From positions 1 through 62,028 of the forward strand of contig NZ_REFZ01000019.1 of assembly GCF_003841465.1 (NCBI RefSeq): a DNA stretch of 62,028 nucleotides. The letters are read 5' to 3'. Both the position numbers and the translations under genes were made by a program. The notes under the pieces are model-generated. The model was not told the DNA's origin. It saw nothing but the letters and a program-made list of their open reading frames with translations, and did not search any database. Of this stretch, positions 1 through 62,028 are shown in pieces (the first letter of the stretch is position 1; each line of letters begins with the position of its first letter). This DNA comes from Natrarchaeobius oligotrophus. GTDB lineage: Archaea; Halobacteriota; Halobacteria; Halobacteriales; Natrialbaceae.

Positions 1-2
1 CC

Positions 3-136
3 CCGGTCCAGACGACCGACGACATCTTCGACGATCCTCACGTTCACACACGAGGAATGCTGGTTGCCGTCGACCAGCCCGGTGCCGACGCCGACGTCGA
101 AATCGCGGGCAATCCGATCAAGATGACGGCGAACGC
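3..136 (+). pseudogene. CaiB/BaiF family CoA-transferase, C-terminal fragment
   Basis: The frame starting at base 3 reads about 44 residues including [16 protein letters not shown] and then GNPIKMT. This is the pattern near the C-terminus of family III CoA-transferases, where an 'DDPH...RGM' helix is followed by a 'G.PIK' strand. These enzymes move CoA between carboxylic acids. The gene enters from outside the window and never reaches its own end: after about base 126-136 the family resemblance stops and a different frame becomes UvrC. The residual frame runs on as low-complexity sequence to a stop at 323. The fragment therefore looks truncated at its 3' end by a rearrangement or by an assembly misjoin. 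Confidence 0.7.
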
Positions 137-1006
137 GGCGGCGTCCCCGCGGTGCTCGCGGCCTTCCTCGTGCAGTACTACGCCGAGCGCGAGCTCCCCG
201 ACGCCCTCCTGTTGCCCGAACGCCACGGCGACGACGAGGTGGCCGCCTGGCTCGAGGCCGAAGGCGTCGCGGTTCGGGTCCCCGGCGCGGGCCGGGAGGC
301 GAAACTCGTCGAACTCGCGCTGAAGAACGCTCGGCGGAACGTCGGCGGCCGCGACGAGTGCGGGATGCTCGCCGACGCCCTCGAGATCGACGCCGCCAGC
401 CGGATCGAGGGCTTCGACGTGAGCCACGCCCAGGGGAAGGCCGCGGTCGGCAGCAACGTGACGTTCGTCGACGGCAGCGCCGAAACGGCCGACTACCGCC
501 GGAAGAAGCTCCTCGAGCAGAACGACGACTACGACAACATGCGCGAACTCCTCGCGTGGCGCGCGCGCCGGGCCGTCGAGGGTCGCGACGACCGCCCCGA
601 TCCCGACCTGCTGGTGATCGACGGCGGCGAGGGCCAGCTCGAGGCCGCCCGGACGGCGCTTTCCGACGTCGGCTGGGACGTGCCCGCGATCGCGCTCGCG
701 AAGGCCGAAGAGCGGGTGATCACGCCCGACCGCGAGTTCGCCTGGCCGTCGGACGCCCCCCACCTGCACCTCCTCCAGCGCGTGCGCGACGAGGCCCACC
801 GCTTTGCGGTGCAGTACCACCGGACGGTCCGCGACGAGGTGAAGACGGTCCTCGACGACGTCCCCGGCGTCGGCCCCGAGACGCGAAAGCGGCTGCTCGG
901 GCGCTTCGGCAGCGTCGAGAACGTCCGCGAGGCGTCGATCGAGGACCTCACGAGCGTCCCCGGCGTCGGGACGAAGACCGCCGAGACGATCCACTCGAGG
1001 TTGTGA
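137..1006 (+). CDS. uvrC: UvrC, excinuclease ABC subunit C, C-terminal part (5'-truncated)
   Basis: UvrC makes the dual incisions in nucleotide excision repair together with UvrA and UvrB. About 290 residues are visible, roughly half of a normal UvrC. Present are the RNase H-like 5'-incision domain ([19 protein letters not shown], then [11 protein letters not shown] and IALAKAEE) and a C-terminal helix-hairpin-helix pair ([13 protein letters not shown] and [12 protein letters not shown]). The GIY-YIG nuclease domain and the UvrB-binding region are missing. The frame opens abruptly from the CoA-transferase fragment with [15 protein letters not shown], so no native start is present. A GTG at 152 could initiate translation, but it lies inside a conserved strand and I do not believe it is the true start. 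Without the GIY-YIG domain the product could not make the 3' incision. Confidence 0.85.
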
Positions 1007-1358
1007 GAGGGACCGGTACAACGCATTAACGCTCCCCACGACGCACTTCTCGAGACTATAGAACGGTCGTGCATTCGAGTGAGAAGATCCCGACTGGTGG
1101 CTCGAGCCGTCCTGACGGACCGATCCCCGTAAGCGAACCGCCGTGCGACACGACGGTGCGAGGCTGCGACGATCCGCCCGTGCTCGCACGTCCGTTCTCC
1201 CCGGCGCGCGCTGGCTCGCGGCGAGCGATCGCGAGGCGCGAGGCGACATCGCGCGAGGGTGAGCGACCGCAGGGAGCGACCGGCTGGGGAGGACGAGGCT
1301 GCTCCCCGTGTTTCGTGCGAGCAGAACGCTCGAGCGGACGATACCTCGACTCCTCCAG

Positions 1359-1383
1359 CCATTACTTTGACTTTCGAAGTATT
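1359..1383. promoter_or_regulatory. Dyad motif, copy 1 (candidate operator)
   Basis: This is a 25-base element with core TACTTTGACTTTCGAAGTA, an imperfect palindrome whose outer arms TACTT/AAGTA pair exactly. A second copy 114 bases downstream differs at only three of 25 positions. It is AT-rich compared with its surroundings. It could be a binding site for a dimeric regulator; no adjacent regulated gene is evident. Confidence 0.4.
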
Positions 1384-1472
1384 TGTGGATCCGTCTCTGC
1401 CGGCTCCGTTGTACCCCGATCCGTAGCCTTCGTAAGACGAAGGACGCGTGAGCCACAACTGAGCCTCTCGAG

Positions 1473-1497
1473 CCAATACTTTGATTTTCGAAGTAAT
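1473..1497. promoter_or_regulatory. Dyad motif, copy 2 (candidate operator)
   Basis: This is the second copy of the 25-base element, with core TACTTTGATTTTCGAAGTA. The three differences from copy 1 spare the palindromic arms, which fits selection on a protein-binding site. Confidence 0.4.
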
Positions 1498-1670
1498 AGA
1501 TGGTGGCGCTTCTACTACCGATTTCACCCGATATTTCTCTACTCGAGTATCCTCGAGTCCCCGGAAAATCCGTCGGCCGTGATCGCGAACTCGAGTCTTC
1601 GGTCCGACATCGCCAACAATTATTCACTCATTCATCGGAAATTATAATAGCCATTACGTGGAATTCTACG

Positions 1671-1775
1671 ATGGAAGTCAGTTCCAACGAGCCGCGAGGG
1701 CGTGCGCTGAAACGCCCCGGGTGCGGGAACACCCGAAGCTGGCTTCCAAGCTCATCCGGCTTCGAAAGCCATGTT
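1671..1775 (+). ncRNA. Candidate structured RNA or 42-codon leaderless ORF
   Basis: A TATA element at 1643-1649 predicts a transcript starting at or next to 1671. Downstream are consecutive short perfect stems: GGAA/TTCC (1673-1685), GCGT/ACGC, CGGGTG/CACCCG with a 6-base loop, AGCT/AGCT, and GGCTT/AAGCC with a 3-base loop (1758-1770). An ATG exactly at 1671 opens a 42-codon frame ending at 1799, also compatible with a leaderless microprotein, but its translation resembles nothing I know. A second TATA element (ATATAAA, 1794-1800) follows directly. I favour a small structured RNA; neither reading is proven. Confidence 0.35.
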
Positions 1776-2054
1776 TGCATTCCTGCTCGCGAGATATAAA
1801 CGTCTCGCACGACGAGCGTACCGTTCACGAACCAGAAGCGACCGCCAGCGAACCGAAACGCCGCCTCGAGCTGCGACGCCTCGAGCGTCCACGGGGACGC
1901 CTCGAGTCACCACGACGCGGTTTCGAACGGCCTCGAAGCGGTCCCGGTCCCCCACAACGCCGTCTCGAGCGCCCGCCCTCGCGTGGCGTCGCGTCCCGCT
2001 CGAGCCGCCGCGTTCGTTCCGCTCGACGAATCCGCCTCGAGCCGTGAGGTCTCG

Positions 2055-2255
2055 ATGACGGGCTGTTTCTGGGCGGACGACCCCTTCGAATCCGTCGATC
2101 CTGGCGGGGCCGACGAGGACGGCCCGACGCGCTGTCCCCGCTGTGGGACCCCCATCGCCATCGTCTCGAGTACCGGCCCGACCACCCACGTCGCCACCCC
2201 CTGTGGCTGTCGGGTCCCCGGCGACGTCCTCGAGCACGACGGCGACGAACCGTAG
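2055..2255 (+). CDS. Small zinc-ribbon protein
   Basis: This is a 66-residue protein starting MTGCFWADDPF, with the metal-binding pair CPRCGTP and, further on, CGCR. One four-cysteine zinc ribbon would fill most of the chain. Haloarchaea encode many such small zinc-finger proteins, usually of unknown function; binding to nucleic acid or a protein partner is plausible. In-frame codons extend upstream of 2055, but the ATG here precedes the first conserved-looking residues. The TATA element at 1794-1800 would leave a leader of over 200 bases, unusual for this organism, so the promoter is uncertain. Confidence 0.6.
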   Translation: MTGCFWADDPFESVDPGGADEDGPTRCPRCGTPIAIVSSTGPTTHVATPCGCRVPGDVLEHDGDEP

Positions 2256-2359
2256 CGGACCGCTGCCGATTTTTCGACGGCCGGCGCTGGAGGGTCGACT
2301 ACCAGCCCGCTCGAGCGGCCGACTCCCCACCTCGCTCGAGCGGCAGACTCCCCATCCGT

Positions 2360-2968
2360 TCACTCGAGGTCGACTCGGCCGCTGGTCGCGCTGTTGAGCC
2401 GATCCCGAAGCGACGCGCTCTCCGCGAGCGGGACGCGAACGGAAAAGGAGACGTCGGCCCCGTACTCGGCTTCGAACTCGTAGCCCTCGCTCTCGAGGAC
2501 GGACCGAACCGTCCCCGAGTCGTCGTACTCGACGGTGACCGAGACGGTCTCGTGTGGGCGGCGCTCGACGATACCCGCCGCCTCGATCGCCTCCTTCGTC
2601 GCCCGCGAGTACGCCCGGACGAGGCCGCCGACGCCTAGGTTGGTGCCGCCGTAGTAGCGGGTGACGACGACCGCGCAGTTTTCGAGCTCCCGCTGGACGA
2701 GCACGTTCAGCGCCGGCTTTCCGGCCGATCCCGACGGCTCGCCGTCGTCGCTCGAGTACTCCCGCAGGAACTCGCCGTCGTCGCCGGCGCGCACCCGGTA
2801 GGCGGGGACGTTGTGGGTGGCGTCGTCGTACTCCTCGCGGACGGCGTCGACGAACGCCTCGGCGTCGTCGACCGAGTCGACCGGCCGGACGCGGCCGAGG
2901 AACTCCGAGCCCCGGACGACGAACTCGGCCGTCGCCGGCTCCGCGACGGTGCGGAAGGTTCGGCTCAC
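2360..2968 (-). CDS. YigZ/IMPACT family protein
   Basis: This 202-residue protein has normal length for the YigZ (UPF0029/IMPACT N-terminal) family. The hallmark is VVVTRYYGGTNLGVGGLVRAYSRA near residues 98-121, preceded by the S-DDGEPSGSAGKP loop. A C-terminal ferredoxin-like domain (DUF1949 type, from about residue 135) follows. Eukaryotic IMPACT regulates the translation-linked kinase GCN2; bacterial and archaeal members are usually called translation-related factors without a defined reaction. The start MSRTFRTVAEP gives a typical N-terminus. It is transcribed alone on the minus strand. Confidence 0.85.
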   Translation of the reverse strand: MSRTFRTVAEPATAEFVVRGSEFLGRVRPVDSVDDAEAFVDAVREEYDDATHNVPAYRVRAGDDGEFLREYSSDDGEPSGSAGKPALNVLVQRELENCAVVVTRYYGGTNLGVGGLVRAYSRATKEAIEAAGIVERRPHETVSVTVEYDDSGTVRSVLESEGYEFEAEYGADVSFSVRVPLAESASLRDRLNSATSGRVDLE

Positions 2969-3100
2969 GGCGACCGACCACCCGGAGCTTCGCCGCCGCT
3001 CGAGCGCTCCCGCGGGAGGTCGCCGCCGGGTCCCGCGCCGACGCCGCGTTCGACCATATCCGGGCTACTCCGTCCGGCGAAAAGAGCGCATCGGTCGCCT

Positions 3101-3212
3101 CGTCCGTCCACTACGGTCGCTCCGTCCACCCGTCTGCGGTCGCCCCGTCCGATCCGCTGCGGTCGCTCCGTCCAGCCCGACCGCGGTTTGCCCGCCCATC
3201 CACCGCGGTCGC
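3101..3212. repeat. Imperfect tandem repeat, about 22-base unit, five copies
   Basis: The units share a pattern of CCGTCCA or CCGTCCG followed by CGGTCGC, for example TCCGTCCACTACGGTCGC. Length and middle sequence vary between copies, unlike a CRISPR array. The repeat sits between two divergent genes, directly upstream of the promoter of the gene at 3256. Confidence 0.55.
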
Positions 3213-3255
3213 CGCATCCGCTACGCTATTTACCCCGGGTGTGCTACTGTGGGGC

Positions 3256-3651
3256 ATGAAATCCGAGTCACTCGAGCGGGCGTTCGAGGAGGAACTCCGC
3301 AGCGCCTGTCGAACGACCGTCGGCGACGAACTCCGCAGCATCACCTACTTCACCGAGGACCTGGTCGAACAGCTGTACCTCCGGTCGGGCCTCGAGCAGA
3401 CGGCCGACCTCGTCGGCTTCGCGGATCACGAACGGCTGGGCTTTCGCTCGCAGTCGGCCTACCGGAACACGCAACTCGGGGAGTACGGGGCGACGATCCG
3501 GATGTTCGAAAACGGCTACCTGACGCGCGTGATCCGGGGCGACCACGGCGTCTGGGTCACGACGGACGACCTCTCGATGGAGCGATTCGAGGAGCTGTCG
3601 AGCACGCTCGCGACGATCCTCGACGACAACGACGTTCCGCGGGTCGAGTGA
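3256..3651 (+). CDS. Conserved haloarchaeal protein of unknown function
   Basis: This is a 131-residue acidic, soluble protein beginning MKSESLERAFEEELR. I see no signal peptide, membrane segment or catalytic motif. Predicted helices at both ends flank a beta-rich centre (YGATIRMFENGYLTRVIRGD), a common small haloarchaeal fold. The TATA-like CTATTTACC around 3226-3234 lies 26 bases before the ATG and supports a leaderless transcript with this start. I recall similar small proteins annotated only by DUF numbers in other haloarchaea but cannot assign a role. Confidence 0.6.
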   Translation: MKSESLERAFEEELRSACRTTVGDELRSITYFTEDLVEQLYLRSGLEQTADLVGFADHERLGFRSQSAYRNTQLGEYGATIRMFENGYLTRVIRGDHGVWVTTDDLSMERFEELSSTLATILDDNDVPRVE

Positions 3652-3660
3652 GAGGACCGC

Positions 3661-4164
3661 TCACTGAATCTCGATCTTGCGGACGAACTCGAGGTTGCGA
3701 ATCTGGGTGATCGCCTCGCCGGGCAGCTTCTGGTCGGTGATGAGGTAGAGCCGGGGCTCGTCGGTGAACTCCGGGTCTTCGCTGATCGTCTGGCGAATCG
3801 AGACGTCGTTGTCGGCCAGCGTGCCGGTGACGCCGGCGACGATCCCCTTTTGCTCGGCGTCGTCGACCGCGATCGAGAGCACGGTCAGATCCAGCACGGG
3901 CGCGAGGTCCATCAGACTCGGCACCTGCGAGATGTTCTGGAAAATTCGCCGGAGTTCGGGATCCTCGAGGATGACGTCCGTCGTCGAGTCGACGACGCGG
4001 CGGTCGACGCCGATCTCGCGGGCGATCCCCGTGTTCGGAATCTCGATGCCGCCCGATACGACCCTGCCGTCGTCGTTGACGGAGAAGCCGCGCTCGAGCA
4101 ACAGTCGAATCACCGCCTGCTGGCTCGGCGATCCCTCGAACTTCTCCATGATCTCGTCGAACAT
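3661..4164 (-). CDS. ACT-domain regulator of amino-acid metabolism
   Basis: This is a 167-residue protein. The N-terminal part (residues 1-75) looks like a winged helix: MFDEIMEKFEGSPSQQAVIRLLLERGFSV, with a recognition-like segment IAREIGVDRRVVDST. The C-terminal half is an ACT-like domain (LTVLSIAVDDAEQKGIVAGVTGTLADNDVSIRQ). ACT domains usually bind an amino acid and control transcription or enzyme activity. This arrangement matches an archaeal family described as regulators of amino acid metabolism with an ACT domain. A TATA element (AGTTATACT in the gene's direction, near 4191) lies 27 bases before the ATG, indicating a leaderless message. Confidence 0.75.
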   Translation of the reverse strand: MFDEIMEKFEGSPSQQAVIRLLLERGFSVNDDGRVVSGGIEIPNTGIAREIGVDRRVVDSTTDVILEDPELRRIFQNISQVPSLMDLAPVLDLTVLSIAVDDAEQKGIVAGVTGTLADNDVSIRQTISEDPEFTDEPRLYLITDQKLPGEAITQIRNLEFVRKIEIQ

Positions 4165-4304
4165 TCGTTCGGATCTACGCGCGCTCGAGTATAACTGCGG
4201 TGATCGCCGCTCTCCGTCGTGGCGATCGCCGCCGACACCTCTCGTCGCTCGAGCGCTCGTCCGTCTGACTGACGTTTTTAGGCACCGGCGTACTACCGCC
4301 GAGC

Positions 4305-5090
4305 ATGCGCGAACTTCGAAGCTGTGACTTCTGTGACGCCGAGGCCGTCGGTGCCTTCGAGGCCGTTCCGGCGGAACTCGACCCCGCCGACGGCGAGCGA
4401 CGACGCGTCGTCCTCTGTTTGGACTGTCGGAACCGACTCGAGACGCTGCTCGAACCGCTGCTCGCCCGGTTGGGCGTCGACGCCGACGGCGAGTCGTCCG
4501 GAACCGTGGTCGCGTCGGCGGGCGACTCGACGGAACGGCCCGAGCGGACGGGCAGTTCGAACGCGACCGTGTCGTCACCCGACGCCGATCGCTCGGCCGG
4601 AGCGTCCTCGAGCGGGGGGATCACGTTCGACGACGATTCCGCGGCCGACGCGACGACGGAGTCGTCGGAAGGCGGCGATCCGACGACTGAGACGACCGAA
4701 ACCGACTCGTCGCCGACCGCCGCGGATCGATCGACGGCGGCGACCGACGAGTTCGCGGCCGGCCGCTCGTCGGACGCGACGGAGACGATCGAGAGCGTCC
4801 GTCCGGATGCGACGGACGAAACAGACGACGAGCGCGACGAAAACGGGGCCGCCGACGCTCGAGCGTCGGCGTCGACCGCGGCCGCGTCGACCCCCGATCG
4901 TCCGCCGCGGGCGTACGCGAAAGGCGTCCGATTGCTTCGAAACCGAGACTTCCCGATGGAACGTGACGCCGTCGAACAGCTGATCGCGGGCGCGTACGAC
5001 CTCGAGGCCGAGGACGCCGGCGCGATCGTCGACCACGCGATCGAGAACGGCGAGTTCGCCGACCGAAACGGAACGCTCCACCGGCCCTGA
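4305..5090 (+). CDS. Zinc-ribbon protein with disordered acidic linker
   Basis: This 261-residue protein has three parts. Residues 1-55 hold a four-cysteine zinc ribbon (C7, C10, C38, C41: CDFCD...CLDCR). Residues 60-195 are a Ser/Thr/Asp/Glu-rich low-complexity linker, probably disordered. Residues 200-261 form a compact helical domain (RLLRNRDFPMERDAVEQLI, then EDAGAIVDHAIENGEF) resembling a small winged or helical binding module. The TATA element GTTTTTAGG near 4274 is spaced for a leaderless start. It may be a nucleic-acid-binding adaptor; I do not recognise a named family. Confidence 0.6.
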   Translation: MRELRSCDFCDAEAVGAFEAVPAELDPADGERRRVVLCLDCRNRLETLLEPLLARLGVDADGESSGTVVASAGDSTERPERTGSSNATVSSPDADRSAGASSSGGITFDDDSAADATTESSEGGDPTTETTETDSSPTAADRSTAATDEFAAGRSSDATETIESVRPDATDETDDERDENGAADARASASTAAASTPDRPPRAYAKGVRLLRNRDFPMERDAVEQLIAGAYDLEAEDAGAIVDHAIENGEFADRNGTLHRP

Positions 5091-5162
5091 CGTCCGTCCA
5101 CGGCGGTCGCTGCCCGCGCTCGTCTCCGGAAAACCCGCGATCCCTCCGGCGGAGCGACGTCC

Positions 5163-5750
5163 CTACAGCGTCCCCTTCGTGCTCGGCGTTCCCGTCCGGC
5201 GCTCGTCGATCCTGGTCGCGTCGTCGAGCGCCCGCGCGAGCGCCTTGAACAGCGCCTCGACCTCGTGGTGGGCGTTCTCGCCGTCGACCTCGACGTGCAG
5301 CGTCAGTCCGGCGTTCATCGCCAGCGACTCGCCGAAGTGTCTGGCCATGTCGCTCGTGAACTCGCCGATCTGCTCCTGGGAGAACGTCCCCTCGAAGTAC
5401 CACCGCGGACGGCCGCTGACGTCGACGACGGCCCCGGCGACGGCTTCGTCCAGGGGGACGCGCCGGTCCGCGTACCGGACGATTCCCGATCGGTCGCCGA
5501 GCGCCTCGTCGATGGCCGCTCCGAGGACGATGGCGACGTCCTCGACCGTGTGGTGGTCGTCGATCTCGAGGTCGCCGTCGCAGTCGACCTCGAGGTCGAA
5601 CAGGCCGTGTTTGGCGAACGACGTCAGCATGTGATCGAAGAAGCCGATCCCGGTGTCGACTGCGGCCGTCCCGTCGCCGTCGATCGTCACGGCACACTCG
5701 ATCGACGTCTCGCCCGTCTCGCGCGTCACGGTCGCCGTTCGCTCGCTCAT
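5163..5750 (-). CDS. hisB: Imidazoleglycerol-phosphate dehydratase HisB
   Basis: This enzyme catalyses the sixth step of histidine synthesis, dehydrating imidazoleglycerol phosphate to imidazoleacetol phosphate. Its 195 residues match the monofunctional archaeal form. The manganese-binding histidine motifs are all visible: [21 protein letters not shown], the [15 protein letters not shown] strand and [12 protein letters not shown]. The start [15 protein letters not shown] is chosen because family members begin this way; an in-frame GTG nine codons upstream is possible. The other his gene in the window, hisA, lies 2.3 kb away, so the pathway genes are dispersed, as usual in haloarchaea. Confidence 0.95.
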
Positions 5751-6091
5751 GCTCGAGCGAAGGCCCTCCCGGTACAAGGTGATTGCGCTCGGCGGTCGCT
5801 CCCGATTCGACGCCGGCCGGGACGGCCGATTCCGACGCGTGCCGACTCCGCTCGCCGCCGATTGTTCACCGAACCGATACGAATCGACGCGCGCGTTTTG
5901 CAGATTCGGAAACGAATCCGATCGAAAGTCCCAGAAGGTTTTATAAAACGTTTACTCGAATCTAGAACGGTCTCGAAACGTCGGTTACTGCACCCTACCG
6001 GGGTAAAACGGGTCGAAACGGAACCAATATTCGTCCGATTATATGATGGATGCGACGAATGTCGTTCGTACTGAAGAGGTGATTCGATTCG
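5751..6091. other. Intergenic stretch with promoter elements, no gene seen
   Basis: No coding frame of note is present. It contains the perfect palindrome GTTTTATAAAAC at 5938-5949, a strong TATA element readable in both directions. A second TATA (ATTATATG, 6038-6045) belongs to the gene at 6092. Confidence 0.55.
5938..5949. promoter_or_regulatory. Palindromic TATA element
   Basis: GTTTTATAAAAC is identical on both strands. On the plus strand it would start transcription near 5971, about 120 bases before the gene at 6092. On the minus strand it would start near 5917, giving hisB a leader of about 165 bases. Its use is not shown by sequence alone. Confidence 0.4.
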
Positions 6092-6358
6092 ATGTCCAAC
6101 CACTCCCCGCTCCCGAACGAATCCATCGGTCCCTCGAGCCCTGATGCGGACCGTGAATCCGAGGGACGCCGTCCCGGTCGCTCGCTGAAAGGCCCCGCCC
6201 AGTTCCTCTCGTTCTGGGTCGCCATCGCGCTGCCGTTCGTCCATCTCCCCCTGCTGGCGCAGGGTCTCGGCGATCCGTCCGTGACGCTCACGTTCGTCAC
6301 CCTCCTCGGGATCAACGCGGTCGCGCTCTACGCCGGCCACGGCTACAATCGGGAGTGA
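6092..6358 (+). CDS. Small two-helix membrane protein
   Basis: This 88-residue protein has a polar, proline-rich N-terminus (residues 1-38) followed by two hydrophobic helices (about 39-58, FLSFWVAIALPFVHLPLLAQ, and 64-82, VTLTFVTLLGINAVALYAG). A strong Shine-Dalgarno match GAGGTGAT at 6076-6083 sits 8 bases before the ATG, one of the few genes here with a leader and a clear ribosome-binding site. The TATA at 6038-6045 predicts a leader of about 23 bases. Short membrane proteins like this are widespread in haloarchaea without assigned function. Confidence 0.65.
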   Translation: MSNHSPLPNESIGPSSPDADRESEGRRPGRSLKGPAQFLSFWVAIALPFVHLPLLAQGLGDPSVTLTFVTLLGINAVALYAGHGYNRE

Positions 6359-6548
6359 CCGCTCCACGGCGCGCAACCAGCGACCGCCCCCGGCCGGGTG
6401 CACTCGAGAACTCGCCTTCCTTCGAACGCCACCGATTTCGCCCTCGATGCCCCTCGACTCCGTCGCCTCGATGCCGATCCGGCACTTCTCGGCGACCGAT
6501 CGTCTCCGAATCGGTTATTTCGCTCCCGCACTCAGGATGAACTGATCG

Positions 6549-8078
6549 ATGAGGATTCGCGTCGACTGGCGCTCGAGTTGCAGTCTCACCGGAACGGTGC
6601 TGAAGTGGCTCGCCGTAGCGCTCGCCGTTCCGCTCGGACTCTCGCTGCTCGACGGCGACGATCCGGTCCCGTTTCTCGCCGCCATCGCCGTCACGATCGC
6701 GGTCGGGATCGGCCTCGAGCGACTCAGCACCGACCGCGAGCTCGGCCAGCGCGAGTCGTTTCTGATGGTCGCGCTCACCTGGCTCGGCGTCGCCGCCGTC
6801 GGCGCGGTTCCGTTTTTCGTCGCGGGCCTTGGTGCGGGCGGGAATTCGGCGTTCTCCGGGCTCGTCGACGGTCCCGTCAACGCGATGTTCGAGAGCACGA
6901 GCGGGCTGACGACGACCGGCGCGACGATCATGAACGGCTGGGACTTCGAGAACCAGTCGCGAGCCATCCTGCTCTGGCGACAGCTCATCCAGTGGCTCGG
7001 CGGGCTGGGAATCCTGGTCGTCGCGATCGGGCTCCTCTCGCACCTGATGGTCGGGGGTGCCCAGCTCATGGAGACCGAATCCCAGACGAGAAACGTCCGG
7101 AAGCTCCGACCGCACATCTCCGAGACGGCCCGGCTCATCTGGGGGCTCTACGTCGGCATCACGCTCCTTGCGATCGCCGTCTTTTACGGCCTTCACCTGG
7201 TCGGACTCGCGCCCAACATGTCGCTGTTCAACGCCGTCTCGCACGCGTTCACGGCCGTCGCGACGGCCGGCTTCTCGCCCGAACCGCAGAGCGTCGGCGC
7301 GTTCGAACCCATCGTCCAGTGGTCGATCATGCCCTTCATGATCGTCGGCTCGACGAACTTCGTCCTCCTCTATTACGTCACGCAGGGCGAGTTCGATCGC
7401 CCGCTGGGCTCCGAGGAGTTTCGGTTTTACCTGGGCACGCTCGCGTTCTTCGGCGCGATCGTCGTCGCTATCCTCGCGTTCGACCCCGAGATCGACAAGG
7501 GCCTCGAGCCGACGATCCGCCACGGCCTGTTCAACGTGGTCTCGCTGGTGACGACGACCGGCTACGCCTCGACGGACTTCGACCTCTGGACGCCCGGCGC
7601 GAAACACGTGCTCTTTCTCTGTATGTTCCTCGGCGGGATGGCCGGCAGCACGACCTGTTCGATCAAGTCGCTGCGGTGGTTGATCGTCCTCAAAGCGTTC
7701 CGCAGAAACCTCTTCACCTCGGTCCACCCCGAGGCGGTCCGCCCGATCCGCCTCGGCGACGGCGTCGTCGCCGAGGAGACGATCAACGACGTCTTCGGCT
7801 ACGTCATGCTGGCGCTCGTCATCTTCTTTTTGCTCACCGTCTTCCTCGTCGTCGACGCCGCTCGAGCCGGCGAGTTCGTCGGCGAGTTCGAGGCCCTCGG
7901 TGCGGCCGCGTCGATCTTCCTCAACATCGGCCCCGCGTTCGGCATGGCCGGGCCGATGGACAACTACGCCGGCTTTACCACCGCCTCGCGGACCGTGATG
8001 ATCGTGATGATGTGGATCGGCCGCATCGAGATCGTTCCTGTGCTCGTGCTGTTGACGCCCGCGTTCTGGCGTTCGTAA
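6549..8078 (+). CDS. trkH: TrkH family potassium uptake protein
   Basis: This 509-residue integral membrane protein is the pore subunit of a Trk/Ktr potassium transporter. Four repeated selectivity loops are visible: TSGLTTTGATI, HAFTAVATAGFSP, SLVTTTGYAS and the divergent NIGPAFGMAGP, each between membrane helices, plus the WLGGLGILV segment typical of TrkH. Potassium is the main osmolyte of haloarchaea. No separate TrkA gene is adjacent; the cytoplasmic partner must be elsewhere. It converges on hisA with only 19 bases between the stop codons. Confidence 0.93.
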   Translation: MRIRVDWRSSCSLTGTVLKWLAVALAVPLGLSLLDGDDPVPFLAAIAVTIAVGIGLERLSTDRELGQRESFLMVALTWLGVAAVGAVPFFVAGLGAGGNSAFSGLVDGPVNAMFESTSGLTTTGATIMNGWDFENQSRAILLWRQLIQWLGGLGILVVAIGLLSHLMVGGAQLMETESQTRNVRKLRPHISETARLIWGLYVGITLLAIAVFYGLHLVGLAPNMSLFNAVSHAFTAVATAGFSPEPQSVGAFEPIVQWSIMPFMIVGSTNFVLLYYVTQGEFDRPLGSEEFRFYLGTLAFFGAIVVAILAFDPEIDKGLEPTIRHGLFNVVSLVTTTGYASTDFDLWTPGAKHVLFLCMFLGGMAGSTTCSIKSLRWLIVLKAFRRNLFTSVHPEAVRPIRLGDGVVAEETINDVFGYVMLALVIFFLLTVFLVVDAARAGEFVGEFEALGAAASIFLNIGPAFGMAGPMDNYAGFTTASRTVMIVMMWIGRIEIVPVLVLLTPAFWRS

Positions 8079-8097
8079 CTCGTTACAGCAGTCCGTC

Positions 8098-8838
8098 TCA
8101 CTCGATCGCGGCCCGCGCCTCCTCGAGCGTGAACTTCCCCTCGTACAGCGCGCTGCCGACCACGACGGCGGCGGCACCGGCCTCCTCGAGCGCCCGGACG
8201 TCGTCGAGCGTCGCGACGCCGCCGCTTGCGATCACGGGAATCTCGGTCGCCTCGACGAGCTCCCGAACCGGATCCGTCGCGACCCCCTCGAGCCGGCCTT
8301 CGACGTCGACGTTGGTAAAGAGGATCGCGGCCGCGCCAAGCTCTTCGTATCGCTCGGCGGCGTCGACGGGCGAGACTCCCGCACCTTCGGTCCAGCCCTC
8401 GACGACGACCTCGCCGTCTTTCGCGTCGAGGCTGACGACCACGCTCTCGGGGTGGTCGTCGCTGATCTCCGCGACGATCTCCGGGTTTTCGACCGCCGCG
8501 GTGCCGAGGATGACCCGGTCGATGCCGCGCTCGAGCAGGTCGACCGCGTCGGCGACGGTTCGGATGCCCCCGCCCAGTTGCGTCCGGGCGTCGACGGCCT
8601 CGGCGACGGCGTCGATGGCGGCGGCGTTCTCGCGTCGGCCTTCGAACGCGCCGTCGAGGTCGATCAAATGGAGCGTCTCGGCCCCCGCGTCGATCCACCG
8701 CCGCGCCGCCTCCACGGGGTCGCCGTAGGTCGTTTCCGTGCCGCGTTCGCCCTGGACGAGCTGGACGACCTCGCCGTCCTGTACGTCGACCGCCGGGATC
8801 ACTTCGAACGTCTCGTCGGCTCCGTCGCTCGCGTTCAT
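8098..8838 (-). CDS. hisA: HisA, phosphoribosylformimino-5-aminoimidazole carboxamide ribotide isomerase
   Basis: This is a 246-residue TIM barrel catalysing the Amadori-type isomerisation in histidine synthesis. The acid/base aspartates lie in FEVIPAVDVQDGEVVQLV near the N-terminus and in LFTNVDVEGRLEG in the second half. Phosphate-binding loops are ARTQLGGGIRT and IPVIASGGV. LIDLDGAF and VVGSALYEGKFTLEEA complete the family pattern. The ATG at 8838 has a TATA element (CTTTACT in the gene's direction, near 8867) spaced for a leaderless transcript; a longer frame upstream lacks conservation. Confidence 0.95.
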   Translation of the reverse strand: MNASDGADETFEVIPAVDVQDGEVVQLVQGERGTETTYGDPVEAARRWIDAGAETLHLIDLDGAFEGRRENAAAIDAVAEAVDARTQLGGGIRTVADAVDLLERGIDRVILGTAAVENPEIVAEISDDHPESVVVSLDAKDGEVVVEGWTEGAGVSPVDAAERYEELGAAAILFTNVDVEGRLEGVATDPVRELVEATEIPVIASGGVATLDDVRALEEAGAAAVVVGSALYEGKFTLEEARAAIE

Positions 8839-9034
8839 ACTGGTCCGCGCGAGCGCGACTCGAGTAAAGGCGACGGTTCGTCGCCGCACGAAACCGAACG
8901 GTTCGAGCGGCGCGAAGGGGGACGATTCGCGACGGCGCGACCCACCGACGGTTCGTCGCGCGAACGATCATCGACTCGACACTGTCCGCGTTCGGTACAG
9001 AATACATACGTGTCGGGACGGTGTGATCCGCGTC

Positions 9035-10891
9035 ATGGCGGTGAGCCTGGTCCTCGCCCAGGAGCCCGCGACCCAACCCGAACTGACGACGGACGTCCTG
9101 GTCGTCCTCGGCGTCGTCGCGCTCGCGCTCGTCTTCTTTCTCACCGAGCGGCTGCCGATCGACGTCACCGCGATCTTGCTGATCGTGATCCTGATCCTGC
9201 TCGAGCCCTGGACGGGGATCGACCCGGCCACCGGCATCTCGGGGTTTTCGAGCGACGCGACGATCACCGTCCTCGCGCTGCTCATCCTCAGCGGCGGCGT
9301 CAGTCGGACCGGCGTCGTCCAGGAACTCGGTCGACGGATGGCAGCGTTCGCGGGAACCAGCATCCGAAAGCAGCTGTTCGCGACGATCGTCGTCACGAGC
9401 CCCGTGTCGGGCGTTCTGAACAACACGCCGGTCGTCGCGCTGTTGGTGCCGGTCGTCACCGACGTCGCGAACCGCGGAAACACCTCGCCCTCGAAGCTGC
9501 TCATCCCGCTCTCGTACGCCTCGCAGGTCGGCGGCATGCTCACGCTCATCGGCACGTCGACGAACATCCTCGCGAGCGACGTCAGCGCCAGACTCGGAGC
9601 CGAGTATCCCGAACTCCACCGGTTTTCGATGTTCGAGTTCACCCAGCTCGGCGCGATCGTCGTGATCGTCGGCGCGCTCTACCTGATCTTCGTCGGCCAC
9701 TACCTCTTGCCCGAGCGCGTGCCGCCGCGGGCGGACTACCTCGCGGAGTACGAGGTCGGCGATTACGTCGCCGAAGTCGCCGTGGTCCCCGGCTCGCCGC
9801 TGGCCGAAGCGACCGTCGGCGACGCGACAGCGTCGCTGGGGGCGGACGTCGACGTCGTCCAGATCGTCCGCGACGCCGATCGGTCGATCGCGCCGCGACA
9901 GGTGAGCCGGCTCCGAGAGGGCGACGTGCTCGTCGTGCGCACCGACAGGGACGCGATCGCGACGCTCGAGGATGCGACCGGCGTCGAACTCGTCGGCGAC
10001 CCCCGGTCGGGTACGGATCTCGAGACGGAGGGGGAGGGTGGCGTGATCACGGAGATCGTCGTCTCGCTCGATTCGCGGCTCGTCGGCGAGCACCTCGATC
10101 CCGGGACCTTTCGCGAGGAGTTCGGCGCGGCCGTACTCGGGATGCGTCGCCACGGCGAACTCGTCGAGGAGCGACTCGTGGGCCGCCGGCTCGACGTCGG
10201 CGACACGCTGCTCGTCCAGGCACCCCAGGAGACGCTCGATCGGCTCTCGCGGCGCGACGACGTGATCGTCGCCCGCGAACCGCCTCGACCCGGGTACCGG
10301 GCGGACAAGGCCCCGATCGCGATCGCCATCATGATCGGCGTCGTCGCGGTCGCCGCCCTCGAGCTCTATCCGATTCTCGTCTCGGCGCTGGCGGGCGTCG
10401 TCGCGATGGTCGTCACCGGCGTGCTCGAGCCGAACGAGCTGTACGACGCCGTCGAGTGGGACATCATCTTCCTGCTCGCGGGGGTGATTCCGCTCGGCAT
10501 CGCCCTCGAGCAGTCGGGCGGAGCGTCGTATCTCGCGTGGCTCGTCGTCTCGACGGCGGGGTTCCTGCCGACGATCGTCGTCCTGTGGCTGTTCTACATC
10601 GCCACGGGGTTGATCACCGAGATGATCAGCAACAACGCGAGCGTCGTGCTGTTGATCCCCGTCGCGGCGGCCGCGGCGGCCGGAATCGGAGCGAACCCGT
10701 TCGCCTTCGTGATGGCGGTCACGTTCGCCGCGAGCACCGCCTTTCTGGGCCCGATCGGCTACCAGACGAACCTGTTCGTCTACGGGCCCGGCGGCTACCG
10801 CTTCACCGACTACTTTCGGGTCGGCGCGCCGCTACAGTTCGTGCTGTCGATCGTGACCGTGCTCGGGATCGCGTTCTTCTGGGGCATCTGA
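9035..10891 (+). CDS. SLC13-type permease with RCK_C domains
   Basis: This 618-residue membrane protein is an anion or dicarboxylate/sulfate transporter of the ArsB/NhaD/SLC13 group. The first membrane half (residues 20-220) carries the conserved loops VLNNTPVVALLVPVV and MLTLIGTSTNILAS. A cytoplasmic insert (about 235-425) contains two TrkA-C/RCK_C ligand-binding domains (for example DVDVVQIVRDADRSIAP and FGAAVLGMRRHGELV). The second membrane half repeats the NT motif as MISNNASVVLLIPVA. The RCK_C domains suggest control by a small ligand. The start ATG has a TATA-like AATACATAC about 30 bases upstream. The substrate is unknown. Confidence 0.87.
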   Translation: MAVSLVLAQEPATQPELTTDVLVVLGVVALALVFFLTERLPIDVTAILLIVILILLEPWTGIDPATGISGFSSDATITVLALLILSGGVSRTGVVQELGRRMAAFAGTSIRKQLFATIVVTSPVSGVLNNTPVVALLVPVVTDVANRGNTSPSKLLIPLSYASQVGGMLTLIGTSTNILASDVSARLGAEYPELHRFSMFEFTQLGAIVVIVGALYLIFVGHYLLPERVPPRADYLAEYEVGDYVAEVAVVPGSPLAEATVGDATASLGADVDVVQIVRDADRSIAPRQVSRLREGDVLVVRTDRDAIATLEDATGVELVGDPRSGTDLETEGEGGVITEIVVSLDSRLVGEHLDPGTFREEFGAAVLGMRRHGELVEERLVGRRLDVGDTLLVQAPQETLDRLSRRDDVIVAREPPRPGYRADKAPIAIAIMIGVVAVAALELYPILVSALAGVVAMVVTGVLEPNELYDAVEWDIIFLLAGVIPLGIALEQSGGASYLAWLVVSTAGFLPTIVVLWLFYIATGLITEMISNNASVVLLIPVAAAAAAGIGANPFAFVMAVTFAASTAFLGPIGYQTNLFVYGPGGYRFTDYFRVGAPLQFVLSIVTVLGIAFFWGI

Positions 10892-11110
10892 ACGGCGGTC
10901 GAACGAGAGAATCCTTCCGAGCGCGGCGTCGACGGCGGTGGACGCGACGCGAGGTCGCACCCGCGCGACGGTGCCTCGTCCCTTCTCCCGCGTCACGATC
11001 ATCGGACCAGTAGACGAGATGCGAGAGACCTACTCCGGATCATCGCGGAAAGACGGAGACCGGAGCGTCCCAAACTGATTTCACGCAGTACGATAAACTG
11101 AAACCACGTC

Positions 11111-11179
11111 ATGAATGCGGATATCGATCGTGTCCGAAACGCAGCCGCGATCGTATCGGAGGGGCTCCTCGAGCGATGA
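11111..11179 (+). CDS. Candidate 22-codon upstream ORF coupled by ATGA
   Basis: An ATG at 11111 opens a 22-residue frame (MNADIDRVRNAAAIVSEG, then LLER) whose TGA stop overlaps the ATG of the gene at 11176 as ATGA. A GGAGG sequence at 11158-11162 lies inside it and could reload ribosomes onto the downstream start. TATA-like elements lie 17 and about 31 bases upstream. It is one of four such arrangements in the window. Confidence 0.4.
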   Translation: MNADIDRVRNAAAIVSEGLLER

Positions 11180-11652
11180 ACCCGCGTCGCATCGACGCGA
11201 TCATCGATCTCGCCTACGGCGTCCTGATTTTCGTCTCGATCGTCCTGATCGTCTCGGTCGGAACGCTGGTCGGGTTAGCGTTCGGACTGGGCGTGCTGGT
11301 GGCTTACGGGCTACACGTCGTCTGGAAGATGGCCCGGTTCGATCCGGAGTGGATGACGACGACCGTCGAGGAGACGGTCGAGGAAACCGTCGGCGAACAG
11401 GTCCAGCAGGTCGAGGAGACCGTCGAGCGGACGGTCGGCGAACAGATCGAGGAGACGGTCGAGGAAACCGTCGGCGAACAGGTCCAGCAGGTCGAACGAA
11501 CCGTCGAGCAGACGGTCGGCGAACAGGTCGATGCGGTCCAGGAACAGATCGAGACCGTCGATCGACGGATCGATCGCCGGCCGCGCGAGGACGAACTCGA
11601 GGAACTACTCGGGGAAACGGTGACAGATGAGAAAGAGACGTCCGACGGGTGA
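11176..11652 (+). CDS. Membrane-anchored coiled-coil protein with 27-residue repeats
   Basis: This is a 158-residue protein. Residues 10-50 form one or two membrane helices (YGVLIFVSIVLIVSV and TLVGLAFGLGVLVAYG). The rest is a charged rod with two nearly identical 27-residue repeats, each beginning [VI]EETVEETVGEQVQQV and ending TVGEQ. Valines recur with spacing 4-4-4-3-4-4-4, a rhythm closer to hendecad, right-handed coiled coils than to heptads. It is likely a membrane-tethered oligomeric rod; the function is unknown. It lies just upstream of the phosphate transporter genes. Confidence 0.65.
   Translation: MNPRRIDAIIDLAYGVLIFVSIVLIVSVGTLVGLAFGLGVLVAYGLHVVWKMARFDPEWMTTTVEETVEETVGEQVQQVEETVERTVGEQIEETVEETVGEQVQQVERTVEQTVGEQVDAVQEQIETVDRRIDRRPREDELEELLGETVTDEKETSDG
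11365..11526 (+). repeat. Tandem 81-bp repeat inside a coding sequence
   Basis: Two in-frame copies, 11365-11445 and 11446-11526, each encode 27 residues of coiled coil. Nearly all differences fall in the last third of the unit, suggesting a recent in-frame duplication and a rod length that may vary between strains. Confidence 0.8.
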
Positions 11653-11814
11653 CACCGACGGCGTTCGACGGCCGCCGTTCGACCCGCGATCGAGCGGGGG
11701 AAGACGCCCGGCGCTCGATCGGAACCTCGCGGAGTCCCGGCCGACTTCGAACCGAGCGCCCCGGACGGCGCGAACCGATCCCCCTGAATACCGGCGTCCG
11801 CCTCGCGTCCACGG

Positions 11815-12996
11815 ATGATTTCGACGCTGCTCCTCGTCGGTATCCTCGTCGCGATCTTCGTCGGCTACAACATCGGCGGCGCGACGACCGGTCCCGCCTT
11901 CGGGCCGGCCGTCGGAGCCGACGCCATCTCGAAGACGGCGGCCGGTGCGCTGATGTCGATCTTCTTTTTCGTCGGTGCGTGGACGATCGGTCGGCGGGTC
12001 GTCGACACCCTCGGCCGGGACCTCGTTTACGATCCCGCCGTCTTCACGCTCGAGGCGAGCGTCGCCGTCCTCTTTTTCATCGGCGTCGCGCTGTTCATCG
12101 GGAACTTCTTCGGCGTCCCCGCGTCGACGTCGATGACGGCCGTCGGATCGATCGCGGGCCTCGCTCTCGCGGCCGGCGAACTCAACTGGGCGGTCATGGG
12201 CGAGATCGCGATCTGGTGGCTCGTCTCGCCGTTCATCGGCTTCTGGGTCTCGCTGGTCATCGGCCGGTACTTCTACGCCTCGCTCAATCGGCGGCTCGCG
12301 ATGGATCGAAGCGAGGGGCCGCCGTTCGAGGTCGATCGTTCCGGGATCGTTCCGATGCCGACCCTGAGCGACACCGCGAACGTGCGCGAAGCCGCCGGCG
12401 TGGTGTTGGTGATCGTCATCGGCTGTCTGATGGCGTTCAGTTCGGGAACGTCGAACATCGCGAACGCGGTCGCGCCGCTGGTCGGCAGCGGCGAACTCGA
12501 GATGAACCCCGCGATTATCCTCGGCTGTCTCGCGGTCGGCATCGGGACGTTCACGATCGCGCGCCGGACCCTCGAGACGATGGGCAACGAACTCACGGAG
12601 CTGCCGCTGACGGCGGCGATCGTCACCGCGACGGTCAGCGCCTCGCTGGTCATCTTCCTCTCCGCGATCGGCATCCCCGCGAGTTTCGTCATCATCGCGA
12701 CGATGTGTATCATCGGCCTCGGCTGGGGCCGGGCGACCCGCCCGATAACGGTCGGCGAAGCCGTCCGCGGCGAGGAGTCGCCGCCGGTTTCGGTCGGTGC
12801 GCTGTCCGACGACCGAGAGGGCGAAGAACTGCCGCCGATCGGCGACGAGGAAGAACCCGAACGGATCCCGAAAGCGTCGGATCTCTTCGACCCGGCGACG
12901 ACGGCCCGCGTGGTTCTCATGCAGAACGTCGTCCCGGCCGTCGCGACGATCGGCGCGTACGCGACGTTCCGATTCGTGCCGATCTTCGGGCTCTGA
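11815..12996 (+). CDS. PiT-type phosphate transporter homologue, copy 1
   Basis: This is a 393-residue membrane protein with the inverted two-half layout of the PiT (SLC20) family. The first signature is GYNIGGATTGPAFGPAVG near residue 17, with FGVPASTSMTAVGSIAG later in the same half. The second is GTSNIANAVAPLVGSG, with TFTIARRTLETMGNEL after it. The aspartate of the classical GxNDxANA signature is absent in both halves. PiT carriers import phosphate with protons or sodium. A soluble insert (about 165-185) and a Glu/Pro-rich tail (about 320-360) face the cytoplasm. TATA-like CTGAATACC lies 27 bases before the ATG. A UspA gene follows, and the pair is duplicated downstream. Confidence 0.8.
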   Translation: MISTLLLVGILVAIFVGYNIGGATTGPAFGPAVGADAISKTAAGALMSIFFFVGAWTIGRRVVDTLGRDLVYDPAVFTLEASVAVLFFIGVALFIGNFFGVPASTSMTAVGSIAGLALAAGELNWAVMGEIAIWWLVSPFIGFWVSLVIGRYFYASLNRRLAMDRSEGPPFEVDRSGIVPMPTLSDTANVREAAGVVLVIVIGCLMAFSSGTSNIANAVAPLVGSGELEMNPAIILGCLAVGIGTFTIARRTLETMGNELTELPLTAAIVTATVSASLVIFLSAIGIPASFVIIATMCIIGLGWGRATRPITVGEAVRGEESPPVSVGALSDDREGEELPPIGDEEEPERIPKASDLFDPATTARVVLMQNVVPAVATIGAYATFRFVPIFGL

Positions 12997-13123
12997 GACG
13001 GTCTACCGTACCGATCTCCCCGACACGACCGCGGCTCGTCCGTGTCGCGTGGCGACGGTTTACACCGGTCCGTACGAATCGACCCACCATCGCGCTTATT
13101 CCCGTCGACGTTGGAGGTCGCGT

Positions 13124-13546
13124 ATGGTCGACGCCGTACTCGTTCCCATGGACGGCTCCGAAATGAGCGAACGCGCCCTCGAGTACGCGCTCGAAGTGTT
13201 TCCGGACGCCGACATTACCGCCCTCCACGTCGTCGGCGAACCGTCGCCGATGTGGGCGCGGGCGACCGGCATCGCGCTCGCCGACGATATCGAAGCGTCG
13301 GCCCGCGAACACGCCGAGGAGGTGTTCGAACGCGCGCGCGAAATCGCGGCGGACGCCGACGACGTCGAACTCGACACTCGGGTCGCCCTCGGACATCCGG
13401 TTCGCGCCATCGTCGATCGTGCCGCCGATTACGAGACGGTCGTGATCGGCAGCCACGGCGGCAACGTCGCGGACCGAATTTTCGTCGGCAACGTCGCGGA
13501 GAAGGTGTTTCGGCGGTCCCCGGTACCGGTCGTCGTCGTCCGGTGA
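13124..13546 (+). CDS. Universal stress protein UspA, copy 1
   Basis: This 140-residue single Usp domain starts MVDAVLVPMDGSEMSERALEYA, with the ATP-binding pattern VIGSHGGNVADRIFVGNVAEKV near the C-terminus (G-x2-G-x9-G-N/S). Usp proteins bind ATP or AMP and often regulate neighbouring transporters. The TATA element CTTATTC around 13095-13101 lies 27 bases before the ATG, so it has its own leaderless promoter instead of depending on the transporter upstream. Confidence 0.87.
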   Translation: MVDAVLVPMDGSEMSERALEYALEVFPDADITALHVVGEPSPMWARATGIALADDIEASAREHAEEVFERAREIAADADDVELDTRVALGHPVRAIVDRAADYETVVIGSHGGNVADRIFVGNVAEKVFRRSPVPVVVVR

Positions 13547-13860
13547 CCCGGCGGTCACGGCCCACCGTCGTCCCGGACGTCACGTCTCGAGATCCCTCGA
13601 GTAGAGATCGTTCGATGACCGCTTCCGGCGACTCACGTCCGACTCGAGAACGGTGTGAACGTCAGCCCCGTTCGTGAAGCGCTCGTCGTTCGAGTGTCGA
13701 TCGCAGTGTCCCGTTCCGATCAGCAGTGGACGGACTGTAGCGCGGGTCGTGTCTCACGTTCGGCGTGGGCGGTGATCGAATACGGAACCGAGAATATACT
13801 GTGAGTGATTTATCAGGGATCCCTGTACTTATTTCACCAACAACGATATACTATTCGCCG
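13547..13860. other. Intergenic stretch, no gene seen
   Basis: There is no convincing coding frame. AT-rich promoter elements for the downstream transporter occupy the last 60 bases, including TACTTATTT (13826-13834), about 30 bases before its ATG, and GATATACTA closer in. Confidence 0.5.
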
Positions 13861-15039
13861 ATGGTCGAAACGGTGCTGTTGGTCGGAGTCGTCGCCTCGA
13901 TTTTCGTCGGGTTCAACATCGGCGGTTCGTCGACGGGGATCACGTGGGGCCCGTCCGTCGGCGCGGGGATCGTCAAGAAGACGACCGCGGCGGCGATCAT
14001 GACGTTTTTCGTCTTCCTCGGCGGGTGGACCGTCGGTCGAAACGTGATGGATACGCTCAGCGAGGGGATCATCACGATCGATCTCACGCTGGCGGCGGGC
14101 GTCGCCGTCCTCTTTTTCATCGGGCTCGGAATCCTCGTCGCCAACGTCTTCGGCGTCCCCGTCCCGACGTCGATGACGACCGTCGGTGCGATCGCCGGAC
14201 TGGGGCTGGCGACCGACACCCTCAACTACGAGACGATCGCCGAGATCATCTCGTGGTGGATCGTGACGCCGATCATCGGCTTCTGGATCGGCGCGGTTAT
14301 CGGGCGCTACGTCTACACCGAAGTCGACCAGCGGATAGGGATCGAAACGTCCGACGGGCCGTTGCTGACGCTCGAGTACGAGGGAACGGTGCCGAAACCG
14401 GCGCTCGGTCCGAACACGACGCGACGGGAGCTCGCCACCACGGTAGTCGTCCTCGCCGTCGGCTGTTACATGGCGTTCAGCGCCGGCGCGAGCAACGTTC
14501 CGAACGCCGCAGCGCCGCTCGTCGGCGGTGTCGGCGGTCTGGATCGGGACATCGCGATCGTCGTCGCCACGCTCGCGATCGGCCTCGGCGGGTTCACGAT
14601 CGCCCGCCGAACGATGGAGTCCGTCGGCGGCGAACTGAGCGAAATTCCGCTGCTCGCGGCCCTGTTCGTCATGGTGACGGCGTCCACGATCACGACCATC
14701 CTCTCCTGGATCGGGATCCCGATCAGTCTCGTGATGGCGACGGTGATGACGATCGTCGGCATCGGCTGGGGGCGGGCGACGCGTCCGATCACCGTCCGCG
14801 AGGCCGTCACCCGCGACGTGGACGACCAGGAGATCGTTCCGGGCGCGATCACGGCCGAGGAGATGAAGGGGGAACCCGCGCCGCCGATCGGCGAGGAAGA
14901 GCCCCAGGAGATCCTCGACGCGGGCGACCTCTTCAACCCGCGGGCGGTCATCAAGTACGTCTCGATGTGGATCATCGGGCCGTCGATGTCGACGCTGCTC
15001 GCCTACGGCTTTTTCACGCTCGTTCCGGGGGTCGCCTGA
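13861..15039 (+). CDS. PiT-type phosphate transporter homologue, copy 2
   Basis: This 392-residue paralogue is collinear with the gene at 11815. Signatures are GFNIGGSSTGITWGPSVG, FGVPVPTSMTTVGAIAG, GASNVPNAAAPLVGG and FTIARRTMESVGGEL. As in copy 1, the classical ND aspartates are missing. I chose the ATG at 13861 because the hydrophobic helix begins there and the TATA element lies 30 bases upstream; an in-frame start at 13765 would add a non-conserved extension. The Glu/Pro-rich cytoplasmic segment (EMKGEPAPPIGEEEPQEI) matches the one in copy 1. Confidence 0.8.
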   Translation: MVETVLLVGVVASIFVGFNIGGSSTGITWGPSVGAGIVKKTTAAAIMTFFVFLGGWTVGRNVMDTLSEGIITIDLTLAAGVAVLFFIGLGILVANVFGVPVPTSMTTVGAIAGLGLATDTLNYETIAEIISWWIVTPIIGFWIGAVIGRYVYTEVDQRIGIETSDGPLLTLEYEGTVPKPALGPNTTRRELATTVVVLAVGCYMAFSAGASNVPNAAAPLVGGVGGLDRDIAIVVATLAIGLGGFTIARRTMESVGGELSEIPLLAALFVMVTASTITTILSWIGIPISLVMATVMTIVGIGWGRATRPITVREAVTRDVDDQEIVPGAITAEEMKGEPAPPIGEEEPQEILDAGDLFNPRAVIKYVSMWIIGPSMSTLLAYGFFTLVPGVA

Positions 15040-15076
15040 CACGGAATTTAGGTACCCGGAGGCCGTCTTTCCCGGT

Positions 15077-15505
15077 GTGCTCTCGACACTCCTCGTTCCG
15101 ATGGACGACTCCGAACACGCCGAACACGCCCTCGAGTACGCCCTCGACACCCACCCCGACGCCGACGTCACCGTCCTCCACGTCGTCGGCGTCCCGTCGA
15201 TGATGATGGGCGACGCGGTCGGGCTCTCTCTCGAGGACGACATCAACGAAGCGGCCGCCGAGCGCGCCGAACCCGTCTTCGATCGCGCTCGAGCGGTCGC
15301 CGACGAACGGGATCGAGCGCTCGAGACGATCGTCGGCGTCGGTCACCCGGCCCGGAATATCGTCGACCGGGCCGACGGGTACGACACGATCGTCCTCGGC
15401 AGCCACGGCGAGGACTGGAACCGCGCGACCCACCGGTTTCTCGTCGGAAACGTCGCGGAGACGGTGGTTCGCCGTGCGACGGTTCCGGTCGTCGTCGTTC
15501 GCTAA
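15077..15505 (+). CDS. Universal stress protein UspA, copy 2
   Basis: This 142-residue Usp domain begins MLSTLLVPMDDSEHAEHALEYAL from a GTG start. The nucleotide-binding end reads VLGSHGEDWNRATHRFLVGNVAETV. A TATA-like GAATTTAGG (about 15043-15051) is spaced 30 bases from the GTG, supporting leaderless initiation there. It is the second half of the duplicated transporter-Usp pair; compared with copy 1 it carries a short insertion (WNRATH) in the ATP loop. Confidence 0.85.
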   Translation: MLSTLLVPMDDSEHAEHALEYALDTHPDADVTVLHVVGVPSMMMGDAVGLSLEDDINEAAAERAEPVFDRARAVADERDRALETIVGVGHPARNIVDRADGYDTIVLGSHGEDWNRATHRFLVGNVAETVVRRATVPVVVVR

Positions 15506-15715
15506 CTTCCGGCGCCGAACTCCCTCGGTCCGCCGAGCGTCGTTTCACCGCCAGCCGTTGTACCGATGATCCGACGACCGGCCAGCGCTCGAGGCAACGG
15601 CGATGACCGACGCTCGAGGCCGCTTCGCCGCCGGTCGGTCGACGTGAACCGCCCTCAGCAGGGGTGTCGTCGGCTGGGTCCCACCATTAACTACGGCGAC
15701 GGTGTACGACGCCCG

Positions 15716-17245
15716 ATGGCCGACACCCACGTGCGTCCGAACGTCCTGTTCGTGCTCACCGACCAGGAACGGTACGACGTCTCCGCTCCCGACGGACCGC
15801 CGGTGAAAACCGACGCGATGGACGCTCTCTCGAGCGACGGGATGCGGTTTACGCGGGCGTTCACGCCGATCAGCATCTGCTCGAGCGCTCGCGCGTCGCT
15901 GCTGACGGGGCAGTTCCCCCACGGTCACGGCATGCTGAACAACTGCCACGAGGCCGACGCGATCCGGGCGAACCTGCCGTCGGACGTGCCGACGTTTTCG
16001 GAACTGCTCGCCGAGAACGGCTACGACTGTACCTACACCGGCAAGTGGCACGTCGGCCGCGACCGAACCCCCGAGGAGTACGGCTTCTCGTACCTCGGTG
16101 GCAGCGACACCCACCACGACGACATCGACGAGGCGTTCGAGGAGTACCGGCGCGAGCGAGGCGTTCCGCTCGGCTCGGTCGACCTCGAGGAGGTGCTCTA
16201 CACCGGCGACGATCCCCGCGACGACGACGGAACCTTCGTCGCCGCGAAGACGTCGATCGACGTCGAGGCGACTCGAGCCTGGTTCCTGGCGGAGCGGACG
16301 ATCGAGGCGATCGAGGCGCACGCCGATGACGGAGGCGAGTTCGACGGCGTGGACGGGGACGGACCGTTCTTCCACCGCGCGGACTTCTACGGCCCCCACC
16401 ATCCCTACGTCGTCCCCGAGCCGTACGCCTCGATGTACGATCCGAGCGAGATCGAGTCGCCGGCGAGCTACGCGGAGACGTTCGACGGGAAACCGCGGGT
16501 CCACGAGAACTACCTCGCCTATCGCGGCGTCGCCGACTTCGACTGGGAGCTGTGGGCCGAGGCCGTCGCGAAGTACTGGGGGTTCGTCACGCTGATCGAC
16601 GATCAACTCGGCCGGATCCTCGAGGCGCTCGAAGAGCACGGCCTGGCCGACGAGACGGTCGTCGTCCACGCCTCGGACCACGGCGACTTCGTCGGCGGCC
16701 ACCGGCAGTTCAACAAGGGACCGCTGATGTACGACGACACCTACCGAATCCCGCTGCAGGTTCGTTGGCCGGGCGTCGTCGATCCCGGCTCGGTCTGCGA
16801 GCACCCCGTCCACCTGCACGACCTCGCGCCGACGTTCCTCGAACTGGCCGACGTGGCGGCTCCGGAAACGTTCGACGCCCGCAGCCTCGTCCCCCTGCTC
16901 GAGGGCGACGAGGACGGTCACGGCAGGGACGGATCCGGTCGCGACGACGGCGACTGGCCCGACTCCGTTTTCGCCCAGTACCACGGCGACGAGTTCGGCC
17001 TCTACAGCCAGCGGATGGTGCGGACGGCGCGGTACAAGTACGTCTACAACGGGCCCGACGTCGACGAACTGTACGATCTCGAGGCGGATTCCGGCGAACT
17101 CCAGAACCTGATCGACCACCCCGACTACGAGCGCGTGCGACGGGAGATGCGCAAACGACTGATCGAGTGGATGGACGAGACGGCCGATCCGAACCGGGGC
17201 TGGGTGCCCGACGTGCTGCTGCGGGCGTCGCGCGACGGCGGCTGA
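15716..17245 (+). CDS. Sulfatase family hydrolase
   Basis: This 509-residue protein of the alkaline-phosphatase superfamily, sulfatase branch, hydrolyses sulfate (or phosphonate) esters. The metal site begins NVLFVLTDQERYD near residue 9. The nucleophile region is ICSSARASLLTGQFPHGHGM, with the candidate formylglycine cysteine at C55 and R59. The second metal pair is in HASDHGDFVGGH. GKWHVG and the C-terminal RYKYVYNG...ELYDLEAD are typical. The motif is C-S-S-A-R, where the common sulfatase signature has Pro or Ala at the third position. No signal peptide is seen, so it should be cytoplasmic. TATA-like CATTAACTA lies about 30 bases upstream. Confidence 0.88.
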   Translation: MADTHVRPNVLFVLTDQERYDVSAPDGPPVKTDAMDALSSDGMRFTRAFTPISICSSARASLLTGQFPHGHGMLNNCHEADAIRANLPSDVPTFSELLAENGYDCTYTGKWHVGRDRTPEEYGFSYLGGSDTHHDDIDEAFEEYRRERGVPLGSVDLEEVLYTGDDPRDDDGTFVAAKTSIDVEATRAWFLAERTIEAIEAHADDGGEFDGVDGDGPFFHRADFYGPHHPYVVPEPYASMYDPSEIESPASYAETFDGKPRVHENYLAYRGVADFDWELWAEAVAKYWGFVTLIDDQLGRILEALEEHGLADETVVVHASDHGDFVGGHRQFNKGPLMYDDTYRIPLQVRWPGVVDPGSVCEHPVHLHDLAPTFLELADVAAPETFDARSLVPLLEGDEDGHGRDGSGRDDGDWPDSVFAQYHGDEFGLYSQRMVRTARYKYVYNGPDVDELYDLEADSGELQNLIDHPDYERVRREMRKRLIEWMDETADPNRGWVPDVLLRASRDGG

Positions 17246-17313
17246 GGCGGGGATGCGAGGCCGACCCGCCGCGGGACGAAGCAGTTACGGGGCCGAACGC
17301 GGTATCTTCACCC

Positions 17314-17349
17314 ATGATCGTCGACGCCGACTGGAGGGACGACCGATGA
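17314..17349 (+). CDS. Candidate 11-codon upstream ORF coupled by ATGA
   Basis: The frame MIVDADWRDDR starts at an ATG 30 bases after a TATA-like CAGTTACGG and stops at TGA 17347-17349, overlapping the next gene's ATG (17346). A Shine-Dalgarno GGAGG at 17333-17337 lies inside it, 8 bases before the downstream start. It would suit a leaderless leader ORF with termination-reinitiation. Confidence 0.45.
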   Translation: MIVDADWRDDR

Positions 17350-17762
17350 CGAGTGACGCCGGACAACCCGACGACGCCGGGATCGATCCGGAACGGTGCG
17401 ACGAGATCGCGGACGCGACCGAGGACCTCGTGATCGAACTCCGCGACGAGCCGGTTACCGAATCGCGCCTCGAGGGGTTGTTCGACGAGGCGACCACGAG
17501 CGATCCGCGCATCTGGAACACCGTGACGGCGTTCATCGACGTCGAGGACGGCGAGGCCGTCGTCACGGACGAGTCGAAACTGGCGGAAGGAAAGTGGGCC
17601 CCGGAGATCGTCGAGGACTGCGATACGATGGTGACGATCGACGTCCAGCCCGGACTGATGCCCGACGACTTCGCGTACCTCGTCGGCAGGGAGCTAACCG
17701 ACCGGATCGAGGAGTTCCGCGAGCGAGCGGAAGCCGCACGCGACGACCGATGGCGTGAGTGA
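17346..17762 (+). CDS. Conserved haloarchaeal protein of unknown function
   Basis: This is a 138-residue, strongly acidic, soluble protein starting MTSDAGQPDDAGIDPERCDEI. A helical N-terminal part is followed by an alpha/beta part (VTAFIDVEDGEAVVTDESKLAEGKW, then MVTIDVQPGLMPDDFAYLVGREL). I recognise no catalytic motif. The start is fixed by a GGAGG ribosome-binding site 8 bases upstream, located within a tiny upstream ORF whose stop overlaps this ATG. That makes translational coupling likely. Confidence 0.6.
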   Translation: MTSDAGQPDDAGIDPERCDEIADATEDLVIELRDEPVTESRLEGLFDEATTSDPRIWNTVTAFIDVEDGEAVVTDESKLAEGKWAPEIVEDCDTMVTIDVQPGLMPDDFAYLVGRELTDRIEEFRERAEAARDDRWRE

Positions 17763-17943
17763 TACGGAGTACCGTACCGGTGCACCCGCCGTCCGGGTCG
17801 CGGGTGCGCCGGAACTGACGTACGGTAAACCGTATGACGGCTCGTCCGCATCGGATCACGTTGCGTAGCCCGACGCCGGGAACGCGACTCGCGAGGCGGA
17901 ATCGACCACGTGGTATATAAAAGCTGTATCCCCTAGTGGCCGT

Positions 17944-19815
17944 ATGAACGTCGTGCCGGACACGAGCGTGGTCATCGACGGCCGCGTGTCGGCGATGATC
18001 GAAGACGGGCAGTTCGAGGGAGCGACGATTTCGGTTCCCGAAGCCGTCGTCGCGGAACTCGAGGCGCAGGCCAACGACGGCATCGAGACGGGTTGGGACG
18101 GCTTAGAAGAGCTGAAACGGCTGGCCGAACTCGCCGACGAGGCGACCATCGACCTGGTGTACGTGGGCGAGCGCCCCGACGCCATCGAGCGGGGCCACGC
18201 CTCCGAGGGCGAGATCGACGCGCTCATCCGCGACCTCGCGGAGGACCTCGAGGCGACGTTCGTGACGAGCGACATCGTCCAGGCCGAGGTGGCGAAGGCG
18301 AAGGGACTCGACGTCAGACACGTCTCGCCCGAAACCCGCCGCGTCGGAACGCTCGCCGTCGAGGAGTTCTTCGACGACGAGACGATGAGCGTCCACCTCA
18401 AGACCGACGCCGTCCCGCGAGCCAAACGCGGCGAACTCGGCTCGATGCACTACGAGGAGATCGCCGACGAGCCCCTCGATGAGGAGAGGATGGACGAGTA
18501 CGCCCGCGAGGTCGTCGACGGCGCGAAGGAAGCGCCCGACGGATTCATCGAACTCTCGGAGCCGGGGATGAAGATCGTCCAGTTTCGGGACTACCGGATC
18601 GCAATCGGCCGGCCGCCGTTTTCCGACGGGATCGAGATCACCGCCGTCCGTCCGATCGCCCAGACGGACCTCGAGGACTACGAGAACGCCCGGGAGCTGA
18701 AGGATCGGTTGCTCGAGCGCCAGCGCGGCGTTCTCATTTCGGGTGCGCCCGGTGCCGGGAAGTCGACGTTCGCCCAGGCCGTCGCTCGCTTCATCTCGGA
18801 TCACGATTACGCGGTCAAGACGATGGAGAAACCGCGTGACCTCCAGGTCGGTCCCGACATCACCCAGTACACCGAACTGAGCGGCCAGATGGCCAAGACC
18901 GCCGACGCGCTGTTGATGGTCCGGCCGGATTACACCATCTACGACGAGGTCAGAAAGACCGACGACTTCGAGGTCTTCGCGGACATGCGGCTGGCGGGCG
19001 TCGGGATGATCGGCGTCGTCCACGCGACCCGACCGATCGACGCCCTCCAGCGGCTGGTCGGTCGCGTCGAACTCGGGATGATTCCGCAGGTGGTCGACAC
19101 GGTCGTCTACATCGAGGCCGGATCGGTCCACACGGTGTACGACGTCCGAACGGAGGTGAAAGTTCCCGCCGGCCTCACCGAGGAGGACCTCGCCCGCCCC
19201 GTGATCCAGGTGACGAACTTCGAGACGAACGAGCCGGAGTACGAGATCTACACCTTCAACCGTCAGGTCGTCACCGTCCCGCTAAAAGACGACGACGGCG
19301 GACCCGGAACCGACACCGGCGTCGACCGAATCGCCAAACAGGAGATCGAACGCGAGATCCGCTCGATCGCACGCGGCTACGTCGACGTCCAGCTCAAGAG
19401 CCAGAACAAAGCCGTCGTCTACGTCGAGGAAGACGACATCTCGAGCGTCATCGGGAAAGGAGGCGGCCGCATCACCGACGTCGAAAACCGGCTGGGGATC
19501 GACATCGACGTTCGCACGCACGACGAGAACCCCCACCGCGGGGCCGGCGGCGGAAGCGCGAGCGCGAACGGCGGTGGCGGCGGCCAGGAGGCCGCCGGAC
19601 AGATGGTCTCCCCGGAGATCACCTCCCGCCACATCGTCATCCCGGTCGACGGCAACCACGGCGAAACCGTCGAGATCCAGGCCGACGGCGACTACCTCTT
19701 CACCGCGACGGTGAGCCGCGGGGGCGAGATTCAGGTCTCGCGGGGAAGCGCGATCGCCGACGAGCTCGAGGCGGCGATCGATCGGAAAGCGCCGATCAGC
19801 GTCGTGCCGTCGTAA
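17944..19815 (+). CDS. PINc-ATPase-KH protein
   Basis: This 623-residue protein belongs to the archaeal PINc/VapC family of ATPases. Order: an N-terminal PIN nuclease domain (residues 1-140; acidic positions in VPDTSVVIDGR, SEGEIDALI and FVTSDIVQAEVAKAKG), a PilT-like RecA-fold ATPase (Walker A GAPGAGKST near residues 263-271; HATRPIDALQRLVGR) and a C-terminal KH RNA-binding domain (IGKGGGRITDVENRLGI near 498-520). A Gly-rich linker and a further beta domain end it. It probably acts on RNA in an ATP-driven way; the target is unknown. A strong TATA (TATATAAAAG, 17911-17920) precedes the leaderless ATG. Confidence 0.88.
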   Translation: MNVVPDTSVVIDGRVSAMIEDGQFEGATISVPEAVVAELEAQANDGIETGWDGLEELKRLAELADEATIDLVYVGERPDAIERGHASEGEIDALIRDLAEDLEATFVTSDIVQAEVAKAKGLDVRHVSPETRRVGTLAVEEFFDDETMSVHLKTDAVPRAKRGELGSMHYEEIADEPLDEERMDEYAREVVDGAKEAPDGFIELSEPGMKIVQFRDYRIAIGRPPFSDGIEITAVRPIAQTDLEDYENARELKDRLLERQRGVLISGAPGAGKSTFAQAVARFISDHDYAVKTMEKPRDLQVGPDITQYTELSGQMAKTADALLMVRPDYTIYDEVRKTDDFEVFADMRLAGVGMIGVVHATRPIDALQRLVGRVELGMIPQVVDTVVYIEAGSVHTVYDVRTEVKVPAGLTEEDLARPVIQVTNFETNEPEYEIYTFNRQVVTVPLKDDDGGPGTDTGVDRIAKQEIEREIRSIARGYVDVQLKSQNKAVVYVEEDDISSVIGKGGGRITDVENRLGIDIDVRTHDENPHRGAGGGSASANGGGGGQEAAGQMVSPEITSRHIVIPVDGNHGETVEIQADGDYLFTATVSRGGEIQVSRGSAIADELEAAIDRKAPISVVPS

Positions 19816-19891
19816 TCGGTTCCCTCCCTTCTCGAGCGGTTCGTTTTCGGTGGCTATCGTAGTCGACGTCCGACGGCTCGAGCGGTGGGTA

Positions 19892-21148
19892 TCACAGCCG
19901 ATGCGCGATCGTGTACCGCCGACCCGGCCGCCGCCGGAACCCGTAGAGCGTGCCGTCGGCGATCACGACGAGTCGGTCGCCGACGAGACGCAGGTCGCCG
20001 GCGCAGCCGAGTTCCTCGAGCGGCGGCACGTGCCACCACGGTTCGCCCTCGTGCGTGATCGCGACCAGTCCGCAATCGGTCGCTCCGGGACCGGTTCCGC
20101 GGCCGTAGACGCCGTCGGCGTCTGCGACCGGCGGCTCCCGGAACGAGTAGTCGTCGCGGGACCAGACGCGCCGGCCCTCGTCGACGTCGACCGCCTCGAG
20201 CGTTCCGTCCGCGTAGTGGTAGAGTCGGTCGCGCTCCTCGACGACCAGCGGCGTCGCGCGCGCCGTCGGTCCCTCGAGTTCGACGACGAACGCGGGGTCG
20301 TCCCCGTCGAAGAACGCCAGAATTTCGTCGTCGACGCCGACGACGGCGGTCGATCCGCTCGTCTCGAGCCAGCCGGGCGGGGCCGGGATCGACGCGGCGG
20401 TTCGGACGTCGCCGTCGGCGGTGACGCCGTACAGCACGGGTTCGCGGTCCGCTCCGGTCCCGCCGGCATCGTCGTTCGTCCCATCGGATTCGTCGGCATC
20501 CGTTCCTTCGTCGGTACCGATCGCCCACACCCGCCCGGATCCGACGGCGACGTCGACGATCCGGCGTCCGCCGAACGCCTCGCGCCCGAGGTCGAACCGC
20601 GTCGCTCCGTCGTCGGCGTCGAACGCGACGAGCCCGTCGGCGTGAACGCCCGCGACCAGGGCGTCATCCGCGATCAGCGAGCGGTCGGCTCCGTCCCAGT
20701 CGGTCCGCCATCGCCGTCGGACGTCCGTGCCGGCGTCCCACTCGTCGGTTGCGGGTTCGCGCTCGAGCGCCGTCACCCGCCCGTCTTCGAGGGGGACGTA
20801 CGCCCGACCGTCGGCGACCGCCGGCTCGCCCGCGTACTGGGTCTCGGCGGCGCCGCTCCAGATTCGCGTTCCCTTCGAGTCGTAGACGGTGACGTAGGCG
20901 TCCTCCACCTCGACGAACCCGGTTCCGTGTTCGACGACTCGCCCGTTCCGATTGCGAATCCTGAACAGCGACGCGTCGTCGACGAGCCACCGTTCGTCGC
21001 TGGTGCGGGTGAATCCCGGACTGCCGCCGGCGTCGTCGCGCCAGTCCAGTTCGCCGCCGGCGGGCTGGTAGCCACAGCCGGCGAGCCCCGTCGCGAGGAC
21101 CGTACCGGTCGACGCCAGGAGTCGTCGGCGGGAGACGGAGTCGGTCAT
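19892..21148 (-). CDS. PQQ-like beta-propeller lipoprotein
   Basis: This 418-residue exported protein has a twin-arginine signal (SRRRLLASTGTVLATG) followed by the lipobox LAGC, so it is probably a Tat-exported lipoprotein. The mature part shows repeated blades with WxxD- and RVWSRDDYSF-type strands, TAYVPLEDGRVTALE-like repeats and short Asp-rich loops, typical of the PQQ-binding-like eight-bladed propeller. Such propellers in haloarchaea rarely bind PQQ and more often scaffold extracellular complexes. Its start overlaps the stop of the M48 protease gene by four bases (ATGA), so the two are co-translated. Confidence 0.8.
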   Translation of the reverse strand: MTDSVSRRRLLASTGTVLATGLAGCGYQPAGGELDWRDDAGGSPGFTRTSDERWLVDDASLFRIRNRNGRVVEHGTGFVEVEDAYVTVYDSKGTRIWSGAAETQYAGEPAVADGRAYVPLEDGRVTALEREPATDEWDAGTDVRRRWRTDWDGADRSLIADDALVAGVHADGLVAFDADDGATRFDLGREAFGGRRIVDVAVGSGRVWAIGTDEGTDADESDGTNDDAGGTGADREPVLYGVTADGDVRTAASIPAPPGWLETSGSTAVVGVDDEILAFFDGDDPAFVVELEGPTARATPLVVEERDRLYHYADGTLEAVDVDEGRRVWSRDDYSFREPPVADADGVYGRGTGPGATDCGLVAITHEGEPWWHVPPLEELGCAGDLRLVGDRLVVIADGTLYGFRRRPGRRYTIAHRL

Positions 21149-22230
21149 CCACGAGCCACCTCGGAGGGGACGTCGGTCTCGCGAGCGAGTTCGCGAAGAC
21201 GGTCGATCCGGTCTTCGGTCGGCGGGTGGGTGTCCGGAAAGATGTCGGTGCTGACCAGCTCCTTTGAGCCGAACGCGCGAGCTTCGAGCGGGGCGACGTA
21301 GAGCGCTTCGGTGCCGCCGTCGAGCTTTCGGAGGTCCCGGTCGGGGAGTTCGGGCATCGTCTCGTCGAGCGTCTCGAGCGCGCTCGCGAGGGCGGCGGGC
21401 GAGCCGGTGATCGCGGCCGCGGCGCGATCCGCGGCGTACTCGCGGTGGCGCGAGAGAACTCGGTAGAGCAGGACGCTCGCGGCCCAGAACATCGCGGAGA
21501 CGGCGAGCGTGACGACGGCGCAGACGACGATGACGACGATCGCGACCGCCAGCCCCCGTCCGTCGCTGTTTCCGCTACGCGAACTCCCGCCGCCGGCACC
21601 GAGCAGCCGGTAGAGGCCGTAGAGAACGTAGAAGGCGGCGATCGCGAGATAGTAGGTGATCGTCGGGAGCAACCACGCGACAGTCATCAGGTTCGCGTCC
21701 CGGTTTTTCACGTGGGCGAGTTCGTGCGCCAACACGGCCTCGAGTTCGTCGTCCTCGAGGCGCTCTATGAGTCCGGTCGTGACGACCACCGTTCCCGTCG
21801 CACCGGGATCGTCCCCGCGGAGTCCGCGGATCGATCCGCCGGCGACGGCGAACGCGTTGGGGACCTCGCTGGAAACGACGGCGAGATCGGGTTTCGACGC
21901 GTCGACCTGGGCCGCGAGTCTGGTGAGCGTCGCGTGGAGGTCCGGGTACTCGTCGCTGGAGACGACGCGCGCGCCGACCGACCCGAGCGCCGTTCGCGGG
22001 CCGTACCGGTACTGGAGGGCCAGTCCGGCCAGCACGACGACGGTGAGAACGATCGGATCGACGTAGAACTCCCCGTGATACGGCCGTTCGGTGGCCCACT
22101 CGAGAAGCGCGATGCCGAGGGTGTTCGCGAGAAACAGGAACGTGTAGACGAAGACGAACGGGAGGAGGACGATCAGTCCGAGCGCGGCGATCATCCGCCG
22201 CCGAAGCGTGCGGTCTGGGTGGAGGGACAT
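21145..22230 (-). CDS. htpX: HtpX-like M48 membrane metalloprotease
   Basis: This roughly 361-residue zinc protease of the inner-membrane quality-control family has two N-terminal membrane helices (MIAALGLIVLLPFVFVYTF; IVLTVVVLAGLALQY). The zinc motif HELAH lies in EAVLAHELAHVKNRDANL, followed by two more helices and the distal glutamate region HREYAADRAAAAI. HPPTEDRIDRL near the end is typical of HtpX. Two starts are possible: ATG 22230 (MSLHPDRT) or an in-frame GTG at 22254; the TATA-like element (22272-22279) fits a very short leader for the ATG. The downstream lipoprotein may be its partner or substrate. Confidence 0.87.
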   Translation of the reverse strand: MSLHPDRTLRRRMIAALGLIVLLPFVFVYTFLFLANTLGIALLEWATERPYHGEFYVDPIVLTVVVLAGLALQYRYGPRTALGSVGARVVSSDEYPDLHATLTRLAAQVDASKPDLAVVSSEVPNAFAVAGGSIRGLRGDDPGATGTVVVTTGLIERLEDDELEAVLAHELAHVKNRDANLMTVAWLLPTITYYLAIAAFYVLYGLYRLLGAGGGSSRSGNSDGRGLAVAIVVIVVCAVVTLAVSAMFWAASVLLYRVLSRHREYAADRAAAAITGSPAALASALETLDETMPELPDRDLRKLDGGTEALYVAPLEARAFGSKELVSTDIFPDTHPPTEDRIDRLRELARETDVPSEVARG

Positions 22231-22420
22231 AGGGGACGCGAACCGATCGTTCACACCGTGGAAGGTGACAGAATATAATTGTATCCATCGAAGCGTTTCG
22301 GGACGGCGAGACCGATCCGGTCACGCGACTGACGCCCACACGGTTGGCTACTAGCTGTTTAAGGAATACGTATATTTTGAGGACAAATGTTTTACTATCT
22401 CGTTTCAAGCACTCGGATGA

Positions 22421-23329
22421 GTGAAAGTGTGCGTGCATAAGCGTTCATCCGTCTACCAGAATGGCGACAACGAGAAACGATCGTTCAGGACGGATCGCCG
22501 GCATCTCGAGCGAGTGCGCGAACGGATCGCCGGCCACCTTCGGGCGACGGTCGACGATGCGGGTGCCAACGGCGTCGTCGTCGGAATGAGCGGCGGAATC
22601 GACTCGACGCTGACCGCGACGCTAGCCGTCGAGGCGCTCGGCGGCGACAGCGTCGTCGGACTCGGCATGCCCGTTCACAAGACCGAACGTCCTCACGCCG
22701 TCGAGGCCCGGACGATCGCGGAAGGGCTCGGAATCGAGTTCCACGAGATCCACCTGCGTCCCCTGCTCGAGGCGTTCGAGGAGGCGTTCACCAGCCGCTT
22801 CGAGTCGCCGGCGGACGGAACGCGACCGAACGAGCGAAATCGCGCGCTCGGAAACGCCGTGGCGCGGTTGCGAATGCTCTGTGCGTACTACGTGTCGAAC
22901 CGCCAGTCGCGGCTCGTCCTCGGGACCGCGAACCGGTCGGAGCTGTTGCTCGGGTACTTCACCAAATTCGGCGACGGCGGGGTCGACGTCAATCCGATCG
23001 GAGATCTCTACAAGACCGAGGTGCGAGCGCTCGCGAGACGCGTCGGCGTTCCGCGGCGCATCGTCTCCAAGGAGCCGACGGCGGGATTCTGGGCCGGACA
23101 GACCGACGCCGACGAACTCGGGGTCTCCTACGAGCGCGTCGACCCGTTTCTGGCCCGCGTCGTCGACGACTGCCAGCCGATCGACGACGCCATCGACGGC
23201 CTCGAGATCGACCGCGAGACGGCGTCAGACGTGGCCGACCTCGTCGTCGAAACCGCCCACAAACGGAGTCCGCCGCCGACACCGGGGATCGACGGGCGAT
23301 CCGATCTCGGCGGCCGGTTCGACTCTTGA
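22421..23329 (+). CDS. nadE: NH3-dependent NAD+ synthase family protein
   Basis: This 302-residue N-type ATP pyrophosphatase amidates deamido-NAD to NAD. The PP-loop is GMSGGIDSTLTA (SGGIDS at 57-62), followed by LGTANRSELLLGYFTKFGDGGVDVNPIGDLYKTEVRAL, split here only by description, and the KEPTAGFWAGQTDADELG loop. No glutaminase domain is present, as usual for archaea. It starts at a GTG with the TATA-like TTTTACTAT 27 bases upstream. The N-terminal 20 residues (MKVCVHKRSSVYQNGDNEKR) are unusual; initiation slightly downstream cannot be excluded. Confidence 0.87.
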   Translation: MKVCVHKRSSVYQNGDNEKRSFRTDRRHLERVRERIAGHLRATVDDAGANGVVVGMSGGIDSTLTATLAVEALGGDSVVGLGMPVHKTERPHAVEARTIAEGLGIEFHEIHLRPLLEAFEEAFTSRFESPADGTRPNERNRALGNAVARLRMLCAYYVSNRQSRLVLGTANRSELLLGYFTKFGDGGVDVNPIGDLYKTEVRALARRVGVPRRIVSKEPTAGFWAGQTDADELGVSYERVDPFLARVVDDCQPIDDAIDGLEIDRETASDVADLVVETAHKRSPPPTPGIDGRSDLGGRFDS

Positions 23330-23459
23330 GACGGCGACCGAGCGGAGTCGACGCGCCCGGGGCCGGGTCGTCTCGAGCGCCGACTGTGAGACGCCGGTTG
23401 TGAGCCGTAGCTCGGCGACGGAGAGGACGGCTACCCGTCGTGCGGGCGCGAGGATTCGG

Positions 23460-23873
23460 TCACAGCCCGTCCTCGTTTCGGTACAGTTCCGGATTCCGCC
23501 ACCAGAACAGCCCCCACGAGAGCAGGAAACCGGCGACCATCGCGACGACGTCCTGTACGAGCCGGCTGAGTCCGAAATCGAGTATCGCGACGAGCGCGAG
23601 CGACGAGCCGACCACGGCACCCACGACGATGAAGACGACGTCGCCGAAGATCCGTTCCCGTCTGTGCTCCCAGTACTGCTGTCGATGCTCGTCGTACCAG
23701 ACGCCGACGTAGATCAACACGAGCGACATCGCGGTGATAATCGTGACGACGTGATACTCCTCCGCGAGCCCCGCGGGTCCGAGGACGAACACGTTCACCA
23801 GGTTGGCGACGATGGTCATCGCGAACAGCCCCACCAGCAACCACCCCCAGCGCGGTAATCGTTCCTTGTCCAT
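23460..23873 (-). CDS. Four-helix membrane protein of unknown function
   Basis: This 137-residue protein has four hydrophobic helices (around residues 10-30, 42-60, 77-98 and 103-125). A conserved-looking cytoplasmic loop YDEHRQQYWEHRRERIF separates the first and second pairs, and WWRNPELYRNE closes the chain. This resembles small haloarchaeal membrane proteins without known function. TATA-like CATTATCTC near 23904 lies about 31 bases before the ATG in the gene's direction. Confidence 0.6.
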   Translation of the reverse strand: MDKERLPRWGWLLVGLFAMTIVANLVNVFVLGPAGLAEEYHVVTIITAMSLVLIYVGVWYDEHRQQYWEHRRERIFGDVVFIVVGAVVGSSLALVAILDFGLSRLVQDVVAMVAGFLLSWGLFWWRNPELYRNEDGL

Positions 23874-24035
23874 GCGTGTGCACGGTCACCGCGTCGAGAT
23901 AATGGTGCCGTTCTCGACCGGAGAAGGGGCGACAGTGGCGGCCACACGATCCGTACTGGATTCGCACCGTCCGGTACCGGTCATCGTGACGATCGAGAAA
24001 ACGCGACGCCGATCGGCGGCGGGGCCTCGAGCGAA

Positions 24036-24329
24036 CTATTCGGCGCAGCAGGCGTCCTTTTTCGCGGGCTTCTCGACGCCGTTGCCGTCGGCCGCGACCG
24101 GCTCACAGAGCCGGTAGAGACTCTGTCTGGCGTCCGCAAAGTAGATGTCCTCGTCGACGATCCCGATCTCCTCGAGACGCTCGAGTGCGTACCGAACCGT
24201 TCTGGCCGAGAGCATCGATTCCTCGACGATCTGTTTCTGGGTCAGCGGTCCGTCGTACTCGAGGACTTTGAAGACGAGTTTCGCGCTCGGTGGCAGGTCT
24301 TCGATTTCCTCCCCGTCGGTCTCTCCCAT
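24036..24329 (-). CDS. Winged-helix MarR-like transcription regulator
   Basis: This is a 97-residue protein. Residues 14-68 form a winged helix-turn-helix (SAKLVFKVLEYDGPLTQKQIVEES, recognition helix SARTVRYALERLEEIGIV, wing YFADARQSLYRL). The tail ends KKDACCAE; the vicinal cysteines could sense redox state or metal, although this is speculation. A good TATA (ACTTTTATG in the gene's direction, near 24357) sits 28 bases before the ATG, indicating a leaderless message. This short winged-helix type is very common in haloarchaea. Confidence 0.8.
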   Translation of the reverse strand: MGETDGEEIEDLPPSAKLVFKVLEYDGPLTQKQIVEESMLSARTVRYALERLEEIGIVDEDIYFADARQSLYRLCEPVAADGNGVEKPAKKDACCAE

Positions 24330-24510
24330 GTTACGAATCGAAATCCCCCAGCAGCATAAAAGTTGAGCCTTACTCGAGACGAATCTACTTAAATACTACT
24401 TTTATAATATTGCAAAATATGGTCACAGGCCTCAATGGTCGGGATCACTCCATTTGACTGGCCGGTCAGAATTCGAACGTGACAGTCAGTCGGCCGAAGG
24501 AGAGCGATCA

Positions 24511-25716
24511 CTACAGGCGCTCCCAGACGTCTTCGTCGTCGTCGAACCCGCCGGCGTCCTCGGGGTCGCCGAACTCGTCGCTTCCTTCGAACTCCGAGAG
24601 TTCGCCCGGTGGAAGAACCTGTTCGGCGTCGACGACCGACTGCCCGTCGGAGAGGTCCATCTCCGGCCAGGTCGTCTGCTCCCAGAGGCCGCGCTCGCTG
24701 TAGTAGTAGACGACGTCGCCGTTGACGACGGCGAACAGTCCCCGCTGGCGGTCGTGAACCACCCGCTCGTTGGTATCGATCGCCACGTCGACGACGTCCT
24801 CGAGCGTATCGAGGGCGATGTGGTGATTCCCGATCCACATCGGAATCGAACCGCGCGAGATCCACTCCGCGTAGCGACGTTCGTGGACGGCGCGACGGGC
24901 GGACTCGACGTCGGCGGGCGATCGGTGGGCGACGAACGCGGCGCCCGCCAGCGCGAGCGTTCCGATCAGCGAGAGCAGGCCGATCACCAGCGGACTCTGC
25001 TGGTGGGTCGTCCGCTCCGTCCCGATCCTGTGCGTGTGCGGGGTCGAGTCGGAGAGTGGCTCGTCCGCGACTAGCCAGTAGGCGTCGTCGCTCAACTGAA
25101 GGGGCGTCGAGACGTTCTGCGTTCCCTGGTGCGTTCCGGTGTCGTACTCGACGTCGAGGTGAAGTTCGAGCGTGATCGACCCGACGCCGGCGATCGCCTC
25201 CTCGAGGCGGTGCAATCTGTCGTGGTACGACCGAACGTCGATCGTCGTCGACGACGTCGCGGCGCCGTCCTCGACGGACGCGGTCGCGTCCAGCTCCTCG
25301 TGGGTTTCGCTCCAGAACGTCTCGCCGTCGCGGTCCGCCACGAATCGGAGCGTGAGCCGGTGGGTGACGGTGACGTCGTCGACCGGCGCGCCGGCGGTTT
25401 CGTTTGCCACCCTGGTTTCGGGAGCGACCACGAGCTCCGGCGTGGCGTTCAGCAGGTAGACCGGACTGTCCGAGAGTTCGTCCCCGGCGCTCCAGAGGCC
25501 GGTGTCTTCGACGACCGTCGCGCTCGTGTGTACCTCCGACGTGACGGATTCCTGGGCGTACTGCGGCGAGGTTTCGGTCTCCGGATTCGCGACGACCCAG
25601 CCGGTCGCTGCCAGCGCGAGGATTCCGATCACGACGAGTGCGACGACGACTGTTCGTCCGTGTCGGGCGAGCAACAGATCGAGACGCGGATTGTCGATCA
25701 CTCGTTCATCCCCCAC
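24511..25716 (-). CDS. DUF5305-type membrane protein of the signal-peptidase cluster
   Basis: This 401-residue protein has a first membrane helix at residues 24-46 (TVVVALVVIGILALAATGWVV), an extracellular beta-rich region of about 200 residues (THRLTLRFVADRDGETFWSE; LDVEYDTGTHQGTQNVSTPL), a second helix near 245-265, and a cytoplasmic acidic tail. I associate this layout with DUF5305, which in haloarchaea is encoded beside SipW-like signal peptidases. It starts at GTG 25716. Directly downstream of the signal peptidase in the same direction (153-bp gap), it may be a chaperone or assembly partner for the secreted proteins of this cluster. Confidence 0.75.
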   Translation of the reverse strand: MGDERVIDNPRLDLLLARHGRTVVVALVVIGILALAATGWVVANPETETSPQYAQESVTSEVHTSATVVEDTGLWSAGDELSDSPVYLLNATPELVVAPETRVANETAGAPVDDVTVTHRLTLRFVADRDGETFWSETHEELDATASVEDGAATSSTTIDVRSYHDRLHRLEEAIAGVGSITLELHLDVEYDTGTHQGTQNVSTPLQLSDDAYWLVADEPLSDSTPHTHRIGTERTTHQQSPLVIGLLSLIGTLALAGAAFVAHRSPADVESARRAVHERRYAEWISRGSIPMWIGNHHIALDTLEDVVDVAIDTNERVVHDRQRGLFAVVNGDVVYYYSERGLWEQTTWPEMDLSDGQSVVDAEQVLPPGELSEFEGSDEFGDPEDAGGFDDDEDVWERL

Positions 25717-25869
25717 CGCCCTGCCGACGTTGTGTACCCGTCACCGATTCAGTATGCCGCCGAAAACGTCGGCAAGACAACGCATATATCGAGCCAGGGA
25801 TGCGACGAATATAACAATACTGGTTCGGCGACCGTCGCGAGAGTGGGATGAGACAGCGGTCGAACGTGC

Positions 25870-27039
25870 TCACAGCCACTTTCTGAGTTTGCGCTCGAGT
25901 CTCTTCGAGAGCGAAACGTGGTCGCCGGCGGACCGCAGTCTGAAGTCGGCCGTTCCGAAAAGCGCGATCACCAGGACGACGACGCCACCGACGACGACGG
26001 CGTTTACCGCGGCGATCGCGGCGAGCGGGTGGATCGCGTGAAGCGAGACGAGCAGGGACGGCGGTAAGACGGCGAGGTAGCGGTGTTCCTCGACGTGACG
26101 CGTGTACTGGCCGGTTTCGTGGGGTGCCGTGAGCGACACCGTCGCCTCGGCGGTGGATCTGACGCCGACCGTCTGCCACGACGGGTCGACGGCTGCGGTT
26201 TCGCTTCCGGTCTCGTAAACGACGACGACGGGAACGTAGCCGGCGTTGTCGATCGTTCGCGTGAGTTCCGCCGATTCGCCCGGCGCGAGCACCTGCGGAT
26301 CGTCCGTCGGCGAATCGGTGCTCACGATACCGTACTCCGTCGTTCCCGACGGAATCACCATCGCGGCGGTCGCGAACGTCACGAGGACGAGTAACACGAG
26401 CCCGAGCGCGACCCAGAACCCCACGACGTTTTCGCGTCGGCGCGATCGGGTCGTTTGCCGGCCAGCGGGACCGAATCGATCGAGCAGTATCCCGAACCCG
26501 AACATCGCAATTCCGACCGCGACGAACATCGCGCCGATCCCGTCCGAATCGACGGTCGTGGTCAGCCCGAGAATGCTGGAAACGTCTTCGTACACCGTTC
26601 CGACGACGTCCTGGGCTGTCATTACGACGGTTCCGAGGTGTGGAATCGTGACGACCTCGCCGTTCACCTGGAGCGCCGTCGCCACGATCTGTGCGTCGGA
26701 GACGGGCGGCTCGTCGCCGTCCTGATCCGTGAAGGGGTTTGCGTCTCCGGCCGTCACGTAGCCCTCTTCGGTCTCGTCGACGACGCGGTGGGTCGTCAGT
26801 CCGCCGTCGTGGAGTTCTCGAGCGTCGTAGACGACGACGTCGCCGACCTCGACGTCGCCCGAGACGGCGCTCGGAACCGCGATGAACCCGTCGCCTGCCG
26901 CCATCGTCGGCTCCATGCTCCCGGTCGCGACGTACCCCAGCAGAATCGGTTGCCCGAGCAGGCTTCCGACCAGCAGCGAGATCACGACCACGGCCGCGAG
27001 AAGACCGATCGCCCGCTGAAGGTGCGTTCGCGCAGTCAT
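25870..27039 (-). CDS. SipW-type signal peptidase I with C-terminal extension
   Basis: This 389-residue membrane peptidase belongs to MEROPS family S26B. After an N-terminal helix the nucleophile is S41 in ATGSMEPTM, the histidine that replaces lysine in archaeal and SipW enzymes is H84 (LTTHRVVDE), and the aspartates lie in TAGDANPFTDQD. It is about twice the usual length: residues 165-389 add a second membrane helix, an extracellular beta domain (LAPGESAELTRTIDNAGYVPVVVVY) and another helix. It probably cleaves the TasA/DUF1102-like proteins encoded next to it. An 8-codon upstream ORF overlaps its start. Confidence 0.87.
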   Translation of the reverse strand: MTARTHLQRAIGLLAAVVVISLLVGSLLGQPILLGYVATGSMEPTMAAGDGFIAVPSAVSGDVEVGDVVVYDARELHDGGLTTHRVVDETEEGYVTAGDANPFTDQDGDEPPVSDAQIVATALQVNGEVVTIPHLGTVVMTAQDVVGTVYEDVSSILGLTTTVDSDGIGAMFVAVGIAMFGFGILLDRFGPAGRQTTRSRRRENVVGFWVALGLVLLVLVTFATAAMVIPSGTTEYGIVSTDSPTDDPQVLAPGESAELTRTIDNAGYVPVVVVYETGSETAAVDPSWQTVGVRSTAEATVSLTAPHETGQYTRHVEEHRYLAVLPPSLLVSLHAIHPLAAIAAVNAVVVGGVVVLVIALFGTADFRLRSAGDHVSLSKRLERKLRKWL

Positions 27040-27062
27040 CGGTGGAATCCGGCGTGCGTCAT
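27036..27062 (-). CDS. Candidate 8-codon upstream ORF coupled by ATGA
   Basis: The frame MTHAGFHR starts at 27062 and stops at TGA 27038-27036, overlapping the signal peptidase ATG (27039-27037). A strong TATA (CTTTATACC in the gene's direction, near 27109) predicts a transcript that begins about 20 bases before this mini-ORF. There is no clear Shine-Dalgarno sequence inside it. Confidence 0.35.
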   Translation of the reverse strand: MTHAGFHR

Positions 27063-27160
27063 TGTCGGGAGCGATTCGCGTCCGCGAAGTGTGGGGAGCG
27101 AAACGGTATAAAGATTCGAGAAACCGACTCGTCGAACGCGACGTGCTACCGACCGATCCA

Positions 27161-28063
27161 TCAGATCCGCCGCCTGGCGACCGAGAAGACGAACAGCAGC
27201 CCGACGGCCGCGGGCGGAGCGAGCGCCGCGGTCGTCGACGCCGCGAGTTCCCGGTTTACCACCACGTGTGAGGGCGGCTCCTCGACGGTGACGGTGCCGG
27301 CGGAAGCGCCGTCGACGCTCACCCCGTAGGAACCGGGTTCGTCCGCGTACCACTCGAACGCGACCGTCTCGCTTTCGTTCGGTGCGAGCGTGACGGATCT
27401 GCTGTCGACGACGACGTCGTCGATCGCCAGTCCGACCACGTGTGACTCGGTCGCGTTACCGGCGTTCTCGTAGGTGGCGGTCACCGCGACCGGCTCGTCT
27501 AGCTGGATCGTCGACGAGGATAGCTCGAGACTCCGTTGCTCGATCGATCCTTCCGGAACGTCCCCGTCGCCCTTTCGGACGGATTCGTTCGTCTCGTCGT
27601 CCGACGGACTGCTATCGTGGTCGTCATCGTCCTGCTCGTCGTCTTCGTACGTCACGTGAACGGTGAACGTCTCGGAGCCGTCGGTTGCGTCTCGAGTGTC
27701 GATCGAGACGCCGACCGCCGCGACGTCGCCCGCGTCGAGCGCGAGCGGATTCGAGCCGTTCACTTTCGCGTTCGGATCACCGTCCCCGTAGAACGCGAGT
27801 CCGTCGACGTCGGTTTCGATCCAGACCGACTCGATCGTCTCGTCCGTCGCCGTTATCGCGAACACCTCGTCGGTCTCGGTGACGGCCCGGTCGTTGAGCC
27901 GATCGAAGTCCAGCGACAGCTCCCCGCCGTCGACGGACGCGTACGGCGACGTCGACTCTAGCGCGATCGGACCAGCCGTATCGCTCTGGACCGAAACCGC
28001 CGCGGTCGGCACTGCGAGCACCAGGGCGAGCGCCGCGATTCCGACGAGCAGGCGTGTGTTCAT
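27161..28063 (-). CDS. Secreted DUF1102/CARDB-like surface protein with C-terminal anchor
   Basis: This 300-residue protein has a Sec signal peptide (MNTRLLVGIAALALVLAVPTAAVS). The first domain (about 30-150) is a TasA/DUF1102-like beta sandwich (SPYASVDGGELSLDFDRLN; ETFTVHVTYEDD), followed by an Asp/Ser-rich linker and a CARDB-like Ig domain (IQLDEPVAVTATYENAGNAT; LAPNESETVAFEWYADEPG). A C-terminal hydrophobic helix with a basic end (FVFSVARRRI) should anchor it. It is encoded just upstream, in transcription order, of the signal peptidase likely to process it. It may be an anchor or minor subunit of a surface fibre. Confidence 0.75.
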   Translation of the reverse strand: MNTRLLVGIAALALVLAVPTAAVSVQSDTAGPIALESTSPYASVDGGELSLDFDRLNDRAVTETDEVFAITATDETIESVWIETDVDGLAFYGDGDPNAKVNGSNPLALDAGDVAAVGVSIDTRDATDGSETFTVHVTYEDDEQDDDDHDSSPSDDETNESVRKGDGDVPEGSIEQRSLELSSSTIQLDEPVAVTATYENAGNATESHVVGLAIDDVVVDSRSVTLAPNESETVAFEWYADEPGSYGVSVDGASAGTVTVEEPPSHVVVNRELAASTTAALAPPAAVGLLFVFSVARRRI

Positions 28064-28195
28064 GTGAGGCGTTCGGTTCCTCCGTTTTCCGGTTCAAATT
28101 TCAGACGGAGCTAACGGAGGCGTGATACGAACGGGGGTGTCACACCGGTTCGGCGGCTCGACGAGCGAAGCGCTACCCGAACGCGTCGTACCCGA

Positions 28196-28762
28196 TTACG
28201 ACGCGTCGGTCGCCGTGAAGGTCATCTCGTCGAGTACGTCATCTCCGTCGTTCAACGTCGCCTGCGTGGTGTCGATCACGAGGTCGACCGTAACCTCGTC
28301 TCCGTCTCCGAGTTCCCATTCGTTGCCGGATTCGGTGTCTCCGATCAGGTCGTCTTCATCGCTGACGCCCGTCGGCGTGTCGGTGCTCGCACTCTCGTTG
28401 AACTCGAGGCTGAAGATCGATCGTGCGGTGGCGTCGTCGACGTCCCCGCCGGACGCGAGCGTGACGCCGAGTTCGATCTGCTGACCGCCGTTGTTCTCGA
28501 TCTCGATCGCTTCGTCGACCCTGGTCGTCCCGTTGAGGTTGATGTTGTTCTGGTCGATTCCCAGCGTTCCGCCGTCTTCGTCGATCAGCTGCGAATCGGT
28601 GTCGCCGCGGAGCGTCAGCAGCGCCGACGAGTCGTCGGCGACCGAGATGTCTGCCGTTCTCGTGGCTTCCACCTGGCTGAACGCGCCAGTTCCGATTGCT
28701 GCGCCACCGCCGGCGACGATCGTTCCGAGTCCGAGTAACACGTTGCGTCTGTTCATTCTCAT
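28196..28762 (-). CDS. DUF1102/TasA-like secreted protein
   Basis: This 188-residue protein has a twin-arginine-like leader MRMNRRNVLLGLGTIVAGGG, followed by the family hallmark IGTGAFSQVEATRTADISV at the mature N-terminus and a single beta-sandwich domain (SALLTLRGDTDSQLI; IEIENNGGQQIELGVTL). The size and the 'GAFS' processing region resemble archaeal homologues of the Bacillus matrix fibre protein TasA. A second ATG at residue 3 is an alternative start. With the signal peptidase 1.2 kb downstream it is the best candidate for the major fibre subunit. Confidence 0.78.
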   Translation of the reverse strand: MRMNRRNVLLGLGTIVAGGGAAIGTGAFSQVEATRTADISVADDSSALLTLRGDTDSQLIDEDGGTLGIDQNNINLNGTTRVDEAIEIENNGGQQIELGVTLASGGDVDDATARSIFSLEFNESASTDTPTGVSDEDDLIGDTESGNEWELGDGDEVTVDLVIDTTQATLNDGDDVLDEMTFTATDAS

Positions 28763-29020
28763 GGGTTCAGTCTCACGATCCGAACCGTCGATCGGCGACC
28801 CGATCCGGCTCGGTTCTCACTCGAACACCAGACAGTCCAGCATCTTTGTATTAGGCAGCCAGAAGGTCCGAACGGTCGGCGAGAAGACGTTCAAGCCGGT
28901 CTTGAACGGAGAATACCCGCGACGAGCCGAACCGGTTCGGGAGCGTCGCCGACGCCCCTCCCGCGAAGTCAGCAAACTTATGTGTCGACCGGGCGTCACT
29001 GTCGCTCGTGAGGGGGATCG

Positions 29021-29578
29021 ATGGCGACGCTCGAGGGCGACACTGACTCGAGCGACGAGGCGCGTCCGAAGCGCGGCGAGATTTTCGACCTCCTGAGTAA
29101 CCACCGACGTCGGTACGCCGTCCACTACTGCAAGCGCGAGGACGGACCGGTCACCCTCGGCGAGCTGGCCGAGCAGGTCGCGGCCTGGGAACTCGACAAG
29201 GAGGTGTCGGAGATCACCTCGGCGGAGCGAAAACGCGCGTACACCTCGTTACAGCAGACGCACCTGCCGACGCTCGAGCGCGCCGGCATGGTCGAGTTCG
29301 ACGACCGGACGATCGAGCTGACCGACGACGCCGCCGACCTCGAGGTGTACCTCGACGTCGTTCCCGGCGACTCGGTCCCGTGGGGGGTGTACTACCTCGG
29401 CCTCTCCGTCCTCGGGTTCGTCGTGTTGGGCGGCGTCGCGCTCGAGATCGTGCCGACCGAGACGGTTCCTCCTCTTGGATGGGCGGCGATCGTCCTCGGG
29501 CTGTTCGCCGTTTCGGCGGTCGCGCACGCCTTCTCGAGCCGACGGATGCGGCTTGGCGAGATCGAACGGCCGCCGTGA
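29021..29578 (+). CDS. HTH-membrane regulator (DUF7344-like)
   Basis: This is a 185-residue protein. Residues 17-105 form a winged-helix-type domain (RGEIFDLLSNHRRRYAVHYC; ERKRAYTSLQQTHLPTLERAGMV; RTIELTDDAADLEVYLDVV) that I associate with DUF7344. Two membrane helices follow (about 120-142 and 147-168) and the chain ends RRMRLGEIERPP. A membrane-tethered DNA-binding regulator is the simplest reading. It is divergent from the DUF1102 genes, so it is a good candidate for controlling them. The TATA-like AACTTATGT (about 28976-28984) implies a short leader before the ATG. Confidence 0.75.
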   Translation: MATLEGDTDSSDEARPKRGEIFDLLSNHRRRYAVHYCKREDGPVTLGELAEQVAAWELDKEVSEITSAERKRAYTSLQQTHLPTLERAGMVEFDDRTIELTDDAADLEVYLDVVPGDSVPWGVYYLGLSVLGFVVLGGVALEIVPTETVPPLGWAAIVLGLFAVSAVAHAFSSRRMRLGEIERPP

Positions 29579-29620
29579 TCACGGAGACCGCGCGGGACGT
29601 CCACATCGAGAGAAACGCCG

Positions 29621-30817
29621 TCACTCCTCGCGGACGTACGGCGGCGGATCCTCGCCGTCGGCGACGGTCGTCACGGTGCCCGAATCGACCGGAATGCCAC
29701 TCTCGGTCAACACCTCGACGGTGATCTCGTACGGATCGCCGCTCGTTCCACCTTGACCGCCACCGCCGCCCTGGCCGCCACCTCCACCCTGGCCGCCACC
29801 TCCGCCACCGCCACTTTCTGGATAAGACACGGATCCGGTCGGCTCGTCTTCGCTTGTGACCGTCTGATCGGACCAGGAGTGATTCTGATTGTCGAACGTC
29901 ACCTCGACCCATCCGAAGTTTTCGGTGTTCGAGAGTTCGTACTCGACATCGAACTGGGCGTAATCCTGCTCCAGACTCGAGTTGTCGGTTACCGTGAACG
30001 TCTCGAGCACCGGATCGTCGTCGTCGCCGAAGTCGTCGTCGTCATCGTCGCTTTCGCCGTCGGCGACTCTGGTGGTTTGCTCGAAGATAACCGAACCCTG
30101 CTCTTCGTCGAACACCTCGAACGTGAACTCGTAGGTGTCTCCCTCGGCGCCGCCGTCGTGTCCGCTCGAGGGATACGAGATCACGCCCTCGGGATCCGTG
30201 ACGGTGAACGACTCGCTCAGATTGTGGTCGTCTTCGCTTACGTTTTCGACGAATAGCTCCAGCCGGTCGAAGTCGGGAACGTCACGAACCTGGTACTGGA
30301 CGTCGAACTCGACGTTCGTGTTCCGCGTCCGATCGACGATGCTGCGGTTGAGCGTCGGGATCGCGGTTCGACGCCGCAGATCGACCGACAGCGACTCGCC
30401 GTCGGTCGCGGTCACGTCGAACGCCAGCGCGTCCGGTCCCCCGTCCCGTGCGGGATCGATCGTCGCCGTGACGGTCGTCGACCCGCCAGGCTGAAGCGAC
30501 GTCTCCGCCGGCGAGACGGACTCCGATCCGAGCGCATCGACCAGCTCGATCGTGACGTCGAGAGCCCGCTCGGCGTTGTTGGTGACGTCGACGAGCGGTT
30601 CGTCCGGCAAGCCGACGCCGACCAGCGGGGCGACGTCGAGACCGAGCAACGCGCCCCCGTCCGACCCGACGCCGACCGACGCGCCTCGAGTCGCCGCCGT
30701 CCGGGAGAACGCACCGGATTCGGTGAGCATGAGTCCGGTGCCGACGACGACGAAACCGCCGGCGACGACGCTCCGGCGCGTGATCGGCTTCCCCCCGCTC
30801 CGTCGACGATTTCCCAT
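29621..30817 (-). CDS. Tat-exported DUF1102-like surface protein with Gly/Gln linker
   Basis: This 398-residue protein starts MGNRRRSGGKPITRRSVVAG, a twin-arginine leader, and then shows ESGAFSRTAATRGASV, the same processing-site pattern as the gene at 28196. A first beta domain (NNAERALDVTIELVDALG) is followed by two Ig-like repeats that share FDVQYQV/FDVEYEL and 'SYPxSG' strands. A long acidic stretch (DDDDDDFGDDDDP) and a glycine-rich G5Q linker (29757-29820) separate them. No C-terminal anchor is seen, so it should be secreted or attached to the fibre. The start follows the Tat pattern; upstream in-frame codons lack conservation. Confidence 0.75.
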   Translation of the reverse strand: MGNRRRSGGKPITRRSVVAGGFVVVGTGLMLTESGAFSRTAATRGASVGVGSDGGALLGLDVAPLVGVGLPDEPLVDVTNNAERALDVTIELVDALGSESVSPAETSLQPGGSTTVTATIDPARDGGPDALAFDVTATDGESLSVDLRRRTAIPTLNRSIVDRTRNTNVEFDVQYQVRDVPDFDRLELFVENVSEDDHNLSESFTVTDPEGVISYPSSGHDGGAEGDTYEFTFEVFDEEQGSVIFEQTTRVADGESDDDDDDFGDDDDPVLETFTVTDNSSLEQDYAQFDVEYELSNTENFGWVEVTFDNQNHSWSDQTVTSEDEPTGSVSYPESGGGGGGGQGGGGGQGGGGGQGGTSGDPYEITVEVLTESGIPVDSGTVTTVADGEDPPPYVREE

Positions 30818-31022
30818 CGGATCGAGTACGAATAAGTTCTCGAGTGAAATAAGTAATCTGGTCGAACAGTGTTTTCGAAGGATATAGACGGGAATAAAAG
30901 GCAGATCGGGGATGACAGTCTCCTGTCTCCTCGACGGTCGGGTACGGGGCGGCGGACAGGACGTCGGAACGCCACGGAGCCAACCCGAACGGCTTTTCAA
31001 CACCGCCACCCGAGGTCACAGT

Positions 31023-31346
31023 ATGTCGACCGAATCGATTAGCGATCGGCGCGAGCACATCCGCTCGATCAGCGTAACCGCGCTGTCGGCGTTGCTCGGC
31101 GTCGGGGCGGCGCTGGCTTCCGCGTCGGTCACCGGCCACCTCGAGCCGGCCGAGGCGGCGACCCAGACGACGCCGCTGTTGCTCGTCTTCGGCGCGATCC
31201 TCGTGCAGTTCGTCCTCTTCGATTTCACGAGCATCTACGGCGAGGACGAGTTCGGGATCAAACACTACCTGTTCATCACGTTCATGACGTTCTCGTTCTG
31301 GTTCGTGGTGTGGGGAATCCTACTCACTGCGGAGTACACGGCATAA
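31023..31346 (+). CDS. EMC6-like membrane protein
   Basis: This 107-residue protein has three hydrophobic helices (about 17-38, 50-68 and 84-103) and the motif FGIKHYLFITFMTFSFWFVVWGIL at its C-terminus. Size and topology match archaeal homologues of EMC6, a subunit of the eukaryotic ER membrane protein complex that helps insert membrane proteins. The stop is separated from the RLI start by a single base, so the two form an operon. A TATA-like GGCTTTTCAAC about 28 bases before the ATG suggests leaderless transcription. Confidence 0.75.
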   Translation: MSTESISDRREHIRSISVTALSALLGVGAALASASVTGHLEPAEAATQTTPLLLVFGAILVQFVLFDFTSIYGEDEFGIKHYLFITFMTFSFWFVVWGILLTAEYTA

Positions 31347-31347
31347 C

Positions 31348-33183
31348 ATGGCCGACGACAGCATCGCCGTCGTAGACCTCGATCGGTGTCAGCCCGACCG
31401 GTGTAACTACGAGTGCAAGAACTACTGTCCGCCGAACCGGACGGGAAAGGAGTGCATCACCCTTCGCGGCGACGACGCCGCCGAGGGCCAGCCCGAACAG
31501 ATCCACATCTCCGAGGAGATCTGTCTCGGCGAAACCTGTGGCATCTGCGTCGAGAAGTGTCCGTTCGACGCGATCGAGATCATCAACCTGCCGAGCGAAC
31601 TCCAGGACGATCCCGCCCACCGGTACGGCGAGAACGCCTTCTCGCTGTACGGTCTCCCCGCCCCCCAGGAGGGACAGGTGACGGGTATCCTGGGACCGAA
31701 CGGAATCGGGAAGACGACCGCCGTCCGAATCCTCGCGGGCGAACTCGAGCCGAATCTCGGTCGCCACGAGGAGTCGCCGGGCTGGGACGAGGTGCTCGAA
31801 GCCTACCGCGGCACGGAGCTCCAGGACTACATCGCTGACGTTCGCGACGGGGCGGTCACCGTCGCCAGAAAACCGCAGTACGTCGACCAGATACCCGAGA
31901 GCTTCGACGGCAACACCCGCGAACTGCTCGAGCGAACCGACGAGCGCGGCGAACTCGACTCGCTCGTTTCCCGGCTCTCGATCGACCCCGTCATGGAGCA
32001 GTCGATCGACGACCTCTCGGGCGGCGAACTCCAGCGGGTCGCGCTCGCGGCGACGCTCGCCCGCGATACGGACTTTTACTTCCTGGACGAGATCACCCCG
32101 TATCTCGACATCGGCCAGCGCGTGACGGCCGCGCGACTGATCCGGGAGCTCGCGGAGGAAGAAAACCGCTCGATGCTGGTCGTCGAACACGACCTGGCGA
32201 TCCTCGACCTGCTCGCGGACACGCTCCACGTCGCCTACGGTGAGCCCGGCGCCTACGGCGTCATTACCCCGCCCAAGTCCGTCCGCAACGGTATCAACGA
32301 GTACCTCGCGGGCTACCTCGACAACGAGAACATGCGGATCCGACCGGATCCGATCGAGTTCGAGGAACACGCCCCGCGAACCGAGACCCACGGCGACACG
32401 CTCGTCGAGTACCCCGACCTCACGAAGAGCTACGGCGACGGCGAGTTCGCCCTCGAGGTCGACGGCGGCGCGATTCGATGGAACGAGGTGCTCGGGATCG
32501 TCGGCCCGAACGGGATCGGAAAGTCGACGTTCGCGAAGCTCCTGACCGGAAACCTCGAGCCCGACAGCGTCGCCGGATCGGCCGAGTCCGCGGATCTCGA
32601 TCTGAATCTCGAGATCTCGTACAAACCCCAGTACGTGACGATCGACCAGCACATGCGCGTCGACGCCTTCCTCTCGTCGATCACGGACCAGTTCGGCTCC
32701 TCGTACTGGAACACCGAGATCGCGGGGCCGCTGCAACTCGAGCGGATCATGGAACAGAACCTCTCGGATCTCTCGGGCGGCGAACGCCAGCGAGTGGCGA
32801 TCGCGGCCTGTCTCTCCGACTCCGCGGACCTCTACCTGCTCGACGAGCCCTCGGCCCACCTCGACGTCGAACAGCGCGTGCAGGCGACGAGCGCCATCCG
32901 CCGGTACGCCGAACAGCAGGACGCCACCGTGTTGGTCATCGACCACGACATCTACATGATCGACCTGCTCGCCGACCGGCTGATGGTCTTCGACGGCGAG
33001 CCGGCCGTCCACGGACGCGCAGGCACGCCACAGTCGATGCGAGACGGCATGAACGAGTTCCTCGCCAACCTCGAGGTCACGTTCCGCCGCGACGAGCGAA
33101 CCTCGCGCCCGCGGATCAACAAGCCCGACTCACAGCTCGATCGCCAGCAAAAAAGCGACGGCGAGTACTACTACGCGCCCTGA
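31348..33183 (+). CDS. Ribosome-recycling ATPase RLI (ABCE1)
   Basis: This 611-residue iron-sulfur ABC ATPase splits ribosomes after termination. The N-terminal domain has two 4Fe-4S cysteine clusters (DRCQPDRCNYECKNYCPP and CLGETCGICVEKCPF). The first nucleotide-binding domain has Walker A GPNGIGKTT, signature LSGGELQRV and Walker B FYFLDEITPYLD. The second has GPNGIGKST, LSGGERQRV and LYLLDEPSAHLD. The hinge regions are typical and the length is normal. It is the second gene of an operon with the EMC6-like protein and its 3' end overlaps the convergent gene at 33171 by 13 bases. Confidence 0.96.
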   Translation: MADDSIAVVDLDRCQPDRCNYECKNYCPPNRTGKECITLRGDDAAEGQPEQIHISEEICLGETCGICVEKCPFDAIEIINLPSELQDDPAHRYGENAFSLYGLPAPQEGQVTGILGPNGIGKTTAVRILAGELEPNLGRHEESPGWDEVLEAYRGTELQDYIADVRDGAVTVARKPQYVDQIPESFDGNTRELLERTDERGELDSLVSRLSIDPVMEQSIDDLSGGELQRVALAATLARDTDFYFLDEITPYLDIGQRVTAARLIRELAEEENRSMLVVEHDLAILDLLADTLHVAYGEPGAYGVITPPKSVRNGINEYLAGYLDNENMRIRPDPIEFEEHAPRTETHGDTLVEYPDLTKSYGDGEFALEVDGGAIRWNEVLGIVGPNGIGKSTFAKLLTGNLEPDSVAGSAESADLDLNLEISYKPQYVTIDQHMRVDAFLSSITDQFGSSYWNTEIAGPLQLERIMEQNLSDLSGGERQRVAIAACLSDSADLYLLDEPSAHLDVEQRVQATSAIRRYAEQQDATVLVIDHDIYMIDLLADRLMVFDGEPAVHGRAGTPQSMRDGMNEFLANLEVTFRRDERTSRPRINKPDSQLDRQQKSDGEYYYAP

Positions 33184-33962
33184 TCGTCGCCCGATAGGAG
33201 AGCGAGTCCGATCAGCGCGAGGACGAATCCGCCGAGCGCGTAGCCGACGAGCGCGCTCGAGACGGCCAGTTCGCCCGTCGTCGCCAGCGCGACGCCGACG
33301 GCCGACAGCAGCGGTGCGACGAGAATCGAGAGCCACGCGGCCGCCGTCGTCGCGTCGATCCCGCTCGAACGGTCGTTCTCGAGCGATCGGCGCTCGAGCG
33401 GATCGACCAGTCGCCACTCGGGATCGTCGGTTCGCTCGAGGCGGTACCGACCGCCCGACAGCGACGAGAGCAGGGCGTCGCTCGCGGCCCGGACCGACGA
33501 CTCCCACCACTCTTCGTCGGCGTCGGGCTCGAGATCCGCTCGAGCCAGGTAGACGGGTTCGCCCACGACGTGATCGATCGACGCCGCGTCGTAGCCGACG
33601 TCCTCGACCAGCCGCGCGAGCAGGAACTCGCGCGACCAGGGTATCGGCTTCTCGAGCGCGAACGAGGCGGTTTCGCCGTGAGGGAGGGAAACCGAGAGCC
33701 GAACCGTCGTCGCGTCGACGGCGGTCACGTCGGTCACTCGCCCCTCGACGTAGCCCTCCGGGGTCGTCATCACGTCGATTCGCCCGAGTTCGTCCGCCAG
33801 CTCGCGTTCCGGCGAGGAGACGTCGCGGTCGTTCCGACGACCGCGGCGGTCCGCGCCGTCGATCGATCGGTCCGCGGAACTCCCGCGCGTGATCTCGATT
33901 TCGATCTCGCCGTCGCTGGTCTCGCGGTCGCACTCGTCGCGTTCGTCCGGGTCGTCGGTCAC
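33171..33962 (-). CDS. Membrane protein with soluble N-terminal domain, function unknown
   Basis: This 263-residue protein starts at GTG (MTDDPDERDECDRETS) and has an acidic, probably flexible N-terminus. A soluble domain (about 70-185) contains VEGRVTDVTAVDATTVRLSVSLP, suggesting a small beta barrel, and EEWWESSVRAASDALLSSLSGG. Two C-terminal hydrophobic helices follow (about 207-228 and 233-256). I do not recognise the family. The GTG start is supported by a TATA-like ACTTACCTC about 32 bases upstream; an internal ATG (MTTPEGYVEG) is an alternative. It is convergent with and overlaps the RLI gene. Confidence 0.55.
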   Translation of the reverse strand: MTDDPDERDECDRETSDGEIEIEITRGSSADRSIDGADRRGRRNDRDVSSPERELADELGRIDVMTTPEGYVEGRVTDVTAVDATTVRLSVSLPHGETASFALEKPIPWSREFLLARLVEDVGYDAASIDHVVGEPVYLARADLEPDADEEWWESSVRAASDALLSSLSGGRYRLERTDDPEWRLVDPLERRSLENDRSSGIDATTAAAWLSILVAPLLSAVGVALATTGELAVSSALVGYALGGFVLALIGLALLSGDDQGA

Positions 33963-34012
33963 GGTGGTGCTCGCCTCGGACCTACGGGCGCGAGCGAGGT
34001 AAGTCGTTCCCG

Positions 34013-34669
34013 TTACCGGTCTCCTGGCGTCGCCCGGACGACGGCGAACAGTCCGTCGCCGTGACCGGGCCGAACGCCCGACGAGACGTCCGGATCGTCC
34101 CCGATGGCTCCCGGATCGTCGACGATCGTCTGGACGCGGCGTTCGATCTCGAACCCCGCGTTCGCGAGCGCGGCGGACGCCTCGTCGGCGGTCAGAAACT
34201 CGGCGCGGGCGTAGAACGGGCTCTCGTCTTTGTGCTTCTGGTACACCTGCCCGATCGGACTCGAGCGGTCGAGGACCGCGAGGACGAGCGTCCCGTCGGC
34301 GGCGAGGACGCGCCGGGCTTCCGCCAGCGTCCGCTCGAGATCGTCGACGAACGAGAGGACGGTGACGAACGCGACGAGATCGAGCGTTCCAGTTCCGACC
34401 GGAAGGAGTTCGGCGACGCCGCGGATCGGATCGACGCCGCGCTCTCGAGCGCGTTCGAGCGGCGCTCGAGCGGGATCGATCCCGACTCCGATTCCGAGCG
34501 TGCCGGCGAAGCGTCCGGTTCCGACGCCGACCTCGAGGGCGCGTTCGGCGTCGAAGTCGTCCGGAAGCGCTCGCTCGAGCGCCGCACGCTCGAGCCGATA
34601 GGCGCCCGCGTGAGCGTCGTACCACTCGTCGTACGCGTCCGTGTGAGTTTCGAAGGGTGCGTGTGACAT
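34013..34669 (-). CDS. SAM-dependent class I methyltransferase
   Basis: This 218-residue Rossmann-fold methyltransferase of the Methyltransf_11 type has motif I ALEVGVGTGRFAGTLGIGVGIDP near residues 45-67, DLVAFVTVLSFVDDLERTLAEARRVL as motifs post-II/III, and GTLVLAVLDRSSPIG as the next strand. The N-terminus FETHTDAYDEWYDAHAGAY is typical of small-molecule methyltransferases such as those of the ubiquinone/menaquinone type. The substrate is unknown. A TATA-like GTACTTTCA about 28 bases upstream fits a leaderless message. Confidence 0.87.
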   Translation of the reverse strand: MSHAPFETHTDAYDEWYDAHAGAYRLERAALERALPDDFDAERALEVGVGTGRFAGTLGIGVGIDPARAPLERARERGVDPIRGVAELLPVGTGTLDLVAFVTVLSFVDDLERTLAEARRVLAADGTLVLAVLDRSSPIGQVYQKHKDESPFYARAEFLTADEASAALANAGFEIERRVQTIVDDPGAIGDDPDVSSGVRPGHGDGLFAVVRATPGDR

Positions 34670-34739
34670 CGATCCGGAACCACGAAGACGAGACTGAAAG
34701 TACCGGTACCTAATCGTTACGCCCCGAGCGTGAGTCGGA

Positions 34740-35261
34740 TCAGCTAATCAGTCGCTGACAGCTTCCGCAGAGAAACTCCTCTTTGATGTCGACCTCCCTC
34801 ACCGTCGGCGAGAAGTTCATCACGCAGCGGTTGTTGTCGCAGTGTTCGAGGCCGTAGGTGTGGCCGATCTCGTGGACGATCTCCTTGCGGACGCGGTTTT
34901 CGAAGATTTCGCTCGCGCTCTTGTTCGAGAAGCCGCCGTCGCTCGAGGTCTGCAGCCGGTAGGTCGAGACCACGCTTCCGCTGCCGTCGAGGTAAGCCAG
35001 ACCGAAGACGTAGTTTCGACGCCGATAGAAGAGGTCGTGTGGGGTGATGGCGATGTTCTTGTCGCCGCGACCGACGCGCTCTGCGAGCTGGATGAACGTC
35101 TCCGCCGAGTACTGATTTCGACCGGAATCGTACGCGCCGTTTGGAACCGACTGCGAGTCGTTGATCGAAACCTCGCAGTCGTAGACCGACCGCAACGCCG
35201 AGGAGGCCGCCCGCTTGACCTCCGCGGGGACGTTGCCGACCGGCACGATGTCGACGAGCAT
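34740..35261 (-). CDS. amzA: Archaemetzincin
   Basis: This 173-residue metzincin protease of family M54 carries the catalytic zinc motif HEIGHTYGLEH (H130, E131, H134, H140), followed by the structural-zinc cysteines C141, C146 (with the Met-turn-like CVMNF) and C165/C168 in CGSCQRL, exactly the archaemetzincin pattern. It is cytoplasmic, with no signal peptide. The TATA element (GTTTATAGC in the gene's direction, near 35288) lies 27 bases from the ATG; the same AT-rich site may also serve the divergent UPF0146 gene. The substrate is unknown. Confidence 0.93.
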   Translation of the reverse strand: MLVDIVPVGNVPAEVKRAASSALRSVYDCEVSINDSQSVPNGAYDSGRNQYSAETFIQLAERVGRGDKNIAITPHDLFYRRRNYVFGLAYLDGSGSVVSTYRLQTSSDGGFSNKSASEIFENRVRKEIVHEIGHTYGLEHCDNNRCVMNFSPTVREVDIKEEFLCGSCQRLIS

Positions 35262-35330
35262 AGCAAGGGCTATGGTCGCGGACGCTATAAACGTCCCGCC
35301 GTGTCCCACTCTCGCCGGAACGCACCGCCA

Positions 35331-35714
35331 ATGCTCGAGTTCCTCCTCGAGTACGACCGCGTCGTCGAGGTCGGCGTCGGTCGGCGAACCGACCTGGCGG
35401 CGGCGCTCGTCGCGAGCGGCGTCGACGTCACCGCGACCGACGTCCACCGACGCGACGTCCCCGACGGCGTCCGGTTCGTCCGCGACGACGTCGTCGATCC
35501 CGACCCGTCGGTGTACGCCGACGCCGACGCCGTCTACGCGCGCAACTTGCCGCCGGAGCTCCACCGGCCGGCGCTCGAGGCGGCTCGAGCCGCCGACGCC
35601 GAGTTCCTGTTTACGACGCTGGGTGGCGATCAACCCGCGGTGCCGGTCGAGCGACGAACGGTTCGGGATGGGACGGTGTACGTGGCACGGACGGATCCGT
35701 CCGGTCGGGAGTGA
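35331..35714 (+). CDS. UPF0146 family protein
   Basis: This 127-residue archaeal protein has a truncated Rossmann-like fold: YDRVVEVGVGRRTDLAAAL resembles a methyltransferase motif I, then GVDVTATDVHRRDVPDG, DADAVYARNLPPELHRPAL and FLFTTLGGDQPAVP. The methyltransferase-like core lacks C-terminal strands, so catalysis is unproven. An in-frame GTG at 35301 is an alternative start; I chose the ATG because the TATA at about 35285-35292 would place the transcript start between the two. It is divergent from archaemetzincin. Confidence 0.8.
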   Translation: MLEFLLEYDRVVEVGVGRRTDLAAALVASGVDVTATDVHRRDVPDGVRFVRDDVVDPDPSVYADADAVYARNLPPELHRPALEAARAADAEFLFTTLGGDQPAVPVERRTVRDGTVYVARTDPSGRE

Positions 35715-35715
35715 A

Positions 35716-35770
35716 GTGGACAGGAGAGCGCGTGAGTCAGGGTGAGACGGACAGGAGAGCGCGTGAGTCG
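35716..35770 (+). repeat. Short direct repeat
   Basis: GGACAGGAGAGCGCGTGAGT occurs twice about 31 bases apart, between the UPF0146 gene and the next promoter. It is probably a slippage duplication; no function is apparent. Confidence 0.6.
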
Positions 35771-35832
35771 AGGGGCGAACGCGCGAGCGAGACGCGAACC
35801 GTTTATCGGGATCCGGAACAGTTCGGATAGCG

Positions 35833-36462
35833 ATGGTCTCGGAGCACGCGTCGTTCGTCCTCGTCGCGGTAGTCGCCGCCGTCGCGCTCGCGACGGTCTT
35901 CGTCGGCATCGGGTACGTGTTCTGGCTCTGTGGCCGGCTCTTTGCCCTCCCGGGCGTCGTCGTTCACGAACTGGCCCACAAAACGGCCTGCGACCTCGCG
36001 GGCGTTCACGTCGCCGAGGTCGTCTACTTTCGACTCGGCGATCCGGCGGGGTACGTCGTCCACGAGCGACCGACGCGCTACAGCGCCTCGTTCGCGATCG
36101 GCGTCGCCCCGTTTCTCGCCAACACCGTCGTCTCGTTCGCGGCGTTTCTCGCCCTCGGGGTACTCGTCTCGCGGATCGGCGATCCTCGAGCGGTCGCCGC
36201 CGAGACGGTCGCCGCCGGCGTCGCGCTCGGCTGGCTCGGCCTCTCGGTCGGGATGGCCGCGTTTCCGAGCACCGGAGACGCGAGCGAACTCTGGAACCGG
36301 TCGCGGTCCGAGTGGCGACGGTCCCCGTCCGTCCTGCTCGGCGTTCCGGTCGTGGCGCTCATCTACGTCGCGAACCTGCTGTCGCGGCTGTGGGCTCACG
36401 TGCTGTACGCGCTCGCGCTCGGAGCGTTCGCGTTCGCCGCCGTCGGCCTCGGTCCGTTCTGA
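35833..36462 (+). CDS. Membrane-embedded M50-like metalloprotease
   Basis: This 209-residue protein has several membrane helices. The first (about 8-30) is followed by the zinc motif HELAH in [20 protein letters not shown], within or next to the second helix, then [16 protein letters not shown]. Further helices span about 80-105, 118-140 and 165-205. The position of HExxH in a hydrophobic segment points to intramembrane proteases related to family M50 or DUF3267. A second conserved Asp/Asn-Pro motif is not obvious. TATA-like CGTTTATCG lies about 31 bases before the ATG. Confidence 0.7.
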
Positions 36463-36527
36463 ACGCCGTCGGTCCGTTCCGATCCGAATTCGACCGCTTT
36501 TATCACCTGCGGGCCGTTTGGGGGAGT

Positions 36528-37403
36528 ATGAACGCAGACGCCGTCGTGCTCGACGTCGACGGCGTGCTCGTCGACGTCGCCGGCTCCTACCGCCGGGCGA
36601 TCCTCGAGTCGATCGAGCGCGTCTACGATCGGACGATCCGCAGGGAAGACATCCAGCAGTTCAAGAACGCGGGCGGGTTCAACAACGACTGGGAACTGAC
36701 GTACGCGGCCGCGCTGTACGTGCTCGCGACCGCGGAAGGCTACGGCGAGTCGATCGACGAGTTCACCGACGCGATCGCCGCCGAAGGCGGGGGACTCGAG
36801 GCGGCCGAGACCGTCGTCCGGAACGGACTCGGCGCGCGGGCGACCCAGCGCGTGCTCGAGCGGTGGGATCGCGAGCGTCTCCGGGACGTCTTCCAGCAGC
36901 TGTATCTCGGTGCGGAGCTCTACCGCGGGATCGAGGGCGGCGAGCCGGACCTCGAGACGCGCGGGTTCATCCACGACGAGCCGGTGTTGCTCGAGGCCGA
37001 AACGCGCGACCTCCTCCTCGAGAACTACGACGTCGGGATCCTGACCGGACGGCCGGAGGCCGAGGCGGGGATCGCTCTCGATCGCGTCTCGCTCGAGGCG
37101 GAGCTGCCGCTCGACCACCGGTTCACGATGGACGACTGGGAGGAAGGGAAACCGCATCCGAAGGCGCTGACGACGCTCGCCGAGCGGTTCGACGCCGAGA
37201 CGGTCGTTTTCGTGGGCGACACCCTCGACGACGTCCGGACGGCGGTCAACGCGAGCGAGGTCGACCCGGGCCGAACGTACCACGGCGTCGGCGTCCTGAC
37301 CGGCGGACTCACGGGCGAGGAGGGCCGGGAGACGTTCGCCGCCGACGGCGCGACGACGGTGCTGGAATCGGTGAACGAGCTGCCGGACGCGCTCGCGGAG
37401 TGA
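36528..37403 (+). CDS. HAD-superfamily phosphatase (subfamily IA)
   Basis: This 291-residue hydrolase shows HAD motif [17 protein letters not shown] (nucleophile D9, acid D11), motif [13 protein letters not shown], the lysine in [10 protein letters not shown] and motif [20 protein letters not shown] large helical cap (residues 25-160) includes [16 protein letters not shown], characteristic of a family grouped as TIGR01548. The substrate is unknown; a small phosphorylated metabolite is likely. TATA CTTTTATC about 29 bases upstream supports a leaderless ATG. Confidence 0.87.
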
Positions 37404-37421
37404 CGGAGCCACCGCGCAGCG

Positions 37422-38207
37422 CTAGCTCCGGAGCAAGCCGCCGTCGATCGCCAGCTGAGCGCCGTTGACGTAGCTCGAGCGGGGACTCGAGAGGAAGGCG
37501 ACAGCCTCGCCGAGTTCGCGCGGCTCGCCGATGCGATCCATCGGGATGTCGTCCGCGAGCTCCGCCAGCCCCTCGTCGTAGTCGTCGTAGACGCCGGCGT
37601 CGATGCGCTCGTCGACGAGCGCCTCGATGCGCGGCGTCTCGATCGTTCCCGGCAACACCGCGTTCGCCCTGATCTCGGGGGCGAACTCCCGCGAAACGGT
37701 CTTGACGAGACCGATCACCGCCCGTCGAACCGCGTTCGACAGCAACAACCCGTCGGCCACCTCTCGGACCGTCCGGGAGGTGATACACGTGATCGTCCCG
37801 CGGTCGGACTCGAGCAGGTGCGGGTGGGCCTCCTCGATCGCCCAGACGACGCCCATCACGAGCACGTCGTACGCCCGGTACCAGTCCTGTTCGTCGGTCT
37901 CGAGGAACGTCGCGCTCGGCGGCCCGCCGGCGGAGGTGACCAGGTGATCGAGGCCGCCGAAGGCGTCGACGGTCTCGGTGACGAGCCGCGAGACGTCGTC
38001 GGGATCCGTGACGTCCGCCTGCAGGGCGAGCACCTCGCCGTCGCCGGTTTCGGCGAGCTCCGCTCGGGCCGCCTCGAGGCGATCTTCCGTTCGACCGCAG
38101 ATCGTGACGTTCGCGTCCTCCGCCGCCAGCGCGCGGGCGCTCGCGAGTCCGAGCCCGCTCGAGGAGGCGGTGACCAGCCCAGCGTCGCCGTCGAGTTCGA
38201 GGTCCAT
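37422..38207 (-). CDS. Short-chain dehydrogenase/reductase with altered active site
   Basis: This 261-residue SDR-fold protein has a cofactor loop TASSSGLG (residues 13-20) in place of TGxxxGxG. The SAGG strand and the usual C-terminal AVAFLSSPRSSYVNGAQLAIDGG are intact. The catalytic serine is S144 in CITSRTV, but the YxxxK pair at 157/161 is replaced by Ser and Arg (SNAVR). It matches a known subgroup of FabG-like SDRs with a non-canonical tetrad, so the reaction cannot be inferred. It is the last gene before a convergent HAD gene (18-bp gap). Confidence 0.85.
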   Translation of the reverse strand: MDLELDGDAGLVTASSSGLGLASARALAAEDANVTICGRTEDRLEAARAELAETGDGEVLALQADVTDPDDVSRLVTETVDAFGGLDHLVTSAGGPPSATFLETDEQDWYRAYDVLVMGVVWAIEEAHPHLLESDRGTITCITSRTVREVADGLLLSNAVRRAVIGLVKTVSREFAPEIRANAVLPGTIETPRIEALVDERIDAGVYDDYDEGLAELADDIPMDRIGEPRELGEAVAFLSSPRSSYVNGAQLAIDGGLLRS

Positions 38208-38350
38208 GATGGGCTCGACGGCACCGAGAACCAAATCTTCGGGGGGCGGTTTCGAGGGGACCGATGATCGGGACGATCTCTCGTGTCCCGAGCGAGTTCG
38301 GGCTACGCTCGCCGTCTTCGACGGCTTCGAAGTCGGCGACTGCGACGCCG

Positions 38351-38809
38351 TCACTCCTGGTGGCGAACGCGAACCATGCCGTCCGACGTCACGCCGACGA
38401 TCAGCGGGATCGCGACCTCGCGTCCGGAGACGGCCGATCCCGCGGCGTCGCTGACGACTTTCATCAGGTCCGGGGCGGTGTAGTCGACCTTGACGCCGGC
38501 CTCGTCGCAGGCCTCGTAGACGAGCTGGGGGACGTCGTAGAGGTCGGTCCCCTCCGGGACGCGGACGCGAACCGGCGCTCGCAGCGCCTCGGCGAACGCG
38601 ACCGTCTCGCGAGCCTTCTCGAGGTTCTCGCGGGCGCTGGCCTCGACGGAGGAGACGTTCGCCCGGGAGGTTCCGAGCGCGTCCGCGATGTCGGCCTGTG
38701 AGACGTCGCGTTCGCGTAGCGCGAGCACCTGGGCCTGCCGGTGTGTCAGCACGCTCGTCTCCGCGTCGAAGCCGATCTCCTGGAGCAACTCCTCGATCTC
38801 GTCGATCAC
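38351..38809 (-). CDS. Tfx family DNA-binding regulator
   Basis: This is a 152-residue archaeal transcription factor. The N-terminal helix-turn-helix (residues 18-60: SVLTHRQAQVLALRERDVSQADIADALGTSRANVSSVE) matches Tfx, which in methanogens was proposed to control the molybdenum formylmethanofuran dehydrogenase operon. The C-terminal domain (75-152) is a small alpha/beta ligand domain. The neighbouring divergent moeA gene makes a molybdenum-cofactor link attractive here too. It starts at GTG 38809 with GGAGG about 9 bases upstream, inside an 18-codon upstream ORF that overlaps the start. Confidence 0.85.
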   Translation of the reverse strand: MIDEIEELLQEIGFDAETSVLTHRQAQVLALRERDVSQADIADALGTSRANVSSVEASARENLEKARETVAFAEALRAPVRVRVPEGTDLYDVPQLVYEACDEAGVKVDYTAPDLMKVVSDAAGSAVSGREVAIPLIVGVTSDGMVRVRHQE

Positions 38810-38862
38810 GCGGATCGCCTCCGGCCGGAAGCGAGCGGGGTGGTTCGGACTCGCGTGTTCAT
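38806..38862 (-). CDS. Candidate 18-codon upstream ORF coupled by GTGA
   Basis: The frame MNTRVRTTPLASGRRRSA starts at ATG 38862 and stops with TGA 38808-38806, overlapping the GTG start of tfx (38809-38807). It contains the GGAGG that would serve the tfx start. A TATA-like GCTTTGATC centred near 38890 is 28 bases before the ATG, fitting a leaderless upstream ORF. Confidence 0.45.
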   Translation of the reverse strand: MNTRVRTTPLASGRRRSA

Positions 38863-38998
38863 ACGTCGACAGTATCCGGAGGAGGGATCAAAGCTTCCCC
38901 GGTCCGTTCGCCGATTCGACGATCCGAAAACCGTGAGTCGTCCCCGAACCGCGGGCCGACGTGGCCGACGTTTTTACGCTCCCGCCCGAAGTGGCGGT

Positions 38999-40963
38999 AT
39001 GGACCGAAAGGAGTTTCGCGACCTCGCTCCCCCGGCGGAGGCACACGAGGCCATCGCGTCGCTGTCGCTCGAGGCCGGGATCGAGCGCGTCTCGCTCGAG
39101 GACGCCCGCGGACGGGTGCTCGTCGCCCGCCTCGACGCCGAACTCGACGTGCCCGGCTTCGACAGGGCCACGCTCGACGGCTACGCCCTGCGGGCGCGGG
39201 ACACGTTCAGCGCGGACGAAGCCGATCCCGCGCGGCTCGCGGTCGTCGGCGAGGTTCACGCCGGCGAGGAGCCCGCGGTCGAACTCGAGGGGGGTCAGGC
39301 CGTCGAGATCTCGACGGGCGCGGTGATGCCCCGCGGCGCGGACGCGATGGCTCCGGTCGAACGAACCGACGACGACGGCGACGACGTCCTGGTTCGGACG
39401 AGCGTCGCGCCCGGCGACAACGTCATGTTCGCCGGTGCCGACGTCGCCGCGGGCGAGCGCGCGCTCGGGCCCGGAACGACGATCACGCCGCGGGACGTCG
39501 GGCTCCTGTCGGCGCTCGGGATCGACGAGGTTCCCGTTCGCAAGCGCCCCCGCGTCGGCATCGTCTCGACGGGCGACGAACTCGTCCGCCCCGGCGAGGA
39601 CGTCGACAGCGCCCGCGGGGAGATCTACGACGTCAACAGCTACACGATCGCGGCGGGCGTCGAGGACGCGGGGGGCGAGGCCGTCCTCTACCCGCACGCT
39701 GGCGACGACCGCGAGGAGATGGAACGGATTCTCCGGGAGGCCGCGAGCGAGTGCGACCTCGTGCTCTCGTCCGGTTCGACCAGCGCGAGCGCGGTCGACG
39801 TGATCTACCGCGTGATCGAGGAGGGCGGCGAACTGTTGCTCCACGGCGTGCGCGTCAAACCCGGAAAGCCGATGCTCGTGGGCCGGCTCGAGGACTCGGC
39901 GTACGTCGGCCTCCCCGGCTACCCCGTCTCCGCGATGATGGTCTTTCGAACGTTCGTCGCGCCGGCGATCAGGGAAGCCGCCGGCGTTCCCGAGCCGGAG
40001 GCGGCGACCGTCACCGGGCGGCTGGCGCGTCGCGAACGCTACGGCGAGGGTCGACTTCGCCTCATGCCCGTCGGGCTCGTCGAGCCAGGACCGCCTTCGA
40101 CGGCCTCGAGCGGCGGTGATAGAGCCGACGGCGACGGAGCGGCGACCCCCGACGCCGACACGGAACGCGCGCCGCTCGTCTACCCCGTCGACAAGGGCAG
40201 CGGCGCGACGACGAGCCTCGCGGAGGCCGACGGCGTCGTCGAGGTGCCGCCGGACGTCGACTACCTCGAGGCGGGCGAACCCGTCGACGTCCGGCTCTTC
40301 TCGCCCGACGTTCGTCCGCCGTCGGTACTCGGCGTCGGCGAGGACGATCCGACCGTGAACCGACTGCTCGATCGCCTCGAGAACCCGCGGTACCTCTCGG
40401 TCGGATCTCGGCCGGCGCTCCGGCGGCTGCGCGAGGGCGTCCCGGACGTCGCGGTCGTCGCCGGCCCGCTCGGCGACGACGCCGGGGAGATCGCCGTCTC
40501 CGTCCCGGGAACCGACTCGGACGCGGGCGAGCCGGTCGATCTCGGGAGCTGGGAACGCGAGTGGGGACTGCTCGTCCGTCCCGGCAATCCGGACGACGTC
40601 GACGGTGTGGCCGCCCTGATCGACCGCGACCTCCGGTTCGTCAACCGGACGACCGACTCCGGACTGCGCACGAGTCTGGACCGAACGCTCGCGGACCGGG
40701 CGGCCGAGCGGGACACCGACCGGCGCGACCTCGAGCGGTCGATCGACGGCTACGACGTCGGGCTGCGCGCCCACGAGAGTCCCGCCCGGCGAGTGCTGGC
40801 GGGCGAGGCGGACGCGGGACTCGGGCTCGCGGAAACCGCGGACAGGCTCGAACTCGAGTTCGTCCCGCTCGGTCGACAGCTCGTTCGGCTGCTGGCCAAC
40901 CCGGACCGCGTCGACAGAGACGGCGTCCGCCACCTCGAGCGGGCCCTGGCCGACGACGCGTAG
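38999..40963 (+). CDS. moeA: MoeA-type molybdopterin molybdenumtransferase fused to a PBP-like domain
   Basis: In this 654-residue protein, residues 1-410 are MoeA, which inserts molybdate into adenylylated molybdopterin. Visible are VPGFDRATLDGYALRA, STGAVMPRGADAMAPVE, the MPT-binding domain VGIVSTGDELVRPGE and LVLSSGSTSASAVDVIY, and GLPGYPVSAMMVFRTFVAP. From about 445 on there is a periplasmic-binding-protein-like (PBP_like, LysR-substrate type) domain (PRYLSVGSRPALRRLREGVPDVAVVAG; GYDVGLRAHESPARRVLAGEADAGLGLAE). This fusion is common in archaea and may sense molybdate or tungstate. TATA CGTTTTTACG lies 26 bases before the ATG. Confidence 0.93.
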   Translation: MDRKEFRDLAPPAEAHEAIASLSLEAGIERVSLEDARGRVLVARLDAELDVPGFDRATLDGYALRARDTFSADEADPARLAVVGEVHAGEEPAVELEGGQAVEISTGAVMPRGADAMAPVERTDDDGDDVLVRTSVAPGDNVMFAGADVAAGERALGPGTTITPRDVGLLSALGIDEVPVRKRPRVGIVSTGDELVRPGEDVDSARGEIYDVNSYTIAAGVEDAGGEAVLYPHAGDDREEMERILREAASECDLVLSSGSTSASAVDVIYRVIEEGGELLLHGVRVKPGKPMLVGRLEDSAYVGLPGYPVSAMMVFRTFVAPAIREAAGVPEPEAATVTGRLARRERYGEGRLRLMPVGLVEPGPPSTASSGGDRADGDGAATPDADTERAPLVYPVDKGSGATTSLAEADGVVEVPPDVDYLEAGEPVDVRLFSPDVRPPSVLGVGEDDPTVNRLLDRLENPRYLSVGSRPALRRLREGVPDVAVVAGPLGDDAGEIAVSVPGTDSDAGEPVDLGSWEREWGLLVRPGNPDDVDGVAALIDRDLRFVNRTTDSGLRTSLDRTLADRAAERDTDRRDLERSIDGYDVGLRAHESPARRVLAGEADAGLGLAETADRLELEFVPLGRQLVRLLANPDRVDRDGVRHLERALADDA

Positions 40964-41046
40964 TTCGGCGCGACGAACGTCAGATTTCGCGACGGTCAGG
41001 ATCGTCTGAACAGCGGTTTTTAGGGTGCGACGGTGTACGTGCCGTG

Positions 41047-41706
41047 ATGTCGACGATAGCCGAACTCCGGTTCCCAGTTCCGGACACGACACTCGAGACG
41101 GCGTTCGAGCACGCTCCCGACGCGACGTTCGAACTGGAGTCGTCGGTGTCGAAGACTCGCCCCTGTCTCTGGGTCGCGGGCGTCGATCGCGACCGGACGG
41201 CGTCGGCGTTCGAGGCGGACCCGACCGTCGAGGCGTACGAACTCGTCGTCGAGACGCAGTCTCGGCTGTTATTCGACGTGCGGTTCGCCGACGGTTCCGG
41301 AATCGATCAGTTGTGCGATCCGCTGCTCGTCGACGGCGGGTCGCTGCTCGAGGCCTGGGCGTCCGACGGCTGGTGGCAGGTACGCGTCCGGTTTCCCGAC
41401 CGCGACGCGCTCTGTAACGCGTACGATCGGCTCGTCGACCGCGACGTCAACGCGGACCTCCGACGGGTGACCGACGTCTCCGAGACCGCCGACCCCGACA
41501 CGCGGCTGACCCCACAGCAACGCGAGGCGCTCGAGGCCGCACTCGAGTACGGCTACTTCGAGATTCCCCGGCGCATCTCCATGGAGGAGCTGGCCGCGGA
41601 ACTCGGCATCTCCCACCAGGCGCTGTCCGAACGGTTCCGGCGGGCCTACGAGACGCTCGTCGACGAGGAGCTACAGCCGGCCGGCGAGCGCTCGACGGCC
41701 GAGTGA
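41047..41706 (+). CDS. Bat-type helix-turn-helix regulator
   Basis: This 219-residue protein has a C-terminal HTH_10 domain typical of bacterioopsin activator (Bat)-like regulators: LTPQQREALEAALEYGYFEIPRRISMEELAAELGISHQALSERFRRAYETLV. The N-terminal 150 residues form the beta-rich Bat-like ligand or GAF-related domain seen in these factors. No membrane segment is present. TATA-like GGTTTTTAGG (about 41013-41021) is 30 bases upstream of the ATG, so transcription is probably leaderless. The target genes are unknown. Confidence 0.87.
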   Translation: MSTIAELRFPVPDTTLETAFEHAPDATFELESSVSKTRPCLWVAGVDRDRTASAFEADPTVEAYELVVETQSRLLFDVRFADGSGIDQLCDPLLVDGGSLLEAWASDGWWQVRVRFPDRDALCNAYDRLVDRDVNADLRRVTDVSETADPDTRLTPQQREALEAALEYGYFEIPRRISMEELAAELGISHQALSERFRRAYETLVDEELQPAGERSTAE

Positions 41707-41783
41707 GTGCTCGACCGATCTCGAGACGAAACCGCTCGCATTCACGACGGCCGTGCGCACTGTTGGCGTCGGTTTCCGGAGAG

Positions 41784-43025
41784 TCATCCCAGTTCGCACG
41801 TCGCTCCCAGGTCGGGTGCACTCGCGTCGTACCCGTCCGCACGGAGTTCCTCGGCGAACGCCTCGCACCGATCGCCGTGGTTGACCAGCACCGTCTCGTC
41901 TCGATAGCGCTCGAGGAACGAGCGCAGCCCCGTCCGGTCCGCGTGCGCGGAGAAGTCGAACTGTTCGACCCGGGCGCTGACGCGCATCATCCGGCCGTCG
42001 ATCTCGGCGCTGCCGGTCTCGAGGAGGTCCCGGCCGGGCGTCCCCTCGACCTGGTAGCCGGTCATCGCGATCGCATTCGCCGGATGGTCCCGCACCGCGG
42101 GGACGTAGGTCATCGCGGGCCCGCCGTGGAGCATCCCGCTCGTGGTGACGATGACCGTGTTCTGTTCGGCGATGCGCGTGCGCTGGCCGTCGCGGCCGTC
42201 GACGAAGCGGGCGTTGCCCTTCGCCCGTCGGAGGAGGTCCGGATCGCGGAGAAATTTGCGATTCTCCTCGCGCAACAGAAGTTCCGCGACGCGCGTGCCC
42301 ATCCCGTCGACGTAACACTCGAGGTCGTGGCGCTCGCAGATGCACAGCACCTCCTGGGTGCGTCCGATCGCGAACGCGGGGACGACGACGGTGCCGCCCT
42401 CCCAGAGCGTCCGCTCGAGGAGGTCGACGAACGCGCGTTCGATCTCCTCGCGCGGGTCGCGCGTGGTGTCGGCGTACGTGCTCTCACAGATCACCGCGTC
42501 GGCGTCCGGCCTGGCGGTCGTCCCCGACAGCAGCCGCTGCTCTTCGGTGTGAAAGTCGCCGGTGTAGAGCAGTCGCGTCTCCCCGTCGTCGATCAGGACG
42601 TGGGCGCTGCCGGGAACGTGGCCCGCGTCGAAGAAGGTGATCTCGTAGCCGACGGCCTCGAACGGCTCGCGGTAGCCGTGGGTCTCCGAGACCTGCGTGA
42701 GCCGCGCGAGTTCGGCCCGCGTGAACGGGCAGTCGTAGGTTCCCCCGTGGAGTTTCAGCGTGTCGCGAGCCAGCAACATGGCGAGGTCCCGCGTCGGCGG
42801 CGTCCAGTGGACCGGCGGACGGGCGTCGCCCGACAGCAGCGACGGGATCGAGCCGACGTGATCCAGGTGGCCGTGGCTGACGACGACCGCCTCCGGATCG
42901 ACGTCGCCGATCGGAAACGACGGCGGGTTGCCCGAGTCCATCCCGAAATCGAGTAGGAGCCGGCCGTCGACGAGGATCGCGCTTCGGCCGATCTCTCGAG
43001 CCCCGCCGAGAAACTGGACGTCCAT
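41784..43025 (-). CDS. Beta-CASP metallo-beta-lactamase-fold RNase/hydrolase
   Basis: This 413-residue nuclease-type protein has metallo-beta-lactamase motifs GGAREIGRSAILVDG, VVSHGHLDHVGS, AGHVPGSAHVLI and LLYTGDFHTE. The beta-CASP domain follows (VVVPAFAIGRTQEVLCI, TSGMLHGGPAMTYVP, FSAHADRTGLRSFLERY, VLVNHGDRCEAFAEEL). It lacks the N-terminal KH domains of aCPSF1, so it resembles the shorter aCPSF2-like archaeal enzymes involved in RNA processing. The ATG at 43025 opens directly on the first beta strand. Confidence 0.88.
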   Translation of the reverse strand: MDVQFLGGAREIGRSAILVDGRLLLDFGMDSGNPPSFPIGDVDPEAVVVSHGHLDHVGSIPSLLSGDARPPVHWTPPTRDLAMLLARDTLKLHGGTYDCPFTRAELARLTQVSETHGYREPFEAVGYEITFFDAGHVPGSAHVLIDDGETRLLYTGDFHTEEQRLLSGTTARPDADAVICESTYADTTRDPREEIERAFVDLLERTLWEGGTVVVPAFAIGRTQEVLCICERHDLECYVDGMGTRVAELLLREENRKFLRDPDLLRRAKGNARFVDGRDGQRTRIAEQNTVIVTTSGMLHGGPAMTYVPAVRDHPANAIAMTGYQVEGTPGRDLLETGSAEIDGRMMRVSARVEQFDFSAHADRTGLRSFLERYRDETVLVNHGDRCEAFAEELRADGYDASAPDLGATCELG

Positions 43026-43480
43026 TAGGCGACGGATACTCGGTCGTGCCGTTTGACAACGTCGATTGCTCGGCGTTCGAGGCGGAGATTGGCGACCTCG
43101 CGTTTGCCTCTCGCGTCGAAGCCGAGCGCTCACGATCCTCGGTATGAAGCGTCCGACGGCGGTGACCGCTACTGCTTGCCTCGAGTTCGATCCGGATCCG
43201 ACCGCACTGTGGCGGGGCGTCGTCTGCAAAGCGGATCGAACCGGCGACGAACACGAAAACGACGTCACGCTGGAGTTGACAAGGGCGTCCCTGGTCGTTC
43301 GACGTCGACGCGGATCACCGGGACGGCGACGGCAGGTACCAGCTCTCACGGAGTTCGAGCGCTCCCGGCGACGAGCCGACGCAATTCGGGCGATCGGTAC
43401 ACGTCAAGAGGTGGTCACCGAACGTAGCGTGATCGGTTTTTCCGCCCGTCGAACAGTCAGGACGTTTTCCGACGGTTGCG
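43026..43480. other. Intergenic stretch without a confident gene
   Basis: No recognisable family appears on either strand. On the plus strand a GTG at 43047 opens a 33-codon frame (MPFDNVDCSAFEAEIG...) whose TGA overlaps the ATG at 43144 of a longer frame starting MKRPTAVTATACLEFDPDP. Their composition is more protein-like than that of their neighbours, but the second frame turns Arg-rich and runs into the deacylase gene on the other strand. They may be remnants of a decayed gene pair. Confidence 0.4.
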
Positions 43481-44653
43481 TTACGCGTCGGATCCACCGC
43501 CGAGAACGTCCCGCCCCGCCTCGAGGACGATCTCGAGTCCCGCGACCGCGTCCTCGAGATCGACGTGCTCGTCGTACGTGTGCGCCTGAGCGAGGTCACC
43601 CGGTCCCCACGTAATGGCCTGCATTTCCGCGTCGTTCACGAAATTCCGGACGTCGGTGGAGGCTTCGATACCCCACGGATCCGTCGGCGCGTCGGCGATC
43701 GCCTCGGAGTGCTCCCGGAAAATGGCAGCTAACGGACTATCCGGATCGATCGCCGCCGATTCGTACGTTCGGGTCCGTTCCCACGCCGTTTCGATGCCGT
43801 GTCTCGCTTCGACGTCGACCAGCAGTTCGTCGATCTCCCGATCGATTTGTTCGACGGTTTCGTCCGGAAGAAACCGCCGATCGACCGTGATCGTGGCAGC
43901 TTCCGGAACGACGTTCTCTTTCGTTCCGGCTTCGAGTCCCGTCACCGTCGCGTACGCCTGGCCGACTAGCTCGTCGGTCCGTTCCCTGATAGCGTCGTCG
44001 TACTCGACGAGCGCATCGAGAACGGGCCGTGATCGAACGATCGCGTTCTTCCCTTGATCCGGCCGACTCGCGTGGGACGGTTCTCCGTCGACGCGAATCT
44101 CGTACCACGCGAGTCCCTTCTCGCTCGTCGCGGTTCGGAACCCGGTCGGCTCCAGGACGACGCCGTAGTTCCCGTCGTATCCGCGCTCTAGCAGCGTTTT
44201 CGTTCCCGGTTCGGCCGTTTCTTCCCCGATAGCAGCGTGGAAGACGATCGATCCCGAGAGATCGCCCGATTCGATCTCGTCGGCAAACTGCGCCGTCGCG
44301 AGCATTCCGATCGCGACGCCCGTTTTCATATCGGCGCTCCCACGACCGTACAGCCGGCCCTCCTCGATCGTCGGCACGTACGGATCGTGGTCCCACTGCT
44401 CGCGATCCCCGGCGGGGACGACGTCGATGTGTCCGTTCAGGATGAGTTCCGGAGAGCCCTCGCCAACTCCGACGCCGACCTGGGGTCGATCGGGATCGGG
44501 TTCGAAGACCAGTTTCGCGCCGATATCACGTTCGGCGAACCAGCCTCGAATGTACTCCGCACATTCGCGCTCGTTTCCGGGCGGGTTCTCCGTTTCGATC
44601 GAAACCAGGTCGGTAACGAGCGCCTCCAATTCCGTCCGCCTATTCTCCGTCAT
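43481..44653 (-). CDS. ArgE/DapE-type M20 deacylase
   Basis: This 390-residue zinc hydrolase removes an acyl group from an N-acyl amino acid or peptide. Metal ligands are in LILNGHIDVVPAGD and LYGRGSADMKTG; the general base lies in HAAIGEETAEPGTK; EPTGFR follows; the dimerisation domain (residues 180-290) includes GEPSHASRPDQGKNAI. The C-terminal metal histidine is in AQAHTYDEHVDLED. It is the last gene of a minus-strand catabolic cluster, 51 bases after the carbamoylase gene. The exact substrate is unknown; ArgE, DapE and related names only indicate the fold. Confidence 0.87.
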   Translation of the reverse strand: MTENRRTELEALVTDLVSIETENPPGNERECAEYIRGWFAERDIGAKLVFEPDPDRPQVGVGVGEGSPELILNGHIDVVPAGDREQWDHDPYVPTIEEGRLYGRGSADMKTGVAIGMLATAQFADEIESGDLSGSIVFHAAIGEETAEPGTKTLLERGYDGNYGVVLEPTGFRTATSEKGLAWYEIRVDGEPSHASRPDQGKNAIVRSRPVLDALVEYDDAIRERTDELVGQAYATVTGLEAGTKENVVPEAATITVDRRFLPDETVEQIDREIDELLVDVEARHGIETAWERTRTYESAAIDPDSPLAAIFREHSEAIADAPTDPWGIEASTDVRNFVNDAEMQAITWGPGDLAQAHTYDEHVDLEDAVAGLEIVLEAGRDVLGGGSDA

Positions 44654-44704
44654 GCGTGGTCGTATTCCTTCGGTCGAACGTCGTCTCGGCGTTTACGAAC
44701 CCAC

Positions 44705-45955
44705 TCATCGATCGCTTCGAGCGACTCGGTCGGTCGCAAGCTGAAACGCCGCGTTCGCGAGCGTGTTTGCTGCCGCGTAGCAATCGTCCCAACTCGTATA
44801 CTCCTCTGGCGAATGGCTCTTTCCGCCCTCGCTGACCGCGAAGACCATACTCGCGTCCGTGACGGATGCGAGATGTGTCGCGTCGTGTCCAGCGCCGGAG
44901 ATCAACCGTTTGCTGTCGTACTCGAGTTCGTCGGCGGCCGACTGGACGGCGTCGATACACCGATCCGCGAACTCGACGCTCGGGGCCCGCATCGTCTCTT
45001 CGTACTCGAGGTCGACGCCTTCGCGTGAGGCAGCGTGCTCCGCCTCTCGGACGACCGTTTCGAACGCCCGCTCGACGACGGCGTCGTCGGGATCGCGGAA
45101 CCCCCACGTTATCCTCACCTCGCCGGGAATGACGTTCACCGAGTTCGGATCGACGTCGAGGTAGCCGACGGTCCCGACGGTCCGTTCGCCGAGCGTTCCC
45201 GGAATCCGTCGGACCTGCGTGATGACGTCAGCGGCCGCGACGAGCGCGTCGCTTCGGTGATTCATCGGCGTCGGTCCGGAGTGATCCGCCTCCCCCGTGA
45301 ACGTCACTTCACCCCACGTGAATCCGACGATACCGGTGACGACGCCGACGTCAGCCTCCGCCGTCTCGAGCGACGGGCCCTGTTCGACGTGCAACTCGAG
45401 ATACGCTTCGTACTCTTTCTGGGGGCTTGCGGGAGCCCCGCCTTTGTACCCGATCCGCTCGAGTTCGTCCGCAACCGTCTCGCCGTCGGCATCGGCTTTT
45501 TCGTACTCGTCAGCGATATCGTGCGCTCCCGCCCAGACCCCGCTTCCTTGCATCGCCGGCTGGAACCGTGATCCCTCCTCGTTCGTCCAGTTGACGATCT
45601 CGATCGGATGGTTCGGCGTGATAGCACGCTCGTCGAGCGTCAAAACGAACTCGAGCGCGGCCACGATGCCGAGCGCACCATCGTATTGTCCCCCATTGGG
45701 CTGTGAATCGAGATGTGAACCGAGCAGTACCGTCGAAGCGTTCGGATCGCTTCCTTCGAGCCGCCCGAACGTATTCCCGAACTCGTCGATGCGAACGTCG
45801 AGTCCGGCGACGTCCAGTTTCTCGAGAAACCAATCTCGGACCTCTCGGTCAGCGTCGGACAACGCGAGACGATCCAATCCACCGTCTTCGGTCGCACCGA
45901 TCGCTGCCTGCTCTCGCATCAGGCGAACGAGTCGTTCACGATCTATCTCGATCAT
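44705..45955 (-). CDS. Zn-dependent amidase of the hydantoinase/carbamoylase family (M20)
   Basis: This 416-residue enzyme's signatures are LLGSHLDSQPNGGQYDGALG, NWTNEEGSRFQPAMQGSGVWAG, LELHVEQGPSLE, FTGEADHSGPTPMNHRSDAL and AGHDATHLA. These identify the family that includes N-carbamoyl-L-amino-acid hydrolase, beta-ureidopropionase and allantoate amidohydrolase, which cleave ureido or amide groups. With the nitrilase-type enzyme and the symporter it suggests degradation of a nitrogen-rich imported compound. The palindrome at 45975-45991 overlaps its probable promoter. Confidence 0.88.
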   Translation of the reverse strand: MIEIDRERLVRLMREQAAIGATEDGGLDRLALSDADREVRDWFLEKLDVAGLDVRIDEFGNTFGRLEGSDPNASTVLLGSHLDSQPNGGQYDGALGIVAALEFVLTLDERAITPNHPIEIVNWTNEEGSRFQPAMQGSGVWAGAHDIADEYEKADADGETVADELERIGYKGGAPASPQKEYEAYLELHVEQGPSLETAEADVGVVTGIVGFTWGEVTFTGEADHSGPTPMNHRSDALVAAADVITQVRRIPGTLGERTVGTVGYLDVDPNSVNVIPGEVRITWGFRDPDDAVVERAFETVVREAEHAASREGVDLEYEETMRAPSVEFADRCIDAVQSAADELEYDSKRLISGAGHDATHLASVTDASMVFAVSEGGKSHSPEEYTSWDDCYAAANTLANAAFQLATDRVARSDR

Positions 45956-45974
45956 GTTGGATACCGTCTTTCAA

Positions 45975-45991
45975 CAGTATTAAAAATACTG
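45975..45991. promoter_or_regulatory. Hyphenated palindrome CAGTATT-AAA-AATACTG, candidate operator
   Basis: The two 7-base arms pair perfectly around a 3-base spacer. It lies 20-36 bases upstream of the carbamoylase ATG and contains the most TATA-like sequence available there, so a bound protein would compete with TBP. A repressor site is a reasonable inference; the regulator is not obvious in the window. Confidence 0.5.
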
Positions 45992-46183
45992 CAGATATAT
46001 TGGATCTGAGTTCTGCATTTCTACTGTACTATAGATCTGAGTTAAGAGCTATTCCGTCGTCAGTGACGAACTGCCGTCCCGCCCGACCGCTTGCCGATCG
46101 ACCGACCGAGACCGTCTATCGGCGCGTCCAGTAGCGTTCGGCGGGATGACTCCGACGGTACTTCGTGGCGGTCGCCGATTCCG

Positions 46184-47128
46184 TTAAAACGGATGCGGCG
46201 TATCGTCGTATCCCAGCAATTCGTCGTAAAGGTCGGTTCGTCTGTCGCGAGGCACGACGTTCAGCTCGTTCCAGTTTTTCTCCGTCCGCGAAGCCATCAA
46301 ATTACAGTCTTTAGCGATCAGTATCTCCTCATCTTCCTGGCTAGCCGGTCCAGCAACCGATCTTCCGGTCGGGTCGACGATAATGCTCTTTCCGAGAAAC
46401 GGTTGGTCGCGCTCTACGCCGATTCGATCGGCACACGCGAACCAAACCGTATTCACGTGCGCGTTCGAAATGGCGAGATGATTCGCACGAGCGAGTTCGT
46501 TTCGTTCTAGCGTAGCGGACTGTTCGTCGGCCGTAATGGGGACCCAATTCGTCGGCTCCGCGACGATATCGACCCCTTTTTGGGCCTGGATTCGCGTAAT
46601 CTCCGGGAACCACTGATCGTAGCAGACTTGCATTCCGATCCGTCCGATCTTCGTATCGAACACTTCGATCTCGTCGCCGGATTCGAACCAGAGCTTTTCT
46701 TCGTTCCAGAGATGGAGCTTCCGATGCGTTCCGACGTATCCGTCAGGGCCGAGTAGCACTGCCGAATTATAGAGTACGCCATCGTCCACTTCGGCGTATC
46801 CGCCGACGATGTAGATCTCCTCCTCTTCGGCGATTTCTATCCACCGTCGAGCCGTTTCGCCGGACGGAATCGGTTCCGCCGACGAATATGCTTCGCCACG
46901 AGAATTGAAAACGTACCCGGAGTTCGCCAATTCAGGTAAGACGATGAAGTCCCCTCCCCGATCGACGGCATCCCGAATACGTTCACAGGATCGATCTCTA
47001 TTCCGTTCTACGTCACCGACTACTGGTTCGAATTGAATGCAGGCAATAGTCACCGTCGACTCTCGTCCAGAAACTCTCTCATCTATAGTTTGGCTGCCGA
47101 TATCTTTAGTGACCTCTCTGGATGTCAT
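46184..47128 (-). CDS. Carbon-nitrogen hydrolase (nitrilase superfamily)
   Basis: This 314-residue amidase has the Glu-Lys-Cys triad in FIVLPELANSGYVF (Glu), GTHRKLHLWNEEKLWF (Lys) and IGMQVCYDQWFPEITRIQA (Cys). It most resembles N-carbamoyl-type amidohydrolases and omega-amidases. Together with the M20 carbamoylase next to it, it may act on an N-carbamoyl or amide intermediate. The first 24 residues (MTSREVTKDIGSQTIDERVS) precede the conserved core, so a later start is possible. A TATA-like ACATATTTG near 47156 supports the ATG at 47128. Confidence 0.88.
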   Translation of the reverse strand: MTSREVTKDIGSQTIDERVSGRESTVTIACIQFEPVVGDVERNRDRSCERIRDAVDRGGDFIVLPELANSGYVFNSRGEAYSSAEPIPSGETARRWIEIAEEEEIYIVGGYAEVDDGVLYNSAVLLGPDGYVGTHRKLHLWNEEKLWFESGDEIEVFDTKIGRIGMQVCYDQWFPEITRIQAQKGVDIVAEPTNWVPITADEQSATLERNELARANHLAISNAHVNTVWFACADRIGVERDQPFLGKSIIVDPTGRSVAGPASQEDEEILIAKDCNLMASRTEKNWNELNVVPRDRRTDLYDELLGYDDTPHPF

Positions 47129-47274
47129 ACACTATCATTTCACGTCCCTCTCCAAATATGTATCGACACTCCATATTTTTGATACGCAACGTTAGCGCCC
47201 ATTCACCACTGTATCGGCACCTCGATCCATTTCTGGACCGCTTGAAGAAATCCCTCCGTGAAGGGGCGTATCGA

Positions 47275-47397
47275 TTACCAGATTTCCTTTCGCTTGAACT
47301 CTATTATAGTGTAGCAGATAATTATGGTACTGACGAGCGCTGCACCCGTAATTCCCAGTCCGACGATGAACACGAACAGCTCTTGGCTCGCTTGCAT
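47275..47397 (-). CDS. Symporter-associated one-helix microprotein (downstream)
   Basis: This 40-residue protein (MQASQELFVFIVGLGITGAA, LVSTIIICYTIIEFKRKEIW) is a single hydrophobic helix with a basic C-terminal end, predicting an N-out, C-in membrane protein. Its ATG overlaps the symporter stop by one base (TAATG), so it is translationally coupled. Small one-helix accessory proteins are known beside SSS-family symporters in bacteria and may stabilise or modulate the carrier. The frame is the only one here with a coherent membrane-protein pattern. Confidence 0.75.
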   Translation of the reverse strand: MQASQELFVFIVGLGITGAALVSTIIICYTIIEFKRKEIW

Positions 47398-48830
47398 TAG
47401 TCACTCACCTCCTCGTAGCGCGTGCCGGCGTCGTGGAGTTGCCGCCAATCGAACGTGGACGGCTGGAGGAGCGATCCGACGAACGTGACGATGAACGAAA
47501 TCCAGCCGCTCGCCACGATCCCCTGAAGATCGCCGATAGTGAAGTAGACCGCGTAGCCGACGACCGTCGCGGAGATCACTGCCGCGAAAACGACATCCGG
47601 ATTCGTTTTCTCCCACCAGAGACCGAGCACGATGGGGAACACGAAGGCAGCATTGATCACGCCCAGGAAGATCAGCATTTCGAGCATAGTGAGTATTTGT
47701 GGAAGGCTAAACAATAACCCCGCGAGCCCGACCACGATGGTCAAATATTTTCCGTACTGAAGCAGTTCGTTATCGGACGGACGGTCGTCTTTGACTCGCG
47801 GAACGAGATCGTTCATCAACAACGTCGCTAACGCGTTGATACTGGCAGCCGTCGTAGACGCAAGCGCCGTCCACACGGCTACCAAAAAGAGCCAGCCGGC
47901 AGCGTCTCCGCCGTAGATCTGTGCAACCAGCGGCGCTACCTGGTTCGGGTGTACGGGCTCTTCACCGAACCCGATAGCGACGAACGCCAGACTCGCGACC
48001 GCAAGCGGGACGAGCATCCATCCGATGCCGCTCAACAGAAACGTCTTCACGACGTCCTCGCGACGGATCGCATAGGCACGCTGCCAAAACGTGTTATCCA
48101 TAAACACTTCACCGATCAAGAACACCGCCCCCGCAAACATGAACAGGAGAGCCGTTTCGTTCAATAGATCGAGCCGTTCGGGTGCCAACTCGGCCATTCC
48201 GTTGTAGGTTGGCGCGAAGCCGACGTTGAAATAGACGAGTGGGGGAATAACGATCGCAACGACGAGGATCAACAGAACCTGGAAATACGCAACGCCAGCA
48301 ACGCTTCGAAATCCACCGTAGTACGAGTACGCAATCACCACGCCGAACGTCAGCATAACCGACAGATAGTACGGAATATCGAACACTTGCTCGAGGAGAA
48401 CGCCGCCCCCGATTCCTTGAGTGACGATCAGCCCGATTACGTACACGATGAGAAGCGAGATAAACAGGTAGTAGTTCTTCGAGTCGAATCTCCGACCGTA
48501 ATAGTCGCCGACGGTCTTTCCGTGGGGAATTACTTGATGTATCCGTTTCGAAAAGAGTCCGAAAATGACGACGGCGATTCCGCCGCCGAATCCGTAGGCG
48601 AGTGCGCCCGTGATCCCCCAGTTAAATGCGCTCTCCGGTGCCGCTAACATCGTATTGCCGGTAATCCAGAACGCGAGCAAGGAAGTCATGCCGAATGCGA
48701 CGCCGAGTTTTCCACTACCGACGATATACTCATCGGCGGCAGAAACCTTTCTGGAGAAGTACAATCCAGCCAGTATAAAAAGGACACCGAGAACGACGAC
48801 GATCCCGATATTAATCCACGGGAGGCTCAT
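47397..48830 (-). CDS. Sodium:solute symporter (SSS family)
   Basis: This 477-residue carrier has 12-13 membrane helices and the LeuT-like SSS fold. Visible are FSRKVSAADEYIVGSGKLG after the first helix, SLLAFWITGNTMLAAPESAF, GKTVGDYYGRRFDSKNYYL, VIAYSYYGGFRSVAGVAYFQ and ALASTTAASINALATLLMND. The last of these is the sodium-site helix. It imports an organic solute with sodium. Its start overlaps the stop of the upstream microprotein (ATGA) and its stop overlaps the start of the downstream one (TAATG). The neighbouring amidases suggest an N-carbamoyl, ureido or amide substrate; this is inference. Confidence 0.88.
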   Translation of the reverse strand: MSLPWINIGIVVVLGVLFILAGLYFSRKVSAADEYIVGSGKLGVAFGMTSLLAFWITGNTMLAAPESAFNWGITGALAYGFGGGIAVVIFGLFSKRIHQVIPHGKTVGDYYGRRFDSKNYYLFISLLIVYVIGLIVTQGIGGGVLLEQVFDIPYYLSVMLTFGVVIAYSYYGGFRSVAGVAYFQVLLILVVAIVIPPLVYFNVGFAPTYNGMAELAPERLDLLNETALLFMFAGAVFLIGEVFMDNTFWQRAYAIRREDVVKTFLLSGIGWMLVPLAVASLAFVAIGFGEEPVHPNQVAPLVAQIYGGDAAGWLFLVAVWTALASTTAASINALATLLMNDLVPRVKDDRPSDNELLQYGKYLTIVVGLAGLLFSLPQILTMLEMLIFLGVINAAFVFPIVLGLWWEKTNPDVVFAAVISATVVGYAVYFTIGDLQGIVASGWISFIVTFVGSLLQPSTFDWRQLHDAGTRYEEVSD

Positions 48831-48964
48831 ATTTCGCCCCGTTCCTCTGGTGTGTCACTAACCGGTTCTCTGGTACCGTACACACCAAAGAACGGTGCCA
48901 CGACCAATATCGTGAGGATCGCTAACAGTACGAGCGCCGCGTACGTCCATAGCATGAGCGACAT
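48827..48964 (-). CDS. Symporter-associated one-helix microprotein (upstream)
   Basis: This 45-residue protein starts MSLMLWTYAALVLLAILTI and ends with a polar tail YGTREPVSDTPEERGEI, giving one membrane helix and a short acidic cytoplasmic tail. Its TGA overlaps the symporter ATG as ATGA. A TATA element (AATTATAAG in the gene's direction, 48991-48998) lies about 30 bases before the ATG, making this the leaderless first gene of the operon. It has no sequence resemblance to the downstream microprotein. Confidence 0.72.
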   Translation of the reverse strand: MSLMLWTYAALVLLAILTILVVAPFFGVYGTREPVSDTPEERGEI

Positions 48965-49267
48965 GGTCACTAGTGACATAATACTCCGACTTATAATTTC
49001 CGGGTATGAGGGAGTTTAGTCGAATTACGTGGATCTAAGGCCGCATTATCGGGAACAAATTCTCCTGTAGTACATATCTTTGAAAGGAGTCCAGTATCGG
49101 TTTAGCACGAGCCTCTCGTGTCGCACGTAGTCGATCTCACTGCGTGGCGTTGATCGCGTGTTCGTGCGGTTCTCTCTCCCGGCGTTCGCAGTCGTTCACC
49201 TCGAAGCTGGAACGCTCTGAGAGACTGTGTGAGTTCATCGAGATTGAGACTACTGATCGGCAAGCCG
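48965..49267. other. AT-rich intergenic stretch upstream of the symporter operon
   Basis: It holds the operon promoter and palindrome near 48966-48998. Beyond that no convincing gene is visible; the 3' part enters the first 645-bp repeat at 49246. Confidence 0.5.
48966..48977. promoter_or_regulatory. Perfect palindrome GTCACTAGTGAC, candidate operator
   Basis: A 12-base perfect palindrome lies exactly between the TATA element (48991-48998) and the start codon (48964) of the symporter operon, over the predicted transcription start. A half-site-like GTCACTAA recurs inside the first gene. This position suits a repressor that blocks RNA polymerase. Confidence 0.5.
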
Positions 49268-49438
49268 TCATCGAATCTCGTCGATCACCTCCACCTCGAG
49301 CGACCCAGTTTCGATCACAACCCGATACCTCCGTACTCGAGGCGAACCGTGCCGTCGGCGTCGGACTCGAGCAGCGAGACGAGCACGTCGGGGCCGACAG
49401 GTTCGTCCAGCGGCGGGAATGAAATCCCGCGACGGCCC
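49268..49438 (-). pseudogene. HalOD1-like output domain remnant, copy A
   Basis: In minus-strand order, one frame reads ISFPPLDEPVGPDVLVSLL and then ESDADGTVRLEYGG before a stop. The continuation YRVVIETGSLEVEVIDEIR lies in another frame. Joined, they match the HalOD1 output domain pattern (PPL..vDPD.L..L......V.FEY.GY.V.V). No start codon of its own is evident; it follows the zinc-ribbon stop. The same frameshift is present in copy B, so it predates the duplication or the second frame is used some other way. Confidence 0.5.
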
Positions 49439-49615
49439 TCACGGGCCGCGACACGAACGAGTGCCCCAGCGCAGGCTCGAGGTCTCGCGATCGGGAACGA
49501 ATTCGACGATCGTCGTCTCGAATGCGGATTCGCAGTCGGGGCAGGCGATCGTGCCGTCTGTCTGCTCCGTTCGAACGTCGGTGCCACAGTCGCAGTGAAT
49601 GGTGAGTCGTGTCAT
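49439..49615 (-). CDS. Small zinc-ribbon protein, repeat copy A
   Basis: This 58-residue protein begins MTRLTIHCDCGTDVRTEQTD, followed by GTIACPDCESAFETTIVEF. The cysteines CDCG and CPDC form a rubredoxin-like zinc ribbon. The C-terminal RSCRGP stops just before the HalOD1-like remnant, suggesting that the two once formed one operon or protein. Copy B is nearly identical; most base differences are silent or lie in the last 10 codons, which suggests protein-level selection. A weak TATA-like element lies about 28 bases upstream. Confidence 0.65.
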   Translation of the reverse strand: MTRLTIHCDCGTDVRTEQTDGTIACPDCESAFETTIVEFVPDRETSSLRWGTRSCRGP

Positions 49616-49763
49616 GCGTAGCTCCGTCTCGAGATCCGACGTAACGGAGCACAACCCAGTTACAACCAGCACGCTGTGACACTGGCTCGGTGGGGCCGGG
49701 GCGTCAGACTGGTTCGGCGACACGTCGGCAGGTCTTTATTTCGCCGCCGACAATCGTGAGTTG

Positions 49764-49846
49764 CCTCCGCTACGCGGAGGTCGCAGTGAGCCGGAGTCCT
49801 TGCCACCAAGCAGAGTACTCCGGCTCTTTGCGCACTTTACGTGCGC
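49764..49846 (+). ncRNA. Three-hairpin RNA candidate, copy A
   Basis: A TATA element (CTTTATT, about 49734-49740) predicts a plus-strand transcript starting near 49763. Three perfect stems follow: CCTCCGC/GCGGAGG with a 3-base loop (49764-49780), GAGCCGGAGT/ACTCCGGCTC with a 19-base loop (49788-49826) and GCGCAC/GTGCGC with a 5-base loop (49830-49846). Copy B keeps all three stems while its middle loop sequence is different. No coding potential is seen. It could be a small regulatory RNA or a terminator/recombination structure. Confidence 0.55.
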
Positions 49847-49890
49847 GACTATACGTTATTCAACCAACGTAAAGAACGTTAGGATACTAA

Positions 49891-50287
49891 CCGTTGGTGT
49901 GCTGGGGTAATGGAGTCGATAGCGTTTCGAAGGACGCTCGAGTTCGCCTTTCTCGTCTCCGACGAGGCGACGTCGGTTACCCCTCGGCCGCGCCAACGGT
50001 GGGGCCTCGAGGGATTCCGTCGCCCACCCGCTCACCGGAGTTGGGATGGGGAAGAATCGTTCTGCTATCGTGGCAATGGGGAGTAGCCACGTCCTCCCCA
50101 GCCGATTCGCCCCCTCCGGTCGCTCATCCCTCGCGCAGGTTCGTCGAGCGGTCTCGTCGTCACTCGGCCGCTCGACGGCGCGCGCCACCGCTGGTCGGAG
50201 GAGCACAGTGGGACCGGTTTATCCTCACCCGTCGTATCGAAGTAGAGAGCCTACGTAGCGGTGTGAGTGCTGTTCTATGGCACCTTA
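49891..50287. other. Intergenic stretch, no gene seen
   Basis: Open frames on both strands are Arg/Pro-rich and unlike proteins. A TATA-like GGTTTATCC at about 50217-50225 points rightwards but no gene follows on that strand. It may be decayed mobile-element sequence. Confidence 0.4.
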
Positions 50288-50725
50288 CTAAACACCATCC
50301 TCGCGAAACCGAATCAAATCGACGTCGATCGGGAGCGTCTCGAAGTCGTCGTCGGCACCGGCGATCAGCGTCGCACCCGTCTCGTGGGCGAGTGCAACGC
50401 CGTGAGCGTCCGCAAACGAGATGTGTCCATCTGCTTTTACTTCGCCAGCAAGTCGCCAGTCAGCACGTTCGATCTGAATCCCCCACCGCTCGAGTGCACG
50501 GAGATCGCGATCGGCAGTTCGGAGTGAGGCCGTCGTCGGCTCGTCGTCGATACCCTCGAAGCGAGCAACGAGATAGAGTACTTCACCAGCGTTGGTTTCT
50601 GCCAGCAGTCCTTCGACGGCCCCGTCACGAACGTCTGCAAGATACTCTTCGACGACACTCCGACCCGGTTCGTCGTAAAGGTAGGCGATGATCGCTTCGG
50701 TGTCGAAGACGTACCGGTCGCTCAT
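50288..50725 (-). CDS. vapC: VapC-type PIN-domain toxin
   Basis: This 145-residue PIN nuclease starts YVFDTEAIIAYL (first catalytic Asp D8), with acidic positions in LLAETNAGEVLYLV and SFADAHGVALAHE and the final GADDDFETL. PIN toxins cut RNA, often tRNA or rRNA. Its start overlaps the stop of the AbrB-type antitoxin by four bases (ATGA), the standard VapBC order. It lies between two 645-bp direct repeats. Confidence 0.88.
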   Translation of the reverse strand: MSDRYVFDTEAIIAYLYDEPGRSVVEEYLADVRDGAVEGLLAETNAGEVLYLVARFEGIDDEPTTASLRTADRDLRALERWGIQIERADWRLAGEVKADGHISFADAHGVALAHETGATLIAGADDDFETLPIDVDLIRFREDGV

Positions 50726-51027
50726 TTATCCTCCGAGTCAGTCGGTCGGAGTCGGTCGGCACGGCCATCCTCACGCCGGCGTTCCTCGCGTTTCAGCTCG
50801 CGAACCCGATCGAGCACGTCGCCACGCTCGCGGTCAGTATCGGCGTGAATCCCGCCTAACTCTTCGAGCGACGGAATCGGTTCGACGACGATTCGCTCGT
50901 CTTCCTCGTACACGAACACCTCACCAGGGGTGTCGATCCCGAACTTCTCTCGGAGCGCCTTCGGGATCGTCGCCTGTCCCTTCTGCGAGACGCGTACGAC
51001 CTTTGGCTCTCGAGTATTACTCGACAT
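50722..51027 (-). CDS. vapB: AbrB/MazE-type antitoxin VapB
   Basis: This 101-residue protein has an N-terminal SpoVT/AbrB swapped-hairpin DNA-binding domain: VVRVSQKGQATIPKALREKFGI followed by GEVFVYEEDERIVVEPI. The C-terminal charged helix (RGDVLDRVRELKREERRRED) would wrap the toxin. The palindrome GTTGT-ACG-ACAAC at 51033-51045 lies between the TATA-like element and the ATG and is the likely autoregulatory site. Confidence 0.87.
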   Translation of the reverse strand: MSSNTREPKVVRVSQKGQATIPKALREKFGIDTPGEVFVYEEDERIVVEPIPSLEELGGIHADTDRERGDVLDRVRELKREERRREDGRADRLRPTDSEDK

Positions 51028-51032
51028 ATTAT

Positions 51033-51045
51033 GTTGTACGACAAC
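51033..51045. promoter_or_regulatory. Inverted repeat GTTGTACGACAAC, likely VapB operator
   Basis: Five-base arms around a 3-base centre lie 6-18 bases before the vapB start codon, downstream of the TATA-like CTCTATGTA. AbrB-type antitoxins usually repress their own promoters through such sites. Confidence 0.5.
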
Positions 51046-51216
51046 CTCTATGTACTACTAACTGACGGTGGGACGATGACAGATCCGTCTGATCGCGACC
51101 ATCCGGACGGTCAGTGATCAGTTCGGGAACGACTCGCATTTTCGCCGGATAGTCACAGAACGGACGTGCGAACAGCTCTATGACCCCTCACACCGAGACT
51201 ATCGATCGACAAGCCG

Positions 51217-51387
51217 TCATCGAACCTCGTCGATCACCTCCACCTCGAGCGACCCAGCTTCGATCACGAACCGATACCTCCGTACTCGAGGCGAACCGTG
51301 CCGTCGGCGTCGGACTCGAGCAGCGAGACGAACACGTCGGGGTCGACAGGTTCGTCCAGCGGCGGGAGTGTCGTCCCGCGACGGCCC
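51217..51387 (-). pseudogene. HalOD1-like output domain remnant, copy B
   Basis: One frame reads LPPLDEPVDPDVFVSLL and ESDADGTVRLEYGG, then stops; a second frame continues YRFVIEAGSLEVEVIDEVR. This copy is even closer to the HalOD1 pattern (LPPL..PVDPD). The frameshift is at the same point as in copy A. Confidence 0.5.
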
Positions 51388-51564
51388 TTACGGGCCGCGA
51401 CACGAACGAGTGCCGTAGCGCAGGCTCGAGGGCTCGCGATCGGGAACGAATTCGACGATCGTCGTCTCGAATGCGGATTCGCAGTCGGGGCAGGCGATCG
51501 TGCCGTCGGTTTGCTCCGTTCGGACGTCGGTACCGCAGTCGCAGTGGATGGTGAGTCGTGTCAT
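51388..51564 (-). CDS. Small zinc-ribbon protein, repeat copy B
   Basis: This is a 58-residue near-twin of the protein at 49439: identical through CPDCESAFETTIVEFVPDRE, then PSSLRYGT in place of TSSLRWGT. Both CxC/CxxC pairs are kept. Duplication of an intact reading frame beside a decayed partner suggests that the zinc ribbon is the functional protein of the repeat. Confidence 0.65.
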   Translation of the reverse strand: MTRLTIHCDCGTDVRTEQTDGTIACPDCESAFETTIVEFVPDREPSSLRYGTRSCRGP

Positions 51565-51714
51565 GCGTAGCTCCGTCTCGAGATCCGACGTAACGGAGCA
51601 CAACCCAGTTGCACAACCAGCACTCCGTGACACTGGCTCGGTGGAGCCGGGGCGTCAGACTGGTTCGGCGACACGTCGGCAGGTCTTTATTTCGCCGCCG
51701 ACAATCGTGAGTTG

Positions 51715-51794
51715 CCTCCGCTACGCGGAGGTCGTAGTGAGCCGGAGTGTTGGTAGGAGCCTCAGGCTCCGGCTCATGCGCACTTTACGTGCGC
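51715..51794 (+). ncRNA. Three-hairpin RNA candidate, copy B
   Basis: The same three stems as in copy A are present: 51715-51731, 51739-51775 (GAGCCGGAG/CTCCGGCTC) and 51778-51794. The middle loop is unrelated in sequence to copy A and can itself form GGAGCCT-c-AGGCTCC, an alternative inner hairpin. The promoter-like CTTTATT at about 51685-51691 is conserved. Confidence 0.55.
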
Positions 51795-51886
51795 GACTAT
51801 TACTTGTGCAACCAACGTGATGGGAGTTAGGATTTTAACTATTCCCGTTCAGAGCAAGCCGCAGCAGTCGTCAAGCAGTCGGACGT

Positions 51887-52309
51887 TCACGAAGTGTACG
51901 TCCGAATATGCTCCGCTAACTCGAGGTAGTCTCCGTGGAGATCATCGAGTAACTTCCCATCAGCGGTGTACGCTACCGAGTCGAGCTTTTGAGCGAGCGC
52001 AATGTACGACGCGTCGTAGAGAGTGATATCGAGATCGGTTGCGACTTCTGCGACGGGTCCACTGTTATCGAAAGGGATGAGATCGATACCGTATTCTGGA
52101 AGTGATTTTGAGGCTTCTTGCAGACGCGGGCCATCGTAGTGGCCGCTGTATTTGAGCGCGTTTACCGCCTCAAATGGCATGAGCGCCGGAGCGACCAGGT
52201 CGAACTCCCCGTCGAGATAATCGTCACGGAGCGCACGAGCCGCTTCGTAGTGCTGTTCGGGAATGTACCACTTCACGACGACGCTCGTGTCGACGACGAT
52301 CTCGGACAT
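51887..52309 (-). CDS. PIN-domain toxin of a second toxin-antitoxin pair
   Basis: This is a 140-residue PIN nuclease: IVVDTSVVVKWYIPE (D8 region), ALMPFEAVNALKYS, LYDASYIALAQ and the last acidic site in YTADGKLLDDL. Of the VapC type, it starts at ATG 52309, overlapping the stop of the upstream antitoxin by one base (TGATG). A longer frame upstream would overlap the antitoxin gene and is rejected. Confidence 0.87.
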   Translation of the reverse strand: MSEIVVDTSVVVKWYIPEQHYEAARALRDDYLDGEFDLVAPALMPFEAVNALKYSGHYDGPRLQEASKSLPEYGIDLIPFDNSGPVAEVATDLDITLYDASYIALAQKLDSVAYTADGKLLDDLHGDYLELAEHIRTYTS

Positions 52310-52566
52310 CAGTTGGAATTGGCCCCGTATCGCTTCTCTCGCCACTCGCGGACGGTGTCCGCCGTATTTTCGTCTCTTACGTCCGCTTCGTCGATCTCGT
52401 TGCTCAATCGCTCGCTCGTCGCTACCGCGTGCCCGATGCTGCGCGATTCCAACCGCTCGATCTCCTCTTCGATATTGGATCTGAGTACGGCACTCCAGTT
52501 GATTTCACCGTGCTCATCCATCTTTTCTTTTAAGCCGTCCGGGACTCGGAAACTGACGGTCGCCAT
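52309..52566 (-). CDS. Ribbon-helix-helix-like antitoxin
   Basis: This is an 85-residue protein with N-terminus MATVSFRVPDGLKEKMDEHG (beta strand then helix) followed by INWSAVLRSNIEEEIERLES, the ribbon-helix-helix pattern typical of VapB-like antitoxins. The charged C-terminus would bind the PIN toxin. The palindrome GTATT-ACATGC-AATAC (52570-52585) directly upstream is a likely operator. Confidence 0.8.
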   Translation of the reverse strand: MATVSFRVPDGLKEKMDEHGEINWSAVLRSNIEEEIERLESRSIGHAVATSERLSNEIDEADVRDENTADTVREWREKRYGANSN

Positions 52567-52569
52567 ACT

Positions 52570-52585
52570 GTATTACATGCAATAC
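52570..52585. promoter_or_regulatory. Inverted repeat GTATT-ACATGC-AATAC, likely antitoxin operator
   Basis: It lies immediately before the antitoxin ATG (52566), between the start codon and a TATA-like TTTTTACTC at about 52588-52596 read on the minus strand. Its position fits autoregulation. Confidence 0.5.
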
Positions 52586-52675
52586 TGAGTAAAAAGTAGT
52601 TCGGTGGTCGTTCCCGAATCCGCTCCTCGAGAACGGGCCGGACCATATATGGGCGTCGGGAAAATGGACGGTCCT

Positions 52676-53629
52676 ATGAACGTTGCCGAAGCCGCCGGGG
52701 CGTGTTCGGCCGTAATCGAGGAGGTCCGGACCGCCGTCGTCGGCGACCGCGAGCGCTTCGAGACGATCCTGACCGCCGTTCTCGGGGGCGGACACGTCCT
52801 GATCGAGGACGTTCCCGGCACCGGAAAGACGCTGACGGCGCGGTCGCTCGCGACGGCGCTCGGCCTCGAGTTCGGCCGGATCCAGTTTACGCCCGACTTG
52901 CTGCCCGCGGACATCACGGGAACGCACGTCTACGACGAACGCGACGGCACGTTCGAGTTCGAGGCCGGCCCGATCTTCGCGAACGTCGTCCTCGCCGACG
53001 AGATCAACCGCGCGCCGCCGAAGACCCAGGCCGCCCTCCTCGAGGCGATGGGCGAGCGGCAGGTGTCGGTCGGCGGCGAGACGCGCGCGCTCCCGGAGCC
53101 GTTTTTCGTCGTGGCGACGCAGAACCCGGTCGAGCAGGAGGGAACCTTTCCGCTGCCGGAGGCCCAGGTCGACCGGTTCATGATCGAGACGGCGATGGGA
53201 TACCCCGACCGCGACGGCGCGCTCGAGTTGCTCGACCGCCGCGCCGATCGGCGCTCGAGAACGCCGGGGGTCTCCCGCGTCGTCGATCGGGAGACGGTTC
53301 TGTCGTTGCAGTCGGTTCCGGAAACGGTCTCCGTCGAACGCGAACTCAGGGAGTACGTCGTCGACGTCTGCCGGGCCACCCGCGACGACGAGCGGGTCGC
53401 CGTCGGCGTCTCGCCGCGGGGAATCCAGCGGCTGTTCGAGGCCGCTCGAGCCCGCGCCGTCGTCGTCGGTCGGGAGTACGTTGCCCCGGAGGACGTCCAC
53501 GCGGTCGTCCATCCGGTGCTCGATCACCGGATCGTGCTCACGACCGAGGCGGACGTCCGCGGCGTAGACCGCCGCTCCGTCGTCGCGACCGCGCTGAACG
53601 GCGTCCCGGTTCCGGCGATGGGGAAGTGA
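52676..53629 (+). CDS. moxR: MoxR family AAA+ ATPase
   Basis: This 317-residue chaperone-like ATPase has Walker A IEDVPGTGKT, the DLLPADITGTHVYD loop, Walker B NVVLADEINRAPPKTQAALLEAM, sensor 1 FFVVATQNPVEQEGTFPLPEAQVDRFM and sensor 2 GVSPRGIQRLFEAARARA. MoxR proteins work with DUF58 and von Willebrand-type proteins; here the DUF58 and DUF4129 genes lie directly downstream on the opposite strand. TATA CCATATATGG (about 52643-52652) lies 29 bases before the ATG and is itself palindromic. Confidence 0.93.
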   Translation: MNVAEAAGACSAVIEEVRTAVVGDRERFETILTAVLGGGHVLIEDVPGTGKTLTARSLATALGLEFGRIQFTPDLLPADITGTHVYDERDGTFEFEAGPIFANVVLADEINRAPPKTQAALLEAMGERQVSVGGETRALPEPFFVVATQNPVEQEGTFPLPEAQVDRFMIETAMGYPDRDGALELLDRRADRRSRTPGVSRVVDRETVLSLQSVPETVSVERELREYVVDVCRATRDDERVAVGVSPRGIQRLFEAARARAVVVGREYVAPEDVHAVVHPVLDHRIVLTTEADVRGVDRRSVVATALNGVPVPAMGK

Positions 53630-53656
53630 GGCGACCGCTGGCCGAACGGACGCGAA

Positions 53657-55351
53657 TCAGGCTCGAAGCGACCACGCGACGACCACGACGGCGAGCACCC
53701 CGACCGCGACGACGATCGCGGCGGACGTCCGATCCGCGACGACGGGATCGGTCGCGATCCACCGCGAGAGCGCGATCGTCGCGCCGGCGACGGCCGCTCC
53801 CGACAGCAGCGTTCCCGTGACGTGGACGAGTTCGACTCGGAGCGTCGGCGACTCCCGACCGAGTTCGTAACGGACGCCGTCGGCGTACTCGCCGACGTCC
53901 CAGAGCACGAACGCCAGCGCTCCGGCGACGATCGCGAGTTCGATTCGGCCGACGACCGCGAGGCCGACCGCCAGCGCGAACGCGCTCCCGGCCGCGAGCG
54001 CCCCGCCGATCGCCCGTTCCGGCAACAGCCTGAGCACCCGCAACGCGGTCACCGTCGACAGGAGCCCCGAGAGCGAACACAGCGCGACGACCAGAAGCGC
54101 CGCAACCAGCGCGGACCGGGGGAACGCACCGATCGATCCGACCAGCGACGGCGGGGCCGTCCCCTCGAGCGCCGCCGCGAGGTCGACGCCGGAGCCGACC
54201 GTCGAGAGCGCGAGTGCGATCACGACCGCGACGGTCGCCGCGCCGATCGCAGGCGCACAGAGGCGCGCGCCCACGACCGCGACGTTTCGGCGGCGGGTCC
54301 GACGAACCCACTCGAGCGCCGACACCGAAATCGACAGCGCGAGCACCGCCAGCAAGACGAGCCGGAGCGACGAGGCGGTCGCGACGGCTGCGAACGCGGA
54401 GCCGATCGGCGCGGGCAGTTCGCTCGCGACGGCCGCAGGCGTCACCGGAACGTCCGCGAACCGATCGGTGGCCGACGGCGTTACGAACGCGACGAGGACG
54501 ATCACGACGGCGAACCGAGCCGCGTGCGAACAGCCCCGTCGGACCTCCCCCATCGCGTTCTCGAGCGTCTCGCGGCGATCCGGCGGAACGAGCCGCTCGA
54601 ACGCGACGAACTCGAGGGTGACGGTGCCGGCGGTCGCGGCGACGAACAGGAGGGCGGCGAACCAGACGACCGCCCAGGTGCCGTCGGCGACGACCAGCGC
54701 GTCCCAGGCGACGCCGAAGACGCTCGAGGCCGCCTCGCCGGCGCGTGCTCGTGCCGTCGAGTCGGGAAACAGCCGAACTGCGACGACGGCGACCACGCCG
54801 ATCGCGGCCAGCGCCGCCCCCGTCGCACCGCGCCACGCGCCGCCGCGTCCGAGTCGGTGCCAGGAGACGAGCCCCGACGCGAGTCCGGCGACGACCAGCG
54901 CCCAGACGACGACGCCCGCGAACAGCGAAACGCCGCCGGAGAGCGCGAGCGCGCCGGCCAGCACGGTCGGCAGGACGGTCACTAGCGACGCCGGAACCGC
55001 GACCGCGCCGCCGAGCGTCCGAACGCGGGGATCGTCGCTCGCGAGCAGAACGGTCGCGAGCGCGGCGACCAGCCCCGAGGCGATCGCGAGCAGGGCGAGG
55101 CCGACGCCGACGAGCGAGGTTCCGACCACGACGGCGAGGACGAGCGTGCAGCCGATCGTGGCGACGTCGCTGGCGGTCGGACGCGCGAGCACCTCGCGGA
55201 CGCCGACGAGAGCCGAGGCGGCGACCCGCCGAACGGACGCGAACCCCCCGACTCGGGCCGTGCGAGACCGCCCGCTCGTCTCGCCGCTCGGCGGACGGAT
55301 CGACGCCTCGGCGTCGTCGGCCGCGCGGTCGCCCTCGAGTTCGCCGGTCAT
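53657..55351 (-). CDS. Large polytopic membrane protein of the MoxR/DUF58 cluster
   Basis: This is a 564-residue protein with about 14 Ala/Val-rich membrane helices starting near residue 60 and a polar N-terminus (MTGELEGDRAADDAEASIRP). No transporter motif is visible. It is the last gene of the operon; its ATG overlaps the DUF58 stop as ATGA. I associate it with DUF7519, a protein found mainly in such haloarchaeal MoxR clusters. It may form the membrane platform of the assembly. Confidence 0.7.
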   Translation of the reverse strand: MTGELEGDRAADDAEASIRPPSGETSGRSRTARVGGFASVRRVAASALVGVREVLARPTASDVATIGCTLVLAVVVGTSLVGVGLALLAIASGLVAALATVLLASDDPRVRTLGGAVAVPASLVTVLPTVLAGALALSGGVSLFAGVVVWALVVAGLASGLVSWHRLGRGGAWRGATGAALAAIGVVAVVAVRLFPDSTARARAGEAASSVFGVAWDALVVADGTWAVVWFAALLFVAATAGTVTLEFVAFERLVPPDRRETLENAMGEVRRGCSHAARFAVVIVLVAFVTPSATDRFADVPVTPAAVASELPAPIGSAFAAVATASSLRLVLLAVLALSISVSALEWVRRTRRRNVAVVGARLCAPAIGAATVAVVIALALSTVGSGVDLAAALEGTAPPSLVGSIGAFPRSALVAALLVVALCSLSGLLSTVTALRVLRLLPERAIGGALAAGSAFALAVGLAVVGRIELAIVAGALAFVLWDVGEYADGVRYELGRESPTLRVELVHVTGTLLSGAAVAGATIALSRWIATDPVVADRTSAAIVVAVGVLAVVVVAWSLRA

Positions 55352-56682
55352 CGACTCCACCACCCGGCGGCCGCCGCAGGCGTTCCTCGCGGAGCCGCGG
55401 CCCGTCCGCCAAACGCTCGAGCGAGTTCGACCGAGATCGGCTCCGCGAGATCCCAGTCGACGACGGTCGCGCCAACCCCGCGCAGTTCGTCCAGTCGGTT
55501 CGCGCGCTCGAGGCTCGCGATCCGGGCACCCGGTGAGACCGTTTGCGGGGTGACGCCGGACGTCACGTCGGGGGAGACGACCGCGACGTCCCGTCCGTGA
55601 GTGCGAAGCGTCTCGACGAGTTCGACCGCGCCGCGGTCGGTTAGCGGCGTACAGAGAACGACCTGGGTCCGGCGGGGGAGCCGTCGTTCGAGCTCGACCG
55701 CGAGGGAGCCGCCGTCGGCGACGGGGTCGTCGGTGCCAGCCCCGTCGCTCGCGGCGACTCGATCGCCCGCAATCGCGTCCGCAAGTCGCCGCCCCTCTCC
55801 GCGGTCGGCGGTCGGCTCGATCCACGTTCCACCCGAAAGCGTCGCCACGCCGGTTCGGTTGCCGTCGTCGAGCGACGCAACGACGCCCCGCGAGGCGGCG
55901 TAGAGGGTGAGATCGTAGGAGTCCGGGCCACCACCGAGCGAGTTTCGGTGAACGTCCCGCCGATCGTCGACGACGAACACGATCGTCACGGCCCGCTCTT
56001 CGCGGTATTCGACGGTGGCGAGCTCGCCGGTCCGAGCGAACCGGTGCCAGTCGATCCGGTTCGTCGGATCGCCGCGTCGGTACTCCCGCGTCGAAACGAA
56101 CTCGATTCCGTCGCCGCCGTCGTCGGTCGGCGTTCGGCCGACGAACTGGATGGTCCGCTCCTGGACGGGGACGGTGTCGAGCAGCGTCTCGCAGCTGAAC
56201 GTGGTCTCGCCGTCGGGTTCGCGCTCGTCGGTCGCGACGGCGGTCGCCGTCAGCGATCGGACGGCGGTTCTCACCCGACCGAACGCGAACTCGCCGCGCG
56301 GCGGCGTGAGTTCGTACCGGTGGCGCGCCGATTCGCCGGGTCGAAGCGCGGTCGCGAACGCCGGCGAGCCGTCGGTGACGGGGACGCCCTCCGGCGGCGA
56401 GTCGGCGACGCGAACGTCCGGGACGGTCCGTTCGCCCTCGTTGGTCACCGACAGGGTCACCGTCACCGACTGACCGGGACGAATCCGTCGGTCGTCGACG
56501 TCACGCTCGAGTCGAAGCGCCGTATCGGGGTCAGCGCTCAACTGGCCGACCAGGACGAACCCGAGCGCGACGACCGCGAGGAACAGAAGCGACGGAACGC
56601 CGAGCGCGACCGCGAGGAGACACGCGACCAGGCCGGCGACGAGTGCGCCCTGCCAGCGCGCCCGTCGGATCGTCTCCGTCAC
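55348..56682 (-). CDS. DUF58 domain protein
   Basis: In this 444-residue protein, two membrane helices (residues 10-50) are followed by an Ig-like domain (IRPGQSVTVTLSVTNEGERTVPDVRV) and the DUF58/vWA-like domain with the family hallmark FVSTREYRRGDPTNRIDWHRFARTGEL near 215-240. IVFVVDDRRDVHRN is the degenerate metal-site strand. DUF58 proteins are partners of MoxR ATPases. It is in an operon with the gene at 53657 (4-base overlap) and 31 bases from the gene at 56714. Confidence 0.88.
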   Translation of the reverse strand: MTETIRRARWQGALVAGLVACLLAVALGVPSLLFLAVVALGFVLVGQLSADPDTALRLERDVDDRRIRPGQSVTVTLSVTNEGERTVPDVRVADSPPEGVPVTDGSPAFATALRPGESARHRYELTPPRGEFAFGRVRTAVRSLTATAVATDEREPDGETTFSCETLLDTVPVQERTIQFVGRTPTDDGGDGIEFVSTREYRRGDPTNRIDWHRFARTGELATVEYREERAVTIVFVVDDRRDVHRNSLGGGPDSYDLTLYAASRGVVASLDDGNRTGVATLSGGTWIEPTADRGEGRRLADAIAGDRVAASDGAGTDDPVADGGSLAVELERRLPRRTQVVLCTPLTDRGAVELVETLRTHGRDVAVVSPDVTSGVTPQTVSPGARIASLERANRLDELRGVGATVVDWDLAEPISVELARAFGGRAAAPRGTPAAAAGWWSR

Positions 56683-56713
56683 GCGGTCACCTCCGACCGC
56701 GTCGGCGCATCGA

Positions 56714-57439
56714 TCACGTCGACTTCACCCCGGGTTCCGTCGCGCGGGCCGTCAACGTCGCACGCCCTGGGCTCTCCGAGGGTCGCGTCGGTTGCGACTG
56801 CAGCGCCTCGAGTTCGTCGATCGTGGCCTCGAGGCTCGCCTCGAACGGATCCACACCGCGGGCGAGGTCGAACAGCCAGCACCGCAGCGGCGTCGACGGC
56901 CCGGACTCGCCGGCGAGAAACGCCGCCGCCCGCGGGTCGTCGGTCCAGGTCCCCTCCTCGATCGCCGCGAGCGCGCGCTCGTCTCCGACGCCGACGCGGG
57001 TTGCGTACGTCGTCGCCGCGGTCCGTCGCAGCGAACCGACGAGTGCCTCGCGCGCGCTCGTTCGGACGTCGCGCGCCCCGTCGTCGGAGGCCGTCGCGCG
57101 ATCGACGTACCGGTCGAACGATCCGCCGACGGTCGGACGAGTTCGAGCCGTCGACTTCCGACGCTCGGCCGCGCTCGAGTCCGTGGAATCGACCAGCGGA
57201 TCGGGCCGCGTCGCTCGCAGTCTTCCCGCGAGTCCGAGCGTCGACGCGAAGAACACGAGCACGAGCGTCGCGATCAGGAGAATCGTTCCGGGGGGAAGCG
57301 ATGCGAGCGCGGAGTCGAGGCGAGGCGCGAGGGCCACAACGAACTCCGGTCGACGGGCGAACGCCGCGCCGACGGCGAGCAACGCCCCCGCGCTAAGCGA
57401 GACGGCGAGCAGTCCGCGACGCGACGGAGTTCGACTCAT
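56714..57439 (-). CDS. Membrane protein of the MoxR/DUF58 cluster (DUF7269-like)
   Basis: This is a 241-residue protein with two N-terminal helices (about 8-27 and 48-70) and a soluble Ala/Arg-rich remainder (RTSAREALVGSLRRTAATTYATRVGVGDERALAAIEEGTW split only by description). The conserved-looking end is PLRCWLFDLARGVDPFEASLEATIDELEAL. The start overlaps the stop of the DUF4129 gene (ATGA). Another frame runs past the stop at 56714 and ends at 56679 overlapping the DUF58 start, so a frameshift near the 3' end is possible. Confidence 0.65.
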   Translation of the reverse strand: MSRTPSRRGLLAVSLSAGALLAVGAAFARRPEFVVALAPRLDSALASLPPGTILLIATLVLVFFASTLGLAGRLRATRPDPLVDSTDSSAAERRKSTARTRPTVGGSFDRYVDRATASDDGARDVRTSAREALVGSLRRTAATTYATRVGVGDERALAAIEEGTWTDDPRAAAFLAGESGPSTPLRCWLFDLARGVDPFEASLEATIDELEALQSQPTRPSESPGRATLTARATEPGVKST

Positions 57440-59190
57440 TCGTTCCCCTCCGTTCGCGGGTCGTCGTCCGAGAGGGCGTCGCGCAGCCGCCTGTGCGCTC
57501 TCGTCGTCGAATCGACGTACGCCTCGGGATCGCGAGCGCCGTACTCGACGTCGCGAAACGAGTCGGTGATCGTCTCGACCGGCCCGTCGGGAGCACCCGC
57601 GCGTTTGGCACTTCGTTCGACGTCGGCCGGCGTGGCCGTTTCGACCCGCGCGGGCGTCATCGTCGAGACGTCGACGACGGCCGCGAACGCGTCGGCGATT
57701 CGTTCGCGCGCGCCGATCGAACCGCTACCGGCGGTGGCGGATTCGCTATCGGCATCCAGCAGCCGCGACGACGAGCCGTCGTGTCGCCCGCCCGGGCGAT
57801 CGGAGCCGAGTAGACGGTTCAATTCGGCGCGGACGAGCGCCGGAAGCTCCCGGATCGAGCCGAGTTCGCGGAGGGCCGACGCGGCCCGCTCGAGTGCCCG
57901 CGAGAAGGCGACGACGCCGGTCAACACGAGCGAGACGAGCCGTCCGGCAATCGATCGAAGCGTACCGATCGGATCGTCGCGCGCGTACAGGAGGTATCCG
58001 ACGGCTATCGCGGCGAGTGCGAGCACTGCGAGGATGACGGTGGAGGTAGAGGGGGAGGGGAGCGCGTCCTCGACGGCCGACTCGCCGCCCTCGGTGGTTG
58101 CAGCGGTACTCGAGTCGTCCCCGTCTTCCGTCTCGCTCGCGTGGTTCGATTCGTCCCCGTCGTCGACGGTATCGGTCTCGAGTCGCGGCTCGCCGGTGCC
58201 GTCGGCGGATTCGTTCGCGGAGTCGATCACTTCACCGGAACTCCCGCCAGCCGGTTCGTCGACGTTCTCGCTCGGTTCGCCGTCGACGGCCGAGTCCCCG
58301 GCGTCAGGATCGGTCGAGACGGGACCGTCGTCGTCGATCCGGGAATCGTTCACGTCGTGGACCGTCGAATCGCTCGAGTCCGCGTGGAGACCGCCCTCGT
58401 CTGACGTCGGCCCGTCGTCGTCGGACGGATCGTCACCCTCGGCGTCGGAGAGGTCGGCACCTGCGGCGTCGTGGAGACCGTCGGTGGATTCGTTCGAGTC
58501 GGCGAGGGTATCGTCATCGACGTCCGCTCCGGGATCGACCCCCGCGACGGCAGACTCGCCGCCGTCCGAATCCGCGACGCCGGAGCCACCGTCCGAACCC
58601 GTGACGTCGGAGCCACCGTCCGACGTGAGCAACTCGCCGAACTCGCCGCCCATCCCGTTCCGGGCGGGATTTTCGGCAGGCCGATCTGCGACGCGGTCGT
58701 TCACGTCCCCGGACTCGAGCGAATCCCCTTTCTGGCCGACCGCGGACGAATCGGCGTCGACGTCGTCCCCCGAGAACAGCGTTCCGAGTCCGTACAGCGC
58801 GCCGCCGGCGATACGTTCCGCGGGACCGGCGCCCGTCCGGTCGGATGCGGGGGACGAATCCGCGGGCTCCTCGAGCGCTTGCCCATCCGAATCAGGTGCT
58901 GAATCGGATTCTGCGCTTTCGGCCGAGTCGGCCGTCCCGTCACCGTCGGCGAACTGATCTCCGCCGTCCGTCGCGGCATCGTCGCCGGCCGCGGGCACCT
59001 GGCTCTCGCGATCCGTCGGAGAATCTGCGTCGCGATCGGAGCCGTCAGTTCGATCGGATAGTAGTCCGTTCGCCGGCGCGTCGGACGCGAGCATCGGCAT
59101 CGCACCTGCAACGAGCGCGACGCCACAGATCGCACAGACGACCGCGACGACGGCGAGCGTCCGCCGCCCGACGTTCGGTCCGGCTGCCAT
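57436..59190 (-). CDS. DUF4129 domain protein with long acidic extracellular region
   Basis: This 584-residue protein has a signal/anchor helix (VVAVVCAICGVALVAGAMPML), then about 320 residues extremely rich in Asp, Ser, Gly and Glu, probably disordered and outside the cell. A membrane helix near 388-407 (VILAVLALAAIAVGYLLYA) precedes a cytoplasmic DUF4129-type domain (ending PEAYVDSTTRAHRRLRDALSDDD). DUF4129 occurs beside MoxR and DUF58 in many archaea and actinobacteria. It is the first gene of the four-gene minus-strand operon. Confidence 0.8.
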   Translation of the reverse strand: MAAGPNVGRRTLAVVAVVCAICGVALVAGAMPMLASDAPANGLLSDRTDGSDRDADSPTDRESQVPAAGDDAATDGGDQFADGDGTADSAESAESDSAPDSDGQALEEPADSSPASDRTGAGPAERIAGGALYGLGTLFSGDDVDADSSAVGQKGDSLESGDVNDRVADRPAENPARNGMGGEFGELLTSDGGSDVTGSDGGSGVADSDGGESAVAGVDPGADVDDDTLADSNESTDGLHDAAGADLSDAEGDDPSDDDGPTSDEGGLHADSSDSTVHDVNDSRIDDDGPVSTDPDAGDSAVDGEPSENVDEPAGGSSGEVIDSANESADGTGEPRLETDTVDDGDESNHASETEDGDDSSTAATTEGGESAVEDALPSPSTSTVILAVLALAAIAVGYLLYARDDPIGTLRSIAGRLVSLVLTGVVAFSRALERAASALRELGSIRELPALVRAELNRLLGSDRPGGRHDGSSSRLLDADSESATAGSGSIGARERIADAFAAVVDVSTMTPARVETATPADVERSAKRAGAPDGPVETITDSFRDVEYGARDPEAYVDSTTRAHRRLRDALSDDDPRTEGNE

Positions 59191-59408
59191 TAATCACGTG
59201 CTACCACGACGAGACGACATTTACCTCTTGTTGCGCGAACCGTCGGCTGAGTGTCGGCGTAAGCGTCGACGGGTTCCGGACCCGAGAGTACGAGGATACG
59301 GACGCTCGCAGGAACGATCGCTCGAAACTATCAAAACTCAGTGCAAAAACCGCGCCGGATCGACTCTCAACTGTCCACGCGTCGATCCGAATCGGATCGA
59401 TCGGCCGG

Positions 59409-59861
59409 TTACGATCCCCAGAAGTTCTCTCGGCTGCCGAGTTGCTCTCGGTCGTGTCGCGGGCCGGTTCCCGAGTCCGACTCGCTGGCCCGGTCGTCGT
59501 CCGACTCGTCGGCGTCGTCCTCCTCGGGCATCGGCAGAATCTCGAGTTCGTCTGCACGTGCGTGATTGCTGTGAACTCGGGTGATCTCGACGCGGGCGCG
59601 AGCATCCGGGAGGACGCCGTCGACCATGACAATAAAGCCGTCGTCGGTTCGGCCGACGCCGGCGCCGCTTTCGTGCATGTCGACGACGTCGATAACGACC
59701 TCTTCGCCGGGTTTGACCGGCTGAGTTTTCAGGTCCTGGATCGGCTGGCTGTAGTGTTGGCACCACTCTTTCCCGCCGCGATCCCCGTAGTGTTGACATC
59801 CCATTCCGGAGATCCGTTCGGAAAAACTCGGGCAGTCGTCGGCGAGTGGACAGTCGGCCAT
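59409..59861 (-). CDS. TRAM-domain protein with N-terminal cysteine cluster
   Basis: This is a 150-residue protein. Cysteines at 4, 10, 22 and 34 (MADCPLADDCPSF; GMGCQHYGDRGGKEWCQHY) could bind zinc or an iron-sulfur cluster. A TRAM domain (about 48-112: PVKPGEEVVIDVVDMHESGAGVGR, GFIVMVDGVLPDARARVEITRV) follows. The C-terminal 40 residues are acidic and disordered. Stand-alone archaeal TRAM proteins act as RNA chaperones; the cysteine module may add redox or metal control. A TATA-like GGTTTAACG is 28 bases upstream. Confidence 0.85.
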   Translation of the reverse strand: MADCPLADDCPSFSERISGMGCQHYGDRGGKEWCQHYSQPIQDLKTQPVKPGEEVVIDVVDMHESGAGVGRTDDGFIVMVDGVLPDARARVEITRVHSNHARADELEILPMPEEDDADESDDDRASESDSGTGPRHDREQLGSRENFWGS

Positions 59862-60066
59862 ACACGTAGTACTCACGGCGTCGTTAAACCGTTTCCGTCT
59901 CGGTACGACGGTTCGGTCGGCGGTTTCGAGCGAGCGATCGGTGAACGAACCACCACGCCGACGCTCGAGTTCGATCGCGACGAGGTCGGAAGCTGTCGAG
60001 TGAACGCCACGTGACGGAGTTAGTGTTTCGAAAACGTTTACGGGGGTGGCGTGGGAGTGAACAACG

Positions 60067-60858
60067 ATGAAAATCCTCGTTACGGTCAAGGAAGTCGAGA
60101 CCGTCGAAGACGAGTTCGAAATCGAGGGGATAGCGATCGCCGATCGGTACCTCGGTGCCGACCTCAACGAGTGGGACGATTACGCCGTCGAAGAGGCCGT
60201 CCAGCTCAAAGAGGCGGGCATCGCCGACGAGGTCGTCACGGTCACGATCGGTCCCGGCGACTGTGAACAGACCATCCGGCAGGCGCTGGCGAAAGGTGCT
60301 GATCGGGCAATTCGCGTCTGGGACGACGCACTCGAGGGGTCGTCCCTCCTGGACGTGGGCGTCAAGACCGAACTGCTTTCCGCCGTCGTCGAGGACGAAG
60401 AGCCCGACCTCGTGCTCACCGGCGTCCAGTCGGACGACGACAGCTTCGGCGCGACCGGCGTCTCGCTCGCCGACGCCGTCGGCTACGAGTGGGCCGCCGT
60501 CGTCAACCATCTCGAGCACGACCTTGAGGACGGCGTCGCGTCGGTCCGCCGAGAACTCGAGGGCGGCGTCGAGGAACTCACCGACGTCACCCTGCCGGCC
60601 GTCCTGACCATCCAGACGGGGATCAACGAACCGCGTTACGCCAGCCTTCGCGGGATTCGCCAGGCCCAACGCAAGGAACTCGACGTTCAGGATCTCGCCG
60701 CACTCGGCGTCGACGAGGGTGCCGTCGACTCCGCGCTCGAACTGACGGCGATGTACGAACCCGAAAGCGAAAGCGACGTGACGATCTGGGAGGGTGGGAC
60801 CGAGGAGACCGCCGGCAAACTCGCAGCGCTCCTTCGCGAGAAGGGGGTGGCACTATGA
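60067..60858 (+). CDS. etfB: Electron transfer flavoprotein beta subunit
   Basis: This 263-residue FixA/EtfB protein has an N-terminal MKILVTVKEVETVEDEFEI, the AMP/FAD-binding fold with DLVLTGVQSDDDSFGATGVSLADAVG, and the family signature VLTIQTGINEPRYASLRGIRQAQRKEL, split here only by description. It pairs with EtfA to carry electrons from acyl-CoA dehydrogenases to the membrane quinone pool. TATA ACGTTTACG (60034-60042) gives a leaderless start. The stop overlaps etfA by four bases. Confidence 0.95.
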   Translation: MKILVTVKEVETVEDEFEIEGIAIADRYLGADLNEWDDYAVEEAVQLKEAGIADEVVTVTIGPGDCEQTIRQALAKGADRAIRVWDDALEGSSLLDVGVKTELLSAVVEDEEPDLVLTGVQSDDDSFGATGVSLADAVGYEWAAVVNHLEHDLEDGVASVRRELEGGVEELTDVTLPAVLTIQTGINEPRYASLRGIRQAQRKELDVQDLAALGVDEGAVDSALELTAMYEPESESDVTIWEGGTEETAGKLAALLREKGVAL

Positions 60859-61808
60859 CGGACGTTCTGGCCGTCGCCGACCACCGTCGCGGCGAGTTGC
60901 GCGACGTCAGCTACGAACTCATCACCGCGGGTCGGGTGCTCGCCAACGACACCGGCGGCGACCTGCACGTCGCGGTCATCAGCGGCACCGTCGACGAGTT
61001 CGCCGAAAAGTGCAACCGCGAGGGCGTCGACGCGGTCCACACGGTCGAGTACGGAGAGGAGTTCGATCACGGCGTCTACACTCAGACGACCGTCCAGCTC
61101 GCGGACGAACTCGATCCCCAGTACGTCCTGTTGCCAAACAGCGTCAACGGCCTCGATTACGCGCCCGCCGTCGCCAGCCGACTCGAGGTGCCCATCGTCA
61201 CCGACGTGGTCGACCTCGAGAGCGACGGCGAGACGCTGATCGCGACCCGCGAGATGTACGGCGGCAAGGTCGAGACCACGGTCGAACTCGGGAGTCCGGC
61301 CGTCGCCACGGTTCGCGGTGCCGAGTGGCCCGCCGCGGAAGGGACCGGCGACGCGACGATCGAGCGTTTCGACGTCGACATCGACGAGGACGCCCTCGGC
61401 GCGACCGTCAACGGGTTCGAGGAGGTCGCTGGCGGCGACGTCGACATCAGCGACGCCGACGTGCTCGTCTCGGTCGGCCGCGGCATCGAAGAGGAAGAGA
61501 ACCTCGAGATCATCCGCGATCTCGCCGACGCGCTGGATGCGACGGTCTCCTCGTCGCGACCGATCGTCGACAACGGCTGGCTCCCGAAGAACCGCCAGGT
61601 CGGTCAGTCGGGGAAGGTCGTCACGCCCGACGTCTACATCGCGATCGGCATCTCCGGGGCCGTCCAACACGTCGCCGGCATGAAGGGGTCGGATACGATC
61701 GTCGCGATCAACACCAATCCCAACGCGCCGATCATGGACATCGCGGACTACGCGATTCACGACGACCTCTTCGACGTGGTGCCGGCGCTTACAGAACAGT
61801 TTCAGTAA
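60855..61808 (+). CDS. etfA: Electron transfer flavoprotein alpha subunit
   Basis: This 317-residue FixB/EtfA protein has an N-terminal domain MTDVLAVADHRRGELRDVSYEL and a C-terminal FAD domain with VGRGIEEEENLEIIRDLADAL, SSRPIVDNGWLPKNRQVGQSG, VYIAIGISGAVQHVAGM and INTNPNAPIMDIADYAI, all diagnostic. The ATGA overlap with etfB indicates coupled synthesis of the heterodimer. Associated fixC/fixX genes are not in the window, although a CaiB-like fragment at the other end hints at carnitine or fatty acid metabolism in the genome. Confidence 0.95.
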   Translation: MTDVLAVADHRRGELRDVSYELITAGRVLANDTGGDLHVAVISGTVDEFAEKCNREGVDAVHTVEYGEEFDHGVYTQTTVQLADELDPQYVLLPNSVNGLDYAPAVASRLEVPIVTDVVDLESDGETLIATREMYGGKVETTVELGSPAVATVRGAEWPAAEGTGDATIERFDVDIDEDALGATVNGFEEVAGGDVDISDADVLVSVGRGIEEEENLEIIRDLADALDATVSSSRPIVDNGWLPKNRQVGQSGKVVTPDVYIAIGISGAVQHVAGMKGSDTIVAINTNPNAPIMDIADYAIHDDLFDVVPALTEQFQ

Positions 61809-61904
61809 GCGCGGTTCGGAGCGAGCGCGGTTCGGAGCGAGCGCGGTTCGGAGCGAGCGCGGTTCGGAGCGAGCGCGGTTCGGAGCGAGCGCGGTTCGGA
61901 GCGA
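61809..61904. repeat. Tandem 16-bp repeat, six copies
   Basis: Six exact head-to-tail copies of GCGCGGTTCGGAGCGA begin at the base after the etfA stop codon. There are no spacers, so this is a simple tandem repeat instead of a CRISPR. Confidence 0.95.
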
Positions 61905-61905
61905 A

Positions 61906-62028
61906 CGAAGTGAGCGAGAACCGCGTATGGCGAGCGGGGAGGAACGACCCGCGAGCCCCGAAGTGAGCGAGAACCGCGTATGGCGAGCGGGGAGGAACGA
62001 CCCGCGAGCCCCGAAGTGAGCGAGAACC
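61906..62028. repeat. Tandem 53-bp repeat, 2.3 copies, cut by window end
   Basis: The unit starts CGAAGTGAGCGAGAACCGCG and returns at 61959 and 62012. The last copy is cut off by the window end, so the array may continue. It follows the 16-bp array without a gap and shares GAGCGA/GAACCGCG words with it. Confidence 0.9.

Follow-up and report, generated by a model that had tools for sequence, protein, structure and literature searches.

Why should the gene for a sodium:solute symporter (SSS) in the haloarchaeon Natrarchaeobius oligotrophus sit between two overlapping ORFs, each of which encodes a protein little longer than one membrane helix? The gene lies in a stretch of 62,028 nucleotides, positions 1 to 62,028 of contig NZ_REFZ01000019.1, which we analysed as a whole (hereafter, the window). 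Three ORFs on the minus strand follow one another in series: an upstream microprotein of 45 residues (MSLMLWTYAALVLLAILTILVVAPFFGVYGTREPVSDTPEERGEI; 48964–48827), the symporter of 477 residues (48830–47397) and a downstream microprotein of 40 residues with a C-terminal Trp (MQASQELFVFIVGLGITGAALVSTIIICYTIIEFKRKEIW; 47397–47275). The upstream ORF ends in GAA ATA TGA, the last bases of which are shared with the symporter ATG at 48830 (ATGA overlap, 48827–48830), and the symporter ends in GAC TAA TG, overlapping the ATG of the downstream ORF at 47397 (TAATG overlap, 47395–47399). Each microprotein has one strongly hydrophobic segment, with a best 19-residue Kyte–Doolittle mean of 2.79 (upstream) and 2.41 (downstream). 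The overlaps read in the sequence thus bear out a preliminary description of the locus, according to which two different one-helix microproteins are coupled to the symporter by ATGA and TAATG. That description also held the two to be unrelated to each other, which agrees with the lack of any BLASTP alignment between them and a profile–profile probability of 34%; a common origin is therefore unsupported.

In a G+C-rich genome such as this one short ORFs abound, and the two could have arisen in the overlaps by chance. The window's own ORFs of at least 200 residues, genes and spurious ORFs alike, served as a control for chance coupling: beside all of them we searched for coupled one-helix ORFs of 30–60 residues. 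Such ORFs occur beside the symporter only (1 of 106), one on each side, and none of the other 105 has one at either flank. Moreover, one-helix ORFs occupy both positions in all 22 orthologous loci, which belong to Halobacteria, Bacillota and Actinomycetota; the lack of conservation in relatives that the preliminary description named as evidence against its proposal is not what we observe. The persistence of the two ORFs across domains, including the A+T-richer Bacillota, their low dN/dS (below) and the window control together rule out chance ORFs, to which we assign a negligible probability. As judged from these comparisons, both microproteins are very likely to be real, conserved genes.

Consensus matches around the three ORFs would outline a compact three-gene unit. 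A TATA-like box, TTATAA (48991–48996, minus strand), precedes the ATG of the 45-residue ORF by approximately 30 nt (a consensus match only, with the spacing judged by eye), and similar A+T-rich boxes, also read by eye, precede the upstream ORF in three other loci (L008, L009 and L010). In haloarchaea, a TATA box approximately 30 nt from an ATG implies that the transcript starts at that ATG or a few bases before it, and the upstream microprotein would thus open a nearly leaderless transcript. The same spacing favours the 45-residue start over an in-frame ATG at 48979, which would lengthen the ORF to 50 residues. At the other end, a candidate terminator-like hairpin that runs into T-rich sequence (47252–47265, minus strand; a weak match in a consensus scan), 10 nt past the downstream microprotein, may close the three-gene transcript.

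The two microproteins are not conserved to the same degree. All 22 loci encode a homologue of the downstream protein at the corresponding position, in one case frameshifted. The downstream protein is 40–41 residues long in bacteria and 40–44 in haloarchaea, and in every orthologous locus its C-terminus is a hydrophobic residue followed by Trp. Its predicted topology is N-out/C-in, which would place its largely basic tail, with the terminal Trp, in the cytoplasm. The upstream protein is homologous in 16 of the 22 loci (clade 1, comprising the window and 15 further loci), where it has an early W and a G-x-Y-G region with minor deviations. The six loci of clade 2 (L025–L029 and L061) have at the equivalent position a one-helix ORF of 33–49 residues, also with an early W, that is weakly similar to the clade 1 protein (hhalign, 52%). 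For close pairs in which synonymous sites are not saturated, dN/dS is 0.03–0.21 for the upstream protein, 0.06–0.20 for the downstream protein and 0.02–0.09 for the symporter; values so far below 1 indicate that both microproteins are under purifying selection.

These differences bear on whether the upstream ORF encodes a functional protein at all. It comes first in the transcript, overlaps the symporter start, is less conserved than the downstream ORF and has a C-terminal tail of variable length, all of which would suit a translated leader that mainly sets the translation of the symporter, with the downstream protein as the only functional partner. However, a leader would need to be translated, not to have a specific sequence, and the upstream protein has kept its sequence, its hydrophobic helix and the positions of the W near its start and of the G-x-Y-G after the helix from Rubrobacter to haloarchaea, at the low dN/dS given above. 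This conservation counts against a leader, which we consider quite improbable.

L008, L011 and L058 depart from the full arrangement. In L008 (G233:C1, approximately 1349–1485, minus strand) the downstream ORF has an apparent 1-nt deletion, so that MVPIPLTVS is followed by a shift of frame to QEFFVAVV.... The symporter of this locus is intact, and the deletion would be either a sequencing error or a real loss or decay. A distant SSS (31% identical; L011 and L058) is accompanied by a related downstream microprotein and has no upstream one, and the downstream partner may therefore be the older association. No amidase operon lies beside the 31%-identical SSS of L058 (G073:C12, 6456–8100).

Orthologous trios are present in five haloarchaeal genomes (those of the window, L008, L009, L010/L013 and L012), and the identity of their symporters across haloarchaea, Bacillota and Actinomycetota is 41–76%. 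Thus, the pair that the preliminary description proposed to seek in archaea does exist there, but it is not specifically archaeal, as most orthologues found are bacterial. The symporter itself is rare and patchily distributed: orthologues at 69–100% identity were found in 4 of 292 halobacterial genomes, and a search of 100 relatives returned one other genome at E≤1e-80. A scan of GTDB contigs found relatives at 41–68% identity in Bacillota (Planomicrobium, Mesobacillus, Alteribacillus, Bhargavaea and Aneurinibacillus) and Actinomycetota (Rubrobacter, Leucobacter, Arthrobacter and Pseudonocardia). The microproteins follow the symporter closely. The Planomicrobium family was represented by 121 genomes, and both profiles, upstream and downstream, match exactly the same two of them; among 284 halobacterial genomes, both match strongly in the same four, and the downstream profile alone matches in one more. 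Across approximately 880 genomes from three classes, neither microprotein gave a strong match away from this symporter. A maximum-likelihood tree of the symporter places the five haloarchaeal sequences in a single group (support 100/100) amid bacterial sequences, with Rubrobacter and a Bacillota MAG as its neighbours. This position, together with the patchy distribution, suggests that the whole cassette passed from bacteria to haloarchaea. One of the haloarchaeal records, a Halomarina megaplasmid (NZ_CP119993.1) that carries no annotation, appears to have two copies of the cassette (L012 and L014), the second at the start of the record and apparently running across it.

The central protein belongs to the SSS family, which includes SGLT, NIS, CHT and DUR3. 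It matches PF00474 over residues 35–417 with 85.7 bits against a cut-off of 22.8 (E=4e-24). Models of two orthologues (L026 and L020; mean pLDDT 83–85) have the SSS/LeuT fold (SLC5) and align to CHT1, DUR3, SiaT, NIS and SGLT with Z scores of 25–40. By sequence, the nearest solved chain is the plant urea symporter DUR3 (E=5e-19), with which the symporter shares a similar VF-x-DN-x-(F/Y)W stretch; in the structure comparison, CHT1 (Z up to 40) scores equal to or above DUR3 (Z approximately 29–36). DUR3 differs in being a longer single chain, with approximately 25% identity to the symporter in the structural alignment, and its PDB copies were not seen to have microproteins.

The models were generated with AlphaFold from natural in-frame read-throughs, which join the symporter to the downstream protein in L026 and the upstream protein to the symporter in L020; the stop codon, read as Ser, is an artificial joint that may also constrain the topology. 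AlphaFold predicted the symporter confidently (pLDDT 80–97 for most of the core), whereas the docking of either microprotein helix was not confident (pLDDT approximately 55–62 for the downstream helix and 55–60 for the upstream helix). The same models were compared with the PDB in view of the idea that the microproteins are terminal helices that became detached from longer SSS proteins. Some alignments, those of DUR3 and of a vSGLT entry, extend to model residue 514–518, where the downstream helix begins its course; with pLDDT values of 55–62 in that helix, nothing was concluded from this comparison.

Small partners of prokaryotic SSS carriers are known, and are largely uncharacterised DUFs: DUF485 (YjcH–ActP), DUF4212 (TIGR03647/TIGR03648), DUF3311 (MctP) and DUF997 (YhdT–PanF). 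Like the microproteins, they are small membrane proteins encoded directly beside the SSS gene, often with an overlap. In this genome, three further SSS genes (L001, L002 and L004) each have one small upstream partner, DUF4212 (E=5e-20), DUF485-like and DUF3311-like, which overlaps or abuts the SSS start; the DUF485-like and DUF3311-like proteins match below the curated cut-off. The three carriers probably have one small partner each. The precedent that the preliminary description drew from some bacterial carriers therefore holds, but extends to archaeal ones. Partners of the DUF485, DUF4212 and DUF3311 types differ from the microproteins in size (approximately 80–130 residues in this genome) and in number, with one per carrier. 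Since carriers of this kind ordinarily have a single small partner, the new element here is the presence of two, from two new families, one on each side of the symporter.

That the families are new is indicated by library searches. Neither microprotein of the window matches a Pfam or NCBIfam family above noise, nor do the 35 family members that we scanned. Among the Pfam matches of these members at E≤0.1, DUF485, DUF4212, DUF3311 and DUF997 are absent, and the NCBIfam scan gave the same result; membership of a known small-partner family is thereby ruled out. Weak matches of single members to HokA, KdpF, OppC_N and similar families were judged to be hydrophobic-helix noise. One NCBIfam model, NF045580 (symport_access), describes a symporter small accessory protein in 33 positions; it is in the library and is matched neither by either microprotein family nor by anything in the whole genome. 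Searches of solved structures gave only chance-level matches to the microproteins, and a literature search found no paper on either. The expectation that ordinary annotation would miss the two proteins is thus confirmed for the curated libraries searched, Pfam and NCBIfam.

Translational coupling, co-conservation and exclusivity to this symporter are best explained by dedicated structural subunits. We consider it probable, on these genomic grounds, that the three ORFs form a single conserved cassette for an SSS importer and two dedicated single-pass membrane subunits, and likely that both microproteins are subunits of the symporter. In the proposed mechanism, coupled translation through ATGA and TAATG would yield comparable amounts of all three proteins and their joint insertion into the membrane; the core, with its usual SSS/LeuT fold, would perform ion-coupled transport; and both helices would most likely lie against the outer face of the bundle, a physical association that we infer. 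The microproteins may then help the symporter to fold, stay stable or escape proteolysis, and one of them could also tune its activity.

A model for such a role is MAP17 (PDZK1IP1), the single-helix auxiliary protein of the human SSS/SLC5 symporters SGLT2 and SGLT1. At the periphery of the carrier, the helix of MAP17 binds TM13 of SGLT2 and forms part of the fixed scaffold; MAP17 stabilises the carrier and is believed to assist its folding and localisation (PMC10803289). The microproteins share with it a single transmembrane helix, seen as one hydrophobic segment each and as a single helix in the low-confidence models, and by analogy they probably have a stabilising role as MAP17 has for SGLT2. 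The systems differ in that MAP17 is eukaryotic, is encoded elsewhere and is the one partner of a carrier from a different SSS branch; we claim no sequence similarity. When the small partner gene ahead of the SSS gene mctP was deleted in Sinorhizobium, the effect was negligible (PMC9100948), and a need for the microproteins in transport thus cannot be assumed.

The main rival to fixed subunits is a pair of conditional regulators of the MgtR or MgtU type: one or both microproteins would bind the symporter under certain conditions and inhibit it or steer its proteolysis, as MgtR, MgtU, MgtS and SgrT do with other transporters. Proteins of 28–55 residues that tune transporters or the turnover of transporters by FtsH are established (PMC10710835). 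The overlaps, however, tie the production of both microproteins to that of the symporter, which suits a fixed subunit better, and both accompany the symporter across phyla despite differing nearby regulators (PucR-like, sigma-54 activator). We therefore regard conditional regulators as rather unlikely.

Whether fixed subunits are also indispensable is a further step. An obligate three-chain SSS, with a core and two dedicated one-helix subunits in the order helix–core–helix, transferred whole between bacteria and archaea, has in our estimate an even chance of being correct. If so, it would be the first SSS with two small subunits, both from new families; to our knowledge, no earlier SSS carrier has two. 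The way in which MAP17 and other single-helix partners support SSS carriers is still under debate, and in the 45- and 40-residue pair, which extends from haloarchaea to Bacillota, each partner would be separately removable in a microbe. Curated annotation misses these conserved, likely subunits, as neither family is in Pfam or NCBIfam, and functional or structural work on the symporter alone might consequently fail for want of its partners.

The genes that follow the cassette may point to its substrate. In the window, on the minus strand, these are a CN_hydrolase amidase resembling nitrilase and N-carbamoylputrescine amidase (46184–47128; PF00795, E=2e-45), an M20 enzyme of the hydantoinase/carbamoylase family resembling allantoate amidohydrolase (44705–45955; TIGR01879, E=3e-123) and an M20 deacylase of the ArgE/DapE family (43481–44653; TIGR01910, E=4e-76). 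CN_hydrolase amidases and hydantoinase/carbamoylase-family M20 enzymes recur beside the cassette in other loci, as do isochorismatase-family hydrolases, PucR-type regulators and, in 12 of 18 loci, a protein with DUF1028. With DUR3 as the nearest solved sequence, these neighbours suggest that the importer probably takes up a nitrogen compound with an amide, ureido or N-carbamoyl group. In our best explanation, the symporter that carries the two partners is a catabolic one. DUF1028 (PF06267; for example, L018, 8901–9599) is a family of unknown function on which a literature search found no paper, and the operon of the cassette may reveal the class of its substrate.

Finally, the window contains an apparently duplicated stretch upstream of the cassette (49100–51800). 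Within it, two near-identical short ORFs on the minus strand (49439–49723 and 51388–51633) have a CxC...CxxC pattern and are zinc-ribbon-like.
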